The notes under the pieces: model-generated
Told to the model about the DNA's origin: nothing
The model's input: only the letters and a program-made list of their open reading frames with translations
The model's database searches: none
Position numbers and translations under genes: made by a program
In this document: positions 1 through 64,000 of the stretch, one piece after another
Layout of the letters: each line of letters begins with the position of its first letter
Position numbering within the stretch: position 1 is the stretch's first letter
NCBI GenBank assembly: GCA_040388625.1
Contig: JAZKBK010000005.1
Coordinates: 347,478-411,477 of the forward strand
Source: Gemmatimonadota bacterium
GTDB taxonomy: Bacteria > Gemmatimonadota > Gemmatimonadetes > Gemmatimonadales > Gemmatimonadaceae
DNA: 64,000 nucleotides
Direction: 5' to 3'

Positions 1-2
1 TT

Positions 3-1157
3 CAGCCGGTGCTCAATGACACGGTGCAGAATTCGGGTCGGGAGGCATATGCTGCCAGCCATCCGAACGAAGCCAACGCACGCGGTGGACGCGGCGGATT
101 CGGCGGCGGTGGTCTCAACATCACGGTAACGCCGCAGGTCGCGAGCGCACTGCTTGGAAAATCAGTAGAGAGCGCCGCCCGCGGTGATGCGGGACCGTCC
201 GCAACGATCGACATTCGCGTGAAGACTGCCGCTGCGCCGACGCGCAGTGTCGTCGCCATTTTGCCTGGCACGGATCCCAAGCTGAGCAAGCAGTACATCG
301 TGATCGGCGCGCACGCGGATCACATCGGCGTTTCGGGCGTGCGTCCGGTCGTCGAGCACGATTCACTCAAGGCGTACAATGAAGTGGCGCGCGTGGAAGG
401 CGCCGACACTCGCAACGCGCCCGAGCCTACGGCAGAGCAGTGGGTGCGGATCAACGCGATCAAGGATTCGTTGCGGAAGATCTATACGCCGCGGCTCGAC
501 TCGATCAGCAATGGCGCGGATGACGACGGCTCCGGCTCTGTGTCGATCCTCGAAATCGCGCAGGCCTTTGCACAGGGACCGATCAAGCCGAAGCGGTCGT
601 TGATCTTCATCTGGCAGATGGGTGAGGAGAAGGGACTCTGGGGCTCGGAGTGGTTCACGAATCATCCGACGGTTCCGCGCGATTCGATCGTGGCGGATCT
701 GAACCTCGACATGGTAGGACGCGGTGCAGCGACCGACATCACTGGCAAGAACAAGGCTGGCGAGGAGCTCAAGGGCGCGAGCAATTATCTGCAGCTCGTC
801 GGATCCCGCCGTCTGTCAACGGAGCTTGGCGATATCGCCGAGAGTGTGAACAGCAGTCAGCCGGTTCCGTTCTCGTTCGATTATTCGATGGATGCGAACG
901 GACATCCGCAGAACATCTATTGCCGCAGCGATCACGCCAACTACGCGCGGTACGGCATCCCGGTAATCTTCTTCACGACGGGCGGCCACGCAGATTACCA
1001 CCAGGTGACGGACGAGCCGCAGTACATCCAGTACGAGCACATGGCTCGCGTCGACAAGCTGGTGTTCGACATCGCGACCAAAGTTGCGGATCTGGATCAC
1101 CGCGTAGTTGTCGACAAGGCGAAGCCGGACAGTCCGTTCGCGCGGTGCCAGCAGTAG
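3..1157 (+). CDS. M28 family zinc aminopeptidase, 3' part
   Basis: C-terminal 384 residues of a secreted or periplasmic M28 metallopeptidase; the frame is open at the window edge, so the real start and any signal peptide lie upstream. The two-zinc ligand set is visible in order: His in GAHADH, Asp in NGADDDGSGS, the Glu pair in WQMGEEKGLWGS, Asp in LNLDMVGR and His in GHADYHQVTDE. The zinc core is interrupted between the first His and the Asp by a charged insert of about 50 residues. M28 enzymes remove N-terminal amino acids from peptides. A glycine-rich stretch (GGRGGFGGGG) near the visible start is probably a linker. A strong terminator follows the stop. Substrate specificity cannot be read from the sequence. 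Confidence 0.9.
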   Translation, partial: QPVLNDTVQNSGREAYAASHPNEANARGGRGGFGGGGLNITVTPQVASALLGKSVESAARGDAGPSATIDIRVKTAAAPTRSVVAILPGTDPKLSKQYIVIGAHADHIGVSGVRPVVEHDSLKAYNEVARVEGADTRNAPEPTAEQWVRINAIKDSLRKIYTPRLDSISNGADDDGSGSVSILEIAQAFAQGPIKPKRSLIFIWQMGEEKGLWGSEWFTNHPTVPRDSIVADLNLDMVGRGAATDITGKNKAGEELKGASNYLQLVGSRRLSTELGDIAESVNSSQPVPFSFDYSMDANGHPQNIYCRSDHANYARYGIPVIFFTTGGHADYHQVTDEPQYIQYEHMARVDKLVFDIATKVADLDHRVVVDKAKPDSPFARCQQ

Positions 1158-1191
1158 AGGTTTCGGTCAGACGCTAAGGATCCGTAGAAGC

Positions 1192-1230
1192 ACAGCTCCG
1201 GTGCCGACATGTCGGCACCGGAGCTGTTTT
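1192..1230 (+). terminator. Rho-independent terminator after the M28 gene
   Basis: A perfect 36-base palindrome (18-base arms reading ACAGCTCCGGTGCCGACA and its complement) runs directly into a short T run, 34 bases after the stop codon. This is the classic intrinsic terminator form. The symmetry is unusually complete, with no separate loop, so a cruciform or an operator is a less likely alternative. Confidence 0.8.
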
Positions 1231-1299
1231 GCATGAGCGCTTTGGTCGGGCATCTCATGGATGTTGCTGCACGAGCGCGCTCGAGCGTAGGTTACAGGT

Positions 1300-1794
1300 A
1301 TGAAACTGACCGCAGGCGCTCTGGCGCCGGACTTCGAGCTCGAAAGTACCGCGGGCACCGTGTCACTCGCCGGACTGCGTGGTTCGCGAGTGGTACTCTA
1401 TTTCTATCCAAAGGATGACACGCCCGGTTGCACGCGCGAGGCATGCTCGTTCCGCGACAGCATGAGCCGGCTCCAGGGTCACGGCGCCACGATACTCGGC
1501 GTCTCCAGAGACTCGATGGATTCGCACCGCCGCTTTCGCGAGAAGTACGGCCTTCCGTTCGCACTCGCGTCGGACCCCGACAACACTGTGGCGAAGGCCT
1601 ACGGAGCCTTCGGAAAGAAGATGATGTACGGCAAGGAGGTCACGGGGACCATCCGCTCCACGTTCCTCATCGATCCGCAGGGACGCATCGAGCGAGTGTG
1701 GTCACCGGTGAAAGTTGACGGGCACGTAGATCAGATACTTGCTGCATTCGATGAAACTCATCCATCGGCGAGTGGAAAGAAGACGATACAGTGA
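1300..1794 (+). CDS. bcp: Thioredoxin-dependent peroxiredoxin, BCP/PrxQ type
   Basis: A 164-residue cytoplasmic AhpC/TSA-fold thiol peroxidase that reduces hydrogen peroxide and organic hydroperoxides with electrons from thioredoxin. The signature DDTPGCTREACSF carries the peroxidatic Cys (about residue 46) and, five residues on, the resolving Cys typical of atypical two-cysteine PrxQ proteins. FYPKDDTPGC and the later TFLIDP are conserved family blocks. Length matches the usual 150-165 residues. The ATG at 1300 is placed just before KLTAGALAPDFELES, the normal N-terminus. It is flanked by its own spacer on both sides and looks monocistronic. Confidence 0.95.
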   Translation: MKLTAGALAPDFELESTAGTVSLAGLRGSRVVLYFYPKDDTPGCTREACSFRDSMSRLQGHGATILGVSRDSMDSHRRFREKYGLPFALASDPDNTVAKAYGAFGKKMMYGKEVTGTIRSTFLIDPQGRIERVWSPVKVDGHVDQILAAFDETHPSASGKKTIQ

Positions 1795-1868
1795 AGCTCA
1801 GTCTCACCCCGTGCGCGGCGTCGCCTTCAACGCTCGGCAGCGGCCGCACGGTGGACTGAGCAGGACCG

Positions 1869-2417
1869 CTACGGAGCTGGTAGTGTCTGCGGCGTTCCGC
1901 TGCTCGAGTGGCGGCCCCGAATCGTGTCGACGTGTATACGGAGAAGTTGTACGCGCTGAGGCATCGGATCGTCGGCGGTGAGTATCTGCGGGACGGCCGT
2001 TCTCAACAGGTGCACCGCGGTCTCGAATCGAAACCAGTCGGCTGATTGCATGTCCGGGGAAAGGAACTCGACCGCTCCCACGACTTCCACGGAACGCCAA
2101 TCATAGACGCTCTCGGCTTCATGCACCTCGAACGCTGCCCACGGATGATGCCTGGCCATTATGAGATCTTCGCCAAGTTCCGTGCGTATGTATATCCATC
2201 CCGCGGAATAGATGTAGTTGCACAATTTCAGCCGCACGAGGTCATGGAAACTGATTCCAACATGACCCACATGATGCCGACCGAGCAACTCGAGCGCCTC
2301 GTCGTTCGACAGCTCTCGCAGATCCACGTGCAACTTGGCTCGACTCGGTGTTGCGGCAACGCTATCGCCACTGCCGGATGCAGCGTTCTGTGATGGATTG
2401 TGCGTGGATCCGATCAT
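1869..2417 (-). CDS. Pyridoxamine 5'-phosphate oxidase-like FMN-binding protein
   Basis: 182-residue split-barrel flavoprotein-like protein of the Pyridox_ox_2 type. The block LGRHHVGHVGISFHDLVRLKLCNYIYSAG matches the 'short side-chain FMN-binding' fold, and DLIMARHHPWAAFEVHEAES with DWRSVEVVG follows the family order. Such proteins bind FMN or F420 and act as small-molecule oxidoreductases; the true substrate is unknown. The start at 2417 was preferred over an upstream in-frame ATG because a clear AGGAGA ribosome-binding site lies 6-11 bases ahead of it. The first 30 residues are Ser/Ala-rich and probably disordered. Transcribed divergently from the ChaN-like gene. Confidence 0.75.
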   Translation of the reverse strand: MIGSTHNPSQNAASGSGDSVAATPSRAKLHVDLRELSNDEALELLGRHHVGHVGISFHDLVRLKLCNYIYSAGWIYIRTELGEDLIMARHHPWAAFEVHEAESVYDWRSVEVVGAVEFLSPDMQSADWFRFETAVHLLRTAVPQILTADDPMPQRVQLLRIHVDTIRGRHSSSGTPQTLPAP

Positions 2418-2690
2418 CGTGGCTTCTCCTGTGTAAATTGGTCGCCGGCTTGGTGGTATCCGATTCCACACTGCTGGATTCGTGCCGTTCACAAGTGGGT
2501 TGCAAGAGCTGAAGTAAAATATGCCGAGCCCCATTTGTTTCCTTGCATGACACCTTTGGGCAATAGCCGGGAGCTCCGGTCGCTCAGGGCAACGCTCGAC
2601 CTCCGACTATGGCGCGGTCGACGCGCTATACCGATATTCCTGATTGGCACGCCGGTGATTCTCAACTTCCGCGACTACGACCATACCGAG

Positions 2691-3728
2691 ATGCAAGCTT
2701 TCTATTCGTTGGAGAAACATCATCGCGCATTCGTCAATGTGCGATCCGTCATTGTGGCGACTCTGGCATTCGCGCTGGCGGCGTGTGCATCGGCTGGAAG
2801 TCGCGTCACGCCAGTAACATCACCAGCAACACCGTCCGTAACATCATCTGCACCACCCTCTGCGGCATCGATCAGGGTGACGACGCCGGGCTATCGGATA
2901 GTCTCACCCGCTGCGCGCGGCGACGTGACGATGCCGCAGATGCTCGATCGGCTGTCGCGCTCCGACGTCGTGTTCTTCGGCGAGCAGCATGATGATCCGG
3001 AAACGCACCGCTCCGAAGCGGAGGTGCTCGACGCGATCGGCCGCCTCGGACGACCGGTCGTGCTTTCACTCGAAATGTTCGAGCGCGATGTTCAGCCGGT
3101 GATCGACAATTATCTCGCTGGTCGCATCAGCGAGGCTGAATTTCTCGCACGCAGTCGGCCGTGGGCGAACTACGCCCCGGCTTACCGGCCGCTGGTGGAG
3201 CTGGCTCGTACGCGTCACTGGCCTGTCGTCGCCGCGAACGTGCCGCGCCCGCTCGCATCGGCTGTGGGACGAAAGGGGATGGCCGCGCTCGACAGCCTCA
3301 CACCAGGCGAGCGGTTGACAGCGGCACGCGAGAATGTCTGCCCGATGGACGACTATCATGCGCGCTTCATGGATGAGATGCACGGGCATTCCACCGGCTC
3401 GGGTGGCGCGACCGAGCCCGGCGATTCACTTCCAACCGCGATGGCCGAGCGTTTCTACGTGGCGCAGTGCGTGAAGGACGAGACGATGGCCGAGTCGATC
3501 GTGAAAGCGAAGCGCGCGGCGCCGCGCGATGCGATAGTCGTTCATTTCGACGGCGCCTTTCACAGCGATTACGCGCAGGGCACGGTGGAGCGCGTGAAGC
3601 GGCGCGAGCCGTCGTGGAACCTTGTGGTGATCAGTGCCGTCCCCGTCGCCGACCCATGGGTGGCGCCGATCGCGCCGGAGAGCGGCGTCGCGGATTTCGT
3701 CATCTTTACGAAGCGGCCCTCGCACTAG
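2691..3728 (+). CDS. ChaN-family heme-binding lipoprotein
   Basis: 345 residues with a lipoprotein signal (hydrophobic run ending LAFALAAC, lipobox Cys about residue 31) and a ChaN/DUF399 domain. Family hallmarks are VVFFGEQHDDPETH, LSLEMFERDVQPVIDNYL, and late DAIVVHFDGAFHSDYAQGT. ChaN proteins are membrane-anchored, bind heme and are linked to iron uptake in other bacteria. The mature N-terminus has a Ser/Thr/Pro/Ala linker of about 35 residues. A GTG at 2739, immediately before RSVIVATLAFALAAC, would give a more compact signal peptide and is a serious alternative start. Neither candidate has a strong ribosome-binding site. Confidence 0.8.
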   Translation: MQAFYSLEKHHRAFVNVRSVIVATLAFALAACASAGSRVTPVTSPATPSVTSSAPPSAASIRVTTPGYRIVSPAARGDVTMPQMLDRLSRSDVVFFGEQHDDPETHRSEAEVLDAIGRLGRPVVLSLEMFERDVQPVIDNYLAGRISEAEFLARSRPWANYAPAYRPLVELARTRHWPVVAANVPRPLASAVGRKGMAALDSLTPGERLTAARENVCPMDDYHARFMDEMHGHSTGSGGATEPGDSLPTAMAERFYVAQCVKDETMAESIVKAKRAAPRDAIVVHFDGAFHSDYAQGTVERVKRREPSWNLVVISAVPVADPWVAPIAPESGVADFVIFTKRPSH

Positions 3729-3782
3729 GCCCAATCACCACGCCGATACACGGCCGAACGCTCAGGCCCGGTGACGCATCGC

Positions 3783-5378
3783 TCAGCGCCGCTGCGATGC
3801 CTCCCAGCTCCGCGGCGGCACGCGGCACGACGGAACGCGCATCGGCTGATTGGTGCGCTGATCGATCGGCGGCACTCGGCGGGTGCGCGAGACGAAAGTT
3901 GGATCTTCCGACGCTTCGTACGCGAACAGCGCGACGAGCGTTGCGTTCCGCTTCACGTTGTCGAAGTTGATCTTGTCGTAGGTGTCGCGATTGGTGTGCC
4001 ACGTGTAGTCTGTGTACGACCAGTCGGACGACGTCAGAAAGAATCCAGGTGCGCCGTAGCAGTCGAACGCGTCGCTGTCGGTGCTCTCGTTGTGTGCGAC
4101 TCCCGGGAACATGAGCGAGACGTTGCGCGTCATGTCCGCCGGCATGCGCGACATCCAGCGCGCGAGCGACGGCGTGGCGTCGATGAATCCGTTCGTCTGA
4201 ACGCTGTCGATCTCGCCGGTGCCGTTGTCCTGATTGAAGAGTGCCTGCAGCCCTTTCAGAACTTCCGGATGATCGGCGGCGAATGCCGATGAGCCGATCT
4301 CGCCCTCCTCCTCGCCGCTCCAGTGACCGACGAGTATCGTGCGCTTTGGATGCGGGTACGCTGTCTTGAGAATGCGCATCGCCTCGAGCATCGTGATCGT
4401 GCCGGTGCCGTTGTCGGTTCCACCACTACCGGAGTCCCATGAATCGAGGTGCGCCGAGAGCATGACGTATTCGTCTGGCTTCTCGGTGCCCTTGATCTCC
4501 GCAATCGTGTTGAACACCGGCGATTCAGTTGGTGCGAGCTTGGCGTTGGCTATTGCATGGACGCGCGGAGTCTGTCCGTTCGACGCAAGTCTGGCCAGCA
4601 GAGAGTAGTCCTCGCACGACACGTCGAACGACGGAACGTCCGCGGCGCGCGACGATTGAATCTTGTCGACGCCCCAGCCGCGCGACCAGCCATTCGAGAG
4701 GACGCCGGCAACACCAGCACGCGCGAGCAACGCGGGAAGTGTGCGACCATCTACATGCGCCGCGGTGAATCTCGCACGCCATTCCGTGGCCGCACTGTCA
4801 CGCTGAAACACCGCGTGCTGGTACGTCGCCGAATCGGCCCAGCTGCGGATGTCGGCGTCGGGACGACACGTTACTTGCGGCTCGCTGATCAGCACCAGCT
4901 TGCCCTTGATCGTGCCAAGCCAGCGTGCGAAGCCTGCACTGTCGATGATCTGGCTCGCGGTTGGAATAATGACGACGTCGGCCGTCACTCCCGCGGCGGG
5001 GGTGGCTGCGCTCCACGCGTGCATCGTCGCTTCGAGGACCCGATATCGCGGCGACACCAGCTCGAGCGTGCTCTTGCCGCGGGTCCAGTCGCGCCAGGTG
5101 CCGTACTTCTCGTTCCGGGCGTCGATGCCCCACGACTTGTACGTCTTGAGCAACCAGTCGTTGGCCGCGCGGTTCGCCGCCGAGCCTGTGAGCCGCGGCC
5201 CGATGGAGTCCATGAGCGGTTGTGCGAGGCGCTCGAGCTGGGAGTGGTGCATCCCTTCGTCGTAGATCTTCTGGACGACGGGATCGCCCGAGGGGTTATC
5301 CTGCGCGCGGACGGGGGCCGCACCTATGAGAGTAGCCGCGACGGCGGCGACGGTTGCAACGAGGAGGTGTGATCGCAT
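3783..5378 (-). CDS. Secreted M28 aminopeptidase with PA-like insert
   Basis: 531-residue exported metallopeptidase. The signal peptide is MRSHLLVATVAAVAATLIGAA with cleavage near VRAQ, which is why this start was chosen over one 87 bases upstream. Residues about 130-290 look like a protease-associated domain. The M28 catalytic domain follows, with His and Asp in LSAHLDSWDSGSGGTDNGTG, Glu pair in WSGEEEGEIGSS, Asp in FNQDNGTGEID and His in YTWHTNRDTYD. It probably removes amino acids from extracellular or periplasmic peptides, glutamate carboxypeptidase-like in layout. It lies 115 bases downstream of the nitrite reductase gene on the same strand, so read-through is possible. Confidence 0.9.
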   Translation of the reverse strand: MRSHLLVATVAAVAATLIGAAPVRAQDNPSGDPVVQKIYDEGMHHSQLERLAQPLMDSIGPRLTGSAANRAANDWLLKTYKSWGIDARNEKYGTWRDWTRGKSTLELVSPRYRVLEATMHAWSAATPAAGVTADVVIIPTASQIIDSAGFARWLGTIKGKLVLISEPQVTCRPDADIRSWADSATYQHAVFQRDSAATEWRARFTAAHVDGRTLPALLARAGVAGVLSNGWSRGWGVDKIQSSRAADVPSFDVSCEDYSLLARLASNGQTPRVHAIANAKLAPTESPVFNTIAEIKGTEKPDEYVMLSAHLDSWDSGSGGTDNGTGTITMLEAMRILKTAYPHPKRTILVGHWSGEEEGEIGSSAFAADHPEVLKGLQALFNQDNGTGEIDSVQTNGFIDATPSLARWMSRMPADMTRNVSLMFPGVAHNESTDSDAFDCYGAPGFFLTSSDWSYTDYTWHTNRDTYDKINFDNVKRNATLVALFAYEASEDPTFVSRTRRVPPIDQRTNQPMRVPSCRVPPRSWEASQRR

Positions 5379-5493
5379 GGACCAATGGTACTTCCCCGAA
5401 CGAGGTGATCGCCAGTCCGGTCGATCCATCCGTCCGTCGCGCCCATAATTGGGCTCGTTCACCACTGGCCGCGCGAACCCGGGTGCGGCGATC

Positions 5494-7491
5494 TCACGGC
5501 TTTCTTCGCGCCTTCACTTCGCTCGCCGTAATCTTCCTGCTGTTGTTTCCCCACGATGATCGCTCGTGATTGATGATGTCTGCGATCTGTGTGTTGTTCA
5601 ATAGACCGCTGAATGGGGGCATCGCGCCTGGATAAACTGTACCGCCGATGTTCTGCCCCTGAAGTCCGTGCAACACCACGTCGATTTGCTTGGCCGGATC
5701 GGCGTCCAGCACGACGAGATTTCCCTTGAGCGGCGGGTATGCACCCGGTATCCCCATGCCGGTAGTCTGATGGCACGCGGAGCACGTGGTTGCGAAAGCC
5801 GCGGCGCCTCGCGCTGGATCGTAACTATACGGGCCGGGCGGCTCTGGAGGCGCCGCGCTCGCGACGGCCGTCGTTGTGTCGAGTGCCGGCGTCGCGGCGA
5901 CGGGAGCCGCGACTCGCGACGAGCCAACCGGGCGAACCTCGATGACGCCGAGCGCGCCGACCATCAAGTGCGCCATGTCGTGATCGACGAAGGCGTACTT
6001 GCCAGGCTTGGGAATCACCAAATCGAATACGGCCCCCGCACCGGGCCCGACGGTGTACGTGGAGACGCCGCTCAGCGCATGCGACGCATCCCCATCGGGA
6101 TAGACCTTGTCGAACATGGAACCGATGACGTGAAACGAAGTCCACAGGTTCGGGCCGCCGTCGATGAGGTAGATGCGAATGCGATCGCCCGCGATGGCGA
6201 CGAGTGGACGGTCACGGTACTGGAACGCGACGCCGTTGAAGACCACTTCGTCGGGGCGCTCGGCCAGCATCCGGTCGTAGTTCGCGGTCATGAGATGTCC
6301 GGATGCCTGCTGCGTGTACCACTCGCTCTGCAGGATCACGAAACTTTCGTTCGCAGGTGGAAGCGGGGTCGCCGGATCCACGATCAGTGCACCGTACATT
6401 CCGTTCCCGACGTGCAACAGAATGGGCTGCGTCTCGCAGTGGTAGATGAACGCGCCAGCCACGTTCGCAACAAATGAAAACTTGAGCGACTTGTTCGGCT
6501 CGATGTCGATGTAATTGAGATTCGGTTCTGTCTCGGCGGCATGAAAGTCGATGGAATGCTTCATGTTGCCGTGATTGGTGAGCGTCACGTTTACCGTCTG
6601 TCCCTGGCGCACGTGAATGATCGGACCCGGGACGGTGCCGTTGTACGTCCACGCCTGATACTCGACTCCGTTCGCGATGGTAACCGATTCGTCCGTGACG
6701 ACAAGATGCAGATCGACGCTGTTGCCGGTGCCGAGAAGCGGCGGCAGGTGTGCATCGCGAGCCTTCGCGATCGGCGCCTGAGAAGCGAGCGAGAGGGGCG
6801 ACACCGCGGCAGCTGCTGCGCCAGGCGATGGCGACCTCACGTTGAACGCGCTGTGCAGGCCGCCGATCAGCATCACGAGCAGAGCGAGAACGCCGAGCAT
6901 GGCAAAGATCTGGATGCGCCATGGAAGACGCTCGGGTTCGGACGCGAGCGTATCCGCCGTGCCCCACTCCGCGAACCGCCGCCAGCGCGGCCACCGATTC
7001 TCGATGTGATAGTCCAGACTGTAAGGGCTGCGCCCCCCGCGGCTGTTGATGGCGATGAGTGCGACGAAGATCAGCACGTAACTGATCGCAGTGCCCATGT
7101 TCGTCGCACCGACCGTGTACGGACCGCCGAACCCCTCAGCGGTGCTCCAGATCAGTAGACTGAACAGGCCGCCCACGATGTAGAGGATCTTGCGCGCGAA
7201 GCCCGTGAGCAACGCCACGGCGATCGCGGTTTCAATGATGCGCGTGAGCCATGTGAAGAGAAGGGCGTGCGGCGTGACCAGCGCGATCCACATCGAGAAC
7301 CAGCCTGCCAGCCAGGCGGGCTGCCCCTGTGCGGCGTTGTGCAGATAGCCTACATAGTGAACCGCGAATTCCGGTGACCACGTCAGCGCCGCGCCAACCG
7401 CCCATACGACACCGAAGGCTACACGCAGCCCTGCGGCTGCAACAGCCGGCCAGGTCCTGTGCGTGTCTACGTCAAGTTGCGTTTGTGACAT
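5494..7491 (-). CDS. nirK: Copper nitrite reductase with N-terminal membrane module and C-terminal cytochrome c
   Basis: 665-residue fusion in three parts. Residues 1-215 hold five or six membrane helices resembling a DoxX/TQO-type domain. Residues about 250-525 are two cupredoxin domains of the NirK type: type 1 copper ligands H312, C352, H360, M365; type 2 ligands H317, H351, H504; catalytic Asp315 and His454 are both kept. A Pro/Ala linker leads to a class I cytochrome c with CSACH at 570-574 and a likely axial Met at 624 (GAMPPF). It should reduce nitrite to NO outside the membrane, taking electrons through its own heme and perhaps directly from the quinone side. The start has GGAG 11 bases upstream and a TGTGA-N6-TCACA palindrome over the ATG. 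Confidence 0.85.
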   Translation of the reverse strand: MSQTQLDVDTHRTWPAVAAAGLRVAFGVVWAVGAALTWSPEFAVHYVGYLHNAAQGQPAWLAGWFSMWIALVTPHALLFTWLTRIIETAIAVALLTGFARKILYIVGGLFSLLIWSTAEGFGGPYTVGATNMGTAISYVLIFVALIAINSRGGRSPYSLDYHIENRWPRWRRFAEWGTADTLASEPERLPWRIQIFAMLGVLALLVMLIGGLHSAFNVRSPSPGAAAAAVSPLSLASQAPIAKARDAHLPPLLGTGNSVDLHLVVTDESVTIANGVEYQAWTYNGTVPGPIIHVRQGQTVNVTLTNHGNMKHSIDFHAAETEPNLNYIDIEPNKSLKFSFVANVAGAFIYHCETQPILLHVGNGMYGALIVDPATPLPPANESFVILQSEWYTQQASGHLMTANYDRMLAERPDEVVFNGVAFQYRDRPLVAIAGDRIRIYLIDGGPNLWTSFHVIGSMFDKVYPDGDASHALSGVSTYTVGPGAGAVFDLVIPKPGKYAFVDHDMAHLMVGALGVIEVRPVGSSRVAAPVAATPALDTTTAVASAAPPEPPGPYSYDPARGAAAFATTCSACHQTTGMGIPGAYPPLKGNLVVLDADPAKQIDVVLHGLQGQNIGGTVYPGAMPPFSGLLNNTQIADIINHERSSWGNNSRKITASEVKARRKP

Positions 7492-7499
7492 CTGTCACA
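7484..7499. promoter_or_regulatory. CRP-like palindrome overlapping the nirK start codon
   Basis: The 16-base sequence TGTGACATCTGTCACA is a perfect inverted repeat with half sites TGTGA and TCACA spaced by six bases, the form bound by CRP-type regulators. It covers the ATG of the nitrite reductase gene, so a bound regulator would be expected to block transcription or elongation unless the promoter lies far upstream. No CRP/FNR gene is visible in the window. Confidence 0.5.
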
Positions 7500-7655
7500 C
7501 ACTCCGTGGTACTCAGGCCGCCAACAGGGTCGCCTGCGCCGGTAACCGGTGCGCGCGATCGTATGTTATTAAAGTACAGATAATCCTGCGGCTTCGTTGC
7601 TGCTGGAGCGGCTGGCGCTTCGCGCCCACCCAAGCCCGCTCGGCACCCCTTCGTA

Positions 7656-7684
7656 TTGACCCACTCTCCCGGCGCGTCCATAAT
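7656..7684 (+). promoter_or_regulatory. Sigma-70-type promoter of the S10 peptidase gene
   Basis: TTGACC at 7656-7661 and CATAAT at 7679-7684 are separated by exactly 17 bases and stand 34 bases ahead of the ATG at 7718, which has a GAGGA ribosome-binding site. This is a close match to the housekeeping consensus. A similar CATAATTGG block near 5443-5451 lacks a partner −35 box in that orientation. Confidence 0.6.
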
Positions 7685-7717
7685 TGGCCTCGTTCATCAC
7701 CAACGAGGAAGCAAGGC

Positions 7718-9316
7718 ATGAGTGCAACACGAATGGCGATCGGCGCCCTGGCGGCTCTGGTCGTCACGGTACCGGCAGGCGCACAGCAGCGGGGACGGGG
7801 ACGTCCCGGCAACTCGACGACGACGGATACAACGACGTCGGACACGACAATCTCCCAGACTACGCCTCGGGGCGTGGTCCAGTCCGCGCAGACGATTACG
7901 CGGACCACGACAGCCATGCCCTACAAGCCGATGCCGGCGATTGACACTACCGTTGTCACCCAACACACGGCGACCATCGGGGGTCAGCAGATCCACTATA
8001 CGGCGACCACCGGCACCTACGTGGTTCGCGACGACTCCGGCGCGCCGAAGGCGACCTTCTTCTTTGTGGCGTACACGAAGAACGGTGTGCCGGACGTCGC
8101 GCGTCGTCCGATCGCCTTCGTATATAACGGCGGACCCGGCTCGGCGTCGCTGTTCACGCACATGGGGATGGGCCCGAAGAAGGTGGTGTTGACGCCCGAC
8201 GGGCACGGCATGCCGGCGCCGTACCGCATCACCGACAACTCCGACTCGTTTCTCGACGCGACCGATCTCGTGTTCGTCGATGCGATCTCGACGGGGTACA
8301 GCCGCCCAGCACCGGGCCAGAAGCCGGCGCAATTCTACGGTGTCGTCGAGGATGCGACGTGGTTCTCCGACTTCATCTATCAGTACGTAACGCGCAACGA
8401 GCGGTGGAATTCACCCAAGTTCCTGATTGGCGAGAGCTACGGCACCACGCGCTCCGCCGAGCTGTCGGGCGTGCTGTTGAAGCGTCACGAGATGTACCTG
8501 AATGGAATCGTGCTGCTTTCATCGGTCGCCTTTGCGCAGTGGGGCGATGACGACCGCACCGAGTTCTTCCTGCCCGGCTACGTCACGACGGCATGGTATC
8601 ACCATCTCCTGGCGCCGGATCTTCAGCAGCAATCGCTCGAGCAGATTGCGCAGCTGGGGCGCACGTTCGCGCACGGGGAATACGCGCAGGCGCTCGAGAA
8701 GGGTGACGAAATCACTCCCGCCGAATACCAGAAGGTAGTGAGCGACATGGCTCGCCTCACCGCGCTGTCGCCGACGTACATCGAGCAGTCCAATCTGCGC
8801 GTGAGTCCGCAGCGCTGGTTCACCGAGCTGCTCCGCAACAAGCGCGAAGTCCTCGGCCGCCTGGATTCACGATTCACCGGCTACAACCGCGACGCCGCCG
8901 GCGAGCGGGCAGAGTACGATCCGAGCGAAGCATCGTACGAAGGCGCCTTCACGGCAACGTTCATGGATTACGTGCGGCGTGATCTCCACTGGAAGAGCAA
9001 CGCCTTCTACACGGTGACGGCGAATGTCCGGCCGTGGGACCGGTCAGCGCAAGCGCAGGTGGCCGAGACCCTTCGTAGCGCGATGACGCAGGAAACATCG
9101 CTCAAGGTGCGCGTGCTGGCCGGTTACTACGATTTCGCTACACCGTTCAACGGAATCGAAGAGACCGTATCGCACATGCAGCTGGAACCGTCGATTCGCA
9201 AGAATATCGGATTCGACTACTTCCCGACCGGACACATGGTGTACATCGATCAGCAGGCGAACGACAAACTGCATCACGACGTCGATGCATTCATCAACTC
9301 GAGCTACGAGCATTGA
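7718..9316 (+). CDS. Secreted S10-family serine carboxypeptidase
   Basis: 532-residue exported alpha/beta-hydrolase peptidase. The signal peptide is MSATRMAIGALAALVVTVPAGA, followed by a Thr-rich low-complexity segment (residues about 32-70). The S10 hallmarks are FVYNGGPGSAS (oxyanion region), the nucleophile Ser in LIGESYGTTRS, Asp in GYYDFATPF and His in PTGHMVY. These enzymes trim C-terminal residues from peptides at acidic to neutral pH. The start at 7718 gives a proper signal peptide and a good ribosome-binding site, whereas an upstream extension of the frame does not. A bidirectional terminator separates it from convergent msrA. Confidence 0.9.
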   Translation: MSATRMAIGALAALVVTVPAGAQQRGRGRPGNSTTTDTTTSDTTISQTTPRGVVQSAQTITRTTTAMPYKPMPAIDTTVVTQHTATIGGQQIHYTATTGTYVVRDDSGAPKATFFFVAYTKNGVPDVARRPIAFVYNGGPGSASLFTHMGMGPKKVVLTPDGHGMPAPYRITDNSDSFLDATDLVFVDAISTGYSRPAPGQKPAQFYGVVEDATWFSDFIYQYVTRNERWNSPKFLIGESYGTTRSAELSGVLLKRHEMYLNGIVLLSSVAFAQWGDDDRTEFFLPGYVTTAWYHHLLAPDLQQQSLEQIAQLGRTFAHGEYAQALEKGDEITPAEYQKVVSDMARLTALSPTYIEQSNLRVSPQRWFTELLRNKREVLGRLDSRFTGYNRDAAGERAEYDPSEASYEGAFTATFMDYVRRDLHWKSNAFYTVTANVRPWDRSAQAQVAETLRSAMTQETSLKVRVLAGYYDFATPFNGIEETVSHMQLEPSIRKNIGFDYFPTGHMVYIDQQANDKLHHDVDAFINSSYEH

Positions 9317-9343
9317 TCCGTAGCGTGCAGTGACAGTGTTGTT

Positions 9344-9377
9344 CTCTCCGGCGCACCCGAACGAGTGCGCCGGAGAG
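9344..9377. terminator. Bidirectional terminator between S10 peptidase and msrA
   Basis: A 13-base perfect stem (CTCTCCGGCGCAC and its complement) with an eight-base loop lies between the two convergent stop codons. It has no long T run, so termination strength is uncertain, but the position and stability fit a shared terminator. Confidence 0.6.
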
Positions 9378-9391
9378 AGTCGCAGCTGTCG

Positions 9392-9928
9392 TTAGTCGCG
9401 CAGATAGTGACAGCTGTAGCCGCCGGGATTCTTTTTCAGGTAGTCCTGGTGGTACTTCTCCGCACTGTACCATGTCGAAGCCGGTTCGATGGACGTCGTG
9501 ATCGGCTTCTTCCACTTGCCTGACGCCTGCACGCGCGCGATCACCTGTTCCGCGATCTTCGCCTGTTCCGGTGACTGTGGAAAGATCGCCGAGCGATATT
9601 GCGTGCCGATGTCGTTGCCCTGCCGATTCAACGTTGTGGGATCGTGCAGGCGGAAGAACCAGTTCTCGAGCAGGTCCTGGTAGCTGAGCACCGAGGGATC
9701 GAAGGTGACTCGGATCGATTCTGCGTGCCCCGACTTGCTGTCGTGCGTGTCTTCGTAGGTGGGATTCTTGACCCATCCACCGGTGTAGCCCACTTCCGTG
9801 TCGATGACGCCGGGGACGTTGCGAAGGATGTCCTCGACGCCCCAGAAGCAGCCGCCCGCGAGGACGGCGACTTCAGTGCGGGTGGCGGCTGCTACGCCTG
9901 AGTCCGTTGCGTGCTGTTGTTCGTTCAT
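9392..9928 (-). CDS. msrA: Peptide-methionine (S)-S-oxide reductase
   Basis: 178-residue cytoplasmic repair enzyme that reduces methionine-S-sulfoxide in proteins. The catalytic motif AGGCFWGVEDILR holds the nucleophilic Cys; VGYTGG, GHAESIRVTFDP and the YRSAIF block follow in family order. A Cys in the tail YSCHYLRD is positioned as a resolving cysteine. The start at 9928 is preceded by GGAAGG, while the longer form beginning at 9958 adds ten residues with no family counterpart. Stress repair together with Bcp is a plausible theme, but the genes are not in one operon. Confidence 0.95.
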   Translation of the reverse strand: MNEQQHATDSGVAAATRTEVAVLAGGCFWGVEDILRNVPGVIDTEVGYTGGWVKNPTYEDTHDSKSGHAESIRVTFDPSVLSYQDLLENWFFRLHDPTTLNRQGNDIGTQYRSAIFPQSPEQAKIAEQVIARVQASGKWKKPITTSIEPASTWYSAEKYHQDYLKKNPGGYSCHYLRD

Positions 9929-10060
9929 TTCCGACCTTCCGTTCAAGCATTGGCGCATTCCATAATGCGTCAGTGAAAGTTAAATGCCTTCGGCGGCGAA
10001 AATGTCGCTGATGTCGCGACGCCCCGTGCCATGGGCGCGGGGCGATGCCAGACCATGGCC

Positions 10061-10096
10061 GTGACTCTGGCTGTGACTCTGGCTGTGACTCTGGCT
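10061..10096. repeat. Three tandem copies of a 12-base unit
   Basis: GTGACTCTGGCT is repeated three times without change in the spacer between msrA and the DUF2249 gene. A short GC-rich hairpin (CGCCCCG with complementary CGGGGCG, about 10019-10043) lies just upstream. No coding or regulatory role can be assigned; the number of units is likely to vary between strains. Confidence 0.7.
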
Positions 10097-10107
10097 GCCC
10101 GTGGGTA

Positions 10108-10632
10108 TCAGCGCGCTGCCGTACGTCCGATTCGGACGCGCCAGACTTCCGGTCCTTCTTCCAGCGCGTCCCACGTGAATTCGCCCTTGTGCTCGGCGTC
10201 GAACTGATACCACAGCGGCTTGGGATCGTGATCGTTGACGAGCACGTATGCAGTACCCGGCGCGAGTGCTGCGAACTGGTCGAATATTATTTCGTGCCGC
10301 ACCCTGGGTGTTTCAGGGCGGACGTCAATGATGCGGTCTTCGGTGTGCATTGCGGCCTCCATTTGAGCCTGGCGTTGCTCTGCTTCGAGTTTCTGCTCCA
10401 TGCGGGACAGAAAGTGCATCGCGCCATTCAGGCGCTCGGCGTCATCGGGATAGTCGTCTCTCAGCAGCGACCAGCCTTCCGCCGCAAGCTGTGCGGCGGT
10501 GGATGGATGGCCCGCCTTGCCCAGCTCACGGCATGTGTGAGCGAGAATGCGAGTGAGTGCGTCCACGACAGCTGCCGTAACGACTTCCGGTGATGGTTCC
10601 ATCATGTCAGGTGACAATTTGACCCTCCGCAT
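10108..10632 (-). CDS. DUF2249 domain protein
   Basis: About 174 residues. The C-terminal half (IIDVRPETPRVRHEIIFDQF ... YVLVNDHDPKPLWYQFD ... WRVRIGR) is a DUF2249 domain, a small alpha/beta fold often found near nitrogen-oxide or metal-stress genes. The N-terminal 80 residues are helical and of unknown family. The start is uncertain: 10632 gives RRVKLSPD before a second candidate Met pair at 10605, and a GGAGG sits inside the first codons, a little far from 10605. It is transcribed divergently from the CBS-HPF gene. No catalytic residues are known for this family, so the role is open. Confidence 0.65.
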   Translation of the reverse strand: MRRVKLSPDMMEPSPEVVTAAVVDALTRILAHTCRELGKAGHPSTAAQLAAEGWSLLRDDYPDDAERLNGAMHFLSRMEQKLEAEQRQAQMEAAMHTEDRIIDVRPETPRVRHEIIFDQFAALAPGTAYVLVNDHDPKPLWYQFDAEHKGEFTWDALEEGPEVWRVRIGRTAAR

Positions 10633-10802
10633 GCAATCTGCAGTATGAACGCGCGAATTTGCAACGTGCATTGGCGGGATGCGGCCTGCACGCATTGATA
10701 TTCGTGTGCACCCAACGCTCCTGCCTGGGGTATGAACGAAGTCGATACCGACGGCTCCCGGAAACCCCATTTGTGCGCTCACCCTGTTACAGGTGCAGTC
10801 TG

Positions 10803-11723
10803 ATGCAAATACGTGAGATAATGAGCACCGACGTAGTTACGATCGAACCTCGCGAAGCGGCGAGTGCTGCGTGGGCGCGCATGCGGCGTCGCGGCATTCG
10901 GCATCTCGTGGTGGTGGACGAAGGGCGCGTTGTCGGCGTTCTCTCGGAACGCGACCTCGGCGGGCGATCGGGGGCCGCAAAGCGCAGGAATCGCATCGTG
11001 CGCGAGCTCATGACGCCGCGCGTGGAGACGATGGATTCGGACGCGAGTGCAGACTCTGCCGCGGAGCTCATGCGGGAGCGCCTGATCGGGTCGCTGCCTG
11101 TCATGGACGGCGATGACCTGGTTGGCATAGTCACCGCTACTGATGTGTTCGAAGCGGTCGACAATGGAACGCGCGGTCCGCTCAGTGGCGCCGAGCGACA
11201 GATGTTGCGCGCGCCAAGCAGCAGCAAGCGGCTGGGCGGGAGTCCGATCGTGCGCAAGCGAATCGCGGAATCGAGCGACGTCCGGCGCGAGCGACCGAAA
11301 ATATCGAATCGGGACAAGCGAGAGCCGCTCACGGATCAACTCCCGAAACGGGAAAAGCGCGGGGCCGGCCGAACCGCCGGGCCGCAGGTGCCGGCAAACA
11401 TCCGTGTGTCTGGAGTAGATCTGGATGACGAGGATATGGATTACATCCGTCAGCGGCTCGGTTTGAAACTCGGCAAGTTCGCTAGTTCGATAGAGCGCGT
11501 GACGGTGCGTGTGAAGGACATCAACGGCGATCGCGGCGGGATCGACAAGGTCTGCAACATCAAGGTTGTGGTGAGCGGACTCCCGAGCGTGGTGGTGGAA
11601 GGGCGATCCGACTCGACCAGGGTGGCCGTCAATTCCGCTCTGGCCGCGATCGAGAGTGCCGTGCGCCGGGTTGTGCAGCGGAGGCGGATGACCCCTCTCA
11701 GGACCGGTGCGGGAAGGGAGTAG
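10803..11723 (+). CDS. CBS-pair protein fused to a ribosome hibernation factor-like domain
   Basis: 306 residues. Residues 1-120 form two CBS motifs (IMSTDVVTIEP ... VVGVLSERDL and LMTPRVETMDS ... LVGIVTATDVFE), which normally bind adenine nucleotides. A basic, low-complexity linker of about 85 residues follows. Residues about 208-295 (IRVSGVDLDDEDMDYIRQRL ... VTVRVKDINGDRGGIDKVCN ... VVVEGRSDSTRVAVNSALAAI) resemble the N-terminal HPF/RaiA (S30AE) domain that binds the 30S decoding region. An energy-sensing domain joined to a ribosome-inactivation domain suggests ribosome silencing under nucleotide control. That function is inferred. The start is the first Met in the frame that begins the CBS motif. 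Confidence 0.8.
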   Translation: MQIREIMSTDVVTIEPREAASAAWARMRRRGIRHLVVVDEGRVVGVLSERDLGGRSGAAKRRNRIVRELMTPRVETMDSDASADSAAELMRERLIGSLPVMDGDDLVGIVTATDVFEAVDNGTRGPLSGAERQMLRAPSSSKRLGGSPIVRKRIAESSDVRRERPKISNRDKREPLTDQLPKREKRGAGRTAGPQVPANIRVSGVDLDDEDMDYIRQRLGLKLGKFASSIERVTVRVKDINGDRGGIDKVCNIKVVVSGLPSVVVEGRSDSTRVAVNSALAAIESAVRRVVQRRRMTPLRTGAGRE

Positions 11724-11827
11724 GGGGACGGAGTGGGGACGGAGTGGGGACGGAGTAGGGACGGACTCCGGACTGGTCCGGGCCGAGTTGACCGGCAGAA
11801 AATGCCGGGACGGACTCCGTCGCCCCT
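11721..11827. repeat. GC-rich palindromic repeat, second family
   Basis: Four near-identical tandem units of GGGGACGGAGT are followed by a CCGGCA-GAAAA-TGCCGG hairpin (11792-11808) and close with ACTCCGTCGCCCC, which is nearly complementary to the opening. The element fills the gap between two convergent genes. A shortened relative (GGGGACGGAGTGGGGACGG, then ACTCC) is found at 59073-59097, so this is a dispersed family distinct from the RAYT-linked palindromes. Confidence 0.6.
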
Positions 11828-11833
11828 AAAGCG

Positions 11834-12733
11834 TCATTTCGTGCCGCTCTCCCGGCGCGAGCCGCCTCGGCGCTCGATCGTGGCATGCTTCGGTGCCGTG
11901 AATCCCCTGGCGTTCAGCCACCATATGAAATCGTCGATCCAGTGGTCGCTGCTCGTGCCCTGCTTGCGCATGCCGAAGCCGTGTCCACCGGCGTTGAAGA
12001 CGTGTGCTTCCGGTTTCTGGCCAGCTGATGTCAATGCATCGTAGAACCTGACGACGGGGACGCGCGCTACCGTGTCGTCCTGCGCCCACGCCATGAAAAT
12101 CGGCGGCAGGTTGTGCGGGATCGCGGGCATTACTCCGAATGGCGCGCCGTAGATGAGCGCGTCGAAGCTCGGGCGCGTTGCCGCGTTCGGCTGCAGCATG
12201 GCTCCGCTCGCAACCATGCCGCCGGCCGAAAAGCCGATGATGCCGACCCTGTCAGGAGAGACGCGCCATTCAGCCGCGTGTTGCCGAACCACCTTGATGG
12301 CCTGAATGCCGTCCGCGATCCCGTACTTGCAGGCCTGATCCATGTCGATGTTGGTTGGAATCCCTTGCTGGCGTTTCTCCATCGTTCTGTACTTGAGCAC
12401 GAACGCAGCGACGCCCGCTTTCTGGAGCGCGCGCGCGACATCGTTGCCCTCGATGTCCATTGCGAGCGCGACGCAATATCCACCGGGCGCGATGATGACA
12501 CCCGCGCCGGTCGCAGTCGACCGGTCGGGCAGGTACAGGGTCAACGTAGGTGTCACCACATCGAGCGCGACGGTGCCGAGTGGAGCGACGTGCACTACCA
12601 TCTCCTTCTGCTTCCAGCTCTCAGAGCCCGGCGCCACGCCAGGCCAGATGTCGATCGTCTGAGCGTGGGCGCCGAGCGCTGCAAGCAAGTAGAGCGCAGT
12701 CGCGCCGGCTTTGAGTAACGTCGTTGAGCGCAT
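11834..12733 (-). CDS. Secreted alpha/beta-hydrolase (esterase/lipase-like)
   Basis: 299 residues with a signal peptide (MRSTTLLKAGATALYLLAALGAHAQ). The alpha/beta-hydrolase core shows an HGG-like oxyanion segment replaced by APGGYCVALA, nucleophile Ser in GFSAGGMVAS, acid Asp in AWAQDDTVA and His in AGGHGFGM. This layout matches BD-FAE or acetylxylan-esterase-like enzymes that act on plant polymer esters or small acyl esters. The C-terminal tail is Arg/Gly-rich. Immediately downstream is the second-family GC-rich repeat. The substrate is not predictable from the sequence. Confidence 0.85.
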   Translation of the reverse strand: MRSTTLLKAGATALYLLAALGAHAQTIDIWPGVAPGSESWKQKEMVVHVAPLGTVALDVVTPTLTLYLPDRSTATGAGVIIAPGGYCVALAMDIEGNDVARALQKAGVAAFVLKYRTMEKRQQGIPTNIDMDQACKYGIADGIQAIKVVRQHAAEWRVSPDRVGIIGFSAGGMVASGAMLQPNAATRPSFDALIYGAPFGVMPAIPHNLPPIFMAWAQDDTVARVPVVRFYDALTSAGQKPEAHVFNAGGHGFGMRKQGTSSDHWIDDFIWWLNARGFTAPKHATIERRGGSRRESGTK

Positions 12734-12881
12734 ATTCCGCCGTGTGAACAGAATGCCGTGTCTCGAATACGACCGGATATTTCTCGAGTAAGCTATTCAG
12801 TCGCGTCGCAACGCAAGGCGTGCGCGAGGGGTTGTGCGAGGACTATTACTCGACGCTTACGCGGTTGTTACGGGAAGACCA

Positions 12882-12898
12882 AAACCGGGGTCAGTTTT
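12882..12898. repeat. REP-like half element
   Basis: AAACCGGGGTCAG followed by TTTT matches the left arm of the RAYT-linked palindrome but the right arm is missing. It lies five bases beyond the stop codon of the chimeric sigma/VOC frame, so it marks the far border of that fragment. Confidence 0.6.
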
Positions 12899-12903
12899 GC
12901 CGG

Positions 12904-13302
12904 TCAGGCCATGCGGAGCTCACGGAACTGCAGCATGTTGCCGTCAGGGTCGTGAAACCTGGCGATCAGGCCCCACGGCTGCTCGATGACCTTGGGCGGT
13001 TCGAATTTCACTCCGTGCGATTTCACTGTGTCGAATTTCTTGCGGCAATCGTCGGCGTCGACGACGTCCTCGTGACGCGTGCTGCGCGAGCGAAGCATGT
13101 TCAGGCTTATCCGCGCGACCACAGTCGTCAGCCACGCGCGAAGATTCACGACTTCGTCAGGTTCTGCGCGACTGACGCGCAGCCACGCCTCCTGCACAGC
13201 GTCGTCCGCGTCGCTCATGGAGCCGAGCATGCGGTACGCCACGTCTCGCAGATGTCGTCTGTGCTCCTCGAACTGCTTCGCGAAACCGGGGTCAGAGTAC
13301 AA
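12904..13302 (-). pseudogene. Chimeric fragment: ECF sigma N-terminus joined to VOC C-terminus
   Basis: The frame begins inside a REP element (TTG start, residues YSDPGF from the repeat). It continues with region 2 of an ECF41-type sigma factor (QFEEHRRHLRDVAYRMLGS, then DADDAVQEAWLRVSR and LRAWLTTVVARISLNMLRSR) for about 75 residues. It then switches at DVVDADD to the C-terminal strand-turn-strand of a glyoxalase/VOC protein (KKFDTVKSHGVKFEPP ... ARFHDPDGNMLQFREL). The sigma part lacks regions 3 and 4 and the natural start; the VOC part lacks its first half. REP sequences bound both ends. The join is probably a deletion or recombination scar rather than a working protein. The intact relative of the sigma part is at 56131-57021. 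Confidence 0.75.
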
Positions 13303-13358
13303 TTTTCTGAGCCAATTACAGGGTGTGACGTGCGGAAATTGTACTCTGACCCCGGTTT
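13283..13358. repeat. REP-like palindrome, complete copy
   Basis: A 76-base inverted repeat opening with AAACCGGGGTCAGAGTACAA and closing with its complement. The central part (CTGAGCCAATTACAGGGTGTG) is nearly identical to the copy at 14836. It provides the TAA stop of the VOC gene on one side and the start codon of the chimeric fragment on the other. Confidence 0.85.
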
Positions 13359-13735
13359 CTCACGCCCGGGGCCAGCTCGATCCGTCGTCCGAACGGATCT
13401 GTCACCGAAAGGATGGAGGTTCCGTGGGCTTCGTCGCGGATGTGCACCGGAAAACCCGCGTCCCAGCATCGCTCGGCGATTTCCTCAGGCTTGTCGACCT
13501 CGAGAACGACCAGGGGCCCGTTCGTGTCGGTCACTTCGAGCAGCGTGGTGCCGACGAGGAACCATAGACTGGGCGCGGCGCCCGGTCGCCGGTCGGGCCA
13601 TACCTGCTGTCCATGCAGCACATCGGTATAGAAAGACCTTGCCGCGACGGCGATCACGTCGTGCGGCGTACGGGTTGCCCGCCACTGTATATCTGGTGCA
13701 TGCGCGGTCGATGCGCGCAATCGTTGATAGAACAT
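13316..13735 (-). CDS. VOC/glyoxalase-family protein ending in a REP element
   Basis: 139 residues of the vicinal-oxygen-chelate fold. FYTDVLHGQQVW, LWFLVGTTLLEVTD, AERCWDAGFPVHIRDE and ILSVTDPFGRRIELAP follow the two beta-alpha-beta-beta-beta units. The ATG at 13735 has a GGAG site ten bases upstream. The last sixteen residues (GVRNRGQSTISARHTL) are encoded by the REP element, which also supplies the TAA stop, so the native C-terminus was replaced. Metal ligands are not obvious enough to predict chemistry; glyoxalase, dioxygenase and antibiotic-binding roles all occur in the fold. Confidence 0.7.
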   Translation of the reverse strand: MFYQRLRASTAHAPDIQWRATRTPHDVIAVAARSFYTDVLHGQQVWPDRRPGAAPSLWFLVGTTLLEVTDTNGPLVVLEVDKPEEIAERCWDAGFPVHIRDEAHGTSILSVTDPFGRRIELAPGVRNRGQSTISARHTL

Positions 13736-13842
13736 CTCTCACTCCGTCAAGTTTGGTGGACGCCGGCCGAAATGATGTCCTGCGGTCGGGGACACGACTA
13801 TATGACACGAGTCAGGGGCCGTTTGTGACGGTGCGAGTGGGG

Positions 13843-13895
13843 AAACGTGGGGTCGGAGTATGGTTTCCCGACGAACTGCACTCCGACCCCGGTTT
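13843..13895. repeat. REP-like palindrome with compensatory changes
   Basis: AAACGTGGGGTCGGAGTATGG is paired with AACTGCACTCCGACCCCGG then TTT. Compared with other copies, TCAGAGT has become TCGGAGT in one arm and ACTCTGA has become ACTCCGA in the other. The paired change keeps the stem intact. Confidence 0.75.
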
Positions 13896-13965
13896 GTCCT
13901 GCAATTCCTTGACGGACGCGCTGGCGACTCGCAGCTTTTCACCCTCCTAAACAATGAGGTTGGAG

Positions 13966-14814
13966 ATGCGTGGACTGTTCTGTGGCACCGTAGCGGTTGT
14001 CGGAGTGCTGGGTTGTGCTGCGTCTTCCCCTCCATCAAGTGGACACACCAGTGCGACCAGCTCGACCACCGAACCGGCGCTCGTCCGCGTCGTGGCTCAC
14101 GACTTCGCCTTCGACAGCGCGCATAGCGTGCCGGCGGGGCTCGTCGCCATTCGCGTCGTGAACAGTGGTCGCGCCATCCACATGCTCGGCATCGCGCGTC
14201 TGGACTCCGGCAAGACTGTGCCAGACGTCTATCAGGCACTCGTCAAGAATGGATCCCTGGATTGGTTCAATGAGGTGGGGGGACCAGGCGCCGTCTCACC
14301 CGGGGATAGCGTGACGCAGTACGCGGTGCTCGAGCCAGGCAGCTATTCGATGATCTGCTGGTGGCCCGACTCTACCGGCAAGGCGCACGTGATGCTCGGA
14401 ATGATGTCGACGCTCACGGTGACTGGCGAGACTGCAGGTGCCCCGATCGAGCCGACTCCCGACATTTACCTTCGGGAGCGCGACTACCACATCGCCGCGA
14501 CCGGTGCGTTCACCGCCGGACACCACGTGTTTCGAGTGGACAACGATGGACCGCAGCATCACGACGTTGCAATCCTGCGAGTACTTCCGGGGAAGACCGA
14601 CGCCGAAGTAGATAAGTGGCTCATGAACCCCAGCGTGAACAACGCGCCCGTTGAAGCAGTCGGCGGCACGGTTGGCATAGCGCGATGGGGGCACACGGAG
14701 TTTGCGGCCGATCTCAAACCCGGGAGTTATCTCATGCTCTGCCTGATCCCCGACGCGAAGGATCGCAAGCCGCACTTCATGCACGGGATGGTGACGAAGG
14801 TATCGGTGACGTAA
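13966..14814 (+). CDS. Lipoprotein with two cupredoxin-like domains
   Basis: 282 residues. The signal peptide MRGLFCGTVAVVGVLGC ends in a lipobox Cys, then a Ser/Thr linker. Two repeats of a beta-sandwich resembling the plastocyanin/sulfocyanin-like class follow: LVRVVAHDFAFDSAHSVPAGLVAIRVVNSG with a late EPGSYSMICWW, and a second unit ending KPGSYLMLCLIPD. Each has the Cys-containing strand and a following Met/His-rich stretch (KPHFMHGM), but a full type 1 copper set is not obvious, so copper binding is uncertain. The start at 13966 follows GAGGTTGGAG; an ATG 12 bases upstream is the alternative. It is convergent with mscS across a REP copy. Confidence 0.7.
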   Translation: MRGLFCGTVAVVGVLGCAASSPPSSGHTSATSSTTEPALVRVVAHDFAFDSAHSVPAGLVAIRVVNSGRAIHMLGIARLDSGKTVPDVYQALVKNGSLDWFNEVGGPGAVSPGDSVTQYAVLEPGSYSMICWWPDSTGKAHVMLGMMSTLTVTGETAGAPIEPTPDIYLRERDYHIAATGAFTAGHHVFRVDNDGPQHHDVAILRVLPGKTDAEVDKWLMNPSVNNAPVEAVGGTVGIARWGHTEFAADLKPGSYLMLCLIPDAKDRKPHFMHGMVTKVSVT

Positions 14815-14835
14815 CCTTCGTCATGGTCGAGCCCG

Positions 14836-14910
14836 AAACCGGGGTCAGAGTGCAATTTTCTGAGTCAATTACAGGGTGTGCAGTGCGGAAATTGTACTCT
14901 GACCCCGGTT
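14836..14910. repeat. REP-like palindrome, complete copy
   Basis: A 75-base palindrome opening AAACCGGGGTCAGAGTGCAA and closing with the matching arm. It occupies most of the 102-base gap between the convergent cupredoxin and MscS genes and may act as a shared terminator. Its centre is almost the same as that of the copy at 13283. Confidence 0.85.
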
Positions 14911-14916
14911 CCACGC

Positions 14917-17001
14917 TCACGTCAGAGCGGGCCTGTCCTCCGTCGCGAGCTGTGCGTTGGGCACCGTACTCTGGCCCGCCGCGTCGTGTAGCGCGCGGGT
15001 CATGAGCTGATCGTTCATCGCGGCGTGATCGGGGAGAACGGGGTATCGCACCACGAACTCCAGGGCGCGCTCCGTGAAGTGCACGTCCACGTGTGGCTCC
15101 GGTCGCGACGTATCGAAATCGATCAGTCTCTGGACTGTTGCGTGTTGCTCGTCGATCGCCTGCCGATAGGTTGCATATACGGAGGAGGCAACTTCTGCCA
15201 GACGGACCTGCGTGGAGTGCACGTCAGTGGTCGGCGGCAGTGTAAGGGTCACGCTGTGCCATATGTAGTCCGCCCCAGGAATCTGCTTGAACAACGCCTG
15301 CGGTTGAAACAGGACGGAGTTGGAAAGCACCACGATGCGCCCGGTGGACTGCAATTCGGGACCCGCGAGCTCCATGAGATAGATACGAACGAGCCCAATG
15401 TCGATCACACGACCGGTGACACCGGCGAGAGTGATACGATCACCGGTGCGCACGCCGTAGCGGCCGATCAGGAAGAAGTAGCCGACCACGGCGAGAATGA
15501 CGTTCTGCAGTGCGAGAGCGAGTCCAGCGGTGAGGAAGCCGACATACGTGGCGAGCGATCCCATCTGTGATACGAATCCCATCACGATGATGAGCAACAA
15601 GGCCACCACGACGACTATTCGCCGAAGCAGCAGAAATTGTCTGCGTCTGCGAGTGTCGCGCAGATAACGGAACGTCGCTCTACGCCAGGCTTCCGAAATC
15701 ACCAGGACCAGCAGGACGGACGCGATGAGCAGACCCAGGCGCCAGAGCAGTGCGTCGCGCACGGTGGCGGAGCGTGCGTCGAACGTTCCGCGCAACAACA
15801 CCAGCGAGTTGCGAGCGTCGTCGGTGGAGATGTCCTGCTCGCTCAGCGGCACGACCAGCGTGGCTAGTTGCTTGAATTGTGCTGTGGCGTTCTGGAGTTG
15901 AAGCTGCGTGGTCAACAGCTGTTGCGGATCGGTCGACGCGCTGTCCAGCGGATTGGCGTGCAGCCTCACGAGCGTGCGCACCTGCGACGAGACACGCGTA
16001 CGCATGCTGTCGAGTTCGCCGCCGAGGCTGTCGGTCTGGCGGATTGCGGCATCAAACTCGTACCGTATCCGTTTGAGAGCGAGCCACTCTCCAACGAGCG
16101 CCACCAGTCCGGAAGAGCTTTGTACGCTGCTCTCGGATGGCGACGGCGTCGACGGAGCTGTCGCTGCCGAAGCGGCCGTGTCGTTCCGTGTCTTCGTTCT
16201 GCCAGCCGCGGGGCTGGCCCTCGTTGCCACACTATCGTTGGCACCGGAGCCGCCGGTACTGTTGTCGCGCAGCTCCGGCACCGTGTGCTCGATCTCTTCG
16301 ACCTGCGATGTCAGAGTGCCGCCTGTCCCCCCGCCGTGCGCCGCGGCAGCAACGGCGAACTGCTGAAGCTGCGTGACGGTGTTCTGAACCTCCCGCGCCA
16401 GATCCAGTGCGGCTTCCGCTTCCGCGCGTTGCGCAGTGAGAGTTCGTCGCGCCGGCGGCGTTGCGTGCGCGAGCGACGAGTCGATGGCGGCGATACGTTT
16501 CTGGATAGTATCCATCCGCGCCCCGATTCGAGTCGCCGCGCGGTCGAGACGCACGGCATCATCCGACGTATCGCTCGTACTCGCGTTCGGAACCCCGCCG
16601 TGCGGCGCCGCATCCACCATGCGCGCGGCGGCGCGAGCAAAGTCAAAGGCCGAGCGCAGCGCCACGAGTGCCGAGCTCCGCATTCCGTCACGAGTTCTGG
16701 TGCCGTCGGAGAGGTCGCTGTTCTGCGCGATCGTTTCGATGGTGTGGTACCACGTGACTGTCTCGTGCATATGGTGCAACACCGCGTCGGCGGATGGAGG
16801 CGACGATACCAGGGCGGGAACCGCTGCTGTTGGCGACGCTGTCCGTGCAGATTTCGCTGAAGGAGCGACGGCCGGGGCTGTTCGCTGCGTCGTGGTTTGA
16901 GCGGCGGCAGCGAGAGGAAGCAGTGCGGCAGCGAAGAGGATCGCACCGGTTGCGAGTCGCGTGACCGTGAGAGTAGCCCTGAAGCGGGTCACGGGGTGCA
17001 T
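14917..17001 (-). CDS. MscS-family mechanosensitive channel with long periplasmic N-domain
   Basis: 694 residues. A signal peptide (MHPVTRFRATLTVTRLATGA ... AAAAQ) precedes about 380 residues of Ala/Ser/Thr-rich sequence with helical coiled-coil character. Three or four membrane helices follow (LLIASVLLVLVISEAW; VVVVALLLIIVMGFV; TYVGFLTAGLALALQNVIL), the last being the glycine/alanine-rich pore helix. The MscS beta domain starts at YGVRTGDRITLAGVTGRVIDIGLVRIYL. It should open under membrane tension to release solutes during osmotic downshock. The start at 17001 was preferred over one 168 bases upstream because it begins a standard signal peptide. Confidence 0.85.
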   Translation of the reverse strand: MHPVTRFRATLTVTRLATGAILFAAALLPLAAAAQTTTQRTAPAVAPSAKSARTASPTAAVPALVSSPPSADAVLHHMHETVTWYHTIETIAQNSDLSDGTRTRDGMRSSALVALRSAFDFARAAARMVDAAPHGGVPNASTSDTSDDAVRLDRAATRIGARMDTIQKRIAAIDSSLAHATPPARRTLTAQRAEAEAALDLAREVQNTVTQLQQFAVAAAAHGGGTGGTLTSQVEEIEHTVPELRDNSTGGSGANDSVATRASPAAGRTKTRNDTAASAATAPSTPSPSESSVQSSSGLVALVGEWLALKRIRYEFDAAIRQTDSLGGELDSMRTRVSSQVRTLVRLHANPLDSASTDPQQLLTTQLQLQNATAQFKQLATLVVPLSEQDISTDDARNSLVLLRGTFDARSATVRDALLWRLGLLIASVLLVLVISEAWRRATFRYLRDTRRRRQFLLLRRIVVVVALLLIIVMGFVSQMGSLATYVGFLTAGLALALQNVILAVVGYFFLIGRYGVRTGDRITLAGVTGRVIDIGLVRIYLMELAGPELQSTGRIVVLSNSVLFQPQALFKQIPGADYIWHSVTLTLPPTTDVHSTQVRLAEVASSVYATYRQAIDEQHATVQRLIDFDTSRPEPHVDVHFTERALEFVVRYPVLPDHAAMNDQLMTRALHDAAGQSTVPNAQLATEDRPALT

Positions 17002-17407
17002 CCGGACTATGCTCTCATCCCGGGGTCGGCAGGAAGTTGTCGATTTAATGTTTCTCTCCTGCCCGCTGGTGAGAATTCGTGCAAAGGAGCCTGACGGCCC
17101 GGAGACAAAGATATCAGAGGTCAGCTGGAGTGCGGATGGGTGACGCGGTGACCATCTGATACGGAACATCGGAGGCTAAGCGGTAAGGCGTTTCCGGTTC
17201 CTCGAGCTCAGCGCGGTCCGTCCCACCGAAGGACACCACCAGGGCCGCGCGCGGTTACAGCCGCAATGCCCGCCAGAATCACCCGCTGGGCTATTGAGGG
17301 CTACACCGAAGTAGCTCCCTTTTGGTACGTTTGGGGCCATGTGTTGCTTTGTGCGCAACATTCAACCCAATTCCTTTCTGGATCATGCGACCAGATCAGT
17401 GAGCAGT
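17002..17407. other. Divergent intergenic region, mscS / GH89
   Basis: About 400 bases between divergent starts. No convincing gene, RNA or palindrome was found. Both genes' promoters must lie here, but no −35/−10 pair stood out clearly. Confidence 0.5.
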
Positions 17408-19657
17408 ATGACTTTCTTCAAGTTCCGACGCCGATGGTTAGCCTGCTTCTGGCTCATCCTCCCGCTGGCCGGTGCAGTGCCGGGCGGGGTCAAAGCGCAG
17501 ACGTCGCATCGCGTCGATCTGGCGGCCGCCCGCTCGCTGATTGCGCGGGTTGTACCGACCAACGCCGCCAATTTCGAAGTCGCTGCGATTCCCGACAGCG
17601 CGGGTCGCGACGTATTTGAAGTGGCAAGCGTCGGATCGCGGGTGATGCTCCGCGGATCATCGGGCGTGGCCATCGCCTCGGCGCTCAACTGGTACCTGGA
17701 GCACGTGGCTGGCGTTAATGCGTCGCTTCCACTCAAGCCAATTGCGTTACCGACGCCGCTTCCCCGCGTGACGGCGCCGGTGCACGAGTCCACGCGTTAT
17801 CGCGTGCGCTACTTCTTCAACTACTGCACGTTTTCGTATTCGATGGCGTGGTGGAACTGGAACGACTGGCAGTCGATGATCGACTGGATGGCGCTCAAGG
17901 GAATCAACGCACCACTCGCCGTTACGGGACAGGAAGCGGTCTGGCGCTCGGTACTCGGCGACTTCGGGTTCAGCCGCAAGCAGATCGGCGACTTCATCGT
18001 GGGGCCGGCATATTTGCCGTGGGGGTGGATGGCGAACATCGACGGGTTGGGTGGCCCACTGCCCGACAGCTGGATTGACAGTCACGTCACGCTGGAGCGA
18101 CAAATTTTGTCGCGCGAGCGGTCATTGGGAATGACTCCGGTACTGCAAGGATTCACGGGACATGTGCCGGAGTCGATCACGCAAGTGATTCCCGGAACGA
18201 AGATTCATCAAACAGGAGATTGGTCGGCGGGATTCTCCGGCACCTGGTTTCTGGATCCGCAGGATTCGCTGTTCCAGCGAATGGGTCGGAAGTTCGTCGA
18301 GAAGCAGACTGAGCTCTTCGGCACCGACCACCTGTACGCCGCCGACCCGTTCAACGAAATCGACCCGCCGTCCAACGACTCGACGTTCCTGGCCGACATG
18401 GGCGGCGCGATCTACAACGGCATGCACTCGGCCGACACGAGCGCGACGTGGGTAATACAGGCGTGGTTCCTGGTGTATGGCAAGAAGTTCTGGCAGGATC
18501 CGCAGGCCGAGGCATTGTTGGGTGCCGTGCCGGATGACCGCATGCTGGTGCTGGATCTGTGGGGCGACCGCTCGCCCGGATGGAAGGCGCGTCACGCCTT
18601 TTACGGCAAGCCGTGGATCTGGAATGTGCTGTACAATTTTGGCGGCAAGGTGAGCGTGAACGGTGACCTGCCGCAGATTGCCGCGAATCTCGACACGGCC
18701 ATTCGCAGCCCCGATAAGGGACGCATGGAAGGACTCGGCATGACCATGGAAGGTCTGGGGACGAACCCGATCGTGCCCGACTTCGTGTTCGACCAGGTGT
18801 GGCGCGACACCGTGCCCGACGTGCCTGCGTGGACGCGCGATTACATCACGCGCCGGTATGGGCATTACAACGCGTCGGCGTGGAGCGCGTGGAAATTGCT
18901 GCTCGCGACAGCGTTCCGCTCGTCGGCGCAGACCGGGAATTTTCTGGGCGAGCGACCGCAGTTTTACGTGAAGGGGCGGTCGTACCGTACCGAGCCGATT
19001 CCGCCGTACGACGAGCGCATTGTCGCGCGCGCTTTGGATTCGCTGTTGGCAGCCGCGCCCGCACTTGGCAGTAACGACGCGTACCGTTATGACGTCGTGA
19101 ATCTGACGAGGCAGGTACTTGGGCAGCTCGGGCTACCGTTGGTGAATCGACTGCAGGCGGCGTACGAGGAGAAGAATCGCACGAAGCTGATCGCGACGGA
19201 GGGACAGATCGAATCGCTGTTACGCGACCTCGATACGTTGGTTGGCACGCGGCGGGAGTTCCTGTTGGGACGGTGGATTGCCGACGCCAAACGCTGGGGC
19301 ACGACGGATGATGAGCGACGGTTGAACGAGTGGAACGCGCGCAACATCATCACGCTCTGGGGCACCAAGTGCACCGAGGGACAGAACGACGACCTGAACC
19401 TTTACGCGTTCAAGGAGTGGGAGGGGATGTTCACCGGATACTTTCTGCCGCGATGGGACGCGTTCTTCAAGGATCTGAACGCGTCACTGGACAGTGGGAA
19501 GCCGCTCGACCGTGCGCCCTTTGCCGCCGCTTCGTGCGAGTGGGAGCAGAAATGGTCGCGCGCGACGACGCCGACGTTCAGAACCGAGCCGACGGGTGAG
19601 CCGGTGGCGACAGCGGAGCGGTTGGTGAAGAAGTGGCGGCCCGAGATTGTCCAATAA
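17408..19657 (+). CDS. Alpha-N-acetylglucosaminidase, GH89 (NAGLU-like)
   Basis: 749 residues with a signal peptide (residues 1-30, ending near VKAQ). The N-terminal NAGLU_N-like domain, the central TIM barrel and the helical C-terminal domain follow the GH89 order. Family markers include RYFFNYCTFSYSMAWWNWNDW, GINAPLAVTGQE, YLPWGWMANIDGLGGP, a catalytic Glu in ADPFNEIDPPS and a second one in MTMEGLG. GH89 enzymes release terminal alpha-linked GlcNAc, for example from heparan-like glycans or mucin O-glycans. No other glycan genes flank it, so the natural substrate is unknown. The start at 17408 gives a clean signal peptide; 23 upstream codons in frame are unlikely to be used. Confidence 0.9.
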   Translation: MTFFKFRRRWLACFWLILPLAGAVPGGVKAQTSHRVDLAAARSLIARVVPTNAANFEVAAIPDSAGRDVFEVASVGSRVMLRGSSGVAIASALNWYLEHVAGVNASLPLKPIALPTPLPRVTAPVHESTRYRVRYFFNYCTFSYSMAWWNWNDWQSMIDWMALKGINAPLAVTGQEAVWRSVLGDFGFSRKQIGDFIVGPAYLPWGWMANIDGLGGPLPDSWIDSHVTLERQILSRERSLGMTPVLQGFTGHVPESITQVIPGTKIHQTGDWSAGFSGTWFLDPQDSLFQRMGRKFVEKQTELFGTDHLYAADPFNEIDPPSNDSTFLADMGGAIYNGMHSADTSATWVIQAWFLVYGKKFWQDPQAEALLGAVPDDRMLVLDLWGDRSPGWKARHAFYGKPWIWNVLYNFGGKVSVNGDLPQIAANLDTAIRSPDKGRMEGLGMTMEGLGTNPIVPDFVFDQVWRDTVPDVPAWTRDYITRRYGHYNASAWSAWKLLLATAFRSSAQTGNFLGERPQFYVKGRSYRTEPIPPYDERIVARALDSLLAAAPALGSNDAYRYDVVNLTRQVLGQLGLPLVNRLQAAYEEKNRTKLIATEGQIESLLRDLDTLVGTRREFLLGRWIADAKRWGTTDDERRLNEWNARNIITLWGTKCTEGQNDDLNLYAFKEWEGMFTGYFLPRWDAFFKDLNASLDSGKPLDRAPFAAASCEWEQKWSRATTPTFRTEPTGEPVATAERLVKKWRPEIVQ

Positions 19658-19732
19658 CGGCGTTCAATCTCCCCCGTCCATGACGTAATCTTGGTCATGG
19701 CCGAAAACTCAGCGAACTCAAAGGGAAATCCA

Positions 19733-20959
19733 ATGAAGCCTTTCGCAAGTGCAGCACTGTTTCTCACACTCATATCGATCGCGCCAGCCGCGGGTGCCCA
19801 GGTCAACGCCGGCGAACAGAAGCCCGAGGCGAGCCTCCCGTTCACCATGACTCAGGTTGCAACCTTCAACCTCCCATGGCGCATCGCCTTCCTCCCCGAT
19901 GGGCGGATGCTCATCACTGAGAAGGTCGGCCCGCTCTGGGTCGTGACCCAGAAGGGCGCAAAGACGGAGGTCAAGAATGTCCCCGCCGTCCTGCACCACG
20001 ATCAGGGTGGCATGCTCGGCGTCTATCTGTCGCCGAACTACGCGACCGACCACTACGTCTATCTCACCTACGCCGAGCCGCACGACAGCGGGTCGAGCCT
20101 GGCGCTCGCACGGGCCAAGCTCTCGCTTTCCGGAAGCTCGGCCAGCCTCGATGGGCTCAAGGTCATCTGGCGCGACGGTGCAGGTGGCAAGGGTGGCCAG
20201 TTCGGCGGAGCGGTCGCGTTCTCGCCTGACAAGAAGTTCCTGTTCCTGACCGTCGGCGAGCGTCAGCGCTTTACGCCCGCGCAGGATCCTGATTCACCGC
20301 TCGGCAAGATTCTGCGTCTGACGCTCGACGGCAAGCCGGCGCCCGGCAACCCCCAGGCTGGCAAGGTCGGCGCGTCGAAGATTCCGGTGATAAATCCGAC
20401 TCGCAACACGGAAACGGCCAAGACTGCGCCCGTCATCTACACGTATACCTTCCCCGGACCGAACCTCACGCCGTCGGAGACCTGGGCCACCGGTTTTCGC
20501 ACGCCGTACGGACTGGCGTTCGCGCCCGACGGCCGGCTGTGGGAGCTCGAGGACGGACCGCGCGGCGGCGACGAGCTCAACCTGGTCGAGCGCGGCAAGA
20601 ACTACGGCTGGCCGCTCGTCTCCTACGGCAAGAACTACGACGGCGTGCCAATCCCGAGCCCGGACACTCGGCCCGATCTCGTCAAGCCGGTCATCTACTG
20701 GACGCCGGTCATCGCGTCGGCAGGCCTCACCTTCTACGACGGCAAGATGTTCCCGCAGTGGGACGGATCGGCGTTCGCCGCCGGACTCGGGAGCAAGTCG
20801 CTTACCCGGATCACGCTCGACAAGAACGGTGGTGCCAACGCTGCGGAACGCTGGGACATGAGTCGCAGGGTTCGCGACATCGCCGTTGCGCCGGACGGCG
20901 CGCTGTGGCTGATCGAGGATTCGGCTACGGGCGGGCTGTTTCGCATCACACCGAAGTAG
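19733..20959 (+). CDS. PQQ-dependent sugar dehydrogenase (aldose sugar dehydrogenase, YliI-like)
   Basis: 408 residues with a signal peptide (MKPFASAALFLTLISIAPAAGAQ). A six-bladed GSDH beta-propeller is indicated by NLPWRIAFLPDGRMLITEK, HDQGGMLGVYLSPNYATDHYVYLTYAE, GKGGQFGGAVAFSPD, TGFRTPYGLAFAPDGRLWELEDGPRGGDELNLV and KNYGWPLVSYG. Such enzymes oxidise aldose sugars in the periplasm with PQQ as cofactor. AAGGGAA precedes the ATG; fourteen in-frame codons upstream lack a signal. It may be read with the GH89 gene 75 bases upstream, which would link sugar release to periplasmic oxidation, but this is only inferred. Confidence 0.85.
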   Translation: MKPFASAALFLTLISIAPAAGAQVNAGEQKPEASLPFTMTQVATFNLPWRIAFLPDGRMLITEKVGPLWVVTQKGAKTEVKNVPAVLHHDQGGMLGVYLSPNYATDHYVYLTYAEPHDSGSSLALARAKLSLSGSSASLDGLKVIWRDGAGGKGGQFGGAVAFSPDKKFLFLTVGERQRFTPAQDPDSPLGKILRLTLDGKPAPGNPQAGKVGASKIPVINPTRNTETAKTAPVIYTYTFPGPNLTPSETWATGFRTPYGLAFAPDGRLWELEDGPRGGDELNLVERGKNYGWPLVSYGKNYDGVPIPSPDTRPDLVKPVIYWTPVIASAGLTFYDGKMFPQWDGSAFAAGLGSKSLTRITLDKNGGANAAERWDMSRRVRDIAVAPDGALWLIEDSATGGLFRITPK

Positions 20960-20970
20960 CGCCTTGAAGT

Positions 20971-21008
20971 AGATCCTGCCTCGTGCCCGCGAGCACGGGG
21001 CAGGATCT
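20971..21008. terminator. Bidirectional terminator, sugar dehydrogenase / DUF4256
   Basis: AGATCCTGCC-T-CGTGC pairs with GCACG-GG-GCAGGATCT around a short loop, forming a stem of about 15 pairs between two convergent stop codons. Confidence 0.6.
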
Positions 21009-21027
21009 GATGTCACGGTCCCCGTAG

Positions 21028-21597
21028 CTAGACTCTGAGCGAGCAGCGGAATCCCCGCGCTGCATAGTAGGACTCGGCGCCATTGTGATATACGAAGACG
21101 GTGTCGTAGCGGCGATCGCAGAACAGCGCGCCTCCGAGCCTTCTGATGTCGTCAGGTGTCTGCACCCAACTGGACGTGGTCGTATCGACCTTCTCCATCT
21201 CCTGCAGCCGCCGGTACTCGGCTGCCGTAAGCAGCGTAGCACCCATCGTGGTTGCCATTTCGACTGCACTGTTCTTGGGCTTGTGCTCCTTCCGTGCCTC
21301 CAGCGCCTCGCGGTCGTAACAGACACTTCGGCGCCCCTTGGGGCTCTGCGCTGAACAATCCATGAATATCAGCTCGCCCGTAGCCGCATCGACATCGACT
21401 ACGTCCGGTTCGCCTCCAGATTGCTCCATCTCGCTGAGTGACCAGAGTCTGGCGCTGTTGGACTCGAGTCTTGCGTGCACCGCGCTCCATTCGAGACCGG
21501 CATGGCGGTGCATGTGCGCTTCGAAGCGGGTCTTCAAAGTCTTGAGCAACTCGTCGCGTTGCTTCCCGGTAAGATCTTTCGCTTTTGCCATTTTCAT
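21028..21597 (-). CDS. DUF4256 family protein
   Basis: 189 residues. The whole length fits DUF4256: ARLESNSARLWSLSEMEQSG, then GEPDVVDVDAATGELIFMDC, SPKGRRSVCYDREALEARKE and TPDDIRRLGGALFCDRRYDT, ending in VYHNGAESYYAARGFR. The family is widespread in soil bacteria and has no established biochemical role; several invariant acidic, Cys and Arg residues suggest an enzyme. The start at 21597 (MKMAKAK) was chosen because the 17 upstream in-frame residues are not family-like. A small membrane-protein gene lies 53 bases upstream on the same strand and might be co-transcribed. Confidence 0.85.
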   Translation of the reverse strand: MKMAKAKDLTGKQRDELLKTLKTRFEAHMHRHAGLEWSAVHARLESNSARLWSLSEMEQSGGEPDVVDVDAATGELIFMDCSAQSPKGRRSVCYDREALEARKEHKPKNSAVEMATTMGATLLTAAEYRRLQEMEKVDTTTSSWVQTPDDIRRLGGALFCDRRYDTVFVYHNGAESYYAARGFRCSLRV

Positions 21598-21650
21598 TCG
21601 CGTTGCGTTTGATGTCGGGACTGGTTCGAGATGTGCCGCCCTCGTCACGC

Positions 21651-21818
21651 TCAGGGACGTTTCAGGAACCGGAAGTAGAAGGCTGCGAATATCAGGACGA
21701 TTCCTGCGTTTACCGCCAGCCGTTCCCAGAATCGATTCCTGAAGAACGAGAGATCGACTACTACGATCACAATTGCCATCAAAACTACGTAGAGTGCGGT
21801 GGCGGTCTGACTTTTCAC
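21651..21818 (-). CDS. Small two-helix membrane protein
   Basis: 55-residue frame starting at GTG 21818 behind a GAGGTG ribosome-binding site at good spacing. Two predicted membrane helices (TALYVVLMAIVIVVVDLSFF and LAVNAGIVLIFAAFYFRFL) are joined by a short basic loop containing RNRFWERL, with a Lys/Arg C-terminus. The family is not recognised. The frame lies between the VOC gene (21897) and the DUF4256 gene, all on the same strand, so an operon is possible. Topology puts both ends on the same side, probably the cytoplasm. Confidence 0.6.
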   Translation of the reverse strand: MKSQTATALYVVLMAIVIVVVDLSFFRNRFWERLAVNAGIVLIFAAFYFRFLKRP

Positions 21819-21896
21819 TAGCTCACCTCGTGTTGGTCGTCCAACTGCTTCAGCCTCAGCCGGGTCGTGGATTCGAAATGGTGCGGATTTCCCCCA

Positions 21897-22283
21897 TCAT
21901 TGACCGGCAGGCGGCTGCCAGAGTTCCACCTTGTTTCCTTCCGGATCGATGACCCAGCCAAACTTTCCGTACTCGGAGTCGTCGATCTTTTCGAGAACAT
22001 TGCAGCCTTCTTCGCGTAAGACTTTGACCAGACCGTGGAGATCTTCCACGCGGTAATTGACCATGAAAGGTGCAGCACTGGGTGCAAACTGGTCGCTTTG
22101 CGCCGAAGCAATGGACCAGACGGTGGTCCCGGCAGCCGGCTTACCTTCACCGTCGGTCCAGGTGAAAGCCGCGCCGCCCCAATCCTGAACATCGATTCCA
22201 AGGTGCTGCTTGTACCACGCCTGCAATGCGGGTGCATCCTTCGCCTTGAAGAAGATGCCGCCAATGCCAGTGACTCGCTTCAT
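21897..22283 (-). CDS. VOC/glyoxalase-family protein
   Basis: 128 residues, full-length VOC fold: GGIFFKAKDAPALQAWYKQH with LGIDVQDWGGAAFTW in the first unit and FMVNYRVEDLHGLVKVLREEG, YGKFGWVIDPEGNKVELWQP in the second. DPEGNKVELW carries the conserved Glu that is often a metal ligand. GGAGG lies four bases upstream of the ATG, which supports the start. It is likely a lyase, isomerase or resistance-type binding protein; the substrate is unknown. It is divergent from the glycosylasparaginase gene. Confidence 0.8.
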   Translation of the reverse strand: MKRVTGIGGIFFKAKDAPALQAWYKQHLGIDVQDWGGAAFTWTDGEGKPAAGTTVWSIASAQSDQFAPSAAPFMVNYRVEDLHGLVKVLREEGCNVLEKIDDSEYGKFGWVIDPEGNKVELWQPPAGQ

Positions 22284-22407
22284 GGAACCTCCGAGGACGG
22301 GTGGTGGTGCGGGGGGAAGGGCGTGCGTGCGTTTTCAGCGGTTTGGCCCCAAGTTAACCACTTCCTGCCAGATCGAATCGTCCGTCCCTCTATCCTATCC
22401 CGAAAAG

Positions 22408-23436
22408 ATGCTGACCAGCCGTCGACAATTCCTCCAGAGCTCACTACTCGCTACCGGTGCACTGGCCCTGCCGCGCACGATGCTGGCGGGCGAGACAGTT
22501 TCGCGTCGTGCAGCAGGGGGCCGAGTGGTGTCGACCTGGGATTTTGGCGTCGGCGCGAATGCCGCGGCGTGGCCGGTACTTGCACGCAGCGGCGCGGCGC
22601 TCGACGCCGTCGAGGCCGGCGCGCGCTGGGCCGAATCGGATCTGTGCAACTCCACGGTGGGACACTGCGGTTACCCCGATCGCGATGGCGTGCTCACACT
22701 CGACGCCAGCATCATGAATGGCGACGGCAGTTGCGGTGGCGTGGGCGCGATCGAGGACATCGAACACCCGGTGTCAGTTGCGCGCGCGGTGATGGAAAAG
22801 ACTCCGCACGTGCTGCTCGTTGCGGATGGCGCGCAGGAGTTCGCAGTATCGCAAGGCTTCGCGAAGAAGCCGCTGCTTACAGACGACGCGCGCAAGGCGT
22901 GGCGGGAATGGCTCAAGACGTCCGAGTACAAACCGAAGATGAATGTCGAGCGCACGGGTATTCCCGGCGACGAGCACAATCACGACACACTGGGCATCCT
23001 TGCACTCGATATCCATGGCAAGCTCGCCGGTGCCTGCACCACCAGCGGCATGGCGTGGAAGATGCACGGCCGCGTCGGCGACAGTCCCATTATCGGTGCT
23101 GGTCTTTATGCCGACAACGAAGTTGGCGCCGCAACTGCGTCGGGCGTCGGCGAGGAGATGATCCGCAACTCGGCGAGCTTCCTCGTGGTGGAGTTGATGC
23201 GACAGGGACGCACGCCAAGGGAAGCGTGCCGCGGAGCGATCGAGCGCGTCGTTCAGAAGCGGCCGGCCGCGAGCAAGAACCTGCAGGTGTGCTTCCTCGC
23301 AATCAACAAGAATGGCGAGGTTGGTGCGTACGCACTGCATCCCGGATTCGTCTATGCAATGCACGACGCGACACCGGGACCGCACGACAAGCTGATCGCG
23401 GCCGAATCGATCTACGGTGGCAGTGTCGTTCGGTGA
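22408..23436 (+). CDS. Tat-exported N4-(beta-N-acetylglucosaminyl)-L-asparaginase / isoaspartyl peptidase
   Basis: 342 residues. The N-terminus MLTSRRQFLQSSLLATGALA is a twin-arginine signal, so the protein is exported folded. The Ntn-hydrolase core shows NSTVGHCGYPDRDG, GDGSCGGVGAIEDIEHP and the autoproteolysis site with nucleophilic Thr in HNHDTLGILALD, then GKLAGACTTSGMAWKMHGRVGDSPIIGAG. Glycosylasparaginases cleave the GlcNAc-Asn bond of N-glycan remnants; isoaspartyl dipeptides are an alternative substrate. Its stop overlaps the GTG of cutC by a GTGA junction, so the two genes are translationally coupled. Confidence 0.9.
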   Translation: MLTSRRQFLQSSLLATGALALPRTMLAGETVSRRAAGGRVVSTWDFGVGANAAAWPVLARSGAALDAVEAGARWAESDLCNSTVGHCGYPDRDGVLTLDASIMNGDGSCGGVGAIEDIEHPVSVARAVMEKTPHVLLVADGAQEFAVSQGFAKKPLLTDDARKAWREWLKTSEYKPKMNVERTGIPGDEHNHDTLGILALDIHGKLAGACTTSGMAWKMHGRVGDSPIIGAGLYADNEVGAATASGVGEEMIRNSASFLVVELMRQGRTPREACRGAIERVVQKRPAASKNLQVCFLAINKNGEVGAYALHPGFVYAMHDATPGPHDKLIAAESIYGGSVVR

Positions 23437-24191
23437 TCCGGTCCGTGCTCGAGATCGCGGCCAACTCGCTGGGCTCTGCGCTCGCTGCGCAGGAAGGTGG
23501 CGCCGATCGCATCGAGCTGTGCGCTGACCTGGGCGACGGCGGCACGACGCCCTCGTACGGCACGCTCGCCATCACACGTGATCGGGTGCGCATTCCTCTG
23601 TATGCATTGATCCGCCCGCGCACTGGCGACTTCTGCTACGACACAGGCGAGGTCGACGTGATGCTGCGCGACATCGAGATGTGCGCGAAATTGGGTTGCG
23701 ACGGCGTTGTGATTGGCGCACTTGATGCGCACGGCGACGTAGATGAGGCCGTTTGTCGCGAGCTGATCTCCGCTACAGAAATGATGGATGTGACCTTCCA
23801 TCGCGCCTTCGATGTCGCGCGCGACCAGGCGCGTGCGCTCGACACGATTATCGAGCTGGGCTGCGAACGTGTATTGACGTCGGGCGGCGAAGCGACCGCG
23901 CTCGCGGGCGCAGAGCGCATCGCCGGATTCGTGAAGCAGGCCGGCTCGCGTCTCAACATGATGGCCGGCGCCGGTGTCGACGCCGGCAATATCCTCGACG
24001 TGGCCATCCTCAGCAATGCACGCGAGTTCCACAGCTCGGCGAAAGCCGTGCGCAGATCGGTGAGCCATCATCGCAACGACCACCTGCCGGGACTGCAAGC
24101 GGATTGGTGGCAGACCGACGCCGTCATCGTTCGCGCAATGGTAGAGGCGTTGAGTCGCCGGGCCCGAGGCGGCGCGCTCGCTCTCGACTGA
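23433..24191 (+). CDS. cutC: CutC-family TIM-barrel protein
   Basis: 252 residues of the CutC copper-homeostasis family: LEIAANSLGSALAAQEGGADRIELC, GGTTPSYGTL, PLYALIRPRTGDFCY, DGVVIGALDAHGDVD, MDVTFHRAFD, VLTSGGEATAL and NMMAGAGVDAGNI. It starts at GTG 23433, overlapping the stop of the preceding gene by four bases. CutC was linked to copper tolerance in Escherichia coli, but its enzymatic role is unsettled. Coupling to a glycosylasparaginase supports a role in glycan or amide catabolism rather than copper. Length equals the family norm. Confidence 0.9.
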   Translation: MIRSVLEIAANSLGSALAAQEGGADRIELCADLGDGGTTPSYGTLAITRDRVRIPLYALIRPRTGDFCYDTGEVDVMLRDIEMCAKLGCDGVVIGALDAHGDVDEAVCRELISATEMMDVTFHRAFDVARDQARALDTIIELGCERVLTSGGEATALAGAERIAGFVKQAGSRLNMMAGAGVDAGNILDVAILSNAREFHSSAKAVRRSVSHHRNDHLPGLQADWWQTDAVIVRAMVEALSRRARGGALALD

Positions 24192-24205
24192 CCGGCCGGG
24201 GCAAT

Positions 24206-24249
24206 ATATAGTCATAGATCTTGACAGTCTGATTTATTGACTATATTGT
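24206..24249 (+). promoter_or_regulatory. MarR-gene promoter with flanking inverted repeat
   Basis: TTGACA (24221-24226) and TATTGT (24244-24249) are 17 bases apart, eight bases ahead of the MarR start codon. An inverted repeat, ATATAGTCA (24206-24214) and TGACTATAT (24238-24246), brackets the −35 region and overlaps the −10. This arrangement is typical of an autorepressed MarR-type promoter. The AT-rich block stands out from its GC-rich surroundings. Confidence 0.6.
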
Positions 24250-24256
24250 TCACCCC

Positions 24257-24751
24257 ATGACAAAAAAACACCTCTGGTTTGAAGACGTGGCACTTCCCGC
24301 CCTGCTGCGGCACGCGCGCGTCACCTATGGAAGCGCGATGCGCCGAGCTCTGGCAGACGCCGGCTACGACGACATCCCGAAGAACGGATTGTACGTGATT
24401 GGCGGCCTGGCGCTGGGCGTCGAAGATGTGCCGCTGGGCCAGCTCATCAGGGAGTTGCGCATCTCAAAGCAGGCGGCTGGTCAACTCGTGGACACGCTGG
24501 TGACGCGCGGCTATCTGGAGCGCACCGTCGACGAGCAGGATCGCCGAAAGCTGACGATCACCCTGACTGCACGTGGCCGCGCGGCGGCTCTGGTCCAGAC
24601 AGCCGCGCGCGAGAAGATCGACGCGGAGCTCGCGACGCGTGTGGGGCAGCGCGCCGTCAGCGATGCACGTCGAGCTCTGGCAGCGTTGATCGAAATCGGC
24701 CGAGAACGCGCGGAGCTGGAAGAGAGCGCAGCCAACGCATGGGATGAATGA
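24257..24751 (+). CDS. MarR-family transcriptional regulator
   Basis: 164 residues. The winged helix is seen in VPLGQLIRELRISKQAAGQLVDTLVTRGYLERTVDEQDRRKLTITLTARGR, with DEQDRRK as the wing. The flanking helices form the dimer domain. The protein should bind a palindromic operator and respond to a small ligand or oxidant. Its own promoter contains a matching inverted repeat, so autoregulation is likely. The target gene is not obvious: the upstream neighbour is cutC on the same strand, and the next gene is on the opposite strand. The tail is Glu/Ala-rich. Confidence 0.9.
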   Translation: MTKKHLWFEDVALPALLRHARVTYGSAMRRALADAGYDDIPKNGLYVIGGLALGVEDVPLGQLIRELRISKQAAGQLVDTLVTRGYLERTVDEQDRRKLTITLTARGRAAALVQTAAREKIDAELATRVGQRAVSDARRALAALIEIGRERAELEESAANAWDE

Positions 24752-24922
24752 AAAGATTACGAGCGTGCAAGTGAAGGATCGAACATTGGGCGCTGGCTGA
24801 TGGTGCGACGGTAAGCACTGCCGACATTCATAGTGACAACGGCCAGTGTGGGTCGCCGCGTTTCGTACGAGATCTGGCGTTGCCGGAGAGGGAGGTGCTC
24901 GTCGCGGCGAGAGTCACGCGAG

Positions 24923-25282
24923 TCAACTTCGTGGTTCTTCGTAGAGACCGAATTCGTTGCCAACGGGATCGGTGAACACCGCGAATGCACCCATGTTCGC
25001 CCCGATGTCTGTGCGCGGCGTCGCGATCCTGCCGCCAGCGGCTTCGATGTGCTCGAGTGCATCCGAGATGTTGTCCACCATGATGTACACCCGTGTCCGC
25101 TCCTCTGGCGTTCGGTCGCCTTCCTTGACCCATGTACCGCTCACGGAACCGGTGTCATCAAATGCCAGGTTACCGTCGCCGCGGGGCCGAACCTTCCAGC
25201 CGAAGATGCTTGAATAGAACGCGGCTGAGTCTTCCGCCAGATTCGCGGGAATTTCGAGGTAACAAATCTTGCCGTGTGGCAT
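24923..25282 (-). CDS. VOC/glyoxalase-family protein
   Basis: 119 residues: KICYLEIPANLAEDSAAFYSSIFGWKVRPRG, GTWVKEG, VYIMVDNISDALEHIEAAGGRIATPR and GAFAVFTDPVGNEFGLYEE. This is the CFP32/27-kDa-antigen-like subgroup of VOC proteins. GGAGG lies eight bases upstream of the ATG at 25282. Function unknown; small-molecule binding or detoxification is typical. The 171 bases between it and the MarR gene hold no recognisable gene. Confidence 0.8.
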   Translation of the reverse strand: MPHGKICYLEIPANLAEDSAAFYSSIFGWKVRPRGDGNLAFDDTGSVSGTWVKEGDRTPEERTRVYIMVDNISDALEHIEAAGGRIATPRTDIGANMGAFAVFTDPVGNEFGLYEEPRS

Positions 25283-25587
25283 CAGCAGAACCTCCGACAA
25301 TTGAGTGGCCGTCGACGCGCTCAATCTGTGGGTAAAACGCGCGGGGCGAAAGCTGGACGCATGTGAAAAGGACTGCCCTCCTATGGCTGGCGAACAGGGG
25401 TTCAATTGCGTGGGCCTTGGATCTCCGCAAAACGCAACCAGCGCTTCGGGGTCCGCTTCGGGTCAAGTCTTGCGCCGTGCGCGACGTCGGCGCATCAGCA
25501 CCCCGAATCTTTCAGAGCCGATCGTATGGCGCTAGTATTGATGCGTTGCAGGCTCGTCAATGTTTCGTTCCCGCTGCCGACCCGCCC
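25283..25587. other. Intergenic region between VOC and SBP56-like genes
   Basis: About 300 bases between divergent genes. The frame of the downstream gene stays open through most of it but the translated text is not family-like. No palindrome, RNA gene or clear promoter pair was found. Confidence 0.4.
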
Positions 25588-26835
25588 GTGAACCCGTCAT
25601 CGTGCCGCTGTTTGAGCTTCGCGCTCGTTACTGTCGCCGCGCTCGGTTGTGCGCGGCACGCGCCGCCGACCATCAGTCTTTCGGAACCTGGGCCCGCTCG
25701 ATATCTCTTCGCCTGGACCGGCGACGACGACCGCCAGGACAGCGACTTTCTTGCCGTCATCGATCTCGCGCAGCATGGTGATCGGTACGGAACCATCGTC
25801 GCAACGACACCGGTCGGCGAGAAAGGCACGTGGCCGCATCACACCGAGCACGACCTGGGTGCGAGCGGGATGTTGTTCGCGAATGGATTCGCGGGTAATC
25901 GAAGCTTTCTGTTCGACCTTCACGACCCGTTGCATCCGAAGGTGGTGCAACGATTCAGTGGCGTCGCCGGCCTGAGCTTTCTGCACAGCTTCGCGCGACT
26001 TCCCAACGGCCACGTCCTGGCGACGTTCCAGGGACACGGCCCGAGCAACGAAGCTCCAGGCGGCATCGCCGAACTTGACGCGCGAGGGCGGGTCGTGCGC
26101 TGGCGCTCCGCTGCAGATTCGAGTGCGGACCAGACAGCGTTGCGGCCGTACAGCCTTGCCGTCGTTCCGTCGCTCGATCGTGTCGTCGTTGGGCTCACGT
26201 ACATGCCCATTCCGACTTGGAGTCCACTGCGCGGATCAATTGCGCACGACCACGCCGGCGATCAGGTGCAGGTGTACCGGCTGTCCGATCTCGCGCTGGT
26301 CAAGACGATCAGACTTGCGTCGAACGATGCGCCGAACGAGCCACGCATGCTGCAGGACGGTCGCACGGTCCTTGTGAACACCGTTGCGTGCCGGCTGTAT
26401 CGCGTCACTGGGCTCGACGGCCGCGATCCGCATCTGGAGATGGTTCATCACGAGGAGGAGAGTGGATGCGCAACGCCGGTGGTGATCGGCAATTACTGGA
26501 TTCAGTCCAACGCTGCCACTCATCGCGTCTTCTCGCTCGATGTGCGCGACCCGGCAGACGTTCGCAGTGTTTCGTCGGTCACGTTCGACGAGCGACAGCG
26601 GCCGCACTGGCTGGCGACCGACGGATCACGCATCGTCGTCGTGAACGAGCCAGGTCCCACGGCTGAGCGTCGGATGTGGATGCTGAAGATCGACCGTGCG
26701 ACGGGAAGGATCACGCTCGACAGTGCGTTTCGCGACTCTGGATCGACGCGACCGGGAATCGCATTCGATCGCGCAGACTGGCCGCATGGCGCCACTGGAG
26801 CCGGCGTTCCGCACGGCACCGTGTTCGGCTGGTAG
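25588..26835 (+). CDS. Selenium-binding protein (SBP56)-like lipoprotein
   Basis: 415 residues if started at GTG 25588, which begins a lipoprotein signal (VNPSSCRCLSFALVTVAALGC). The body is a beta-propeller related to SBP56/methanethiol oxidase: LFAWTGDDDRQDSDFLAVIDL, VATTPVGEKGTWPHHTEHDL, LFANGFAGNRSFLFDLHDPLHP, SFLHSFARLPNGHVLATFQG and late PHWLATDGSRIVVVNE. SBP56 proteins bind copper and some oxidise methanethiol; conserved His pairs (PHHTEH) are kept. No ribosome-binding site supports this GTG, and the frame is open upstream, so the start is uncertain. Confidence 0.65.
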   Translation: MNPSSCRCLSFALVTVAALGCARHAPPTISLSEPGPARYLFAWTGDDDRQDSDFLAVIDLAQHGDRYGTIVATTPVGEKGTWPHHTEHDLGASGMLFANGFAGNRSFLFDLHDPLHPKVVQRFSGVAGLSFLHSFARLPNGHVLATFQGHGPSNEAPGGIAELDARGRVVRWRSAADSSADQTALRPYSLAVVPSLDRVVVGLTYMPIPTWSPLRGSIAHDHAGDQVQVYRLSDLALVKTIRLASNDAPNEPRMLQDGRTVLVNTVACRLYRVTGLDGRDPHLEMVHHEEESGCATPVVIGNYWIQSNAATHRVFSLDVRDPADVRSVSSVTFDERQRPHWLATDGSRIVVVNEPGPTAERRMWMLKIDRATGRITLDSAFRDSGSTRPGIAFDRADWPHGATGAGVPHGTVFGW

Positions 26836-26853
26836 ATCGTACGTACTTGTCTC

Positions 26854-26967
26854 GTGCACGGCGAGGCGGAAGTCGGCAAGACCGCGTTGCTGGACTACCT
26901 CGCGGCGTGGGAGCAGCCGCAGGCCTTCTCCGAAGAACTCCGCACATCATTCCGATCGCTGCGCTGA
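26854..26967 (+). pseudogene. Walker A fragment of a LuxR/AAA-type ATPase
   Basis: A 37-codon stretch reads VHGEAEVGKTALLDYLAAW and then EQPQAFSEELRTSF. The first part resembles the P-loop of large LuxR-type or adenylate-cyclase-associated ATPases (usually GEAGVGKTALL), with one Gly replaced by Glu. Nothing else of the gene is present and the frame stops at 26967. It is best read as a relic; the match is short, so chance is not excluded. Confidence 0.4.
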
Positions 26968-26970
26968 TTG

Positions 26971-27019
26971 AAGTGAGTGGAAAGCGGCGCGCACAATCTG
27001 CGCGCCGCCTTCCACTCAC
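26971..27019. terminator. Long hairpin between convergent genes
   Basis: AGTGAGTGG-AAA-GCGGCGCGCA pairs with TGCGCGCCGC-CTT-CCACTCACT around a five-base loop, a stem of about 19 pairs. It includes the stop codon of the membrane-protein gene at 27016. It probably ends transcription from both sides. Confidence 0.65.
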
Positions 27020-27678
27020 TCCTTGTCAGGCCATCCCAGCGCCCCCATCAGTGTTTCGCCTTCGGGGAGCCGAATGCCGCCAAGCTTGTCGGGTCGCGGA
27101 AGGTTCAGGTAGTCGTGTACCGCGTACTTGTAATCGAGAGCAGTTTCAGCCTGCTCGACAAGCCGCGCCGCTTCGTCGATCCGTTTCCGTGCGTTGTCCT
27201 CGGCGGACACGATCGCATCGAGCCATCGTGCAATGTTCAAATCGAGCGCGAGCAGGAGCGCGAAGCCGACGCCGGCGCCGAGGAGCAGACTTTGTGTAAG
27301 GGATGATGCGATCGACGCGACCCACAGGATCGCTGCGACTATTACTGCGCCGCTGAGAAGTGTAGTCCGCGGCCAGGATCGCATGGCGCGGAGCATCGGC
27401 GCCGCGAAGAAGAAGATCCCAAACCCAGCTGCGGCATTTCCCGCCAGATTTTGCGCGTAGCTGTCCTGCGGTAACTGGTACGCGGCGTACACGCATGCAA
27501 CCGCTGCGGCGATGATGACGACGCGCACGCTCGTCAACACGAGGAAGTAACCGGGGAGCTTGCGTCGTTCCGCGGCTGCAATGCGAGTACCCTCTCCAAT
27601 CTGCTTCAGCCACGGTCCGTCGTCATCGTCGTCGGGCTCGGGGGCGGGTGGCTGCACTGGTCGATTCTCCGTCGCCAT
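27016..27678 (-). CDS. Four-helix membrane protein of unknown family
   Basis: 220 residues. An acidic N-terminus (EPDDDDDGPW) and a basic segment precede four hydrophobic helices (LVLTSVRVVIIAAAVACVYAA; NAAAGFGIFFFAAPML; TLLSGAVIVAAILWVASIAS; LLLGAGVGFALLLALDL). A cytoplasmic helical tail with NARKRIDEAARLVEQAETALDYKYAVHDYLNL follows. GGGAGAG lies about seven bases ahead of the ATG. The family is not recognised; the layout suggests an inner-membrane protein with both ends inside. It is upstream of no gene on the same strand and probably monocistronic. Confidence 0.7.
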   Translation of the reverse strand: MATENRPVQPPAPEPDDDDDGPWLKQIGEGTRIAAAERRKLPGYFLVLTSVRVVIIAAAVACVYAAYQLPQDSYAQNLAGNAAAGFGIFFFAAPMLRAMRSWPRTTLLSGAVIVAAILWVASIASSLTQSLLLGAGVGFALLLALDLNIARWLDAIVSAEDNARKRIDEAARLVEQAETALDYKYAVHDYLNLPRPDKLGGIRLPEGETLMGALGWPDKE

Positions 27679-27792
27679 TGGGCGTCTCTCCCTCGGTTGA
27701 TGTGCAGGAGTCTTGAATCATTTCACTCTGCAGCTGCCGCCACACTTTCCGCGCGCCCTGCGCAGTCGCCTGTTCGAGTGCTCGGCGTTCGA

Positions 27793-28485
27793 TCAACTCA
27801 CAGTCGTGCCGAACAGGCGACCGATGAGCGCCGACGCTCCCATCGCGAGCGCTCCCCAGAATGCGACGCGCAATGCGCCGCGCGTCAGCGACGCACCACC
27901 AACTTTCGCCGCCAGCGCACCGAGTACAACCAGGAGCACGAGCGTTGTTCCGATCACGACCACCGAGAGGTATGAGCTCGCAACAAATGCGGATACGAGG
28001 ACGGGCAGGGCAGCGCCGGCGGCGAACGACACTGCCGACGAAAACGCTGCCTGGAGCGGTCGCGCGGTCGTCAGTTCCGAGAGGCCGAGTTCCTCTCGTG
28101 CATGTGCGCCCAGCGCGTCTTTCTGCATGAGCTGTTCGGCAACGTCGCGCGCGAGCGCGGGGGTGAGTCCGCGAGATTCGAAGATCTCGCTCAACTCCTC
28201 ATGCTCAGCCGTCGGACTCGCAGCGAGCTCGGTCCGCTCGCGACTCAAATCCGCCGTCTCGGTATCCCTCTGCGAGCTTACCGAGACGTACTCGCCGGCG
28301 GCCATCGACATTGCGCCGGCGACGAGGCCGGCGACGCCCGCGATCAGTATTGCCGCTCGACCAGTTCCGGCCGCAGCGACGCCAACGATGAGGCTTGCGG
28401 TGGAGATGAGCCCGTCGTTTGCGCCAAGGACGGCGGCACGTAGCCAGCCGATATGTGCGGTGCGGTGCCGTTCGATGTGGCGCAT
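27793..28485 (-). CDS. VIT1/CCC1-family iron or manganese transporter
   Basis: 230 residues: MRHIERHRTAHIGWLRAAVLGANDGLISTASLIVGVAAAG is the signature first helix region of the VIT family. AGAMSMAAGEYVSVSSQRDTE is the conserved metal-binding helix, followed by a cytoplasmic Glu-rich three-helix domain (SPTAEHEELSEIFESRGLT) and three C-terminal helices. VIT/CCC1 proteins move Fe2+ or Mn2+ across membranes, usually with proton exchange. The start at 28485 is preceded by GGAG at seven bases and gives the normal N-terminus; 28497 is the alternative. Confidence 0.9.
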   Translation of the reverse strand: MRHIERHRTAHIGWLRAAVLGANDGLISTASLIVGVAAAGTGRAAILIAGVAGLVAGAMSMAAGEYVSVSSQRDTETADLSRERTELAASPTAEHEELSEIFESRGLTPALARDVAEQLMQKDALGAHAREELGLSELTTARPLQAAFSSAVSFAAGAALPVLVSAFVASSYLSVVVIGTTLVLLVVLGALAAKVGGASLTRGALRVAFWGALAMGASALIGRLFGTTVS

Positions 28486-28713
28486 CCATAGCTCCATGTG
28501 CAGGTCAAACCGGTACCGCGGAAACAACCCGGTTGTGGAATCTACAGCTCCTTTGCGCCTGGATCGCAAATCGTATGGCCGGCCAGTCGACGCGTCAAGA
28601 AGCCGCATGTTTGCAGGCAGCAGGGTTATTATTTCACAAGTCTGACCTGTTTTTGCAGCAGGGGTTTCTGTAGCTGTCCCGCCACGAGAAGTATCTCTGA
28701 AACGCGAGGCAAC

Positions 28714-29451
28714 ATGGTCAGGAGTAAGCGCGCCAAGGCGTTTGTTGCGGGTATCGTGAATAGTCGCTTACTGGGCCCGCTCGGTGCTCCAGCACTGCAC
28801 GCCACTCAATTCGTGCTGGGACTCAACCATCGTGAGGTAGTGAGTTTCGCCCAGCCGACGCGGGCCGCCGAGGTGGCCCGGATCCGTGAGATCGTCACCG
28901 GTTTTCCTTCGCAGACGGTGGGCGTGGACGAGGCTTACATGATTCGGAGCGCGGTGCTTGCGACCGAACGAATACCCGGTGTGCTGGCGGAAGTGGGCGT
29001 TTTCAGAGGCGGCACGGCGAGAGTGATTTGCGAGGCGAAGGGTGACCGGACGCTGCATCTGTTCGACACCTTCGAAGGGCTGCCATCACCGACTGCGATC
29101 GACCGCGGTTTCGAGAGCGGGCAATACGCATGCAGCCTCGACGATGTGAAGAAATATCTCGACGGATGCCGGGACGTTCATTTTCATCAGGGGTTGTTTC
29201 CAGCAACGGCCGGCCCCGTTCGCGATCTTCGATTCTCGTTTGTGCACCTCGACGTGGATCTCTATCAGAGCACGCTCGAAGCTCTCCAGTTCTTCTATCC
29301 GAGGATGAGCGTCGGAGCCATGCTCATCTCCCACGACTATGTCGAGTTCGCCGCAGTGCGTCGCGCCTTCGATGATTATCTGAAGGATTCCAGTCAGCCG
29401 GTGCTCGAGCTGAGTGGCAACCAATGCCTGATCGTCAAGGTCGCGGACTGA
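28714..29451 (+). CDS. TylF/MycF-like class I methyltransferase
   Basis: 245 residues. VDEAYMIRSAVLATERIPGVLAEVGVFRGGTARVICEAKGDRTLHLFDTFEGLP is the TylF-type SAM-binding block (EVGVFRGG glycine-rich loop, DTFEG after strand beta-2). HLDVDLYQSTLEALQFFYPRMSVGAMLISHDY carries the Asp residues that bind the divalent metal in sugar O-methyltransferases. GAGG lies six bases upstream of the ATG. It may methylate a sugar in a surface glycan or natural product; the adjacent acyltransferase (convergent) is compatible with surface-glycan decoration. Confidence 0.85.
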   Translation: MVRSKRAKAFVAGIVNSRLLGPLGAPALHATQFVLGLNHREVVSFAQPTRAAEVARIREIVTGFPSQTVGVDEAYMIRSAVLATERIPGVLAEVGVFRGGTARVICEAKGDRTLHLFDTFEGLPSPTAIDRGFESGQYACSLDDVKKYLDGCRDVHFHQGLFPATAGPVRDLRFSFVHLDVDLYQSTLEALQFFYPRMSVGAMLISHDYVEFAAVRRAFDDYLKDSSQPVLELSGNQCLIVKVAD

Positions 29452-29470
29452 CCACCGTGGCTGAAAGGCC

Positions 29471-30568
29471 CTAGGGCGCCGCAACCTCGGTGGCGATCGG
29501 TGTGCGAACGTGGACAATGCGGCGTCCGAGGGCAATCCCGGGGCGCTCGATCGTGCGGTATGCAGCAACAGGGATCCCGATAATGAACACGCAGAACATG
29601 ACCCACTGGAGCGCCATCGGCAGGTCCTTGAGCACGACGAACGCAAGCCAGAAGACTGCGAGGTGCAACAGGTATATGCTGTAGCTGGCCGTGCAGATGC
29701 TGTGCGCGACGCGGGTCAGCCACGACTCGCTCACGTCGCGCACGAGCGTGATCGCGAGCGCGACGGCGATGCAGAATGGCCAACCGCGCGCTGGCAGTTC
29801 CTCAGTGGGGTGAGAGAACTTGAAGATCGCGACACAGCCCAGAAGCAGGAGAGCGAAGCTCCATCCAGGAAGTGGCGGGTGCCCGCCCCTCCGGAGAATC
29901 GCATATGCGAGCACTCCAGCAACGAAGCATGGGGCAAACGCCACTACCGACTCGAGTCTCCATAGCCCGGGGATTCTGTCGGTGTAACCGTGCGTCACCA
30001 GGAGTGCGAACGCACCGCACGCGGCGAATGCAGCAACTACTGCCCAGACACTCTTCCGGGCGAGCAGGAAGGCCAGCGGCAGCATCAGGTACAGCTGCAC
30101 CTCGATCGGCAGCGTCCACAGCATTCCGGGCACCGGATCATCCTGCGTGATGTTCTGCACCAGCGCCATGTCGGCCACGACTGTCCGAAGATGCGGATGA
30201 ATGATCAGCCCCGGACTGCCGAACGGAAGCGCGTGTGGCATGATGCCAAATGCCACCGTGACGAGCACAGTCACGATTGCCAGCGGATAGATCCTGAATG
30301 CACGCCGGATGTAGAACGCTCGAACCCAATCCGGACGCGGTCCCTGACGCTCGAGCGATGACATCAGAACGAGCGACGTGTGCACGAAGAAGAGCAGCAC
30401 CCCGATGCGCCCGAGCTCCCAATTGTCGATCGGAGTCGTGTCGAGCGACCACACCGCAAGCAAGTGCGCAATCAGAACGCACAACACCGCCGCAGCCCGC
30501 AGCAGATCCAGATTGCGCTCTGGGAGCGAGGCGGCGCTCATAGGGAAGCAACTTACCGCACTCGTCAT
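29471..30568 (-). CDS. Acyltransferase-3 family membrane protein (OafA/YrhL-like)
   Basis: 365 residues with about ten membrane helices. The family N-terminus RNLDLLRAAAVLCVLIAHLLAVWS has the conserved Arg and the catalytic-type His (IAH). FYIRRAFRIYPLAI is the RxxR-like cytoplasmic motif, and WTLPIEVQLYLMLPLAFLL is the conserved mid-protein block. Such enzymes transfer acetyl or other acyl groups to surface polysaccharides, peptidoglycan or lipids. Met 10 (30541) is an alternative start with no better ribosome-binding site. It is convergent with the TylF-like gene. Confidence 0.85.
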   Translation of the reverse strand: MTSAVSCFPMSAASLPERNLDLLRAAAVLCVLIAHLLAVWSLDTTPIDNWELGRIGVLLFFVHTSLVLMSSLERQGPRPDWVRAFYIRRAFRIYPLAIVTVLVTVAFGIMPHALPFGSPGLIIHPHLRTVVADMALVQNITQDDPVPGMLWTLPIEVQLYLMLPLAFLLARKSVWAVVAAFAACGAFALLVTHGYTDRIPGLWRLESVVAFAPCFVAGVLAYAILRRGGHPPLPGWSFALLLLGCVAIFKFSHPTEELPARGWPFCIAVALAITLVRDVSESWLTRVAHSICTASYSIYLLHLAVFWLAFVVLKDLPMALQWVMFCVFIIGIPVAAYRTIERPGIALGRRIVHVRTPIATEVAAP

Positions 30569-30646
30569 GCCACTCGACAGGATTCTTTTGGGGGTCGTGT
30601 CGTGCCCGGGTCCCCCGTGAGGTCCGTCCTTGACAGGCGGGGTCGA

Positions 30647-30683
30647 TATGTTGAAATTTCACCACGGCTGATTTTTCAACATA
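30647..30683. promoter_or_regulatory. AT-rich inverted repeat upstream of the DUF5916 remnant
   Basis: TATGTTGAAAT and ATTTTTCAACATA are nearly complementary arms 13 bases apart. The repeat lies between the divergent acyltransferase and the DUF5916 remnant, about 60 bases ahead of the latter's start. It could be an operator or a terminator-like hairpin; no bound regulator can be named. Confidence 0.35.
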
Positions 30684-30739
30684 GATTCGTGCAGTCGGTC
30701 GAATCGGCCCCGTCCAGCAGCCTCGGGCCACTCTCGGCG

Positions 30740-31165
30740 ATGTGCGCGTGGCTCGTCACCAGTTTGGCTACGGCACGGCCGGCGGCGATCCGGGCGCAGC
30801 AATCCGCTCCGCCAATCGTCAGCGACAGCAACAGCAGCAGCAACAGGACTGCGGTAGCGACTCGCGCCGAGCACGCGCCGGTGATCGATGGAAAGGATGA
30901 CGACGCCGTATGGCGTGCCGCGCCGGCTGTCTCATCGTTCCGCGAGCACGATCCGGTCGTCGTACTCCGATCCGCGCGAATTGAGTTCGACACCGCGAGC
31001 GACGCGTTACGCCGACAGGTTCGTCGCGTACTCGCCGCCGGCATCGGCGACCTCTGGCTTCAGCGATCGCGAGTTCAAGCTGAACGCGGTGGCGCGTTGG
31101 GAGTACAGGCCGGGATCGACGATGTTCCTGGTATGGACGCAGGGTCGGTCGGGTTACAACGACTC
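30740..31165 (+). pseudogene. DUF5916 outer-membrane protein, internally deleted remnant
   Basis: A signal peptide (MCAWLVTSLATARPAAIRAQ) and the DUF5916 N-terminal carbohydrate-binding start (APVIDGKDDDAVWRAAPAVS, then SFREHDP) are in one frame up to about 30960. A second frame, from about 31050, carries the family C-terminus (FSDREFKLNAVARWEYRPGS, then TMFLVWTQGRSGYN). Normal DUF5916 proteins are about 700-900 residues, so roughly 600 codons are missing and the frames no longer match. The gene is therefore dead. The family is common in Bacteroidota and Gemmatimonadota. Confidence 0.7.
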
Positions 31166-31199
31166 ACCCGACACGCGCGGTGTGCACGTTATCTGCACA

Positions 31200-31805
31200 C
31201 TATCCGCACGCTTCGGCGACAATGGCAAAGCGCCCCTTGTCCCGACCCATGGTAGGCGGATTCAGGAACTCACTGAGAATCATCCTGAATCGCAAACCGG
31301 TCAGTACAGCAATCGCGGCGTCGGGAGAATGCGAATCGTAGAAGAAAGTATGGCCGAACATGGTATCGGTGAACGCCGGATGTTCGGAACCGCCAACGGT
31401 GAGCGCAATCCGGCTACCGAGTGGCATGATCGCACGCACGCGCGCGAGAATGGCTGCGTGCTCGTCTCTGGGAATGTGAAACAGCGAATCCCAGGCGATG
31501 ACTGCTGCGAACTCGCCCTCGGGTTCGAAGCTCTCCAGTGATGACAAAATCCAACGCTGGTCCGGCAGGCGACTGCGTGCCAGTTGCAGCATTGCAGCTG
31601 ACTGATCCACGCCCGTCACGTGAAGCTTCCGCGAAACCAGATATTCCGCTATCGGCCGACCCGTACCGCAACCAAGATCCAGGACATTCGCTCCAGCCGG
31701 TGCGTGTTCGAGCAGCAGATCCAGGATGCGCTTCTCGGCGTCCGAAAGCAGCAGCCTCGTTTCGTCCCACTTGTTCGCGATGGCGTCGTACGATTCACGA
31801 TTCAT
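31200..31805 (-). CDS. SAM-dependent methyltransferase
   Basis: 201 residues, Methyltransf_25/11 type: YDAIANKWDETR, ANVLDLGCGTGRPIAEYLVSRKLHVTGVDQSAAMLQLARSRLP (motif I with the GCGTG loop and acidic VD after strand 2), AAVIAWDSLFHIPRDEHAAILARV (motif II-III) and LTVGGSEHPAFTDTMFGHTFFYDSHSP. The substrate is not predictable. Its 3' end runs close to the DUF5916 remnant on the other strand. The start at 31805 is the only Met in the right place. Confidence 0.85.
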   Translation of the reverse strand: MNRESYDAIANKWDETRLLLSDAEKRILDLLLEHAPAGANVLDLGCGTGRPIAEYLVSRKLHVTGVDQSAAMLQLARSRLPDQRWILSSLESFEPEGEFAAVIAWDSLFHIPRDEHAAILARVRAIMPLGSRIALTVGGSEHPAFTDTMFGHTFFYDSHSPDAAIAVLTGLRFRMILSEFLNPPTMGRDKGRFAIVAEACG

Positions 31806-31984
31806 ATGAAAAGCGTATGGAAGGACGCTCTCCTTTGTTCAGGTCCATCGTCCTGGTGCGTCAGCCCCGCTCGGTGCACCCGCACTGGCTGAACAGGTAA
31901 GCCAGCCGCGGTCTTGCGGCTCCGCAAGGTGCGAGCTACGCTTGGTGCGCTTCGCAACTCCCGACACCAATCCGGCTCCGTCTC

Positions 31985-32869
31985 ATGCCTATCCGCATTC
32001 GTCCGTTCGCCGTAGTCGCCGCCACACTCCTCACCTTCGGCACCACACTCGGCGCGCAGCAAGTACCGAAAGCGATCTATACCGACCCACCGCGCGACGT
32101 TCAGCACCCCGCACGCATGGAAGTGCTGCACATCCCCTCGGGCGGCGTGAAGATCAACGGAGTAGCGTATCTGGTCGGCGGTGCCGGTGTGCATCCAACG
32201 TTCGTGCTGCTGCACGGGCTGCCGGGCAACGAGAAGAACCTCGATCTCGCGCAGGCTGTGCGACGCGCCGGTTGGAACGCGATCACATTCAACTACCGTG
32301 GATCGTGGGGCAGTCCCGGCGTCTTTCGGTTCTCGCAGAACCTCGAGGATGCAGATGCGGTGCTCGCATTCCTGCGCGATCCCGCCAACGTGAAAGCGCT
32401 CGGGATCGACACCACACATCTCGTCCTCGCAGGCCACAGCATGGGTGGCTGGGTGACGGTGCTCACCGCAGCGCATCAGCACGGACTGAAGGGAGCCGTG
32501 CTCATCTCGGCGGCGGACATGGCCAGTGCGTTTGGCGGAACGTCGAGAGAGAAACTTGTCGCGGGGATGGCCAGCGACATGGAGTCGCTCGCCGGTACGA
32601 GTCCCGAGCAGATGGCCGACGAGGTGATCGCGCACAAGAGTGACTGGAATTTCGGTACGGCGTACGCCGGCCTGGCGTCGGTTCCAATGCTCGTCGTCAC
32701 ATCGAACGATGGTCTGGCGCCAATGAACGACGCACTCGTCGCAGCCGTGCGCGCGCGTGGCAATACGAAGGTCACCACCGCGCACTTCCCGACAGATCAC
32801 TCGTATTCCGACCAGCGTATAGCGCTGGAGAGCGCAGTGGTCGAGTGGCTGCAGAGGATGGCGAGATAG
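31985..32869 (+). CDS. Secreted alpha/beta-hydrolase
   Basis: 294 residues with signal peptide (MPIRIRPFAVVAATLLTFGTTLGAQ). The hydrolase core shows VLLHGLPGNEKN (HG oxyanion motif), nucleophile Ser in LAGHSMGGWVT, a likely acid Asp in TSNDGLAPMND and His in TDHSYSDQR. This resembles dipeptidyl-peptidase-like or esterase hydrolases. It is followed by an amidohydrolase on the same strand 108 bases downstream. The exact substrate is unknown. Confidence 0.85.
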   Translation: MPIRIRPFAVVAATLLTFGTTLGAQQVPKAIYTDPPRDVQHPARMEVLHIPSGGVKINGVAYLVGGAGVHPTFVLLHGLPGNEKNLDLAQAVRRAGWNAITFNYRGSWGSPGVFRFSQNLEDADAVLAFLRDPANVKALGIDTTHLVLAGHSMGGWVTVLTAAHQHGLKGAVLISAADMASAFGGTSREKLVAGMASDMESLAGTSPEQMADEVIAHKSDWNFGTAYAGLASVPMLVVTSNDGLAPMNDALVAAVRARGNTKVTTAHFPTDHSYSDQRIALESAVVEWLQRMAR

Positions 32870-32977
32870 CCGCACTCGCCAGGCTCCGGGGCCGAAGCGC
32901 TGCAAGCAGCCCGCGCGGCGACTGCTAATATTATGACGCTTCCGAGTACCACGCCGGCCAACCGAGGGATGCACCGC

Positions 32978-34732
32978 ATGAAAACCGAACGCCGCCGATC
33001 CATGTCGATGAACTCTTCCGCCATCATCACGCTGGCGACGCTCACGCTCGCGGGATGTCACCCGCACGTCGCTCCTGCGGACATGGTGCTTCGCAACGGT
33101 CACGTCGTGACGATGGATTCGACCACCCCCTCTGGTCAGGCGATCGCCGTTTCCGGCGACACGATCGTGGCCGTCGGTTCGGACAGTGCGATTCAGCGCT
33201 ACGTCGGGCCGAAGACAAAGGTCATCGACCTCCAGGGACACCTCGCGATTCCGGGCTTCAACGAGTCGCACGGTCACTTCACCGCACTCGGGGAAGTGCT
33301 CACGGAGCTCAAGCTCAGGGGCGTCCCGACGTGGCAGCAGATCGCCACGATGGTGGGTGATGCGGCGAAGACGGCGCAACCTGGGGCCTGGATCCAGGGA
33401 AGCGGCTGGCACCAGGAAAAGTGGAACGTCTCTCCGGGGCGCGTGGTCGAGGGCTTCCAGACCAACGACCTCATCAACCAGGCCGCGCCGAACAATCCGG
33501 TCGTGCTCACCCATGCCAGCGGCCATGCACTGATCGCCAACGCGGCGGCGCTCCGGCTTGCGGGAATCAGCTCTTCGACGCCGAATCCCCCCGGCGGACG
33601 CATCATCAAGGACGCCAGCGGCCAGCCAACCGGAGTTTTCGTCGATGGCGCGCAGTCGCTTCTTCGCGCCGCACTTGCGAAGAGCCTCGCGGCGCGATCG
33701 CCGGAAGAGGCGCACGCGGATTTCACCAATGAGATCCACCTCGCAACTCAGAACGCGCTCGCCAACGGTGTCACGACCTTTCAGGACATGGGTGAGTCGT
33801 TCGCGACGATCGACGCGATCAAAAAGATGGTGGACGCGGGCGACATGCCGCTCCGCCTCTACATCCTGGTGAGCGGGAACGAGGTGCGCCCGGACGACGT
33901 CGACTCGCTCACGGCGCACCGCATCATCGATGACGGAAACGGACACCTCACCGTGCGCGCCATCGGAGAGATCACGGCCGACGGTGCGCTCGGCTCCAGA
34001 AGTGCCTGGATGCTCCAGCCGTACGACGACGATCCGAAGAACAGCGGACTCAACGTCACGCCGATGTCGCGAATCAAGGAGATTGCGGAGTTGGGCATCG
34101 CGCACGGCTTCCAGATCTCGGTGCACGCAATCGGTGATCGCGCCAACAAGGAGACCCTCGATACGTTTCAATCGGTCTTCCAGGAACATCACGTGAAGAG
34201 CGACACGCTGCGCTGGCGGATCGAGCACGCGCAGCACCTGAATCCTGCCGACATCCCGCGCTTCGCACAGATGGGAGTGGTCGCATCGATGCAGGGCATC
34301 CACGCCTGCTCCGACGCGCCTTACGTTCTGCCGCGGCTCGGCATGCAGCGGGCGCAGGAGGGCGCCTACGTCTGGCAATCGTTGTGGAAGACAGGCGCTG
34401 TCGTCACCAACGGCACCGACGTTCCCGTCGAGGACATCAGCCCGATTGCGTCATTCCACTGCAGCGTCACGCGCGACATGGTCGGCACCGATTCGGCGTT
34501 CTTCCCCGCGCAGAAGTTGAGCCGCGAGCAGGCGCTCCAGACATACACTACGAACGGTGCGTACGTCGAGTTCCACGATCGTCAGACGGGATCGCTCAAG
34601 CCCGGCAAGTGGGCCGACATCACCGTCCTCTCCCGCAACATCATGACGGTGCCCGAAGATTCTATACTCGGCACCAACGTTCTCTACACGATCGTCGGTG
34701 GGAAAGTGGTCTACTCAGCGGCGCAGAAGTAA
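32978..34732 (+). CDS. Lipoprotein amidohydrolase, YtcJ-like (amidohydrolase family 3)
   Basis: 584 residues. The lipoprotein signal is SSAIITLATLTLAGCH. The metal-dependent hydrolase shows FNESHGHFTALGEV (an HxH-like motif with Ser-His-Gly-His), LTHASGHALIANAAAL, the EITADGALGSRSAWM block, QISVHAIGDRANKETLD, RWRIEHAQHL and NGTDVPVEDISPIAS. YtcJ-type enzymes hydrolyse amides, carbamates or cyclic compounds, often with one or two zinc ions. Several in-frame Mets exist; 32978 has GAGGG nine bases upstream and starts a short positively charged n-region. A REP copy directly follows the stop, then another amidohydrolase gene. Confidence 0.85.
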   Translation: MKTERRRSMSMNSSAIITLATLTLAGCHPHVAPADMVLRNGHVVTMDSTTPSGQAIAVSGDTIVAVGSDSAIQRYVGPKTKVIDLQGHLAIPGFNESHGHFTALGEVLTELKLRGVPTWQQIATMVGDAAKTAQPGAWIQGSGWHQEKWNVSPGRVVEGFQTNDLINQAAPNNPVVLTHASGHALIANAAALRLAGISSSTPNPPGGRIIKDASGQPTGVFVDGAQSLLRAALAKSLAARSPEEAHADFTNEIHLATQNALANGVTTFQDMGESFATIDAIKKMVDAGDMPLRLYILVSGNEVRPDDVDSLTAHRIIDDGNGHLTVRAIGEITADGALGSRSAWMLQPYDDDPKNSGLNVTPMSRIKEIAELGIAHGFQISVHAIGDRANKETLDTFQSVFQEHHVKSDTLRWRIEHAQHLNPADIPRFAQMGVVASMQGIHACSDAPYVLPRLGMQRAQEGAYVWQSLWKTGAVVTNGTDVPVEDISPIASFHCSVTRDMVGTDSAFFPAQKLSREQALQTYTTNGAYVEFHDRQTGSLKPGKWADITVLSRNIMTVPEDSILGTNVLYTIVGGKVVYSAAQK

Positions 34733-34734
34733 GA

Positions 34735-34812
34735 AAAAAGGGGGTCAGAGTGCAGTTTCCAGAGTCCCGGCGTCGGGACAGAGTCAAATAAACTGCACTC
34801 TGACCCCGGTTT
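34735..34812. repeat. REP-like palindrome between two amidohydrolase genes
   Basis: GGGGGTCAGAGTGCAGTTT and AAACTGCACTCTGACCCCGG (then TTT) are the arms, with the same arm change (GCA for ACA) on both sides. A 35-base centre unlike that of the 13283/14836 pair separates them. It is 2 bases past one stop and 19 bases ahead of the next start, so it is transcribed within any shared mRNA and could act as an RNA hairpin. Confidence 0.85.
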
Positions 34813-34830
34813 CTCGAATCCGGGGATTGA

Positions 34831-36237
34831 ATGAAAAGCATGGTGTGTCTGGCTGCGGCCGTGGCGATGCTTGGTGCCAAACCGGCGGTTGCATCGGCGC
34901 AGGCCGGCGGATCCGTCCCGGCAAACGTCGCGCAGCCGATCGTGCTGCACGCGGCGCGGCTGTTCGAGGCGGAGCCAGGCAAAATCGTGAGTCCGGGCGA
35001 GGTGCTGGTAGAGGGTGGTCGCATCCAGGCTGCCGGCACGTCGGTGCCGCATCCAGCCGGCGCGAAGGTGATCGACCTGGGCGACATGACGCTCATGCCG
35101 GGTCTTATCGATGCGCACGTGCACCTCTTCCTGCACCCGGCCCCTCCCTCGGAGGGGATGCAGACAGTCGATGAGTCTGCGCCGCAGCGGACGATCGAGG
35201 CCGTGCTTGCGGCCAAATCCGACCTGATGGCCGGCTTCACCTCCGAGCGCGACATGGGGACGGAAGGCGCGGGGCCGGCAGACGCGGCGGTGCGCGACGC
35301 CATCGACGCAGGTGAGATTCCCGGTCCGCGGCTTCGCATAAGCGGGATGGCCATCTCCATACTGGGCGGACACGAGGACGCCATCGGCTTCAACCCCGAG
35401 CAGCACGTGCTGGGCAACTCCGACTACGCCAACGATTCCGAACAGTTGATCGAAACGATCCGCAAGCAGCACAAGGAAGGGGCCAGTTTCGCCAAGATCT
35501 ACGTGACCGGGCCGGACCGCATGGTCCCCGCCGGATCAGCCCCATGCCTCGGCGATCCCATCTGCAAGCAGCTCGGAATCGGCGAGGAGGCGGGCGATCC
35601 CGGGTTCTGGGACTTCCACACCACGTACCAGTACACGGAAGACCAGATCAAGGCGGCCGTGAACGAGGCAGCGCGGCTCAACACCAACGTCGGCGTGCAC
35701 TCTCAGGGCGAGCCGGCCGCGCGTCTTGCCGTGGAGGCGGGAGTCTCCTCCATCGACCACGCGACGCAGCTCAGCCAGGGCACGATGACCCTGATGAAGC
35801 AGAAGGACATCCCCGCGGTCCCCACGTTCGTCATCTTCAAGTACTTCGCTGACCACGCGCCGGATTCCGCCGCGGCCAGACGCGAGTACGCGATGCTCGA
35901 TTACAAGATCCACGAGTTCAAGCGGCAGGTGGCCGCTGGCGTTCCGATGGCAGTCGGGTCGGACGTGGGACCGTTTCCGCACGGGACACAGGCGCTGGAA
36001 TTCGAGCTGATGGTGAAGTACGGTATGACTCCACTCGCGGTGCTACAGGCCGACTACCTGAACGGCGCGCGCATTCTCACGTGGGAGAACCGCGTGGGGC
36101 AGTTGAAGCCCGGATATCTCGCGGACGTCGTTGCGGTCCCCGGGAATCCGCTGCAGGACATCACTCGAGTGGAGCATGTGCAGTTCGTGATGAAGGGCGG
36201 CGTGGTGTACAGAGGCAGCGGCGCGGAGCAGCGCTAA
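34831..36237 (+). CDS. Secreted amidohydrolase (imidazolonepropionase/prolidase-like)
   Basis: 468 residues with signal peptide (MKSMVCLAAAVAMLGAKPAVASAQ). It has the N-terminal beta-sandwich start (LHAARLFEAEPGKIVSPGEVLVEGGRIQA). The binuclear metal motif PGLIDAHVHLFLHP, a likely Lys bridge in SFAKIYVTG, His in NVGVHSQGEPAARLAVE, His in SIDHATQLS and Asp in VGSDVGPFPHG follow. This is the amidohydrolase-1 group that includes Xaa-Pro dipeptidases of soil bacteria. It is probably in an operon with the YtcJ-like gene across the REP. A weak CCGGGG lies upstream of the ATG. Confidence 0.85.
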   Translation: MKSMVCLAAAVAMLGAKPAVASAQAGGSVPANVAQPIVLHAARLFEAEPGKIVSPGEVLVEGGRIQAAGTSVPHPAGAKVIDLGDMTLMPGLIDAHVHLFLHPAPPSEGMQTVDESAPQRTIEAVLAAKSDLMAGFTSERDMGTEGAGPADAAVRDAIDAGEIPGPRLRISGMAISILGGHEDAIGFNPEQHVLGNSDYANDSEQLIETIRKQHKEGASFAKIYVTGPDRMVPAGSAPCLGDPICKQLGIGEEAGDPGFWDFHTTYQYTEDQIKAAVNEAARLNTNVGVHSQGEPAARLAVEAGVSSIDHATQLSQGTMTLMKQKDIPAVPTFVIFKYFADHAPDSAAARREYAMLDYKIHEFKRQVAAGVPMAVGSDVGPFPHGTQALEFELMVKYGMTPLAVLQADYLNGARILTWENRVGQLKPGYLADVVAVPGNPLQDITRVEHVQFVMKGGVVYRGSGAEQR

Positions 36238-36253
36238 TCGATAGGCCGGTGCG

Positions 36254-36343
36254 GCGTTGACCATTCTCTATCTCTGGCGCCGCAACATCTGGGTCAACAT
36301 GATCGCGCATTTCATCATCGACGCATCTGCATTCCTTGCGTGA
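36254..36343 (+). pseudogene. C-terminal relic of a CPBP-family intramembrane protease
   Basis: Thirty codons read ALTILYLWRRNIWVNMIAHF and then IIDASAFLA, followed by a stop. LYLWRRNLWxNMIAHFxID is the last conserved block of CPBP (CAAX-type) membrane proteases, including the His in AHF. The rest of the gene is absent; the preceding bases belong to the amidohydrolase. It is a relic of a larger gene. Confidence 0.6.
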
Positions 36344-36356
36344 CCCCTATTTGCTC

Positions 36357-36971
36357 TCAGCGCGCGTAGAACTCAATGATGAGCGCCTCCGCGACCGGAA
36401 ACGGAACATCGGCGCGCGTCGGCGACGTAACAACACGACCAGCACAGACATCATCCGGATCACGTCTCAAATAACTCGGTAGCCTCAACGATGGACCCAG
36501 CTCGGCAGAGGCGCGCAGTGACTCGCGCGCGCATGCGCGCGAACTCAACGACACGGTCTCGCCAATCTCGAGCTGGTAACCGGGCCGATCCACTCGCCGT
36601 TCACCCACCAGCACGTGTCCGTGCACAATCAACTGTCGCGCTGCAGGGATGGTGCGTGCGAAACCAAGGCGAAATACGGCGTTGTCCAGCCGCCGTTCGA
36701 GCAGCATCAGCAGATTTTCTCCCGTGTTACCCGGGAGCGCACGTGCTGCATTCAGATAGCGCTCCATCTGCCTCTCGGTCACGCCATAATTGAACCGAAC
36801 CTTCTGCTTCTCTTCCAGCCGACGCCGCAGCGAGCTTGGCCGGCGACGCGTTGGAACGGCGCCATGCTCACCAGGCGGAAACGGCCGGCGATCAGCGGTT
36901 TTTGCAGAGAGGCCCGGGAGCTGTGTCCCGAGCCGGCGAAGAATTCTAAGACGAGGACCACGCACTGGCAT
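36357..36971 (-). CDS. rpsD: Ribosomal protein S4 paralog, cysteine-free N-terminus
   Basis: 204 residues, full S4 length: VRGPRLRILRRLGTQLPGLS, RRRPSSLRRRLEEKQKVRFNYGVTERQMERYLNAA, LLMLLERRLDNAVFRLGFARTIPAARQLIVHGHVLVGERRVDRPGYQLEIGE (the S4 RNA-binding fold). The N-terminal zinc-binding cysteines present in one S4 class are absent. No other ribosomal protein genes are nearby, so this is probably a second, conditional S4 rather than the rpsM-rpsK-rpsD-rpoA copy. It starts four bases after the stop of the 74-residue gene upstream, so the two are co-translated from the MerR-like promoter at 37262-37293. Confidence 0.85.
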   Translation of the reverse strand: MPVRGPRLRILRRLGTQLPGLSAKTADRRPFPPGEHGAVPTRRRPSSLRRRLEEKQKVRFNYGVTERQMERYLNAARALPGNTGENLLMLLERRLDNAVFRLGFARTIPAARQLIVHGHVLVGERRVDRPGYQLEIGETVSLSSRACARESLRASAELGPSLRLPSYLRRDPDDVCAGRVVTSPTRADVPFPVAEALIIEFYAR

Positions 36972-36975
36972 GCTG

Positions 36976-37200
36976 CTACCGGTTTCCTTTTTGTAATGTG
37001 TTGTCCGCTTTGACCGAGCTAATCAATCGGGTCGAGCGATTCCAGAAGCGGACAGTCTGGATGTCATCAGCGCGCGCCACCGTTGGCTCGTTACCGGCTT
37101 CCGCAGGCCATTCCAGCACTGCATGAGGGTGCCCGTTGGGCCCTATCCCTGCCAGCTCGCCCCAGACATCCCATCCACAACATTCCGTTTTCCAGGCCAT
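36976..37200 (-). CDS. 74-residue protein of unknown family upstream of S4 paralog
   Basis: Begins MAWKTECCGWDVWGELAGIG after a strong GGGAGGAG ribosome-binding site eight bases from the ATG. The N-terminal Cys pair followed by Trp/Gly is notable; the rest (PHAVLEWPAEAGNEPTVARA, then DDIQTVRFWNRSTRLISS) is hydrophilic with a basic C-terminus. The family is not recognised. The tail ends four bases before rpsD, indicating an operon. The CC motif might bind metal, which would suit the metal-sensor-like promoter, but this is only inference. Confidence 0.6.
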   Translation of the reverse strand: MAWKTECCGWDVWGELAGIGPNGHPHAVLEWPAEAGNEPTVARADDIQTVRFWNRSTRLISSVKADNTLQKGNR

Positions 37201-37261
37201 GCTCGCTCTCTCCTCCCTTCCAGCGCCGTCGGTGCTGGTCGTCGGTCTTAAAGACTGACGA

Positions 37262-37293
37262 ACGATAGACTCTATACCTTGGTACAGAGTCAA
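37262..37293 (-). promoter_or_regulatory. MerR-type promoter/operator of the S4-paralog operon
   Basis: On the minus strand TTGACT is followed after 20 bases by TATCGT. The stretched spacer is filled by an imperfect palindrome, GACTCTGTACC-AA-GGTATAGAGTC (11-base arms, one mismatch), which overlaps the −35 box. Elongated 19-20 base spacers with an operator inside are the hallmark of MerR-family-controlled promoters for metals or redox stress. Alternative 17-base spacing would use GTCTAT as −10. No MerR gene is in the window. Confidence 0.5.
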
Positions 37294-37338
37294 GGGGGCA
37301 GCGACTCCGGTGCGCCATGAGCGGGTGGTGTGTGCTGA

Positions 37339-37869
37339 TCATGCGACGTACACCGACGCCGCGGCCCATGCTGCCGCATCGGTATCCGCACGCCTCAGCG
37401 CATCGAGGTTGACTACGACGCTGTCGCCGCTTCGGCGGATGTCGAATCGGTCCAGGTCGCGAGACGTCCGTCCGCTGTCGTGTGCACCGTCGGGCCGGAA
37501 ACGCGCCTTGTGACGCGGGCAGAATACGCGGCTTTCATTTGGTCGCCATTCCAGCGTGGCGCCGCGGTGCGGGCATGCCAGCGAGAACGCGTACAGGCGG
37601 TTTTGCCAGCGCGCGAGGATTACTTCGCTTTCACCGTCCACGTACACGCTTTCCGCCGCAGGGATACGGTACGACCGCTCCGTGCCGCGTCTTTCGTCCG
37701 GGCTGATGGTGCGGACGGTGCTGGCGAACGCCGCCGAACGTGCTGCGCCGAGCCCTGCGAGAGCAGCGGCTGCAGTGAGCGCGGCGTTACGGAGAAACGC
37801 GCGCCGGTCAACGACGATCGGGCAATGCGAACAACTCTCGTCGGGTTTCCCGTCCAGTTCAGTTGCCAT
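37339..37869 (-). CDS. Tat-exported Rieske [2Fe-2S] protein
   Basis: 176 residues. An N-terminal cytoplasmic stretch with CSHC precedes a twin-arginine signal (VDRRAFLRNAALTAAAALAGLGAA). The Rieske domain has LACPHRGATLEWRPNESRVFCPRHKARFRPDG, giving Cys-Pro-His and Cys-Pro-Arg-His cluster ligands. It should be an exported electron carrier facing the periplasm. Its start overlaps the end of the DUF2231 gene by 11 bases, so the two are coupled. The pairing suggests a small membrane redox unit with DUF2231 as partner. The cytochrome bc1 genes are not here, so it is not the standard complex III Rieske. Confidence 0.85.
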   Translation of the reverse strand: MATELDGKPDESCSHCPIVVDRRAFLRNAALTAAAALAGLGAARSAAFASTVRTISPDERRGTERSYRIPAAESVYVDGESEVILARWQNRLYAFSLACPHRGATLEWRPNESRVFCPRHKARFRPDGAHDSGRTSRDLDRFDIRRSGDSVVVNLDALRRADTDAAAWAAASVYVA

Positions 37870-38380
37870 GGCGCCCGCGTTCCTCGACGGCTGGTTTGTT
37901 GGCACCGATCGCGCCGGGCAAGGGGTTCGGGTGTGTGTACGCGCTGGCAGCGCCGTGAGTGTACACCAACTTCCCGCCTGAATGTCCGACGCGGGCACCC
38001 ATGACGACGAGGCCAAGTGCACCTGCTGCACCCGCAATCCGGGCGGAGCGGCCGACGACGCCGGGCATGAGTCCCGCGCCGACGACGAGCACCAGCACAC
38101 CTGAAAGGGTGAGGAAGAGCTCGGCCGCATCCGCGTGTGCATCCATCGCCGCATCAGGGACGATGTTCTCAACCTTGTCTTCCTGGGATTCGCCCGTCTG
38201 GACTGCAACCCACGCGCTTACCGTCAGTGCGACCGATAGCGCGACCGGAACAGCCCACGTGCGGCGCGGTGCCGATCCGCGCCGGATTGCCCAGATGGCA
38301 CCAACGGCGAAAATCGGGAGGAGAAAAACGAGTACAATTGGGAAGTGAACTATTGCTGGGTGGAGCGGGTCGGGCAACAT
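37859..38380 (-). CDS. DUF2231 membrane protein
   Basis: 173 residues, four membrane helices. LPDPLHPAIVHFPIVLVFLLPIF is the DUF2231 signature with two conserved His (LHP and VHF) that may bind heme or metal. Later helices are VALSVALTVSAWVAVQTGE, LFLTLSGVLVLVVGAGLMPG and AGALGLVVMGARVGHSGGKLVY. GGAG lies about seven bases ahead of the ATG at 38380. It is in an operon with the overlapping Rieske gene, and divergent from a membrane LuxR-type regulator that may control the pair. DUF2231 proteins are often found beside cytochromes. Confidence 0.85.
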   Translation of the reverse strand: MLPDPLHPAIVHFPIVLVFLLPIFAVGAIWAIRRGSAPRRTWAVPVALSVALTVSAWVAVQTGESQEDKVENIVPDAAMDAHADAAELFLTLSGVLVLVVGAGLMPGVVGRSARIAGAAGALGLVVMGARVGHSGGKLVYTHGAASAYTHPNPLPGAIGANKPAVEERGRHGN

Positions 38381-38500
38381 GAACGGTCTCCGTTGAGTGG
38401 TAGTCCACAACCTCGGCTTCTGGTTTCGTTAGCGGTATCCGACGTTCGACGCGAATACGCAAAAGGACGGACCACCCGGCAAATGACGTAGGGGAATCAG

Positions 38501-39082
38501 ATGGGCGATAAAGACGAGCGCGTGCTGCGCCTGCTGCTGGCGACCGCATTGGTAGTGATCATCGTTGGTGGCACCATCGATCTGGTACTGGATGCGCCAG
38601 ATAGATTGCTGTCGGCGCATGTCATATATGAAGTGAGCATGATTGTGATCGCGCTCGGGATCACCGTCGCGCTCTGGCGAGGGTGGTGGCTCGCCGAGCA
38701 TTCGCTTGTGGACACTCAGCGCGCGCTGGAGGCACGACAGACCGAGCGAGATGCGTGGCGGGCAAGCGCACAGGCGGCGCTGGACGGGCTTGGCCACGCC
38801 CTGGATGAGCAGTTCCATTCCTGGGATCTGACGCCCAGTGAACGCGAGATCGCCCTGCTACTGCTCAAGGGACACAGTCACAAGTCCATCGCCCGTGCGA
38901 CCAGTCGCAGCGAGAGGACCGTGCGGCAACACGCTGTGGCTGTATATCAGAAGTCGGCGCTTCACGGTCGCGCCGAACTCGCGGCGTTCTTCCTCGAAGA
39001 TCTCATGCTGCCCGGAAACGCGGGTCAGACCACAATTCTTCCAGTCAATTCCAACAGCTGGAGCCAGAAAACTGCACTGTGA
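38501..39082 (+). CDS. Membrane-anchored LuxR-type HTH regulator with REP-encoded tail
   Basis: 193 residues. Two helices (LRLLLATALVVIIVGGTIDLVL and IYEVSMIVIALGITVALWRGWW) are followed by a coiled-coil (LVDTQRALEARQTERDAWRA). A C-terminal GerE/LuxR HTH follows (LTPSEREIALLLLKGHSHKS then IARATSRSERTVRQHAVAVY). This is a one-component membrane regulator: a signal in or near the membrane would change DNA binding. It is divergent from the DUF2231-Rieske operon, its likely target. The last 23 residues (PGNAGQTTILPVNSNSWSQK, then TAL) are encoded by a degenerate REP element that also supplies the stop. GGGGAA precedes the ATG. Confidence 0.8.
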   Translation: MGDKDERVLRLLLATALVVIIVGGTIDLVLDAPDRLLSAHVIYEVSMIVIALGITVALWRGWWLAEHSLVDTQRALEARQTERDAWRASAQAALDGLGHALDEQFHSWDLTPSEREIALLLLKGHSHKSIARATSRSERTVRQHAVAVYQKSALHGRAELAAFFLEDLMLPGNAGQTTILPVNSNSWSQKTAL

Positions 39083-39090
39083 CCCTGATT
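39016..39090. repeat. Degenerate REP-like palindrome within a coding 3' end
   Basis: AAACGCGGGTCAGACCACAA and AAACTGCACTGTGACCCTGATT are diverged arms of the RAYT-linked family, 75 bases in total. It overlaps the final 67 bases of the LuxR-type gene. Confidence 0.65.
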
Positions 39091-39100
39091 ATCCCGACGG

Positions 39101-39661
39101 CTACCTTCTCGGCTCATACCGCATCGCGACCGCGCCTGAGCCGAACTCCAGCCGGCTCACCAGCTTCAGGTCGACAAGCTTCGATAGGCCCGCGAACAAC
39201 GTCGGCCCATGGCCCGCTATTCTCGGGTGCATAACGAACTCGTACTCATCGATCAGTCCCAGCTCCGCCAGCGCCAGCGGGAGCGTCACGCCTCCGACGA
39301 ACAGCCCATGACCTGGCTCTTCCTTGAGCTGCTCGACGGCCATTCGCAGATCCCCGCGGACGAGTTCCGCGTTCCAGTCGACCCGATCCAGAGTGCTCGA
39401 CACGACGTATTTCTTTGCCGCGTCGATCGTCTGGGCGAAAGGCTCCATCCAGGGCTGCATCCAGTCAGGCCGCGCTCCTGCCGGCACCGGCCGCCTCCAC
39501 GCTGACTCCATCATTTCATAGGTCACACGGCCAAAGAGGATGGCATCAGCGTGGGCGATGTTCTCGGCTGCGTGACGATGCAGGTCTTCGTCCGCGATCA
39601 TTACGCGATGATCGCAGCAGCCGTCCAATGTGACGTTGATGGAATATCGAAGGGGTCGCAT
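39101..39661 (-). CDS. Dihydrofolate reductase/RibD C-terminal family protein
   Basis: 186 residues: LRYSINVTLDGCCDHRVMIAD, DAILFGRVTYEMMESAWR, KKYVVSSTLDRVDWNAELVRGD, GHGLFVGGVTLPLALAELGLIDEYEFVMHPRIAGHGPTLF. This is the RibD_C/DHFR-like NADPH-binding fold found in many small uncharacterised reductases (YyaP/YwjB group). It probably is a reductase of a pteridine- or flavin-related or xenobiotic compound rather than housekeeping DHFR. The start at 39661 is the family N-terminus; the longer frame reaching 39712 reads through a palindrome. Confidence 0.8.
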   Translation of the reverse strand: MRPLRYSINVTLDGCCDHRVMIADEDLHRHAAENIAHADAILFGRVTYEMMESAWRRPVPAGARPDWMQPWMEPFAQTIDAAKKYVVSSTLDRVDWNAELVRGDLRMAVEQLKEEPGHGLFVGGVTLPLALAELGLIDEYEFVMHPRIAGHGPTLFAGLSKLVDLKLVSRLEFGSGAVAMRYEPRR

Positions 39662-39690
39662 TTGCTCAAGATGTGCGAGCTTCGCAGGTA

Positions 39691-39706
39691 GGCAAGACGT
39701 CTTGCC
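39691..39706. promoter_or_regulatory. Perfect 16-base palindrome between two minus-strand genes
   Basis: GGCAAGACGTCTTGCC is a perfect inverted repeat 30 bases upstream of the reductase start and 13 bases past the metzincin-type protease stop. It could be an operator or part of a terminator; no T run follows on either strand. Confidence 0.4.
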
Positions 39707-39718
39707 CCCCAATGCCCC

Positions 39719-42205
39719 CTATTCGCCCCCGATCGGTGTTCCCGGCGGCAGCGGGATCACATCCGCCGGACGCTCCGGTGCGATGTGGCGATCCAGCCAG
39801 TTCCGCACGTTGCGAACGACTTCAGCGTTCGCCGCGCGATCTTCCGTGTCGGTCGTCTTCGCCGCTGAGAGACTGGTCGCCAATCGACTCAAACGATCGT
39901 TGGCCACCGCCCGCACATCTGCCGTCGATTTCTGATCGGCCGCCAGCGCGAACAGCGCGTCGACCACGGCGCGCCTTGCCTGACGACGGACGCCGCGCTC
40001 GTACGCCGTAGTCGCGACCGAGTTCGTGTAGACGCCGTCGATCAGCTGCCCGATCACTTCGTCGGCCGACGGCGACGCAGCGTCGCGCGCATGAAACGAC
40101 ATCACGCGCTCGATGCGATCGGGCTGCAGAATTCCATCCGCCACGTTGCCCGCCAGCGCGCGCGCGATGGCCAGCGGATCGTACACGATCCCCGCTGGCG
40201 TCGTAGCGAAGCCCCAACCGCCGCCGTATCCGTACGGCGACGGTGGAATCATCTTCACTATGCGCTCAGGAACCGCGAGCTCGCGCGGCTGGATCGTCGC
40301 GATCAGCTCGCGCAGCGCTTGCCGCTGCTTCGCAGGCGCGACGACGGTCGCCGGCGTCTGTCCGTCACCCCGCAGCGCGAAGGTGTATTCCATCCCGCCG
40401 ATCGCCTTCGTCGCCGCTTCGATCGCGTACCGATGATGCAGATAGACCGGCACGAAGCGCTCGTTGATCAGCCACATCGGATCGCCGGGTGCGATCACCG
40501 ATTCGTTGAACTTCGAGATGAGCACGTCGCGAACTGCACTCTCTCGCGCGAGCTCCTTCACCGCATCGTCGCCGTTCAGCCACCGCGTCACTTCGGGGTA
40601 CACACCCGCCGACGCATCGCGATCGGTCAGAAAGCGCGCGCCGCCCGCGATCGCCTGACGCGCCAGCGCTTCCTGGCCTGCACGCTCTGCTGCAGCGGTC
40701 GGATACTGCGTGTAATCGAAACGAATCGCGAGCGTGTCGTAGGCGCCCGTGCCGTTTGCCCATGCGTGCGAAACGTCGAGCGTGCCGTTGGGTCTGAGCG
40801 TCACCAGCGGACCGGGATAGTCCATCACACTGGCTCGGCCAAACGCGTGCGAGATGTAGTTGTGCGCGAGGCCCAGTGTGTGGCCGATCTCGTGCGCAAC
40901 GTGCTGACGCCGACGCGACATGGCGAACTCTGTGCCGTTGACATTGGGATCGAGCGACGCCATCCAGTCGGTGCCTTCTCCGTCCATCGCCGGCGTCATA
41001 CCGGCGAAGATGTTGTAGTCGGTGATCGAGCGATACGTGTCCATCTTGAGCATCGCCTTGATGATCTCGCCCGTGCGCGGATCGACGAACGACTGGCCCA
41101 CTGAGAAGCCCGGATCGCTCCGGTGCACCCACTGGATCATCGAATAGCGCGCATCCATCGGATCGGCGCCTGCGGGGAGATCCTCGACGCGAAATGCGTT
41201 GCTGAATCCGGCTGCCTCGAACGTCTTGGTCCACCACGCCGCGCCCTGACGGAACGCGGTGCGATACGGCTCCGGAATACCCGGATCGAGATAGTAGACG
41301 ATGGGCTTGACGGGATCGGAGATCGCGGCGGACGGATCCTTCTTCTCGAGGCGCCAGCGATTGATCCATCGCGTCTCCGGCTTCTCGGTGAACGGGCGCG
41401 AGAAGTCGTCGTACGTCACCGAGAAGATTCCGACGCGCGGATCAAACGCGCGCGGCTTGAAGTTCGAGTCGGGCAGCTCGACGAACGAGAAGTGCTCGCG
41501 CAGCGTGAGCGCCGCCGCATCCGGCGTATGACGCGCGACTTCGCGGCCCGGCGCATCGCTCGCGAAAGTCAGCAGCGTCTCGATTTCAGTGTTCCTTGGA
41601 AACGCCTTGGTGTGCGGCATGTAGATCGCGCTGCGATTGCGATCGACTCGATACGTGCCCTGCTTCTGGCGCTGAATCGTCGAGCTGACATTCATCTCGT
41701 CCTGCAGCAGAAAGTCAGTCGCATCCACCAGCAGCCGCCCGCCTTCCTCGGCGACGATAGGCATGCCGGCGAGCGTCGACGTGGCGAAGGACTCCTCGAC
41801 GGAGTGTGCCTGGAGCGAGTCGGCCGTTCCGCGGTAACGCGTGTTCTGGCTCACCAGCAGCACACGCGGGCCGAAGCGCTCGAAGCGCACCAAGGCCTCG
41901 TTGCCCGTCGTACCGCGATCGAGCCCCAGGTCGTTCGACCCCAGGCCAGTGGCGAGCGTTGGCAGGTACAGGAAATCCTGCCCGAGCCGCTGCACCTCGA
42001 GGAGAAGCTTGCCGGTGTGCTCGTCGTAGTAGAACGGGATGAACCCGTCGTGGCGTTCCATCCCCGCGGTCTGCGAGGCGATGCTGCGCGCGGGCTGGGC
42101 GGCCGCAGGTTGCGCTGCCGTGCGCTGGGCGCGCAGTGCGACGGGTGTGGAGACAACGACGGAGGCGACGACGGAGGCCACGAGGGCGTAGCGGACAACT
42201 CGCAT
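39719..42205 (-). CDS. Secreted zinc metalloprotease, metzincin-type (DUF5117/DUF4953 family)
   Basis: 828 residues. The signal peptide is MRVVRYALVASVVASVVVST, ending near LRAQ, which fixes the start at 42205. Upstream domains carry HDGFIPFYYDEHTGKLLLEV and FVELPDSNFKPRAFDPRVG, as in DUF5117/DUF5118-type proteases. The catalytic zinc motif is HVAHEIGHTLGLAHN, with a downstream Met turn candidate in RASVMDYP. These large exported or outer-membrane-associated proteases are frequent in Gemmatimonadota and Bacteroidota. The C-terminal 300 residues are helical. It is monocistronic or followed by the RibD-like gene after a 57-base gap. Confidence 0.9.
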   Translation of the reverse strand: MRVVRYALVASVVASVVVSTPVALRAQRTAAQPAAAQPARSIASQTAGMERHDGFIPFYYDEHTGKLLLEVQRLGQDFLYLPTLATGLGSNDLGLDRGTTGNEALVRFERFGPRVLLVSQNTRYRGTADSLQAHSVEESFATSTLAGMPIVAEEGGRLLVDATDFLLQDEMNVSSTIQRQKQGTYRVDRNRSAIYMPHTKAFPRNTEIETLLTFASDAPGREVARHTPDAAALTLREHFSFVELPDSNFKPRAFDPRVGIFSVTYDDFSRPFTEKPETRWINRWRLEKKDPSAAISDPVKPIVYYLDPGIPEPYRTAFRQGAAWWTKTFEAAGFSNAFRVEDLPAGADPMDARYSMIQWVHRSDPGFSVGQSFVDPRTGEIIKAMLKMDTYRSITDYNIFAGMTPAMDGEGTDWMASLDPNVNGTEFAMSRRRQHVAHEIGHTLGLAHNYISHAFGRASVMDYPGPLVTLRPNGTLDVSHAWANGTGAYDTLAIRFDYTQYPTAAAERAGQEALARQAIAGGARFLTDRDASAGVYPEVTRWLNGDDAVKELARESAVRDVLISKFNESVIAPGDPMWLINERFVPVYLHHRYAIEAATKAIGGMEYTFALRGDGQTPATVVAPAKQRQALRELIATIQPRELAVPERIVKMIPPSPYGYGGGWGFATTPAGIVYDPLAIARALAGNVADGILQPDRIERVMSFHARDAASPSADEVIGQLIDGVYTNSVATTAYERGVRRQARRAVVDALFALAADQKSTADVRAVANDRLSRLATSLSAAKTTDTEDRAANAEVVRNVRNWLDRHIAPERPADVIPLPPGTPIGGE

Positions 42206-42461
42206 GGGCAATCGAAAACCGGAGGATGGAGTGAAGGCGGCAAATGTGGTGGGCGCTTCGCCCGTATGCAATACTGCCGCTCCGGCATCAGAGGTCAGCC
42301 CGCTTGACACTCGCCTCCTCTATGCCAACATTCCCACGGTGCGTTTGGGGCGCCCGCGGGTCCACGCGAAGGACTGAGTCCTCCCTGATCTGAATAACCG
42401 TTGCACGGCAGTTTCCGTGCTGGCCCGCTTGTGGACCGCTGGCACTCAGCATGGAGGCCAT

Positions 42462-44030
42462 ATGTCCCACCATCAGCTCCCCGAGCGGCCGAATCTCGAC
42501 CAGCTCAAGCGGCAGGCGAAAGATCTCCTGCACGCCGTGCGGCAACACGATGCCGCCGCCCTCACCCGCGCACACGCGCTCCCCGCATTCACCTCGCAGC
42601 CCGATGACGCTGTCACAAGCGCATTCGCACTGCACGATGCGCAATCGGTCGTCGCGCGCGAGCTCGGCTTCGTGTCGTGGAATGATCTCCGCGAAAACGT
42701 GGAGTCGATCACGCTCGACTTTACCGCTGCGGTCGAGGAGTTCATCGCCGCCGCAACCGGTCGTCGTCGTGTCCGCGCCGAACGCGTGCTCGACATGCAT
42801 CCGCGCATCGCGCACGCCAACTTCCACACCGCATTACTACTGGGCGACGCCGCAACCGTCGACTCGCATCTAACACGCGATCCCGCGCTCGCCACCACGC
42901 TCGGCGGTCCGCGCGGCTGGCAACCGCTGCATTACGTCTGCTTCACAGCAGTCGGCGCGGCAAACCCCGAGCGCGAACTGGGTCTCGTCGCCATCGCACG
43001 GCAACTCATCGCCCTCGGCGCCGACCCCGATCTCCGCTTTCCATGGGAGCATCACGGGGTACATCGCCCCGTGCTGTGGGGCGCGGTAGCCGTCGTGCAT
43101 TCGCTCCCGCTCGCGCGAGCGCTGCTCGAGGGCGGTGCAAATCCCAGCGATGGCGTCACGTTGACGCTCGAGGCGAGTGGCCGCGATGTCGCAGCGCTCG
43201 AGCTGCTGAACGAGTTCGGTGTCGATCCGAACGGTCCGTGGGCGACCGACGGATCGACGGCGCTCTACGCGTTGCTGCACTGGGCCGACAGCGTGGATGG
43301 CGCGCTCTGGCTACTCGCACATGACGCGGAGCCCGACGCGGTGTTCTCGCAGAATGGCGAGACTCCGCTACATGTCGCGGCGGCCCGCTGGGGAGTCGAT
43401 CTCGTCGAAGCGCTGGCGAGTCGCGGGGCGATGATCGACCGGCGCCGGTCCGATGGTCGCACACCGTACGCCGTAGCGATGCTGAGCGGCAACGACGCGG
43501 TTGCGGAATGGTTCCGCGCGCACGGCGCAGATACCGATGTGGCGCAAGTCGACCAGATGATTGCCGCAGGAAGTCGTGGCGACGTCGCAACGGTGAATGC
43601 GATGCTTGCGGCGCATCCCGCATTGCGCAGCGAGATCGGCCCGCAACATTATCCGGCACTTTACCGGGCGGCCGACCAGAATGACGTCGAGGCACTCGAG
43701 GGATTGCTCGCGTGCGGCCTCGATGTCGACGCGGGCGATGAAGCGATGAACATGAACGCACTGCACAAGGCGGCGATGGCTGGATGGCCCGACGCTGTCC
43801 GCGTGTTGCTCGCACACGGCGCGTCGGTGTCGGCGCGCGATCGCGAGTTTCACGCGACGGCGCTGGTCTGCGCGGCGGAAGGTTCGCGGCATGCCGCGCC
43901 GGGCACCGATCACGCAGCGGTGGGGCGCATGCTTCTGGACGCCGGATCCCCGACGAACTGGACATCGAGCGACGAGCCGTCGGAAGGAATTCTGGAAATC
44001 ATTACTGCGTGGGCTACTTCAAACGGGTAA
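42462..44030 (+). CDS. Ankyrin-repeat protein
   Basis: 522 residues with no signal peptide. The N-terminal 80 residues (PERPNLDQLKRQAKDLLHAV ... ELGFVSWNDLRENVES) are the conserved lead-in seen in a family of soil-bacterial ankyrin proteins. At least eight ankyrin-type units follow, for example NFHTALLLGDAATVDSHLTRDPAL, ETPLHVAAARWGVDLVEALASRGAMID and NALHKAAMAGWPDAVRVLLAHGASV. It is probably cytoplasmic and acts through protein binding. GGAGG lies six bases upstream of the ATG. A possible stem-loop (TCCTGCG with CGCAGGA, 44049-44078) follows the gene. Confidence 0.85.
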   Translation: MSHHQLPERPNLDQLKRQAKDLLHAVRQHDAAALTRAHALPAFTSQPDDAVTSAFALHDAQSVVARELGFVSWNDLRENVESITLDFTAAVEEFIAAATGRRRVRAERVLDMHPRIAHANFHTALLLGDAATVDSHLTRDPALATTLGGPRGWQPLHYVCFTAVGAANPERELGLVAIARQLIALGADPDLRFPWEHHGVHRPVLWGAVAVVHSLPLARALLEGGANPSDGVTLTLEASGRDVAALELLNEFGVDPNGPWATDGSTALYALLHWADSVDGALWLLAHDAEPDAVFSQNGETPLHVAAARWGVDLVEALASRGAMIDRRRSDGRTPYAVAMLSGNDAVAEWFRAHGADTDVAQVDQMIAAGSRGDVATVNAMLAAHPALRSEIGPQHYPALYRAADQNDVEALEGLLACGLDVDAGDEAMNMNALHKAAMAGWPDAVRVLLAHGASVSARDREFHATALVCAAEGSRHAAPGTDHAAVGRMLLDAGSPTNWTSSDEPSEGILEIITAWATSNG

Positions 44031-44193
44031 ACCAGCATTACCCCTCGGTCCTGCGTCGTGCAAAGTGCGCGGCGCAGGATCGGATCCCGCATCGAATGCG
44101 TTGAGTGCGTTCAGATGGTCGCGATAGACGAACGTGATCCATCCGACGTTCGAACGGGCCTGGCAGCGCGGCCCGAAAGATTTTCGACGGTGC

Positions 44194-44222
44194 TGTCGGA
44201 TCGGGGCAAGTCTGTTCGTTGT
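44194..44222 (+). promoter_or_regulatory. ECF42-type promoter upstream of the secreted protein gene
   Basis: TGTCGGA (44194-44200), a 16-base spacer and CGTTGT (44217-44222) lie about 52 bases ahead of the ATG. The same boxes and spacing recur at 45004-45032, and the flanks also agree (TGTCGGATCG ... CGTTGTAG). A TGTCGA-like −35 has been reported for ECF42 sigma factors. Confidence 0.65.
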
Positions 44223-44273
44223 AGTGGTGAGACTGATTGGAACACCACGCCCCACTACGAGGAGAACAGACCA

Positions 44274-44972
44274 ATGCAGCGAACCAGGATCCGCTCGATC
44301 GCAATCAACACGATCGCAGTACTCGCCGTGCTCGGCGCGGCGAATTCAGCGAGGGCGCAGGGCGGCGCGACGACGTATCCGCGCATGGCTCCGGTCGAGC
44401 AGTATCTAATGGACCGGACCGCGGAGATCGCGCTGGCGCGCACCGCAGCGCCGGCCTCCATCTCACGCGACGCGGCGGTGCTGGTGCTCGGTCGTCACGG
44501 CTTCGAGACCGCGGTCGCGGGGAAGAACGGCTTCGTCTGCTTCGTTGATCGTGGATGGAGCTCCGCGCCCGATCCCGACTTCTGGAATCCGAAAGTGCGC
44601 GTTCCACAGTGTGAGAACGCACCGAGCGCGCAGTCGCATCTTCCAATTATTCTGAAGCGAGCGGCGCTGGCGCTGGCGGGACGGACGAAGGATCAAGTGG
44701 AGAAGGCCACGACGACGGCCATCGCCACGAAGGAGCTGCCGCCGATGGCGCCCGGCGCGATGTGCTACATGATGTCGAAGCAGGGATACGCCGGCGACAG
44801 CAGCAAGCACTGGCCGTCGCACATCATGTTCTTCTATTCGCATTTCGATCCGGCCAATTGGGGAGCGAATCTGCCGGGGTCCCCGGTGCTCGGGATGGAA
44901 GACACGGTCAACCACCTGACGGGGTTCGCGATTCCCGTGCAGCACTGGTCGGATGGAACGCCCGCCCGCTGA
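44274..44972 (+). CDS. Secreted protein of unknown family, ECF42 module member
   Basis: 232 residues with a signal peptide (MQRTRIRSIAINTIAVLAVL, ending near ARAQ). The mature part shares long blocks with the protein at 60809-61594: TYPRMAPVEQYLMDRTAEIA, LARTAAPASISRDAAVLVLG, GFETAVAGKNGFVCFVDRGW and FWNPKVRVPQCENA, then GAMCYMMSKQGY and WSDGT near the end. Two Cys (in GFVCFV and PQCEN) are conserved between the two, so a disulfide is possible outside the cytoplasm. No enzyme motif was recognised. GAGGAGAA precedes the ATG. It is the first gene of the plus-strand module and has its own sigma-type promoter. Confidence 0.8.
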   Translation: MQRTRIRSIAINTIAVLAVLGAANSARAQGGATTYPRMAPVEQYLMDRTAEIALARTAAPASISRDAAVLVLGRHGFETAVAGKNGFVCFVDRGWSSAPDPDFWNPKVRVPQCENAPSAQSHLPIILKRAALALAGRTKDQVEKATTTAIATKELPPMAPGAMCYMMSKQGYAGDSSKHWPSHIMFFYSHFDPANWGANLPGSPVLGMEDTVNHLTGFAIPVQHWSDGTPAR

Positions 44973-45003
44973 GCGGAGCTGCGCAGCGAGATTTCGGGAG
45001 TGT

Positions 45004-45032
45004 TGTCGGATCGAGGGCGGTCCGTACGTTGT
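45004..45032 (+). promoter_or_regulatory. ECF42-type promoter upstream of the DGPF gene
   Basis: TGTCGGA (45004-45010), 16-base spacer, CGTTGT (45027-45032), 49 bases ahead of the DGPF start codon. It also serves the sigma gene, which overlaps the end of the DGPF gene, so the sigma factor would drive its own synthesis. Confidence 0.65.
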
Positions 45033-45080
45033 AGGAGTGAACGGGCCGCATGCGCGCCCCAAACCCAGGAGAAGTTCGAG

Positions 45081-45416
45081 ATGCATTATCTGCTTTCCGT
45101 GATCGCCGAGGGTGCCAGTCTCGCTGACGACGCCGAGATGGCTGCGATCGACGTCTTCAACGAGCGACTCCAGGCGAATGGTCACTGGGTCTTCGCTGGC
45201 GGGCTCGGCACCCCGGACACGGCCACCGTGATCGACAACCGCCGCGGCGAGGAAGTGTTCACCGACGGGCCGTTCGTGGAGTCGAAGGAATACCTCGCCG
45301 GCTTCTGGATCATCGACGCGTCCGATCTCGACGTCGCGCTCAAGCTCGCCGCCGCGGGCTCCAAGGCGTGCAATCGCAAGGTCGAGGTTCGGCCGTTCCT
45401 TTCCAACCCTGAGTGA
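45081..45416 (+). CDS. DGPF/YCII-family protein, ECF42 partner
   Basis: 111 residues: MHYLLSVIAEGASLADDAEM, the YCII/DGPF core VFAGGLGTPDTATVID and the motif EVFTDGPFVESKEYLAGFWI that names the DGPF group. Proteins of this fold are small ferredoxin-like dimers; their function is unknown, but they are the standard genomic partner and target of ECF42 sigma factors. AGGAG lies ahead of the ATG at 45081. The stop TGA shares one base with the sigma factor's ATG, giving translational coupling. Confidence 0.9.
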   Translation: MHYLLSVIAEGASLADDAEMAAIDVFNERLQANGHWVFAGGLGTPDTATVIDNRRGEEVFTDGPFVESKEYLAGFWIIDASDLDVALKLAAAGSKACNRKVEVRPFLSNPE

Positions 45417-46639
45417 TGGACGTCCAGGAAGCGATCACGCGCGCGCACCACGAGGAGTGGGCCCGCGTGGTCGCCGCCCTGGCGAAGCGCTTCGGCAATC
45501 TCGACGTCGCCGAAGAAGCAGCGGCCGAGGCATTCGCGACCGCGGTCGTGAGGTGGCCGTCGGACGGCGTACCTCCAAATCCAGGCGCGTGGCTGATGAC
45601 CGCGGCCAATCGCAAAGCCATCGACTGGATCCGACGCGAGAACAAGCGCGACGGCAAGCAGAGAGAGGCGCAGATGCTCTACATCGACGACGAGCCCGAG
45701 CCGCTCGATGCGATCGGGGACGAACGGCTGCGGTTGATCTTCACCTGCTGCCATCCGGCGCTCTCGATGGAGGCGCGCGTCGCGCTCACGCTGCGCATGG
45801 CAGGCGGGCTGACGGTGGCGGAGATCGCTCGCGCCTTCTTCGTGCAGGAGACCGCGATGGGGCAGCGGATCACGCGCGCGAAGGGGAAGATCCGCGTCGC
45901 TCGCATACCATATCGCACGCCATCGGTGGAGGATCTTCCCGGGCGGGTCTCTGGAATACTCGCCGTGCTGTTCCTCGTCTTCAACGAAGGCTACCTGGCG
46001 ACGGGACCCGACGCCGATCCGATCCGTCCTGCGCTCACCGCCGAGGCGATCCGGCTCACGCGGCTCGTGCACGTGCTCATGCCAGACGACGGCGAGGTGG
46101 CCGGACTGCTCGCGTTGATGCTGCTCATCGAGGCACGCAGGACGACGCGAGTTTCCGAGCGTGGCGAGCTGGTCCCGCTCGGAGAGCAGGATCGTGCGAG
46201 CTGGGATGCGGCGATGATCGCCGAGGGACATCGATTGGTGCGCGAGCGACTGGCTTCCGGCGTGGCTCCGGGGCGCTACCAGATACACGCGGCGATCAAC
46301 ACGGTGCACACCTCCGTCCGACACGTGCGGGATACTGACTGGTCGCAGATCGTCGCGCTGTACGATCAGCTCGCTCGCATCGATCCGTCGCCGGTCGTCA
46401 CGCTGAACCGCGCCATCGCGGTCGCCGAGGTCGATGGGCCGCGAGCGGCGCTCGCGATCGTCGACATGCTCGATGACACGCTCGCCGGCTATCACGCCTA
46501 CCATGCGACACGCGCCGACCTGCTGCGGCGGCTGGGATCGATGCCGGAGGCGCGCGCGGCGTACGACAGGGCGATCGAGCTCTCGGGGAACGCGGCCGAG
46601 AGCGCGTACCTCGCGCGTCGACGCGAAACGTTGGAGTAG
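45416..46639 (+). CDS. ECF42 sigma factor with TPR-like C-terminal extension
   Basis: 407 residues. Region 2 is in HHEEWARVVAALAKRFGNLD ... EEAAAEAFATAVVRWPSDGVPPNPGAWLMTAANRKAIDW; region 4 is in LRLIFTCCHPALSMEARVALTLRMAGGLTVAEIARAFFVQETAMGQRITRAKGKI. A long helical extension (DUF6596, TPR-like) follows with VLFLVFNEGY, SGVAPGRYQIHAAINTVH and a final RADLLRRLGSMPEARAAYDRAIELSG. In studied ECF42 proteins the extension is needed for activity, and no anti-sigma factor is present, as here. It is coupled to the DGPF gene and is probably self-activating. Confidence 0.95.
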   Translation: MDVQEAITRAHHEEWARVVAALAKRFGNLDVAEEAAAEAFATAVVRWPSDGVPPNPGAWLMTAANRKAIDWIRRENKRDGKQREAQMLYIDDEPEPLDAIGDERLRLIFTCCHPALSMEARVALTLRMAGGLTVAEIARAFFVQETAMGQRITRAKGKIRVARIPYRTPSVEDLPGRVSGILAVLFLVFNEGYLATGPDADPIRPALTAEAIRLTRLVHVLMPDDGEVAGLLALMLLIEARRTTRVSERGELVPLGEQDRASWDAAMIAEGHRLVRERLASGVAPGRYQIHAAINTVHTSVRHVRDTDWSQIVALYDQLARIDPSPVVTLNRAIAVAEVDGPRAALAIVDMLDDTLAGYHAYHATRADLLRRLGSMPEARAAYDRAIELSGNAAESAYLARRRETLE

Positions 46640-46895
46640 CTCGCGGACGTACGAGGCAGCAGGGATGATCGGGCGGCCGGCGCGTTGCCGGCGTTTGTGA
46701 AAGTGCGCCGTGCGTCGCTTCCGGTCGTTGCAGTGTTTCGCCAAACGCTGCGGTGCTTCGACCGCACAGTCGGCGACGAGTTCGGTATCAAATAGTCGCG
46801 CGTGAGCCGGATCGATAGCAACTCAGAGTGTAAGCGCGCGGGGGGCAAGACCTGACACCCGTTTCCGGACCCCCATTTCACGAACCGATCAACTG

Positions 46896-47843
46896 TCATG
46901 GGACATGATTCCGGCGTCGAGCTGATACTGGCTGCCTTGCCGAATCAGCAGCGGTGCGCTCCTTCGCAAGTTGTGCCTCGAAACTTTTGCGTGCGTCCTT
47001 CGCGACAGCGCGGCATCCCGCGCGATCCACCAGTGCATCAGCGTCGCCCTGCTCGCGCCTGGTCACGCGTTCCCAGAAATTCACCACGCCGGGATGCGGA
47101 GCGAGCGGGATGTCGCAAGGCAGTGCCGCGACCATCGCGAAGCTGTACTCGAAATCCTTGACGATGTCCGGGTACTTCGGGTTGTCGATCAACTTGTAAC
47201 CAGGCGCCGACACGCTGCCGATATCGACCATATGCAGACAGCGCTCGCCCTCGCATGACGTCCACGTCCAGGTCGTGTTGCCTCTGGTGTGGCCCGGTGT
47301 CGAGTGAGCAGTCAGTACCAGGTCGCCCACGCGTATAGTCTCGCCATCACTGACCGTGCGCGCGACATGGACCGGCGGAAACGGCAATCTGTCGCCGTAC
47401 TGCGGATCGTCGTGACCGCCGCGCGCCAGCAAGGCGGTATCAGCGGCGTTCGCGATCACCTGCGCGCCAGTGGCCAGAGCGAGTTGTGCGATGCTGCCCG
47501 CGTGATCGCAATGCGCGTGCGAATTGAGGATCCATTTGATGTCGTGGAGATCGATCCCCAGCTCCCGGAGATTCGCTTCGACCAGTGCGCCGTCGGTGGG
47601 CACTCCGCCGTCGATCAGAACATCACCCGTACTCGTTTTTACGAGCAGCACGGTGATGCCACGAGGTCCTACATACCAGGTGTTGCCGTAGATCTGAAAC
47701 GGCTTCTGCGGAGCCGTCCACGAAGGATCGCTCGCGCATGACAACACGCTCGCAGCATTCGCCGGCTGTGCGGATGGAGTCTGTGCATACGTACTCGGCG
47801 CGATCAGGCTGGCAATGAGAATCGCGGATATCGACAAGCGCAT
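46896..47843 (-). CDS. Subclass B3 metallo-beta-lactamase
   Basis: 315 residues with signal peptide MRLSISAILIASLIAPSTYAQ; the start at 47843 lies just outside the REP pair. The zinc motif is NSHAHCDHAG (His-x-His-x-Asp-His), His in TPGHTRGNTTW and His in LAPHPGVVNFWERV. The spacing and the C-terminal RREQGDADALVDRAGCRAVA block fit subclass B3. It should be a periplasmic enzyme able to hydrolyse beta-lactams including carbapenems; soil B3 enzymes vary in activity. Related MBL-fold hydrolases with other roles are the alternative. It is monocistronic. Confidence 0.85.
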   Translation of the reverse strand: MRLSISAILIASLIAPSTYAQTPSAQPANAASVLSCASDPSWTAPQKPFQIYGNTWYVGPRGITVLLVKTSTGDVLIDGGVPTDGALVEANLRELGIDLHDIKWILNSHAHCDHAGSIAQLALATGAQVIANAADTALLARGGHDDPQYGDRLPFPPVHVARTVSDGETIRVGDLVLTAHSTPGHTRGNTTWTWTSCEGERCLHMVDIGSVSAPGYKLIDNPKYPDIVKDFEYSFAMVAALPCDIPLAPHPGVVNFWERVTRREQGDADALVDRAGCRAVAKDARKSFEAQLAKERTAADSARQPVSARRRNHVP

Positions 47844-47850
47844 TGTGGAA

Positions 47851-47955
47851 AAACCGGGGTCAGAGTCCAATTTCGGGAAAACCGGGGTCAGAGTCCAGTT
47901 TCGTGCCACCAGGCGCTGGAACCCAGGAGAAAAAATGCACTCCGACCCCTGTTTC
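47851..47955. repeat. REP-like half copy followed by a diverged full copy
   Basis: AAACCGGGGTCAGAGTCCAA occurs twice in tandem (47851 and 47879); the second copy continues to a right arm GCACTCCGACCCCTGTTT. The pair lies immediately upstream of the beta-lactamase start codon, so it is in or near that gene's promoter region. Confidence 0.75.
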
Positions 47956-47975
47956 TACATGTCCTGATCCCGTCC

Positions 47976-48476
47976 TCACTTCTTCGGATGAGGTTCTCCC
48001 ATGTTGGAGACGCTATACCAGACGATCTTCATCGATCCATCGCTCTGGCGTTTGAACTCGGCGATGAAGTTCGTTTTGTGCGTCATCACCACACCTGCAT
48101 TGCCGTTGTCTTCGTCATAGATGCCACGGTAGACTGCCAGGTCTCCGCTACGGGCGACATCCACGGCCTCATCGATCAGATGTACGTGCCAGTGAGGGTC
48201 GCGCGCAAAGCCGGTACTGAAACCGTCTCTATCCGCTTTGATCCCGGTCCTCGACGGACTGCCGCATTCCATGGAAATCACATTCGGTGCGTCGTAGGCC
48301 GTTGTCCTGACTGCGTCATGACCATTGAGGCCAGCGACCAGTTGAGCGACGTCTCTCTTGATGGTCGCCTCGATCGCGGTCTTGCTGGCCTGCGCAGCTA
48401 CTGCAGATGAGTCTGTCCCCGCGAGCGCGAGGACGATCAGGAGTAGAGTCGGTCTCCAATGTGCGTGTGAGCTCAT
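47976..48476 (-). CDS. Secreted NTF2-like (DUF4440/SnoaL-type) protein
   Basis: 166 residues with signal peptide (residues 1-28, ending VAAQ). KTAIEATIKRDVAQLVAGLNGHDAVRTTAYDAPNVISMEC is the alpha-helix/beta start of the NTF2-like fold, and DLAVYRGIYDEDNGNAGVVMTHKTNFIAEFKRQSDGSMKIVWYSVSNM is its long curved sheet. GGAGG lies about seven bases upstream of the ATG. Such exported NTF2-like proteins bind small molecules or act as steroid-isomerase-like enzymes; the role is unknown. Confidence 0.75.
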   Translation of the reverse strand: MSSHAHWRPTLLLIVLALAGTDSSAVAAQASKTAIEATIKRDVAQLVAGLNGHDAVRTTAYDAPNVISMECGSPSRTGIKADRDGFSTGFARDPHWHVHLIDEAVDVARSGDLAVYRGIYDEDNGNAGVVMTHKTNFIAEFKRQSDGSMKIVWYSVSNMGEPHPKK

Positions 48477-48507
48477 TTGACACCTCCGATAGAGTAAGTA
48501 TCACCGC

Positions 48508-48591
48508 AAACCAGTGATCAGGGCAGAGTATGGTTTTGCTGAGCCGAGGCGTTGGAATCGACTGAAAAAGATACACTCCCGACCCCTGTTT
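48508..48591. repeat. Degenerate REP-like palindrome at the integrase break
   Basis: AAACCAGTGATCAGGGCAGAGT and ACACTCCCGACCCCTGTTT are poorly matching arms of the RAYT-linked family. The element ends four bases before the integron-integrase fragment, so it occupies the place where the integrase lost its 5' part. Confidence 0.5.
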
Positions 48592-48595
48592 CTCC

Positions 48596-48760
48596 CCTTC
48601 GTTCGCAACGCATCCGCGGGGCGATGAGCTTGATATCAGAACAATACAGGAGTTGTTCGGCCACAGTGATCTCAGCACGGCCATGACCCGCGCGCAGCTA
48701 TTGAACAAGGTTGGCCGCGGCGTGCGAAGTCCGGCAGACGGCCTGACTCTGGAGGAGTGA
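48596..48760 (+). pseudogene. intI: Integron integrase (IntI) C-terminal relic
   Basis: Fifty-odd codons read SFATHPRGDELDIRTIQELF, then GHSDLSTAMTRAQLLNKVGR and GVRSPADGLTLEE before a TGA. IntI proteins end [48 protein letters not shown], so the homology is specific to integron integrases rather than to XerC/D. The catalytic Tyr position (IYTHVL) is replaced by TRAQLL, and everything before SFATH is missing, so it is inactive. The fragment points toward the cassette-like region, an orientation seen only in 'inverted' integrons. Confidence 0.75.
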
Positions 48761-48964
48761 CGGGAGGTACAGCGTGGTGTCGCTCATTTGGTCTTATACT
48801 GCATTCTTCGCAGTATAAGACAGACTCTGAACGACCGCGCGACACATACGAAGTATGTGGTGCGCCACGAGTTAGATCTTGCGCAGATGCGAAGGGGGAG
48901 CATCTTATACTGCGTGCTTGCAGTGTTTTTGAAGCAGAACTTTGCGGTCTAATATGCGTTAGCC
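48761..48964. other. Putative attI or degenerate attC region
   Basis: This stretch holds a perfect 12-base hairpin (GTCTTATACTGC, 48791-48802, with its complement 48810-48821). A second stem (GCGCGACACATAC with GTATGTGGTGCGC, about 48836-48866) ends near GTTAGAT (48871-48877), which fits the GTTRRRY recombination core. A partial repeat of CTTATACTGC lies at 48904, and GCGTTAG at 48956-48962. Such imperfect palindromes next to IntI are expected of attI or attC sites; exact boundaries cannot be fixed by eye. Confidence 0.45.
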
Positions 48965-48996
48965 AGCGACACATATCGCCTCGGTGGCCGAACCGG

Positions 48997-49479
48997 ATGC
49001 CCAATGCTGTCGTCGTGAGAAGCTTCGAGCCGGCCGACGCCGTCGCCGTATCATCGTTGATTGCCGCGACGATGCGTACGTCTAACGCCGGCGATTACCC
49101 GGCCGATCGCCTCGAGGCGCTGATCGCGTACTTCACACCAGGCAAGCTGCGGCTGTTAGCGCAGGAACGCGATTGTCTGGTCGCCGTCTGCGGAGGCGAG
49201 GTCATGGCGACGGCGGCGCGCGAGGGGAACGAGCTTGCGACCTTCTTCGTGCATCCGGAGTGGCAGCGCCGCGGCGTCGGCACGCGCTTACTGGAGCAGC
49301 TCGAACGAAACGCGCGAAAGTCCGGGGTCGGCGAGTTGCGCGTCGATGCGAGTATCACCGGGGCTTGCTTCTATGAGCGGCATGGGTATCAGCGGACGGG
49401 CGCGTCGCTCGCGGGCACGGCGGGCCCGCAAATTACGCTGACGAAACGCATCACGGAGCCGTTGGCTAACGAACGCTGA
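48997..49479 (+). CDS. GNAT-family acetyltransferase in an integron cassette
   Basis: 160 residues: VVRSFEPADAVAVSSLIAAT, LVAVCGGEVMATAAREGNELATFFVHPEWQRRGVGTRLLEQLERNA (the acetyl-CoA pyrophosphate loop QRRGVGTRL) and VDASITGACFYERHGYQRTG. It should acetylate an amine; the substrate is unknown. Its stop codon lies inside the attC site that follows, as is usual for cassette genes, and a GTTAG core lies just upstream. No clear ribosome-binding site precedes the ATG at 48997. Confidence 0.85.
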   Translation: MPNAVVVRSFEPADAVAVSSLIAATMRTSNAGDYPADRLEALIAYFTPGKLRLLAQERDCLVAVCGGEVMATAAREGNELATFFVHPEWQRRGVGTRLLEQLERNARKSGVGELRVDASITGACFYERHGYQRTGASLAGTAGPQITLTKRITEPLANER

Positions 49480-49561
49480 AGCTGACGGGCGATTTAAGGA
49501 TTGCGAATGCTGCGCATTCGCTTTTATTGTACTCGCCCGCAACTTAGCTAAGGCGTTACGC
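49464..49561. other. attC recombination site of the GNAT cassette
   Basis: The element opens GGCTAACGAACGC and closes AAGGCGTTACGC, the R''/R' ends of an attC. Between them are L-box-like segments (GCTGACGGGCGA and TCGCCCGCAACTTAGC) in imperfect inverted repeat. A central variable hairpin is present (GCGAATGC-TGC-GCATTCGC) followed by T-rich bases. Length of about 98 bases is within the attC range. Vibrio-type repeats start TAACAAACGC and end GGCGTTA in the same way. Confidence 0.7.
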
Positions 49562-49606
49562 CACACACAAACTTCACAACCGCCGTCCATCCCCAGAAGG
49601 AGCACC

Positions 49607-49948
49607 ATGGCCAAATACCTGATCTCTTTTCCAAGCGCGGCGATGATTGTACCCGATGGCGAATGCGAAGCCGTAGGCCGCGCCGCGCACGCTGTGATCG
49701 ACGAGGCGAAAGCCGCCGGTGTTTACGTCTTCGGCGGCGGAATCGACGAAGACGTACCGCCCGTGCTCGTCTCTGCCGACGGCACGGTTGCAACGGGCGG
49801 CTATCCCTGGGCGCCCAAGCTCGACGGCGGCTTCACCGTGTTGGAGCTGCCTTCGCGCGATGAGGCCATCGTGTGGGCGGCGCGCATCGCCAGGGCCTGT
49901 CGCTGCGACCAGGAACTGCGCGTCTTCGGGTTCGACCCGCAGTCCTGA
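49607..49948 (+). CDS. YCII-related protein, probable integron cassette gene
   Basis: 113 residues: AKYLISFPSAAMIVPDGECE, VYVFGGGIDEDVPPVLVSADGTVATGGYPWAPKLDGGFTVLELPSRDEAIVWAARIA and a C-terminal FGFDP. This is the YCII/DGPF fold with GGYPWAPKLDGG in place of TDGPFVESKEYLGG, so it is a divergent relative of the ECF42 partners. AGAAGGAG precedes the ATG. It follows the GNAT attC by about 45 bases; its own attC is absent, and a REP element begins 12 bases after the stop, so the cassette end was probably overwritten. Confidence 0.8.
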   Translation: MAKYLISFPSAAMIVPDGECEAVGRAAHAVIDEAKAAGVYVFGGGIDEDVPPVLVSADGTVATGGYPWAPKLDGGFTVLELPSRDEAIVWAARIARACRCDQELRVFGFDPQS

Positions 49949-49960
49949 GGTCAGTGTAAG

Positions 49961-50030
49961 AACCGGGGTCAGAGTACAATTTCCGGGAACCAACCGCGGG
50001 CGCGCGGAAATTGTACTCTGACCCCGGTTT
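49961..50030. repeat. REP-like palindrome, complete copy
   Basis: AACCGGGGTCAGAGTACAATTT is paired with AAATTGTACTCTGACCCCGG (then TTT) around a centre unlike the other copies. It lies between convergent genes and its last base is part of the TAA stop of the membrane-protein gene. Confidence 0.85.
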
Positions 50031-50401
50031 TACGTGGTACGTCTGGCGCGAAGCTTCAGCCACAATCCGCGCGCCGAGAGGATCGCGGTGAACCAACCCG
50101 TCGCACTGAGTGCGAACAGCGTCCATACGAAAAAGAAGCCGCCGTTCTTGGGGACTATACCACCCTTCGAGTGCATGACGATCATCGCTGCCCCAGCCAA
50201 ACCACCAAGCAGCATGATGACGTACCCCAGCGCCCGATCGGACAACATGAGCGTCCCGTAGAGCCACACGACGAAGATGATGACCGGAATGGGGAATGCG
50301 ACCGCTCCGTCGGGCTGCAGGAGTACGTCGTCCGTCAGGTGAAACATGACGAGGAGAAGCGTGAGCAACGATGCGACGGTCAGCATGACGCTTGGTTTCA
50401 T
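50030..50401 (-). CDS. Four-helix membrane protein of unknown family
   Basis: 123 residues, mostly membrane helices: SVMLTVASLLTLLLVMFHLTDDVLL, AFPIPVIIFVVWLYGTLML, LGYVIMLLGGLAGAAMIVMHS and GGFFFVWTLFALSATGWFTAILSA. The first helix keeps an acidic pair (TDD) and a His. The tail is basic (KLRARRTT), which suggests that the C-terminus is inside. Family not recognised. The gene ends at the border of the REP copy, which shares one base of the stop codon. Confidence 0.7.
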   Translation of the reverse strand: MKPSVMLTVASLLTLLLVMFHLTDDVLLQPDGAVAFPIPVIIFVVWLYGTLMLSDRALGYVIMLLGGLAGAAMIVMHSKGGIVPKNGGFFFVWTLFALSATGWFTAILSARGLWLKLRARRTT

Positions 50402-50598
50402 CGGGCGCTCCGGGCGTAATGGTTTACCTGATCGGGATCATGTCCTGCGCTGTGCGGCAAGTCACTGCACCCTGGCGAGATAGCTCGCCAGGGTGTCTGG
50501 GAAAGCGGCTTCAACGGTGCAACGAATCGAGTCGTTGCGCCAGACGATAAATGCCATTGGCTGGTTTCAATAAAGTCTGCCCTGATCCCGTATTTCGC

Positions 50599-52071
50599 CT
50601 ACCGCCCTCCGCGCTCCGGCCGGCCACCAGCATTCCACGCCGGCTTGAAGTCGCTCGTCGCGAGCCACCGCAGTGGATCGATCAGACTCTGAATCGCAGA
50701 CGTCATGAAAGGAATGTTGAGATTCGAAAACTCATCATCCGGCTGATGATAGGTCGGTGGTGTTCCCCAACCTGCTGCGGTGTGCGCCACTACTCCCTTC
50801 AGCGCGAGCGCATAGTTGTCCGAGCGCTCGAAGAAGTGCTCCTCCGGGTACGGATCCGGTCCGAGCAACGCACCGTGTGCCTTGAGCGCGGGTCCAAGAT
50901 TCGATCGCTCCCATCCAGTGAACAACAACGTGCCCTTGGACGTCTTGGGATCCTGATTGCCGATCATCTCGAATTCGACATTCGCAACGAGACTTGTCAG
51001 CGGCACCGGCGGATGCTCACCGAAATATGTCGAGCCGAGCTCGCCAATTTCCTCGCTACCGTAACAGACGAACAGAATGCTCCGTCGGAGCCTCGGGCCT
51101 GCCGCGAGTGCATGCGCAAGCTCCATCACCGCCGTAGTTCCGGCCGCGTCGTCGTTCGCTCCGTTGTAAATCGAGTCGCCCTTTACCGGTCGTCCGATTC
51201 CCAGATGGTCCAGATGCGCAGAAAGCAGAATCGTTCCGGCCGACGGATCGGTACCCTGCAGATATCCAATCGCGTTGTACGTCATGCGTGGTTCAGCCTG
51301 CGGCGCAACCTGTACCGCGAGAGTCGCGGGCGCGCCATCGTTCTCACTTGCGACCCGAGCGGCTGCAGCAGCCGTGAGCACGACGACATTCCGTGCAATT
51401 GCTGGTTGCGGGCTGTCCTTGAGCCGAACGCCTACGCGAGTACGTCCGCCCAGTTGCGTGGACATCGCGTCCGTCGCCGGACTCGCTGGTACCAGCACGA
51501 CAGCTGCACCAGCGCGAATCAGTTGCGTCGCCAAGCCCATCGCTTTTAGTGGATCGCCGCCAACGAGAACGACCGCGCCTTTGGCGTGCGCCTGCGCCAG
51601 ATTCTCGGGCAGGACTTTCACCAACGTTGCGGTTACGGGAACGCCGGAAGCGATGAGAAGATGAAAATCATCGCCTTCCTTCAACGTCACGTTGCCAACT
51701 GTGAGCGTTGCATTACCCGACAACGTTGGCGATACGACTTCAGCGCTCTGTATGTATCCCGTCATGCCTGGCGCGGTCTTCAGCCCATAGGCCATGAACT
51801 CGGAAGCAACGTAGGTTGCCGTAATCTGTTCATCGCGAGTCGCGCTTCCGCGACCGTGCATCGCATCGCTCGACAGAAAACGCTCGTGCGCCGCCACCCA
51901 CTCCGGTCGCACAACCCACGCCGATTTCTTTTGCGCTGCGCTGCGTGAACTCGGCGCCGCGGCACTCTTCTGCGCCACTGCCTGCGTGAAAGGCAACAGC
52001 GCGCTCACCGACAACGTGACCAGCAGCCGCGCGAACGACGAACGATGCCCTGCTATTTGACGCTCCTCCAT
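50599..52071 (-). CDS. Secreted M28 family aminopeptidase
   Basis: 490 residues. A signal region (SSFARLLVTLSVSALLPFTQAVAQ) leads to a Ser/Ala/Lys linker. The PA-like insert includes GAVVLVGGDPLKAMGLATQLIRAGAAVVLVPA. The M28 core has His in LLSAHLDHLGIG, Asp in IYNGANDDAAGTTAVME, Glu pair in CYGSEEIGELGS, Asp/Glu region in NVEFEMIGNQD and His in YHQPDDEFSN. The usual Asp at the third position is Glu (EFEMIG), as in some M28 subgroups. The start at 52071 has AGGA upstream; it is the third M28 peptidase in the window. Confidence 0.9.
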   Translation of the reverse strand: MEERQIAGHRSSFARLLVTLSVSALLPFTQAVAQKSAAAPSSRSAAQKKSAWVVRPEWVAAHERFLSSDAMHGRGSATRDEQITATYVASEFMAYGLKTAPGMTGYIQSAEVVSPTLSGNATLTVGNVTLKEGDDFHLLIASGVPVTATLVKVLPENLAQAHAKGAVVLVGGDPLKAMGLATQLIRAGAAVVLVPASPATDAMSTQLGGRTRVGVRLKDSPQPAIARNVVVLTAAAAARVASENDGAPATLAVQVAPQAEPRMTYNAIGYLQGTDPSAGTILLSAHLDHLGIGRPVKGDSIYNGANDDAAGTTAVMELAHALAAGPRLRRSILFVCYGSEEIGELGSTYFGEHPPVPLTSLVANVEFEMIGNQDPKTSKGTLLFTGWERSNLGPALKAHGALLGPDPYPEEHFFERSDNYALALKGVVAHTAAGWGTPPTYHQPDDEFSNLNIPFMTSAIQSLIDPLRWLATSDFKPAWNAGGRPERGGR

Positions 52072-52166
52072 TATCCTGACTCCGATTGCGTTTGATACCG
52101 ATCGATAATTCCACGCCCGCTCCATATTCCAGTCGAGCGGCGTTCTGACAGCTATATAGTACCATT

Positions 52167-52280
52167 TCAGCGACCGACCGGCTGGATTCGCGCCATGCCA
52201 CCACAGCCAAGCTCACGCTCAATGGAGTAGCAGTCACCGAGTGTGGCCTGAAGCTGTTCGCGGAGGCCGACTGCCGTCAT
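52167..52280 (-). pseudogene. N-terminal relic of a serine/threonine protein kinase
   Basis: Thirty-seven codons read MTAVGLREQLQATLGDCYSI and then ERELGCGGMARIQPVGR. The segment LGDxYxIERELGxGGMSRV is the start of the kinase domain in the large Ser/Thr kinases abundant in Gemmatimonadota, ending in the middle of the glycine-rich loop. The remainder is gone. The start overlaps the stop of the P1 peptidase gene by four bases. Not functional. Confidence 0.65.
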
Positions 52281-53662
52281 CGGTGAATCGCGATGGCATT
52301 CTGAGCCCACTGGCCGGGGTTGAGCGTCATTGCCGTTACGTGGGCACCGGACGACTCGAACAACACACGATCCTGGCGCGGTCCGGCGATGAGGAACTCG
52401 TGCGCAGCCACCGGTATCAGCGTGTTGCCTTTCTGCGAAAAGAATATTCCACCGCTGCCAACCAGCGTCGTGTGCAGATGATCGCCCTCGCGCGCCACAG
52501 TCACGCGCGTGCCCGAGGGGAACTGGTAGGTACCGATAGTCGAGTCCAGTTCGGACGCCGGAATGCGGATCGGAGCAGTGGGGCGCACAGGATCCTGCGG
52601 TGGCACGCTCGCTAGAACTGCATCCCACGCGGTTTCGGACGCAATCGTGCTCAGATCCAGAGCCGAAAGTGACGGGTTGTCTACCTCATCGGTAGTGACG
52701 GCGAACAGCGCATCGCCATCGTCGGTAGTGCTGAACGGCTGGATGGCGCGTGACATCGACATGTGAACCTGAATTGCCAGACGCTGCAGCTCGCGCACTT
52801 CCAGTTTTTGATTCGTCACAACGAGGGTAATGGTCGTATTACTGCTGAGGCCCGCGGATTCAATCGGACCGTCGCTTACGCTGGTGGCGCTAGGTGCATT
52901 CAGCTGCGGGAGACGGCGCGCGAGAGCGTCCTCTATGGTGCCGCAATTCTCCGTACTTGGCGCATACGAACACCGTACCCGTCGGCCACGACGATCGACC
53001 ACGGCACCCACTGCGTTCACTACCGTGAAGACCGCGATTTTGGTGGGCCCGATCTGCCGGAACGCGCCACCCTGGCCCGAATGTGGCCAGTCACGACCGC
53101 CGGTGGATTTGTCGGTAAAAAAATAGCCTTCCATCGCGGACCTGCCGGCGCCGCGCGGGCCCAGTGGGAAGCGTCCCTCAACCGCTGCGTTCAATGCAGC
53201 TGCGCCGAGGGCCTCATCGGGTGTTACGGTTGAGAGCCGGCGACCCGCGATGTCATAGATGATCGCACCTGCGAACCATGCCGCCGTTCCCCACTGACCA
53301 TCGCGCACTCGTTGTGGTTTGAGCGCCGCCGCCGCCCCTGTCGCGGCTGCAAGCCCGTAAGCGGAGCCGCCCGAAAAGACAACACCATCCAGTCGCCGCT
53401 CGCGGATACCCAATCGCAGTGCGTCGGTGAAGATCGTTCCTGGCGCGCCGCCTCGTACATCCACGGCGCCGACCACCTTTCCCGGAAAATAAAACACAGT
53501 CGTTCCGGTGGGCCCTTCGTCATACTCGGCCACACCGATGCGCATCCCGGGGAAGTCGAACGTCAACGCCGGGCCGTCAGGGTTCACTCGCGGAACGGGT
53601 ACTGAATCCTGTGCGATGATCGCCGCAGGAAGGAGCATCAACGATGCAAGAACGATTCGCAT
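52277..53662 (-). CDS. P1/DmpA-family aminopeptidase (S58), exported
   Basis: 461 residues with signal peptide (MRIVLASLMLLPAAIIAQ). The S58 fold shows GMRIGVAEYDEGPTGTTVFYF, VDVRGGAPGTIFTDALR, DGVVFSGGSAYGLAAATGAA and GTAAWFAGAIIYDI. The autoprocessing nucleophile is probably Ser in GLSSNTTITLVVTNQ. These enzymes self-cleave to alpha and beta chains and hydrolyse N-terminal D- or beta-amino acids or amides. About 90 residues at the C-terminus (IGTYQFPSGTRVTVAREGDH ... GGIFFSQKGNTLIPVAAHEFL) form an additional DUF3471-like beta domain rarely seen with this fold. Confidence 0.85.
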   Translation of the reverse strand: MRIVLASLMLLPAAIIAQDSVPVPRVNPDGPALTFDFPGMRIGVAEYDEGPTGTTVFYFPGKVVGAVDVRGGAPGTIFTDALRLGIRERRLDGVVFSGGSAYGLAAATGAAAALKPQRVRDGQWGTAAWFAGAIIYDIAGRRLSTVTPDEALGAAALNAAVEGRFPLGPRGAGRSAMEGYFFTDKSTGGRDWPHSGQGGAFRQIGPTKIAVFTVVNAVGAVVDRRGRRVRCSYAPSTENCGTIEDALARRLPQLNAPSATSVSDGPIESAGLSSNTTITLVVTNQKLEVRELQRLAIQVHMSMSRAIQPFSTTDDGDALFAVTTDEVDNPSLSALDLSTIASETAWDAVLASVPPQDPVRPTAPIRIPASELDSTIGTYQFPSGTRVTVAREGDHLHTTLVGSGGIFFSQKGNTLIPVAAHEFLIAGPRQDRVLFESSGAHVTAMTLNPGQWAQNAIAIHR

Positions 53663-53772
53663 GACGAGAGCGTGTGTGTGATCGGAGCAACTAGCCGTCG
53701 GCGGTTCTCAGAATCTACGACTTTGCCATCGCGCCGTTTCGTGCGGGAGTCTGGGCTCTCGCGGGTACTAGC

Positions 53773-54598
53773 AAACCGGGGTCAGAGTACAATTTTTCGA
53801 GTCTCACGATCCTTGCGTGGCCGTCCCGCCTTTCCTGGGCCTGCGCGGCGTCCCAGCTTCGCTTCGATCCCTGCACGAAAGGTATCCGGACCGAGCGCGT
53901 GCTGGCGTTGCAGCTGCAGACGGATGGCATGAAGGTCCTGCTCCGAAATGGCGCCGCTGACCATTGTCCGATACGCCGCGCGCCGCGTTACGGCATCGTC
54001 GCCGAGCGCGAGGTAGGTCGGATGCGCGCGAATCGCCGGATCCCGGGCACCGAATGCGTTGGCTCCATAGCTCGACCAGCGATAGTCCCTGGGCTCTGCC
54101 ACCATCTGCGCCCGCACAGGATTCAGTTCGATGTAGCGATAGCAACAGAGCAGGTAACTGTCGCTATCCACCAGAGATGCCTTGTAACGTCCTTCCCACA
54201 GCGTCCCTGTGCGGTGATAACGGTCGTTTACGTAACGCACGTAGCGACGCCCGAGCGACTGCATCAGGCGGGAGACTTGTCCCTGTGCATCAGGCGTGAC
54301 GAGCAGATGGACATGGTTCGTCATTAGCACGTACGCATGCACGGCACAATGTTCCCGCACGGACAGTTCGTGCAGAGCCTGCAGATAACAGAGATAGTCC
54401 GACTCGCGAAAGAAGCACGGCTTTCGATCGTTGCCTCGTTGGACTACGTGCTGCGCGATCCCAGGGATGTCGAGGCGCGGGCGGCGTGCCATGGTGAAGC
54501 TCCGGTGAAGCGAGCTACAACATAAAATGGGACGGAGGTCTCCCCGTTCAGCGGATTACGACATCCGGAACCAGAAAATTGCACTCTGACCCCGGTTT
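53773..54598. mobile_element. RAYT element: IS200-like transposase between REP-like ends
   Basis: 826 bases from AAACCGGGGTCAGAGTACAA (left) to TTGCACTCTGACCCCGG then TTT (right), with a single transposase gene inside on the minus strand. The two ends together have the same sequence as the dispersed palindromes, so those are its non-autonomous derivatives. The right end abuts the next gene by two bases. Confidence 0.8.
53782..54492 (-). CDS. REP-associated tyrosine transposase (RAYT), Y1/IS200-like
   Basis: 236 residues. GIAQHVVQRGNDRKPCFFRESDYLCYL is the RAYT N-terminus, TNHVHLLVTP carries the HUH metal motif, and SLGRRYVRYVNDRYHRTGTLWEGRYK contains the catalytic Tyr region and the RAYT-specific TLWEGRYK. 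SYLLCCYRYIELNPVRA and YRWSSYGANA follow. RAYTs cut and join single-stranded REP hairpins. GGAGC lies six bases upstream of the ATG. The final residues (RKIVL) and the stop lie in the left REP. All catalytic positions look intact, so the element may be active. Confidence 0.9.
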   Translation of the reverse strand: MARRPRLDIPGIAQHVVQRGNDRKPCFFRESDYLCYLQALHELSVREHCAVHAYVLMTNHVHLLVTPDAQGQVSRLMQSLGRRYVRYVNDRYHRTGTLWEGRYKASLVDSDSYLLCCYRYIELNPVRAQMVAEPRDYRWSSYGANAFGARDPAIRAHPTYLALGDDAVTRRAAYRTMVSGAISEQDLHAIRLQLQRQHALGPDTFRAGIEAKLGRRAGPGKAGRPRKDRETRKIVL

Positions 54599-54600
54599 AC

Positions 54601-55161
54601 TCATCGAATCGCCTGGCTCGAAATTCGAGCAACGGCAACGACGAGTACGACGATCGCCGCCGACCACTCGAATCGCCGAGACCTGAAGAGCAGGGCCCCC
54701 ACCGCACTCAGAAGAGCGATGGTGCGCACGAGACCGACGAAATCAAGAGTGACAGCGCCGCTGACAGCGATTGCAACGATCCAGGTTGCTACCTGATTGA
54801 TTGCCAGAATCGTGAGGAAAACATCTCTGCTCTTTGCCCATTCCGCGCGCATGTCGAGCCCGCCTGATTCCGGGATGGCTCTCGGCAATACGCTGGCAGA
54901 CATGAGAAACAGCAGGATCGGAAGCACAGCGAGAAGCACATAGTCACCGACCACGCGAGCATTCCGCGAACCGTCCAAGCCCGCGCCAACGGCCCACCAG
55001 TAATTGAACAGCCACAGCAATGCGATCGCGGCCCACACAAGCGGTAACGCATCCCATTCAACGTGCTTTCGAGCGTGGATCAGTCTGTGAAAATTGACGA
55101 GCAGATCGGCTATTCCGAGGCCGATGATGATCGAAACGAGAGTTGCCCAATGTTCTGTCAT
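54601..55161 (-). CDS. Multi-helix membrane protein of unknown family
   Basis: 186 residues with five or six hydrophobic helices (VSIIIGLGIADLLVNFHRLI; LPLVWAAIALLWLFNYWWAVGAG; YVLLAVLPILLFLMSASVL; VFLTILAINQVATWIVAIAVSG; TIALLSAVGALLF; AAIVVLVVAVA). The His/Arg-rich first loop (NFHRLIHARKHVEWD) is conserved-looking. Family not recognised; similar small proteins are common in soil bacteria. The gene ends two bases from the RAYT element, which may have replaced its terminator. Confidence 0.7.
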   Translation of the reverse strand: MTEHWATLVSIIIGLGIADLLVNFHRLIHARKHVEWDALPLVWAAIALLWLFNYWWAVGAGLDGSRNARVVGDYVLLAVLPILLFLMSASVLPRAIPESGGLDMRAEWAKSRDVFLTILAINQVATWIVAIAVSGAVTLDFVGLVRTIALLSAVGALLFRSRRFEWSAAIVVLVVAVARISSQAIR

Positions 55162-55262
55162 ACGGGGGCTATTGGGTATTGGGTCGGATCCTGCGTCGCG
55201 CGTGAAATATGCTGCGCACGGGCGGGTGCTGGGTGCAGGGTCGTCACCGACCGAGATGCTGT

Positions 55263-55637
55263 TCAGTCGGAGACAGGAAACAGCAGCTCGTTGCCATCAG
55301 GATCGTCGACCTGGAGCACGTCGTAGCCCCACCACGACGTGAAATTAGGAACCGATCGCTCGACAAGTTCACGACGCAATTCTGCAAGGGCGGCCGGCGT
55401 CAGCTCGATGAACAGGCGTCCCCTGTCTCTGCGTGCGGCGTCCTCACAGAGAATGATCTCGCATTCGCCCCGACTTACCTGGCAGACCTTTCCCGCACCA
55501 TCGCCTTCATGCCAACGCTTCTCGAAGCCGAGCATGTCGACGTAGAACTGAAGCGCGCGGTTCACATCGGCGACGAAAAGAACCGGGCGCGTGTACCACC
55601 TGTGAGCAGTCTGGCCTGGCACGGCTCGTTCCCTCAT
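55263..55637 (-). CDS. VOC/glyoxalase-family protein (bleomycin-resistance-like)
   Basis: 124 residues: YTRPVLFVADVNRALQFYVDMLGFEKRWHEGD, CEIILCED, GRLFIELTPAALAELRRELVERSVPNFTSWWGYDVLQVDDPDGNELLFPV. The DDPDGNELLF end with conserved Glu is typical. Such proteins may sequester drugs or catalyse small-molecule reactions. The ATG at 55637 has no strong ribosome-binding site. It is followed downstream by a 101-base gap and then the membrane-protein gene. Confidence 0.8.
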   Translation of the reverse strand: MRERAVPGQTAHRWYTRPVLFVADVNRALQFYVDMLGFEKRWHEGDGAGKVCQVSRGECEIILCEDAARRDRGRLFIELTPAALAELRRELVERSVPNFTSWWGYDVLQVDDPDGNELLFPVSD

Positions 55638-55718
55638 TATCAGCGCGAATCATTAGTACCCCGATCGACCAACTGCTTGAATCGGCCGACTGTTGCAGCA
55701 CTCGTTATAAATATGACC

Positions 55719-56138
55719 TCACGCCGCTTCGAATACGATGTCCTGCGCGCCATGATACAGCACGTAGCGCCCCATCTCCTCGAGACGTTCTCGGCCTTCT
55801 ATGATTTCGAGAAAATGATTTCCTGCGAGCTGACCGGCCTTGCTTCCGAAGACTGACGAGCCGTACGCGAACAGCAGCTCCGTTTCGCTGATCCCGCCCG
55901 GATACCAGAGCAGATCGCCGCGCGACGGATGGCTCGTGTGGTTCTCGTATCCGACACCGAGCTGATAGTCGCCGAGCGGGATCCAGCATGCCTCGCCGCT
56001 CCAGCGGGCATGGATCAGGCGCTGGCGATAGGGAAGCAGCGCAGTGAACGCAGCGCAGGTGTTGGGAGCGCGATCGGCAAGCAATTTCGCCGTGAAGGCA
56101 AATGTGTTCGCGACAGTGATTGTGATCATGTCAATCAT
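55719..56138 (-). CDS. DUF3830 cyclophilin-like protein
   Basis: 139 residues: MITITVANTFAFTAKLLADRAPNTCAAFTALLPYRQRLIHARWSGEACWIPLGDYQLGVGYENHTSHPSRGDLLWYPGG (quoted family blocks RAPNTCAAF, HARWSGEACW, YENHTSHP) and GNHFLEIIEG. DUF3830 has a cyclophilin-like barrel and is linked in other bacteria to ring-opening or hydantoinase-type catabolism. Two starts are possible, 56138 and 56129; the first overlaps the sigma gene's stop, so the two genes are coupled. DUF3830 is not a known ECF41 partner. Confidence 0.8.
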   Translation of the reverse strand: MIDMITITVANTFAFTAKLLADRAPNTCAAFTALLPYRQRLIHARWSGEACWIPLGDYQLGVGYENHTSHPSRGDLLWYPGGISETELLFAYGSSVFGSKAGQLAGNHFLEIIEGRERLEEMGRYVLYHGAQDIVFEAA

Positions 56139-57021
56139 CAGAAGAATCGGTGAGCGACGCAAGCGCCAGCCTTTCGATGGCCGCCGGATCCCCCACCACA
56201 TCCATCGCGGCGATGCGTCCGTCGTCGGCGAACGCGATCTGAAACACCAGCAGCATCCGGCGGGGCACAGGCACATGAACGCCGACCTCGCCGTCCACCA
56301 ACCCGACCACGGCCGTCCGCGCGCGTCCCTTGAATAGATCCGCGACCGCGGCGGCGCCCACGACTTCCGCGTGACCGCCCAGCTTCACCGCAGCGGCGTC
56401 GCCGCGGACCACCACGTCCGGGTCGAGCACCGCGATCAATTTCTCCAGGTCGCCTGCCTTGGACGCCGCAAGAAACGCTTCGACGACCTCGCGTTGCCGC
56501 CGCCGGTCGGTCTCCACGCTCCCCGATGCCCCTCGCACGCGACGTCGCGCTCTGCTCGCCAACTGACGCGCGGCCATCGGCGAGCGCTGAACGATCGGCG
56601 CGATCTCTTCGAACGTCAGGTCGAACATGTCGTGCAGCACAAACGCCACGCGCTCGGCGGGCGCCAGCTTTTCGAGCACGATCACCAGCGCCATGCCAAC
56701 AGAATCGGCCAGCAGCGCGTCCGCCTCCGCGCCACGTTCGTGGCGACGTCCGGCCGACGGCTCGGGTTCGTGCGCGCCCAGTGATTCCTCCGCGCGTGCG
56801 CGACGTGACCGCAGCATGTCCAGACACACGCGACTCACGATGGTCGTGAGCCACCCGCCCATGTTATCCACGTCATCGGCGTCCGCGCGGCTAACTCGCA
56901 GCCACGCCTCCTGCACCGCGTCGTCCGCCTCGGTGGTCGACCCCAGCATGCGATACGCAACCGCCCGCAGATGGTCGCGCGAAGTTTCGAATTGCCGCGC
57001 CAGGGCGTCGTGTTCAGTCAT
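56131..57021 (-). CDS. ECF41-type (SigJ-like) sigma factor with SnoaL-like domain
   Basis: 296 residues. Region 2: ARQFETSRDHLRAVAYRMLG then DDAVQEAWLRVSRADADDVD and GGWLTTIVSRVCLDMLRSRRAR. Region 4: LEKLAPAERVAFVLHDMFDLTFEEIAPIVQRSPMAARQLASRARRRVRG. The C-terminal NTF2/SnoaL domain (REVVEAFLAASKAGDLEKLI ... RMLLVFQIAFADDGRIAAMD) replaces an anti-sigma factor, as in ECF41/ECF56 proteins. It is divergent from the CMD gene, the standard ECF41 partner class, and both have matching promoters in the spacer. It should sense an unknown signal through its own C-terminal domain. Confidence 0.95.
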   Translation of the reverse strand: MTEHDALARQFETSRDHLRAVAYRMLGSTTEADDAVQEAWLRVSRADADDVDNMGGWLTTIVSRVCLDMLRSRRARAEESLGAHEPEPSAGRRHERGAEADALLADSVGMALVIVLEKLAPAERVAFVLHDMFDLTFEEIAPIVQRSPMAARQLASRARRRVRGASGSVETDRRRQREVVEAFLAASKAGDLEKLIAVLDPDVVVRGDAAAVKLGGHAEVVGAAAVADLFKGRARTAVVGLVDGEVGVHVPVPRRMLLVFQIAFADDGRIAAMDVVGDPAAIERLALASLTDSSDD

Positions 57022-57022
57022 C

Positions 57023-57049
57023 GGTCACACTCTTTCGGTTCGTTACGTC
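57023..57049 (+). promoter_or_regulatory. ECF41-type promoter of the CMD gene
   Basis: GGTCACA (57023-57029), a 16-base spacer, then CGTC (57046-57049). It matches the reported ECF41 form TGTCACA-N16-CGTC in all but the first base and lies 46 bases ahead of the start codon. Confidence 0.75.
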
Positions 57050-57057
57050 AACGCATT

Positions 57058-57084
57058 GACGAAGGTAACAACACCGATGTGACG
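57058..57084 (-). promoter_or_regulatory. ECF41-type autogenous promoter of the sigma gene
   Basis: On the minus strand CGTCACA (57084-57078), a 16-base spacer, then CGTC (57061-57058), 37 bases ahead of the sigma ATG. Its −35 box overlaps the ribosome-binding site of the opposite gene. The sigma factor should therefore activate its own gene. Confidence 0.75.
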
Positions 57085-57094
57085 AGGAGTGAAC

Positions 57095-57601
57095 ATGCCA
57101 ACATTGCAGGAACGACCCACGACCCCAGCACCAGAAACGCTGGTTACGATCCAGCCGCGACTCCTGAACCCTGCCGCGATGGTGCCGGACGCGCTGGAAG
57201 GTATTCAGAAGATGCTGGTTGCCGTGCAGAAGGGAGGACTGAGCCCGAGCATCCTGGCGTTGACGCACATGCGTGCCAGCCAGATCAACGGGTGCAGCTC
57301 CTGTATAGAAGGAACTATCAACCACGAGCTGCGTTCGGGTGAGCTGGACGACCGGCTGCTGGCGGTAGCAGCCTGGCACGACTCGTCGCGCTTCGCCGCC
57401 GACGAGCGCGCCGCGCTTGCGCTCACCGAGTGCATGACGCGACTGGACGACCGTGCGGATGCGGTGCCTGATGACATCTGGCAGGCGGCCGCGGAGCACT
57501 TCGATGAACGCGGGTTGGCGGCGCTGGTGCTGCACGTCGCGCTCGTCAATCTGTTCAACCGGCTCAACGTCACTACTCGCCAACCGGCCGGGGAGTGGTA
57601 G
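57095..57601 (+). CDS. Carboxymuconolactone decarboxylase/AhpD-like protein
   Basis: 168 residues: NPAAMVPDALEGIQKMLVAVQKGGLSPSILALTHMRASQINGCSSCIEGTINHELR, with the CxxC...H redox motif (CSSCIEGTINH) of the AhpD/CMD fold. LAVAAWHDSSRFAADERAALALTECMTRL follows in family order. These helical proteins work as thiol peroxidase partners or decarboxylases. GAGGAG is directly upstream of the ATG at 57095; the GTG six bases earlier is less likely. Its promoter is of the ECF41 type, which makes it the expected target of the divergent sigma factor. Confidence 0.9.
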   Translation: MPTLQERPTTPAPETLVTIQPRLLNPAAMVPDALEGIQKMLVAVQKGGLSPSILALTHMRASQINGCSSCIEGTINHELRSGELDDRLLAVAAWHDSSRFAADERAALALTECMTRLDDRADAVPDDIWQAAAEHFDERGLAALVLHVALVNLFNRLNVTTRQPAGEW

Positions 57602-57703
57602 TGATTTACCAGCGCCGAGGTTGTGTATCAGCGAGCTGCTCACTTGGTCTTTACCATCATGACTGAACTTTCGGCGAGTCCGTACGACATCGTCATGCAG
57701 AGG

Positions 57704-57729
57704 GCGCGTGCAGCGCGGCCTGCACGCGC
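57704..57729. terminator. GC-rich hairpin between CMD and VapC genes
   Basis: GCGCGTGCA and TGCACGCGC form a perfect nine-pair stem with an eight-base loop between convergent genes. There is no T run, so it is a probable but unproven terminator. The rest of the 190-base gap holds no recognisable gene. Confidence 0.45.
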
Positions 57730-57794
57730 TGCCGGACACGCTGTGGTGTGTCTACCGCGCCGTAAGGCGTGCGAGGGTCGAAGTGACGGAGGCT

Positions 57795-58217
57795 TCAACC
57801 ACCCCGTTTCCCCTTGCGTCGTGCGGAATTCGCGAGAGTCGCATATTCGCGCGACGCAAGCAGGCGGCTGTCCGCGGTAACCAGCGTCAGGCCGTGGACC
57901 TTCGCAGTCGCCGCGAGAAACCGATCAGCGGGATCGCGGTGCGCGAGCTTGAGCGTACAGCTCGCCATCGCTACGTCGTAGGTCAGCGCGGCGATGCGCT
58001 GCGGCACGGCGTGAAGCATCTCACGAACTGCATCTTCCGGATCGCGGTCGGCGACAATCCGGCCGCGTTGCAGGAGTAGTGTTGCCTCCCACACACTTAT
58101 CGGCGACAGCCAGAGCACATTTTCCGGCGACTCGAGCGCCTTTCGGACCTTTGGAGAGAGATTCTCCGGCGCGGACACGCTCCAGATCCAGATATGCGTA
58201 TCCAGCAGCAACTGCAC
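57795..58217 (-). CDS. vapC: VapC-like PIN-domain toxin
   Basis: 140 residues from GTG 58217. LLLDTHIWIWSVSAPENLSP has the first PIN Asp, ISVWEATLLLQRGRI the conserved Glu, and HRDPADRFLAATAKVHGLTLVTADSRLL the remaining acidic residues. PIN toxins are Mg2+-dependent RNases that cut tRNA or rRNA. The GTG shares one base with the stop codon of the antitoxin gene (TAGTG), so translation is coupled. A basic C-terminal tail (SARRKGKRGG) is slightly unusual. All catalytic positions appear intact. Confidence 0.9.
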   Translation of the reverse strand: MQLLLDTHIWIWSVSAPENLSPKVRKALESPENVLWLSPISVWEATLLLQRGRIVADRDPEDAVREMLHAVPQRIAALTYDVAMASCTLKLAHRDPADRFLAATAKVHGLTLVTADSRLLASREYATLANSARRKGKRGG

Positions 58218-58468
58218 TAGTCGAGTGCCTCCCACTCATCCGCGTCTGCGACGGGCGACACGATGTCGCCTTGCACACGAATGGCACCGCTGAGCGAGCC
58301 GATCCATGTTGCATCGCTGCTGCCGGGCGGCACCGGAACGATCTCCGCCACGGGTTCACCGCGCCGGGTTACGCGGACAGGCAGTCCGGTCTGGCGTACC
58401 GTCTCGAGCACCGCAAGGCAGGTGGCTTTGAAGTGCGAGATGCTGATGGTCTGGGTGTCGTCGGCCAT
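58217..58468 (-). CDS. vapB: Phd/YefM-type antitoxin
   Basis: 83 residues. TISISHFKATCLAVLETVRQTGLPVRVTRRGEPVAEIVPV is the Phd/YefM DNA-binding fold (first strand, helices and the T-R-R-G-x-P turn). The acidic C-terminus (SPVADADEWEALD) is expected to block the toxin's active site. It should repress its own promoter alone or with the toxin. Its start lies about ten bases from the −10 box, so the mRNA is probably leaderless or nearly so. Confidence 0.9.
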   Translation of the reverse strand: MADDTQTISISHFKATCLAVLETVRQTGLPVRVTRRGEPVAEIVPVPPGSSDATWIGSLSGAIRVQGDIVSPVADADEWEALD

Positions 58469-58476
58469 GGTACCGT

Positions 58477-58505
58477 ATCATAGCCAGATAATGGACTATG
58501 GTCAA
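58477..58505 (-). promoter_or_regulatory. Promoter of the toxin-antitoxin operon
   Basis: On the minus strand TTGACC and TATGAT are 17 bases apart, a near-consensus sigma-70 promoter. The −10 ends nine bases before the ATG of the antitoxin, so the transcript has almost no leader. The −35 box overlaps the 3' end of the DUF6933 gene. The ATAG/CTAT half sites within the spacer may be the antitoxin operator. Confidence 0.65.
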
Positions 58506-59065
58506 TGTCCATGGTCATCTCGCGGGATTGGGTCAGGTGGATGTGGCAGCACTCGGGTCGTAGCAGACGGGTCGTCCCATCCGCGGCCCGTCAGCAGCAA
58601 CTCGGCCTCGCGCCAGGGCCACGTCGTGCGCAGTGGAAAGCAGGGTGTATCGCAGAGCCACAGGCCGAGCGCCTCGAGATCATCGCCCGACCGGTGCGCG
58701 AACCATGCGTCGATGGCGTACGTGAACTCGTTCATGCTGCCAATGACTGACCGGTTCGTCGCGCGCCCGAGTTGCACGTCCGCGAGCGCGGGGCGCTCCT
58801 TCATGCGAGCTTCTGCTGGAGCTGGAATCTGGTTGATTCTGTGCCGTGCAGCCTCGACGAATCGGTCGAGCAGCTGGTGCTGCGGCGCGAGCGGGATGAC
58901 CACGCAGAGAAGCGAGCGCTCGTTGGTGCAGAGTACGAGATGACGCGGACGGGTCGCCACAATCCTCGCGTACCAGTCGCCCAGCTTGCCTGACGCCGGG
59001 ACCTCGGCGCCGCGTACGTCACCCAGGCGGCGGAGCAATTGAGCGGAGCAGCGAAGCGTTATCAT
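58502..59065 (-). CDS. DUF6933-like protein
   Basis: 187 residues: ITLRCSAQLLRRLGDVRGAE, LGDWYARIVATRPRHLVLCTNERSLLCVVIPLAP, and a helical second half ending WPWREAELLLTGRGWDDPSA. The first hundred residues match the DUF6933 pattern (short N-strand, 'LGDWYA', 'VLxTNExSL'). The role is unknown; the fold resembles small regulatory or toxin-linked proteins. The start codon is eight bases from a copy of the second-family GC-rich repeat. Overlap of its 3' end with the vapB promoter suggests that the two transcripts do not form one unit. Confidence 0.6.
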   Translation of the reverse strand: MITLRCSAQLLRRLGDVRGAEVPASGKLGDWYARIVATRPRHLVLCTNERSLLCVVIPLAPQHQLLDRFVEAARHRINQIPAPAEARMKERPALADVQLGRATNRSVIGSMNEFTYAIDAWFAHRSGDDLEALGLWLCDTPCFPLRTTWPWREAELLLTGRGWDDPSATTRVLPHPPDPIPRDDHGH

Positions 59066-59368
59066 GGCGTGCGGGGACGGAGTGGGGACGGACTCCCTTT
59101 CTGAAGCGTGTCGAGGTCCTTTCGCGTCAGGTGCCGGAATGTGGCAAAGGACTCGGAAGCTGCTCGGAAGTCGACCGCTTCCGAGTTGTCGGTTGCGCGG
59201 TGTACGTTCTGCCGCAGACGTCAGTATGAACTAAGGCCGAGTCTGCCCGTCGAGCACAGCGACGCGGACTTCAGGGTCGATGCGCTCCAGTCGGTCCAGC
59301 CATTCGTTAGTGGGTCAAGCCAGAACTCTCGCTCTTCTGCACTCTGACCCCGGTTTTGCACTCACTCC
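59066..59368. other. Intergenic region with three repeat remnants
   Basis: About 300 bases without a gene. It holds a short copy of the second-family repeat (59073-59097), a perfect ten-base hairpin (ACTCGGAAGC at 59151-59160 with its complement at 59177-59186), and a right half of the RAYT-linked palindrome (TGCACTCTGACCCCGG at about 59338-59353). The half copy ends 14 bases before the stop of the ECF42 gene. Confidence 0.6.
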
Positions 59369-60649
59369 CTAAATCGATGGGGCGGCTTCTTCCGTCTCCT
59401 TGAGTCTGCGCGCCAACAGCATCTGCTCTCGACGGTTCTGCGTCAGAGCGATGGCGCGCTGGATTTCCTTCCCTGCCTCGGCGAATCTGCCCAGTTTCAT
59501 GAGCAGGTCTCCTCGAACGCTGGGAAAGAGGTGATAGGAAGCCAGCGCAGTGTCGGAAAGGCCTGCCGCGATGGAATCGAGTGCATTCAGCCCTGCAGCT
59601 GGACCGTAGGCCATACCTACAGCAACTGCGCGATTGAGTCCTACGACGGGAGACGGATTGACGTCGAGCAAGTTGTGATAGAGGAACACGATGCGTTCCC
59701 AATCGGTCTCGTCGGCGGTGCGGGCACGCATGTGACAAGCGGCTATTGCCGCCTGCAACGCATAGTTTCCGGCACCCCCGCCGAGCCGTTCAGCGCGTTC
59801 GAGCGCGGCCATGCCACGCTGAACCTGCGCGCGGTCCCAGAGCGAACGATCCTGATCCGGAAGCAATACCGGCTCACCGTCGCTTCCCACGCGAGCCGCA
59901 GCGCGCGAGGCGTTCAGTTCCATCAAGGCCAGAAGCGCGTGAACTTCAGATTCGTCCGGCAGAAGCTGCGCAAGAAGCCATCCGAGCCGCAACGCCTCGG
60001 CGGAGAGTTCTGATCGCATCCACTCCGCGCCTGATGTCGCTGTGTAACCTTCGTTGAAAATCAGGTACACTACTGACAGTACTGACTTCAGCCTGCGTTT
60101 CAGCTCATCACCACGCGGCGTCTCGAAGGGTACCCGGGCGTTGGATAGCGCCTTCTTGGCGCGGGAAATCCGTTGTCCCATCGTCTTCTCGGTGACCAGC
60201 AGTGCGCGGGCAGTCTCAGCGGTAGAGAGACCACCAAGCAAGCGCAGGGTAAGTGCAACGCGGCCCTCGACCGGCAGCACAGGATGGCACGCGGTGAAGA
60301 TGAGCCGGAGTACGTCGTCGTCGATGACCTGATCGAGAGCCTGATCCATCGCCTCACAGAGCCGCTGCTGCTGCCATTCAATGTCTCGGGTAATCTCCTC
60401 GTGCTTCTGCGCAATCATCCGTCCACGACGCAGACCGTCGATGGCTCGCCGCTTCGCCGCTATCATCAGCCACGCAGCGGGATTCTCGGGAATACCCTCA
60501 TGCGGCCACCGCTCAAATGCCAGAACCAGCGCGTCCTGCGCCAATTCCTCGGCAATGCTGATGTCGCCGGTGACGCGGGCAATCGCAGAAATGAGCCGAC
60601 TTGCCTCGATCTTCCAGACGGCCTCTATCGTCCCCTGAACATCGCCCAT
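59369..60649 (-). CDS. ECF42 sigma factor with TPR-like C-terminal extension, second copy
   Basis: 426 residues from ATG 60649. Region 2: ASRLISAIARVTGDISIAEE then LAQDALVLAFERWPHEGIPENPAAWLMIAAKRRAIDGLRRG; region 4: LRLIFTACHPVLPVEGRVALTLRLLGGLSTAETARALLVTEKTMGQRISRAKKAL. The DUF6596/TPR-like part has VVYLIFNEGY, ALLALMELNASRAAARVGSD and a final DLLMKLGRFAEAGKEIQRAIALT. Same design as the copy at 45416, with clear divergence. It is downstream of the DGPF and secreted-protein genes on the minus strand, about 160 bases after the latter. The upstream alternative start is a TTG with no support. Confidence 0.95.
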   Translation of the reverse strand: MGDVQGTIEAVWKIEASRLISAIARVTGDISIAEELAQDALVLAFERWPHEGIPENPAAWLMIAAKRRAIDGLRRGRMIAQKHEEITRDIEWQQQRLCEAMDQALDQVIDDDVLRLIFTACHPVLPVEGRVALTLRLLGGLSTAETARALLVTEKTMGQRISRAKKALSNARVPFETPRGDELKRRLKSVLSVVYLIFNEGYTATSGAEWMRSELSAEALRLGWLLAQLLPDESEVHALLALMELNASRAAARVGSDGEPVLLPDQDRSLWDRAQVQRGMAALERAERLGGGAGNYALQAAIAACHMRARTADETDWERIVFLYHNLLDVNPSPVVGLNRAVAVGMAYGPAAGLNALDSIAAGLSDTALASYHLFPSVRGDLLMKLGRFAEAGKEIQRAIALTQNRREQMLLARRLKETEEAAPSI

Positions 60650-60808
60650 ACCGGTAAGGGTACGAGTTTCCACGCAGCCGTGCAATCCGTCGCATGCTGG
60701 AGGTCATGTGCTAGTTGAATCGCCCGTTGATACGAGTGCGGCACTGGTCGATTCGGAGCCGCAATAGGAACGGGGACGGGCAACCTGCGCTCGCGGATCG
60801 CCTATCCG

Positions 60809-61594
60809 TCATTCATGTTGCGCGCTTGCTTGCGCGTTTGCTTGCGCGTTTGCTTGCGCGTTTGCAAGCGTTCCGTCGGACCATGTCGATTGCGCTACCA
60901 GGAACACGAGAATGGGCGGCAGCTCACTGACTCGAGTTTCCTTTTTCGGAGCGAAGAACCAGTACGCGCTGGACATCACCGGCGATCCTGCCGCTCCCGA
61001 TCCCCAGTCTCCAGCGTCTCGAACGAGCGTGTAGAACATGAGATGCGGCATATTGTGGCCGCCGCGATCGGTAAGGTATGAGGATTTGGACATCATGTAG
61101 TCCATTGCCCCGTTTTCGAGCGCCGGCAGTTGTCTCTTCCTGTATGCGGTATTCAGTGCAGACAAGATCTCCTGCCTGGAGCGACCGGCCAGGACCATTC
61201 GGGCGCGCAGAGTCACGATGGGCACGATCGAGCGCGCGGCTTGCGGGTTGAGACAATCAGCGGCCTTAACGTTGGGGTTCCAGAATTCATCCCAATCGAA
61301 TGCCGCGCCCCATGCTCTCCCCACGAAGCAGACGAAGCCGTTTTTCCCGTGGACCGCTGTCTCATATCCGCCCGGCCCCAGAACCAGCACCGTCGCGTCG
61401 CGGGATATCGACTCCGGCGCCGCACTTCGCGCCAAGGCGATCTCCGCGCTTCGGTCCATCAGATACTCTTTGACGGGCGCCATCTTCGGATAGCGCGTCT
61501 CGACATTCTGTGCCCTTGCCGTGCGCGCCCCGCCGAGCAAGACCAGCAGTGCGAGAGACTTGAAACCGATTGCGCCGACGCCGTTTTCGCGCAT
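60809..61594 (-). CDS. Secreted protein of unknown family, second ECF42 module member
   Basis: 261 residues. GGAGGG seven bases upstream and a signal peptide (VGAIGFKSLALLVLLGGART, ending ARAQ) fix the start at 61594. It is homologous to the protein at 44274-44972: RYPKMAPVKEYLMDRSAEIA, LARSAAPESISRDATVLVLG, GYETAVHGKNGFVCFVGRAW, FWNPNVKAADCLNP, GAMDYMMSKSSY and a final WSDGT. Two Cys are shared. Near the C-terminus four or so NAQA/SAQ units form a low-complexity tail. No known domain was recognised. It probably acts outside the cytoplasm as output of the ECF42 response. Confidence 0.8.
   Translation of the reverse strand: MRENGVGAIGFKSLALLVLLGGARTARAQNVETRYPKMAPVKEYLMDRSAEIALARSAAPESISRDATVLVLGPGGYETAVHGKNGFVCFVGRAWGAAFDWDEFWNPNVKAADCLNPQAARSIVPIVTLRARMVLAGRSRQEILSALNTAYRKRQLPALENGAMDYMMSKSSYLTDRGGHNMPHLMFYTLVRDAGDWGSGAAGSPVMSSAYWFFAPKKETRVSELPPILVFLVAQSTWSDGTLANAQANAQANAQASAQHE
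60821..60868. repeat. Tandem 12-base repeat encoding NAQA units
   Basis: CTTGCGCGTTTG is repeated three times exactly with partial units at either side, within the last codons of the secreted protein gene. On the coding strand it gives (NAQA)n. The in-frame 12-base unit can expand or contract without frameshift. Confidence 0.8.
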
Positions 61595-61757
61595 GTTTTT
61601 CCCTCCTGAGAATCTGGGGGTAATGGATTGGGATTCCTCGAGCGTGCAGCAGCGAGTTGCCGCGCCGACCGGTCGGACCTGGATAGTCTGCTTTGGGCTA
61701 ATCCTCTCCAATTCCGCAAACGGGATTGCAGCCGCCGATCGCCATTTGGCCGTGTGC

Positions 61758-62117
61758 TCAGCCCTTTTCGGGAGCGGGCACGAAGAAGATCTCCCGCACC
61801 TCGGCCGGCATGGACACGCCGCACAAACTGGCAGCCCTGAGCGCCCAGGCACGTACCTCGTCCAGGTCGGCACACTCCCAGATCGACAATCCGCCTACGT
61901 GTTCCTTGGCCTCCAGATATGGCCCGTCGGTAAGAAGCAGCTCCCCGTCGGGCTGTGTCCGGAGCGTGTGGGCCGCGCCGAGACCGCAGGCAAACTTCGT
62001 CACGCCGGCAGCGTCCAATTCCCTGTTGAACGCGTGAATTCCCTCTACTGCTGCTTCGTCGATAGTCGACGGATCGAAGTTGTCGGGGAAGTACGTCGAA
62101 ACCAGATATTGCGGCAT
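61758..62117 (-). CDS. DGPF/YCII-family protein, second ECF42 partner
   Basis: 119 residues: PQYLVSTYFPDNFDPSTIDEAAVEGIHAFNRELDAAGVTKFACGLG and LLLTDGPYLEAKEHVGGLSIWECADLDEVRAWALRAA. DGPY replaces DGPF, and EAKEHVGGL follows as in the family. AGGAGACGAC lies directly upstream of the ATG. It is the first gene of the minus-strand module: DGPF, then secreted protein (163 bases on), then sigma factor. An ECF42-type promoter lies about 50 bases upstream. Confidence 0.9.
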   Translation of the reverse strand: MPQYLVSTYFPDNFDPSTIDEAAVEGIHAFNRELDAAGVTKFACGLGAAHTLRTQPDGELLLTDGPYLEAKEHVGGLSIWECADLDEVRAWALRAASLCGVSMPAEVREIFFVPAPEKG

Positions 62118-62168
62118 GTCGTCTCCTGAATTGGTTTGCGGTCGGCTGGTTATTCCGCCTACACCATG

Positions 62169-62197
62169 ACGACGAACGGCCAGACCGGATTTCTACA
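62169..62197 (-). promoter_or_regulatory. ECF42-type promoter of the second DGPF gene
   Basis: On the minus strand TGTAGAA, a 16-base spacer, then CGTCGT, 52 bases ahead of the start codon. It matches the two promoters of the other module in spacing and in most bases (TGTCGGA-N16-CGTTGT), with variation that may reflect a different sigma factor. Confidence 0.5.
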
Positions 62198-62288
62198 AGC
62201 CGTCTAAAAAAAGTCGGTTCTGGTGATTGAGTTCCGCTGAACACGTCAATTGCGGCGTGTGCGCAGCCATCACCTACCGGGGGCGTGC

Positions 62289-62317
62289 TTGCCGGACCAG
62301 GGATTGGATACTATATC
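62289..62317 (+). promoter_or_regulatory. Possible promoter of the BNR-propeller gene
   Basis: TTGCCG and TATATC are 17 bases apart about 80 bases ahead of the ATG. The match to the consensus is moderate, so this is a tentative call. Confidence 0.3.
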
Positions 62318-62395
62318 CTGTCACCGTAACCGCTTGACGACCCCCGGGCAATCGCCGGCAACGCGGTCACCGAACAGCCACACGAGCCAGCTCCA

Positions 62396-64000
62396 ATGAG
62401 ACACGGAATCCTTTTCACGGCCACGGCCATCTGCGCAGTGATGCCGGCCGCGCGAATCAACGCGCAGGACACGGACACCCTCACCACCCGACTCGTCTCA
62501 TCTCTCCAGTACCGAAACATCGGCCCGTTCCGCATGCAGGCGCGCATCGCCGACATCGACGTGCCGGCGTCGCCGCGGATCGCGCATCTCTACACGATGT
62601 ACGTGGCGCCGTGGATCGGAGGGGTCTTCAAGACCACCAACAACGGCACGACCTGGGAGTCGCTCTTCGACAGGCAGAGCACGCTCTCGATCGGGGACGT
62701 GACGCTCGCACCGTCCAATCCCGACATCGTCTGGGTCGGTACCGGCGACGCGTTCACGTCCAGAAGCTCGTATGCGGGCGACGGTGTCTACAAGTCGACC
62801 GACGCCGGGAAGAGCTGGACGAACATGGGTCTCAAGGATTCGCAGCACATTGCGCGCATAGTGATCGACCCCACCAATCCCGACGTCGTCTATGTCGCCG
62901 CGATGGGCCACCTCTATTCACGGAACGCGGAACGCGGCGTATTCAGGACGACGGACGGCGGCAGGACCTGGCGGAAGGTTCTCTACATCGACGACAACAC
63001 CGGCGTCATCGACCTCGTGATGAATCCGCGCAATCCGAAGGTCCTCTATGCCGCGACGTACGACAAGACGCGGCTGCCCTGGCGCATGATCAACGGCGGT
63101 CCGAAGACCGGCATCTACAAGACGTCCGATGGCGGAGATCACTGGACTCGACTCGCGGGTGGTCTGCCATCCGGTCAGATCGGAAGAATCGGTCTCGACG
63201 TATATCGCGGTAATCCCCAAGTCCTGTACGCGATCATCGAGAACGAGAATCTCAGACCGAGAGACGCGACCACGAGCACTGCGAGCACTGCGAGTGCTGC
63301 ACGTACACAGAGGGGATCACCAACCGTCGGCGACGAGATCTATCGTACGGAGAACGGCGGCACTTCCTGGACGAAGATGAACCCGGACTCGGTGAACGTG
63401 GGACCCAAGGGTCCGTACTACTTCAATCAGATCCGCGTCGATCCGAACAACGACAGCACGATCTTCATCACCGGATATCCAGGCGGTCTCTCACGAGATG
63501 GCGGCAGGACATGGGATATCGAAAACTCGTTTCCCAGATTCTTCGGCGACTTTCGCACGTTCTGGTTCGATCCCGAAGACTCCGACAGGATGATTCTCGG
63601 GAGTGACGGCGGCATCGCCATTTCGTACGACGGCGGCAGGACGAGCGATGCGCTCTCCAACCTGCCACTCGGCTCCGTCTATACCGTGAGCGCGGACATG
63701 CAGGATCCGTACAACGTGTACGCCGGGTTGCAGGACCACGAGAACTGGACGGGGCCATCCAACAGTGCTTCCGGCAGGATCACGGAGCAGGACTGGTTTG
63801 CGGTTGGCGATGGCGACGGGATCGTCGCGCTCCCAGACACCACGAACAATCGCTGGCTGTACACCACGAGAGAGTACGGTGCGCCGGAGCGCGTGGACAT
63901 GAAGCTGGGATACCGGAAGAGCATCGCACCTCGGCCGGATTCCGGCCAGGTGCCGTATCGCTTCATCTGGGAGACGCCGCTGCAGATCTCACCGCACAAT
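62396..64000 (+). CDS. Secreted BNR/VPS10-type beta-propeller protein, 5' part
   Basis: The first 535 residues of a protein that runs off the window. The signal peptide is MRHGILFTATAICAVMPAARINAQ. Repeated Asp-box/BNR motifs (GGVFKTTNNGTTWES, GVYKSTDAGKSWTNM, GVFRTTDGGRTWRKV, GIYKTSDGGDHWTRL, EIYRTENGGTSWTKM, GGLSRDGGRTWDIE) define a seven-bladed or larger propeller of the sortilin/GH74-like type, common in Gemmatimonadota and annotated there as 'glycosyl hydrolase'. Catalytic residues of real GH74 enzymes cannot be checked by eye. About 25 residues of Ser/Thr/Ala repeats break blade four. Confidence 0.8.
   Translation, partial: MRHGILFTATAICAVMPAARINAQDTDTLTTRLVSSLQYRNIGPFRMQARIADIDVPASPRIAHLYTMYVAPWIGGVFKTTNNGTTWESLFDRQSTLSIGDVTLAPSNPDIVWVGTGDAFTSRSSYAGDGVYKSTDAGKSWTNMGLKDSQHIARIVIDPTNPDVVYVAAMGHLYSRNAERGVFRTTDGGRTWRKVLYIDDNTGVIDLVMNPRNPKVLYAATYDKTRLPWRMINGGPKTGIYKTSDGGDHWTRLAGGLPSGQIGRIGLDVYRGNPQVLYAIIENENLRPRDATTSTASTASAARTQRGSPTVGDEIYRTENGGTSWTKMNPDSVNVGPKGPYYFNQIRVDPNNDSTIFITGYPGGLSRDGGRTWDIENSFPRFFGDFRTFWFDPEDSDRMILGSDGGIAISYDGGRTSDALSNLPLGSVYTVSADMQDPYNVYAGLQDHENWTGPSNSASGRITEQDWFAVGDGDGIVALPDTTNNRWLYTTREYGAPERVDMKLGYRKSIAPRPDSGQVPYRFIWETPLQISPHN

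Follow-up and report, generated by a model that had tools for sequence, protein, structure and literature searches.

A DoxX-like membrane domain fused to a NirK-type core and a haem c domain in Gemmatimonadota and other bacteria

In the textbook picture NirK is soluble in the periplasm and receives its electrons from small carriers that contain copper or haem. The stretch of Gemmatimonadota DNA analysed here (64,000 nucleotides, hereafter the window) carries a gene in which a NirK core appears to share its chain with membrane helices and a cytochrome c. This raises two questions: whether the three modules belong to a single protein, and what a membrane domain would contribute to a nitrite reductase.

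Reading frame, modules and residues

The gene occupies positions 5494 to 7491 on the minus strand, starts with ATG and encodes 665 aa with zero internal stops; codon-position GC is unbroken along the whole ORF. Two congeneric genomes have orthologues, 97% and 89% identical, in which this frame is likewise unbroken. A frameshift or an assembly join is ruled out by these two orthologues together with the other complete fusions described below, and the initial annotation was right to place membrane helices, NirK core and cytochrome c on one chain. From the N terminus (all coordinates on the minus strand), a DoxX-like four-helix membrane domain spans residues 14-152 (7036-7452), as delimited by AlphaFold, alignments and conservation. 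It is followed by a loop of residues 153-190 (6922-7035), predicted to be cytoplasmic, with conserved Y157-S158, D160 and W170 and six Lys/Arg. A fifth transmembrane helix, residues 191-216 (6844-6921), found by hydropathy and AlphaFold, leads into the periplasmic NirK core, residues 256-520 (5932-6726), and a haem c domain recognised by Pfam, residues 556-660 (5512-5826), completes the predicted topology. Pfam places a multicopper-oxidase domain at residues 265-374 and cytochrome c at 560-642. The proposed tethering of the enzyme to the membrane by its N-terminal region is supported.

Alignment to Ralstonia pickettii NiR identified the type 1 copper ligands H312, C352, H360 and M365, the type 2 copper ligands H317, H351 and H504, and the catalytic residues D315 and H454. 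All nine are kept in 60 of 60 complete fusions, which bears out the earlier remark that the copper ligands and both catalytic residues are intact. The C-terminal class I haem c has the ligands C570-x-x-C573-H574 and axial M624, kept in 48 of the 48 complete fusions that have haem c. In a phmmer search residues 259-663 aligned end to end with the R. pickettii haem-Cu nitrite reductase (E about 1e-72), and the best PDB matches of the core are characterised nitrite reductases. The core scored 189.3 bits (E 1.1e-55) against the NCBIfam equivalog TIGR02376, missing its cut-off of 296.3 bits, and because of this we class it as NirK-type by its residues and not as the curated equivalog. All four fusions scored, this one among them (189-201 bits), and the host's non-fused NirK (192 bits) are below the cut-off, which four annotated nirK passed with 344-412 bits. 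Helen and colleagues relied on the same residues when accepting sequences as NirK, and report that laccases and ascorbate oxidases do not conserve six of them (PMC4770552). From the sequence we infer nitrite reduction by the fusion protein.

The N-terminal region had been described as five or six helices of DoxX/TQO type. AlphaFold, run on a 54-sequence alignment including the window protein (mean pLDDT 80.6, pTM 0.57; the relative placement of modules is not reliable), gave five, not six: 14-37, 59-96, 100-116 and 129-152 make up the four-helix domain, and 191-216 is the one extra. A model of the domain alone returned the same four helices at mean pLDDT 75.4. As to family, a distant relationship to DoxX is weakly supported and visible only through relatives, but the window's own domain has no Pfam match: Pfam found nothing in the first 225 residues, so that the DoxX/DoxD gathering scores are missed, and NCBIfam found nothing above cut-off. 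DoxX is matched by 12 of 53 family members at E <= 0.1 (best E 2.1e-5) and DoxD by two of 53; one distant relative of the membrane domain has a DoxD match at E 3e-7. In structural alignment the best matches were TMEM35A/NACHO (Z 9.5, rmsd 3.6, 126 aligned) and, second, vitamin K-dependent carboxylase (Z 8.8, rmsd 3.1, 124 aligned), both of them weak, as a Z below 13 may, according to the tool's warning, reflect just a common helical arrangement. Both proteins probably belong to a DoxX-like superfamily. Foldseek with the membrane domain returned nothing at E <= 0.001, the whole-chain fold search returned solely NirK structures among the 50 matches listed, and the structure-match lists named no solved DoxX/DoxD protein. 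The family signature W-[ST]-TAEGFGGPY-x-x-G reads W115-STAEGFGGPY-x-x-G128 in the window protein and is predicted to lie on the periplasmic side. In the 60-sequence alignment the membrane domain has no His or Cys conserved at >=80% and no conserved Met. A haem b or copper site was rejected for want of such His or Cys, and the domain thus probably holds neither haem nor copper.

Eight ORFs around the fusion gene in the window were scanned and include no denitrification gene, and no FNR-type box was found upstream of the fusion gene. FNR-type matches with <=2 mismatches number 21 in the whole window against 13.45 expected (two of 100 shuffles reach 21), and the one nearest to the fusion gene, 7046-7059, lies inside it. 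Elsewhere in the window, the gene at 10659-11723 (plus strand) combines CBS domains and a ribosome-hibernation-like S30AE domain on the same protein. The host genome has NosZ (909 bits, above the curated cut-off) and one NrfD-family protein; the cytochrome b model PF13631 has no match in it. At 161-188 kb of host contig C5 (L007, L118, L124) lie NosZ, a protein of the haem-copper oxidase family and the host's second NirK, which is non-fused, 339 aa long, near a Crp-like regulator and 165 kb from the fusion.

Distribution and origin of the fusion

When 84,980 species were scanned, each represented by a single genome, 182 relatives of the membrane domain were confirmed. The best 80 of these 182 comprise 59 complete fusions, 13 free-standing domains, seven loci cut by a contig end (three inside or after the NirK part, four before it) and one broken locus; counts taken from the best 80 of 182 loci are lower bounds. 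The domain order had been presented as unusual, and rarity is not borne out, given at least 59 complete fusions besides that of the window, 47 with haem c and 12 without. Of these 59, L037 and L038 come from the two congeners. Counting the window protein, 48 of 60 complete fusions have haem c and 12 do not. The 13 free-standing domains, the seven contig-end loci and the broken L097 were left out of the 60-sequence alignment; L097:650-2169 is a Chloroflexi fusion copy with its NirK part broken into two frames. Most fusions are from Rhodanobacter, Castellaniella, Comamonas and Verrucomicrobia, with further hosts in Frateuria, Paraburkholderia, strain HdN1 and Chloroflexi, a design found in many soil and water bacteria. 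Within Gemmatimonadota the architecture is indeed unusual, the domain being present in five of 395 sampled genomes (three congeneric ones, host included, at full strength and two weak), but across bacteria it is not: the fusion is rare in Gemmatimonadota and widespread elsewhere.

In the Rhodanobacter family nine of 117 genomes have the full fusion, at 63-69% identity, and all other matches are at <=42%. The fusion is the sole NirK homologue (E <= 1e-40) in five of these nine genomes. For strain HdN1 a role as sole nitrite reductase was rejected on account of three strong cytochrome d1 matches there. Fusions were located via the membrane domain, a route by which a fusion-clade NirK lacking the domain would escape; no such protein was seen in the 117 Rhodanobacter-family genomes. 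Two congeners hold short extra copies of the haem c tail, perhaps duplication remnants: G001:C15:206102-206257 (65% identity to residues 614-664) and G002:C26:179039-179137 (79% identity to residues 633-665).

A tree built from 60 fused and 24 non-fused NirK cores (84 altogether) places all fused cores in a single clade (support 100/99), and the 48 haem c-bearing fusions form a single clade nested within it (100/99). The simplest reading would be a single fusion event, with haem c gained or lost once. The window protein and its two congeners are sister to a Rhodanobacter genome bin (100/99), and the group enclosing them also has Rhodanobacter glycinis and a Beijerinckiaceae bin; these neighbours are partly metagenome bins, whose taxon labels may be wrong. 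Nesting of the window copy among proteobacterial cores points to horizontal transfer, most simply read as transfer from Proteobacteria into this Gemmatimonadota genus.

Neighbour genes were called by simple ORF rules, and false ORFs are included. At the four fusion loci scanned (L071, L089, L096, L099), two fusions have an NnrS gene directly upstream and a third has a globin gene in that position, which fits NO chemistry. Free-standing relatives occur in actinobacterial and other metagenome-assembled genomes, the more distant ones on plasmids. At two such loci, P-type metal ATPases with N-terminal cupredoxin domains (L110:1087-3975 and L111:332-3451) lie beside the DoxX-like genes, the pair in L110 being almost contiguous. 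A further free-standing relative adjoins a ferredoxin-like subunit and an NrfD-family membrane subunit (L105:6210-8611), with a second weak relative of 349 aa downstream.

Possible roles of the membrane domain

Conservation sets the membrane domain apart from a simple anchor. Median identity to 12 two-module fusions is 0.60 for the membrane domain, 0.60 for the NirK core and 0.31 for helix 5, and the invariant columns number 36 of 139, 60 of 265 and 1 of 26, respectively. The predicted periplasmic loop 114-130 reaches an identity of 0.94, with nine of 17 positions invariant. Divergence of the membrane domain tracks that of the core (r 0.81 over 1,770 pairs, not independent because of their shared ancestry), and the 12 of 60 complete fusions without haem c still retain the membrane domain. 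All 40 sampled fusions have R84 and N131, where 13 of 13 free-standing relatives have Ala and Asp, respectively, a pattern expected for adaptation to a fused partner; E87 is invariant in the 13 free-standing relatives and lost in six of the 40 fusions. Because the membrane domain is conserved like the catalytic core and helix 5 is not, a passive anchor is unlikely, and the domain is probably more than an anchor, with an active role suggested by its conservation.

We tentatively favour a membrane-integral copper nitrite reductase in which the membrane domain is active and most likely oxidises quinol, a reading whose chance of being correct we put at somewhat below even. The four-helix domain and helix 5 would hold the NirK core and haem c on the periplasmic face of the inner membrane; quinol would be oxidised at the DoxX-like domain, electrons would pass via the periplasmic W-STAEGFGGPY loop to type 1 copper or haem c, and nitrite would be converted to NO at type 2 copper. 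Quinol as the electron donor is conjectured: a quinol site is compatible with the lack of conserved metal ligands, with a loop rich in aromatic residues on the predicted periplasmic side and with the distant fold match, and the absence of His or Cys at >=80% is as expected for a ligand site without haem or copper. Vitamin K-dependent carboxylase, the second structural match, oxidises a quinol. The NnrS and globin neighbours and the host's gene content (NosZ, one NrfD-family protein, no PF13631 match) also count for this reading; the weakness of the structural matches, the loss of E87 in six of 40 fusions, the copper-gene neighbours of free-standing relatives, the core's score below the TIGR02376 cut-off and the lack of denitrification genes among the eight ORFs scanned count against it. 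The initial annotation's suggestion of quinol feeding without soluble carriers gains indirect support from the core-like conservation of the domain and from its lack of an obvious metal or haem site. The stronger proposal of a self-contained quinol:nitrite oxidoreductase, with electrons passing straight from the DoxX-like domain to the NirK copper or haem, is possible but on balance doubtful. If true, NO-forming nitrite respiration would run without bc1, ACIII or soluble carriers, and the DoxX-like domain would be an undescribed class of cofactor-free quinol modules. A widespread, horizontally transferred form with a strongly conserved membrane domain would alter the assignment of electrons to nitrite reduction in acidic and metal-rich soils, the setting in which Rhodanobacter denitrifies, along with the energy yield ascribed to that step. 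The fusion also gives a concrete handle on the function of DoxX-like domains.

The quinol reading is ranked first with low confidence, and its main rival is a role in copper handling, in which the membrane domain would load or protect the NirK copper and electrons would arrive via ACIII or bc1, cytochrome c and the haem c domain. Metal P-type ATPases lie within three genes of three of the 13 free-standing relatives (L107, HMA; L110 and L111, with cupredoxin domains) and a cupredoxin gene adjoins a fourth (L113), so that four of 13 are near metal ATPase or cupredoxin genes rather than clear quinone enzymes, although these are small counts with no control set. Two metal-sensitive repressors are found among 59 further neighbouring ORFs, and the NCBIfam model HvfX, a Cu-binding RiPP maturation family, matches weakly in 11 of 53 members. 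The membrane domain, however, lacks conserved His, Cys or Met, and most NirK proteins from the same searches have no such domain; we regard copper handling as unlikely, if worth keeping in view.

A passive anchor, whose only task is to keep the enzyme membrane-bound and close to its donors, seems to us a rather poor prospect. Helix 5 alone would be enough for anchoring and AniA-type NirK proteins are membrane-attached, both of which count for it, but the domain matches the catalytic core in conservation, over half of its periplasmic loop is invariant (nine of 17 positions), and R84 and N131 differ between fusions and free-standing relatives. It is improbable that the core, though NirK-like and copper-binding, mainly does something else and does not have nitrite as its natural substrate. 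The TIGR02376 scores, with four fusions and the host's non-fused NirK below the cut-off and four annotated nirK above it, could be taken that way; against this stand the ligands and both catalytic residues kept in 60 of 60 fusions, the characterised nitrite reductases as best PDB matches, the NnrS and globin neighbours, and the five of nine fusion-bearing Rhodanobacter-family genomes with no other NirK homologue. A TQO-like transfer of electrons from a reduced sulfur compound to NirK, suggested by the distant DoxD similarity and by one plasmid relative beside rhodanese and DsrE genes, is very improbable, as the chain has no DoxA-like part by Pfam and the membrane domain no conserved Cys.

Comparison with known systems

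A search of open-access literature by title and abstract, with subscription papers and supplements outside its scope, returned no report of a DoxX-like NirK fusion. The words transmembrane, membrane and Rhodanobacter are all absent from the main text of a survey of 6,422 NirK sequences (PMC10999283). A Rhodanobacter genome paper notes that one R. thiooxydans strain has an additional nirK copy, and the passages on it give no domain description (PMC8809349).

The closest known enzymes are the three-domain haem c-Cu nitrite reductases (RpNiR, PDB 3ziy; Pseudoalteromonas haloplanktis, 2zoo), which likewise carry haem c C-terminal to a NirK core and are both the best PDB match (residues 259-663) and the best fold match of the window protein. 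RpNiR-type enzymes, as portrayed in part of PMC13324648, consist of core and haem c only, without a membrane domain. The window linker 521-554 contains no Tyr that might correspond to the RpNiR gatekeeper Tyr323, described in the same part of that source, though the linker aligns poorly; Y555, adjoining the cytochrome, is present in 48 of 48 haem c fusions. Propionibacterium acnes NirK (about 900 aa, including a transmembrane domain of 400 aa at the N terminus and a cupredoxin) likewise has an N-terminal transmembrane region on the NirK chain, but by its description in part of PMC4770552 it is larger, has an extra N-terminal cupredoxin and comes with no mention of haem c. The Chloroflexi C1-NirK and C1-C2-NirS fusions similarly bear extra electron-transfer modules on a nitrite reductase; these are cytochrome and cupredoxin modules, and the word DoxX does not appear in the main text (PMC8756737).

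For the membrane domain itself, DoxX/DoxD (the small subunit of TQO) shares a four-helix membrane domain and distant similarity, whereas the window domain is below every Pfam and NCBIfam cut-off and is fused to NirK. Thiosulfate:quinone oxidoreductase is made of DoxD and DoxA parts, and the window chain has no DoxA match in Pfam. Vitamin K-dependent gamma-carboxylase (9l21_A, 9bum_A) has a similar helical arrangement (9l21_A, Z 8.8 over 124 residues, below the level that the tool trusts for helical bundles) at 14% identity, and the likeness concerns arrangement. Taken with its distribution, the fusion is a real, widespread and seemingly undescribed variant of the tethered-domain copper nitrite reductases.

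Follow-up and report, generated by a model that had tools for sequence, protein, structure and literature searches.

Two modules of three genes each lie in the window, by which we mean the whole 64,000-nucleotide stretch of DNA from a soil-type Gemmatimonadota bacterium that was analysed, and each combines an ECF42 sigma factor with a YCII/DGPF protein and an exported protein that has no named family (called SEC here). ECF42 is a widespread sigma-factor group, and the locus raises the question of what an exported protein does in its company: whether it is made in response to the sigma factor, feeds a signal to it, or simply adjoins it.

The first-pass annotation had described an ECF42 factor with a TPR-like tail, a DGPF/YCII partner and a secreted protein, present together twice in the window, and both coordinates and domain matches agree with that description. 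Module 1, on the plus strand, has the order SEC1 (44274..44972, 232 aa), YCII1 (45081..45416, with its ATG at 45081; PF03795, E 5.9e-13) and sigma 1 (45413..46639, 408 aa), whose GTG start overlaps the YCII1 stop. Module 2, on the minus strand, has the order YCII2 (61758..62117; PF03795, E 1e-10), SEC2 (60809..61594, 261 aa) and sigma 2 (about 59369..60649). Both sigma factors match Sigma70_r2 and Sigma70_r4_2 over the cut-off, without a long region 3, and both carry the C-terminal extension of about 200 residues that is typical of ECF42, which here matches DUF6596 (PF20239; E 6.4e-32 for sigma 1 and 1.3e-37 for sigma 2) and matches TPR models below the cut-off only. The adjacent gene in each module encodes a YCII-domain protein, and ECF42-type target promoters (TGTCGR / CGTY-CGAC) precede both modules, with the variant TGTAGA before module 2. 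Across the 3.84-Mb genome (22 contigs) the picture is broader than two copies: there are six ECF42 genes, two of them with SEC, and three SEC genes, the third of which (L004, 9536-10249) lies on a separate contig with no ECF42 gene there and no promoter within 250 nt of its start. The other four ECF42 modules (L156-L159) consist of YCII and sigma genes only. On either side of the third SEC copy lie what appear to be genes for a thiamine-diphosphate decarboxylase and for a GntR-type regulator. The window also holds a small YCII/DGPF-looking protein (49607-49945, plus strand) with no adjoining sigma gene, no ECF42-type promoter and no Pfam match at 1e-3, and an ECF41-type sigma gene (56134-57021, minus strand; Sigma70_r2/r4, SnoaL_2 below the cut-off) divergent from a carboxymuconolactone decarboxylase gene (57089-57598, plus strand), which is the usual ECF41 pairing.

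The exported proteins of the two modules are homologous, as had been proposed: aligning SEC1 with SEC2 gives 48% identity in 242 columns (E 9e-69), far above chance, and the blocks MDRxAEIALARxAAPxSIS, GKNGFVCFV and FWNPxV are present in both. Seven residues show no variation across 84 homologs: A55, G83, R93, M166, H183 and the two cysteines that SEC1 and SEC2 share, C89 and C113, which perhaps form a disulfide. Export is predicted from the signal peptide; by a heuristic, the N-terminus of SEC1 is signal-peptide-like and ends in ARAQ, and a simple rule finds such a start in 79 of 83 SEC proteins. The family is found in Acidobacteriota, Gemmatimonadota, Verrucomicrobiota and Pseudomonadota. 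Neither SEC1 nor SEC2 has a Pfam match or an NCBIfam match near a cut-off, and none of the 84 homologs matches any Pfam family at E 0.1. A sequence search of the PDB returned nothing usable, and a tblastn search of plasmids gave one weak, unannotated match only, in Rhizobium etli. In some Acidobacteriota two SEC-family genes stand in tandem (L053, L058, L045 and L029), and in L053 and L058 one of the two is a distant paralog.

AlphaFold models were obtained for SEC1 (pLDDT 90.3, pTM 0.82) and for a distant relative sharing about 28% identity (pLDDT 84.6, pTM 0.77), and the latter has the same order of elements as SEC1. For these two models the best Foldseek E values (1.2 and 0.19) and the best VIA-align Z scores (2.7, rmsd 4.8, 88 aligned; 2.6, rmsd 4.5, 85 aligned) are at noise level, and no match to either was found among solved structures (PDB) and viral models (BFVD). 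In comparison with these structures and models, the predicted fold may be new. That SEC represents a fold not seen before and founds a new class of exported (periplasmic) proteins, either enzymes or binding proteins, which act on the very compounds that trigger ECF42 and give ECF42 an envelope arm, is a tentative idea that we would sooner bet against; if true, SEC could be a handle for finding the ECF42 signal.

How closely SEC is tied to ECF42 depends on the part of the family considered. Among the 80 closest SEC loci in the GTDB collection, which as best matches to the query favour its own clades, 21 contain an ECF42 gene, in every case on the strand of SEC, and 59 have none in the locus DNA. 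ECF42 genes occur at about 0.3 per Mb (24 SEC-type genomes), a density at which chance alone would place fewer than one in the DNA of the 80 loci. The gene orders ECF-YCII-SEC, YCII-SEC-ECF and SEC-YCII-ECF all occur, and a fourth, YCII-ECF-SEC, is found in G199. The association is thus far above chance, on one strand and in several orders, but the idea of SEC as a conserved third gene of ECF42 modules does not hold. In a phylum sample of 298 genomes about 4% of ECF42 genes (of about 230, by the summed match column) have SEC nearby, which rules out SEC as a core ECF42 component. The same sample holds 52 SEC-family matches in 32 genomes, and ECF42 is present in 121 of the 298 genomes, 22 of the 32 with SEC and 9 of the 9 with a close SEC homolog, as raw counts that ignore kinship. 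Of 13 genomes picked for carrying unlinked SEC, six lack ECF42 altogether, indicating that SEC can work without ECF42. The first-pass annotation had named homologs lying mostly away from ECF42 as evidence against its reading; this is what we observe across the family, where 9 of the 52 matches have an ECF42 gene at a distance of 15 kb or less, 5 of these 9 being among the 15 closest relatives, whereas in the two subclades represented in the window 31 of 35 are linked to ECF42 or YCII.

These subclades come from a quick tree of 102 SEC proteins with SH-aLRT support only. SEC1 falls in a supported clade of 27 rows, 24 of which have an ECF42 or YCII gene in the locus DNA, and SEC2 falls in a separate supported clade of 8 rows, 7 of them linked; the first spans Acidobacteriota and Gemmatimonadota, and the second also includes Verrucomicrobiota. 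On this tree the linkage label changes 7 times, compared with 33.5 in shuffles. Since SEC1 and SEC2 belong to separate supported clades that are each linked to ECF42/YCII, the two modules are old paralogs, each kept with ECF42, and a recent duplication within the window is ruled out, as the annotation had anticipated in arguing against a simple recent tandem copy. In the remaining pairs, identity is 45% between sigma 1 and sigma 2 and 38% between YCII1 and YCII2. A RibD_C gene adjoins SEC in 14 loci. In six Acidobacteriota loci the unlinked SEC gene is paired divergently with a gene for an HxlR-type regulator (in L042 at 1717-2145, minus strand), which suggests a second way of controlling the family.

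Predicted ECF42-type promoters were then located by their motif. The candidate for SEC1 (TGTCGGATCGGGGCAAGTCTGTTCGTTGTA, 44194..44223, plus strand) lies 80 nt before the start codon, and its first base is the position at which the annotated module had been made to begin. The candidate for YCII1-sigma 1 (TGTCGGATCGAGGGCGGTCCGTACGTTGTA, 45004..45033, plus strand) lies 77 nt before the ATG at 45081. The two upstream regions have in common TGTCGGATCGRGGS...CGTTGTA, and the arrangement TGTCGGAT-N-CGTTGTA occurs before SEC1 and YCII1 and nowhere else in the 3.84-Mb genome: the pattern TGTCGGATN{13,18}CGTTGTA has exactly these two matches, compared with 0 for the reversed-pattern control and with about 0.04 expected by chance on our own estimate. 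The candidate for module 2 (TGTAGAAATCCGGTCTGGCCGTTCGTC, 62171..62197, minus strand) lies 80 nt before the YCII2 ATG; its element TGTAGAAAT-N-TTCGTC, 80 nt 5' of the module, is likewise unique in the genome, with a single match to TGTMGAAWN{12,14}GTTCGTC and 0 for the control. This promoter is near-identical to TGTCGAATTCCAGTCTGGCCGTTCGAC (L079) and TGTCGAATTCCGGTCTCGCCGTTCGTC (L085), both of which precede YCII genes in SEC loci. In all, ECF42-type elements precede five of the six ECF42 modules of the genome; among L156-L159, a TGT[CA]GA-type motif stands before YCII in three, and in L156 the pattern used gave no match. The difference between TGTCGGAT/CGTTGTA and TGTAGAAAT/TTCGTC agrees with two 45%-identical sigma factors that would keep separate promoters.

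The ECF42 consensus published by Liu in 2018 is reportedly TGTCGA with CGA/TC. The elements of both modules resemble promoters mapped for RpoE10, the ECF42 factor of Sinorhizobium meliloti. The SEC1 promoter agrees in -35, -10 and spacing with the mapped promoter TGTCGGATCGGTTGCGGCTGGTGCGTC, whose spacing equals that of the SEC1 and YCII1 elements, and a second RpoE10 promoter reads TGTCGG ... TTCGTCC (PMC6180224). At the ortholog in G199, where YCII sits 50 nt behind SEC, the SEC1 promoter is identical over its first 27 nt and lies at the same -80 distance, and another SEC, positioned after YCII-ECF42, has a separate motif 91 nt before it. Using the motif TGT[CA]G[GA]-N15-18-CG[TA][CT], 30-180 nt before SEC or the adjacent upstream YCII, we found it at 22 of 29 linked SEC genes (5 with their own copy and 17 via YCII), a count made with a motif learned partly on the same YCII/SEC upstream regions and with a simple way of calling ORFs, and one that includes near-identical loci, which do not count as independent cases. 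The control rates were 9 of the 687 other ORFs that these loci contain and 2.5% of random positions; the remaining 7 of the 29 have no motif with the pattern used. Among orphan SEC genes of Acidobacteriaceae, outside the Rhodanobacter/Dyella clade, the promoter is found in 2 of 46, which equals background.

The best evidence on the role of SEC comes from Rhodanobacter and Dyella. All seven SEC genes there, which form one clade, have no ECF42 gene within 10 kb on either side, and all seven have TGTCGATTTC...TTCGTC about 75-145 nt before the start. ECF42 is present elsewhere in all seven genomes, two of which have a second ECF42 gene at a distance of about 14-15 kb from SEC. A tighter pattern finds 1-5 sites per genome, compared with 0 for the reversed control, and the genes behind these sites encode SEC, YCII, two kinds of GST, RibD_C and an exported YceI; one of the YCII genes is the one directly upstream of ECF42. 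The CGTTCGTC element is a candidate promoter element of the Rhodanobacter SEC, YCII, GST, RibD_C and YceI genes. In Dyella (L135, 1631-1909), a short, apparently truncated SEC-like ORF of 93 aa lies behind a second copy of the motif, with the full-length SEC elsewhere. Because the same motif precedes unlinked SEC genes and these other genes, SEC appears to be an output of the response rather than a mere neighbor. Together with the elements before SEC1, YCII1 and YCII2, this makes regulation of SEC by ECF42 well supported, as judged from DNA sequence, and we consider SEC a probable exported output of the ECF42 response.

A different role is conceivable, in which SEC is an extracytoplasmic sensor that binds the signal outside and feeds the sigma factor, its place in the operon being that of an autoregulated input. 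The input of ECF42 is unknown (PMC8999054), and SEC is predicted to be co-transcribed, and is co-inherited, with the sigma gene in two clades. We nevertheless regard a sensor as unlikely, since SEC would be soluble once the signal peptide is removed and its AlphaFold model has neither a membrane anchor nor a cytoplasmic part, most ECF42 modules do without SEC (including four of the six in this genome), and the Rhodanobacter SEC is an unlinked target gene. Less probable still is that SEC adjoins ECF42 through the joint spread of a block of genes in environmental bacteria, with no regulatory tie: the patchy occurrence across the four phyla and the several gene orders would fit such hitchhiking, but it does not account for genome-unique promoter copies specific to SEC or for the same motif before unlinked Rhodanobacter SEC genes. 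ECF promoters do resemble each other, but it is hardly credible that the promoters belong to another ECF group, such as the ECF41-type factor encoded 11 kb away, with ECF42 as a bystander: it is the ECF42 operons that have these elements in front of them, the elements agree with mapped RpoE10 targets, and the ECF41 promoter mapped in S. meliloti is TGTCACA, not TGTCGGA.

Most likely, then, SEC is a recurrent but optional exported output of ECF42. The proposal of the first-pass annotation is thus supported in part: in its linkage, its old copies and, through promoters that the annotation did not have, its ECF42-controlled output, but not in its conserved third gene. In the mechanism that we propose, the signal that activates ECF42 would presumably be sensed by the DUF6596/TPR extension of the sigma factor, perhaps with the YCII protein taking part, and RNA polymerase carrying ECF42 would start at the TGTCGR-N-CGTY/CGAC promoters before YCII and/or SEC. 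The output would be YCII, SEC and, in both window modules, more sigma factor. SEC, with its two invariant cysteines and invariant histidine, would leave the cytoplasm via its signal peptide as a soluble protein. The ECF42 response, thought to be intracellular, therefore probably also acts outside the cytoplasm, and an exported output would be a clue that it reaches the envelope. As to what SEC does there, the likeliest role might be that of a periplasmic protein that binds or modifies harmful small molecules (electrophiles or lipophilic compounds); this is a weak guess at detoxification, made by association because GST, RibD_C, YCII and YceI share the promoter. With a recurrent exported output, a searchable promoter and an unlinked copy in culturable Rhodanobacter, the system offers a testable reporter.

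What appears to be new here is an exported family, without a Pfam entry or a matching solved structure, that goes with predicted ECF42 promoters. In the literature that was searched we found nothing on SEC with ECF42, and the comparison that follows draws on PMC6180224 and PMC8999054. The ECF42 examples described are S. meliloti RpoE10, Pseudomonas putida ECF-10 and Streptomyces venezuelae Sven_0747/4377/7131 (PMC6180224, PMC8999054), and ECF42 activity needs the C-terminal extension (PMC8999054). These systems and the window modules are alike in having sigma 2, sigma 4, a long TPR-rich extension and a YCII partner gene (PMC6180224, PMC8999054), and also in promoter type and spacing (PMC6180224). 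They differ in that no exported SEC-family target is reported for the known systems in these papers (PMC6180224, PMC8999054), and the targets of S. meliloti RpoE10 are unlinked or adjacent proteins, for example glyoxalase-like ones. ECF41 with its carboxymuconolactone decarboxylase resembles ECF42 in being free of an anti-sigma factor, in having a C-terminal extension and in its single dedicated partner gene, but it has a SnoaL-like extension, another partner and another promoter, and the ECF41 gene of the window lies outside the SEC modules. YceI, which unlike SEC has a Pfam family and for which no sequence relation to SEC was found, resembles it in being exported and apparently in belonging to the same regulon, as two Rhodanobacter genomes have YceI behind the motif that precedes SEC.

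Follow-up and report, generated by a model that had tools for sequence, protein, structure and literature searches.

Putative ECF42-dependent promoters in front of an exported-protein gene and of DGPF genes in a Gemmatimonadota genome

Two ECF42 modules

ECF42 is a widespread group of sigma factors, and the window, which is the whole stretch of 64,000 nt of DNA that was analyzed, contains two modules with a gene for such a factor on opposite strands. Module 1 is on the plus strand in the order exported protein-DGPF-sigma. It encodes an exported protein of 232 amino acids (positions 44274 to 44972; signal peptide ending with ARA-Q as judged by eye), a DGPF (YCII-related) protein of 111 amino acids (45081 to 45416, PF03795), and the ECF42 sigma factor (45416 to 46639), the start of which overlaps the DGPF stop as TGATG. 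Module 2 is on the minus strand and differs in the order: the DGPF gene (61758 to 62117, PF03795) is followed by a paralogue of the exported-protein gene (60809 to 61594; 48 to 49% identical) and the ECF42 sigma factor gene (59369 to 60649). Both sigma factors are longer than 400 amino acids and matched Sigma70_r2 (PF04542), Sigma70_r4_2 (PF08281), and, in the C-terminal extension, DUF6596 (PF20239) above the cut-off, with no match to TPR repeats in either of them. The neighboring PF03795 gene in both modules agrees with the gene neighborhood of the ECF42 group, and no anti-sigma domain was present among the scanned module proteins.

The same strand carries, upstream of module 1, a gene for an ankyrin-repeat protein (42417 to 44030). 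A gene for a metallo-beta-lactamase superfamily protein (46899 to 47909, minus strand, PF00753, signal peptide by eye) is convergent with module 1.

Three sites upstream of the module genes

The site “P1” at positions 44194 to 44222 (plus strand), about 160 nt downstream of the end of the ankyrin-repeat gene, precedes the exported-protein gene, and “P2” at 45004 to 45032 (plus strand) is an internal site that precedes the DGPF gene of module 1. Both read TGTCGGA-N16-CGTTGT. An earlier note on this DNA had described two sites 810 bases apart with the same −35, spacer length, −10, and flanks, and this is exact: the offset is 810 bases, the spacer has 16 nt in both cases, and the flanks TGTCGGATCG and CGTTGTAG are identical in P1 and P2. 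The third site named there, TGTAGAA-N16-CGTCGT or “P3,” is present at 62169 to 62197 on the minus strand, in front of module 2. The gap between the end of the −10 motif and the ATG is 51 nt for P1, 48 nt for P2, and again 51 nt for P3. With TGTCGGA-N16-CGTT in P1 and P2 and TGTAGAA-N16-CGTC in P3, all three sites have a TGTCGA-like −35 and a CG(A/T)C-like −10 motif within a spacing of 16 to 17 nt, while the ECF41-type −35 motif TGTCACA is in none of them. An ECF42 motif of its own was not found for the exported-protein paralogue of module 2, which stands behind the DGPF gene. Sigma-70-type promoters were detected in neither module 1 nor module 2, and terminator-like sites in both modules occurred at the shuffle level only.

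Identity of P1 and P2 extends to 19 of the 40 upstream bases (about 48%) and 10 of the 16 spacer bases. Because of these common bases, P1 and P2 may have arisen by copying from a single ancestral promoter and not be two independent observations.

Chance expectation and scoring of the sites

The pattern of P1 and P2 had a mean of 0.04 matches, and never two, over 100 dinucleotide-shuffled versions of the window. Scaled from these shuffles to 3.84 Mb, about 2.4 matches would be expected in the genome, and a total of three was found, P1 and P2 being two of them. The third is located inside a cysteine-synthase-like open reading frame and was, for this reason, taken as a chance match. With about as many matches expected by chance as were found and one of them inside a coding gene, the pattern alone is no proof of a regulon. 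A literature search gave no match to the motif string.

The tighter pattern TGTMGR-N14-GTWCGTYGT, which spans all three sites, matched the genome perfectly at exactly three places, P1, P2, and P3. Lengthening the spacer of the TGTMGR-type pattern by one base, as a spacing control, gave background only, and the total of the one-mismatch matches of the tighter pattern was not above that of the reversed-pattern control.

The training set of a matrix consisted of 17 sites outside this genome, two of them from S. meliloti; they had been chosen with a motif expression and included related species, so that the counts are not independent events. On this held-out scale, P3 scored 27.1, P1 22.7, and P2 14.5, which are ranks 1, 2, and 4 of 127,944 window positions; the best score among 12 simulated windows was 13.4. 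Ranks 3 and 5 (window positions 13998 and 3266) are inside coding open reading frames. A sequence-only covariance model gave E-values of 0.005 for P3, 0.02 for P1, and 1.4 for P2, the latter at rank 10. Since its matrix and covariance scores are the lowest, P2 is the weakest of the three sites on sequence alone. In the whole genome, the covariance-model search recovered only P3 among the known sites and is too weak for listing a regulon.

Orthologous loci in the same family

A locus from another genus of the same family (G100), with proteins that are 91 to 92% identical, contains P1 in unchanged form. About 42 consecutive bases that include the site are identical, in contrast to the diverged sequence farther upstream. 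About 57 nt are missing there, P2 included, so that no ECF42-type promoter other than P1 was found ahead of the genes for the exported protein, the DGPF protein, and the sigma factor. In a second genome of the family (G132), the orthologous DGPF gene (71% identity) has the site cGTCGGA-N16-CGTAGT immediately 5', and its leader resembles the P2 leader. The simplest reading of this distribution would be that the DGPF gene first had P2 as its promoter, that P1 and the exported-protein gene arrived upstream later, and that G100 lost P2. Three loci from family relatives (L127, L130, and L132) carry the motif as TGTCGATCCG...CCGTTCGTW before a dihydrofolate-reductase-like or RibD-type gene (named by eye) located upstream of DGPF genes.

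The motif in three phyla and the exported-protein family

The motif was also evaluated at 80 loci with exported-protein homologues from species genomes of Acidobacteriota, Gemmatimonadota, Rhodanobacter/Dyella, and a few others, plus the family relatives, by searching for TGT[CA]G[AG]-N16/17-CG[AT][CT] within 200 nt upstream. Among 61 DGPF upstream regions, 13 had the motif with a 16-nt and 28 with a 17-nt spacer; for 111 exported-protein upstream regions, these numbers were 2 and 13, and the reversed control gave 0 in both sets. Other spacer lengths were mostly near background, with peaks at 13 and 20 nt that are mostly due to the CGT that is repeated within CGTTCGTCGT and represent the same sites. 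The motif is situated 5' of most DGPF genes and of many exported-protein homologues in Acidobacteriota, Gemmatimonadota, and Rhodanobacter/Dyella, sometimes more than about 4 kb away from any sigma gene. When a fixed pattern modeled on S. meliloti was used for the upstream regions, most of this signal escaped detection because the −10 motif varies. The TGTAGA variant of P3 recurs before the DGPF genes of two other loci (L025 and L027).

At the seven Rhodanobacter/Dyella loci, TGTCGATTTC...GTTCGTC or a near copy is positioned 75 to 139 nt before the exported-protein gene. This motif is conserved while the DNA farther upstream is variable, and there is no ECF42 gene in these loci but one or two elsewhere in each genome.

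An own site is present for 15 of the 111 exported-protein genes, one of which (L045) looks accidental, and 17 others stand behind a gene with a site. Most of the 111, namely 64, have neither a site nor ECF42 or DGPF neighbors, so that ECF42 control is not common to the whole family. The third of the three copies in the genome studied here (L011, positions 1477 to 2187) is without an ECF42-type site and without an ECF42 neighbor, and most Acidobacteriota homologues are likewise not linked to ECF42; the family thus also has another mode of regulation.

The family itself gave no match in Pfam for any member of a 60-sequence alignment, none in NCBIfam for the two copies of the window, and none for its profile among the PDB sequences. 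Its invariant residues include C89, C113, and H183. An AlphaFold2 model had a mean pLDDT of 88.8 and a pTM of 0.82, so the fold is predicted with confidence; comparison of the protein with PDB and BFVD by Foldseek and VIA-align yielded nothing convincing (best VIA Z of 2.6), which is no proof of a new fold. No relative was found on viral contigs and plasmids.

Motif-defined regulon of the genome

The genome possesses six ECF42 genes, and each module has a version of the motif upstream of its DGPF gene, with TGTCGR, TGTAGA, or CGTCGA as the −35 motif. The modules (L004 to L009) differ mainly in the −10 motif, which is CGTTGT, CGTCGT, CGACGT, CGACTA/T, or CGTCAT, and this suggests separate specificities. 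Outside these modules, TGTCGATTTCGTATCCGTTCGTTCGACGT precedes a DoxX-like gene with a DGPF gene behind it (L190, positions 1501 to 2409; G000:C2:6237-7145). This site (C2:6237) is one of four one-mismatch matches, is located 71 nt before the DoxX-like gene, and has the −10 motif CGACGT of the L005 module. None of the six ECF42 genes is near this DoxX-DGPF operon, which is likely an unlinked member of the ECF42 regulon. As predicted from the motif, the regulon is composed of the six ECF42 modules and the DoxX-DGPF operon. The search pattern TGTCGGA-N16-CGT[TC]GT, intended by the earlier note for listing the regulon, would have missed it.

Interpretation of the sites

With high probability, P1 and P2 are promoters for the ECF42 sigma factor of the gene just downstream, in a positive feedback operon with an exported output, and the same should hold for P3 and module 2. 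The sigma factor (45416 to 46639) would be activated by a signal through its C-terminal extension, as has been proposed for the ECF42 group (PMC8999054). RNA polymerase with the active sigma factor would start at P1, transcribe the exported-protein gene, and by read-through also the DGPF and sigma genes, with P2 as a second entry for DGPF and sigma. The sigma factor would raise the levels of the exported protein, the DGPF protein, and itself, and P3 would play the same role for module 2. Directly visible are the sites with their position and conservation and the agreement with mapped ECF42 promoters; we infer that the promoters are used, how the six sigma paralogues are matched to the sites, the read-through from P1, the role of the exported protein, and the signal.

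The conclusion in the earlier note that the exported-protein gene is in the ECF42 regulon needs to be separated from the argument given for it. The likeness of P1 and P2 is a weaker argument than was stated, because both may stem from one ancestral promoter that was copied and because the 13-base pattern occurs about twice per genome by chance. It is the comparative evidence, not the match of two sites alone, that supports the regulon claim. A chance match of P1 and P2, for which this expected number and the genomic match inside a coding sequence would speak, has nevertheless next to no probability, given that both sites stand 48 to 51 nt before two neighboring genes of the same ECF42 module, are accompanied by conservation across genera, and reach their ranks with the held-out matrix. 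Hardly more probable are operators for a repressor or an activator instead of sigma factor promoters. Such operators would fit with the extended conservation, which in some lineages comprises bases of the spacer, but the sites are bipartite and not palindromic, keep a fixed spacing of 16 to 17 nt and a fixed distance to the starts, and match mapped ECF42 promoters.

A duplicated short promoter-leader segment may be the only reason for the similarity of P1 and P2, with just one of them being active. The bases shared upstream and in the spacer, the absence of P2 from G100, and its score below that of P1 are in agreement with this, but P1 is conserved to G100 and G132 has an intact version at the P2 position, so both positions are used somewhere; this reading is unlikely. 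Somewhat better, although still doubtful, are the prospects of cross-talk, in which the sites are ECF42 promoters read by different or several ECF42 paralogues and the modules form one network instead of separate loops. Six ECF42 genes and versions of one motif in all six modules would allow this, whereas the −10 versions differ by module, and the DoxX-DGPF operon shares its version with one module only. P1 and P2 are very probably true switches that respond to ECF42, a stress-type sigma factor, and in other bacteria such switches recur in front of the exported family.

The unnamed exported family may be a recurrent direct output of ECF42 in three phyla and an extracytoplasmic arm of the ECF42/DGPF system, with a potential role in sensing the inducer or acting on it, which is put forward as a tentative proposal with less than even chances. 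The family gains a likely regulator and so becomes open to study. A short specific motif that lists its targets gives a handle on the role of ECF42, as does the recurrence of an exported protein among these targets in Acidobacteriota, Gemmatimonadota, and Rhodanobacter, with culturable Rhodanobacter species as test hosts. Six paralogous modules with slightly different promoters in one genome make the promoter specificity of the paralogues testable.

Comparison with known ECF systems

RpoE10 of Sinorhizobium meliloti is an ECF42 sigma factor with promoters for which the transcription starts have been mapped: ACGATGTCGGATCGGTTGCGGCTGGTGCGTCATCG, which contains TGTCGGATCG as do P1 and P2 and has the form TGTCGGATCG...CGTCAT, and two with TGTCGGC-N16-CGTC (PMC6180224). 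The agreement with the reported ECF42 −35 motif, which the earlier note had claimed, is borne out by these promoters (PMC6180224). They share with P1 and P2 the −35 motif TGTCGG and the 16-nt gap, but the −10 motif is CGTC in S. meliloti and CGTTGT in P1 and P2 (PMC6180224). As here, the ECF42 gene of S. meliloti adjoins a YCII-related gene and targets are also situated away from the sigma locus; unlike here, the targets are conserved hypothetical and glyoxalase-like proteins (PMC6180224). Over-expression of RpoE10 did not reveal autoregulation of its operon (PMC6180224). The ECF41 promoters of S. meliloti RpoE9 are similar with a TGTCA-type −35 and a CGTC −10 motif, but the −35 motif is TGTCACA and not TGTCGGA, and the sigma factor extension is SnoaL-like and not DUF6596 (PMC6180224).

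The ECF42 sigma/DGPF modules of Streptomyces venezuelae (Liu et al. 2018, cited in PMC8999054) have in common with those described here a DGPF gene together with the ECF42 gene, a long C-terminal extension of the sigma factor, and the promoter type. Their motif is reportedly TGTCGA and CG(A/T)C. Compared to these modules, the operon described here adds an exported protein with its own ECF42-type promoter. The promoter set is thus an ordinary one for ECF42, and the less ordinary part is its target, an exported family without a Pfam, an NCBIfam, or a clear PDB match.
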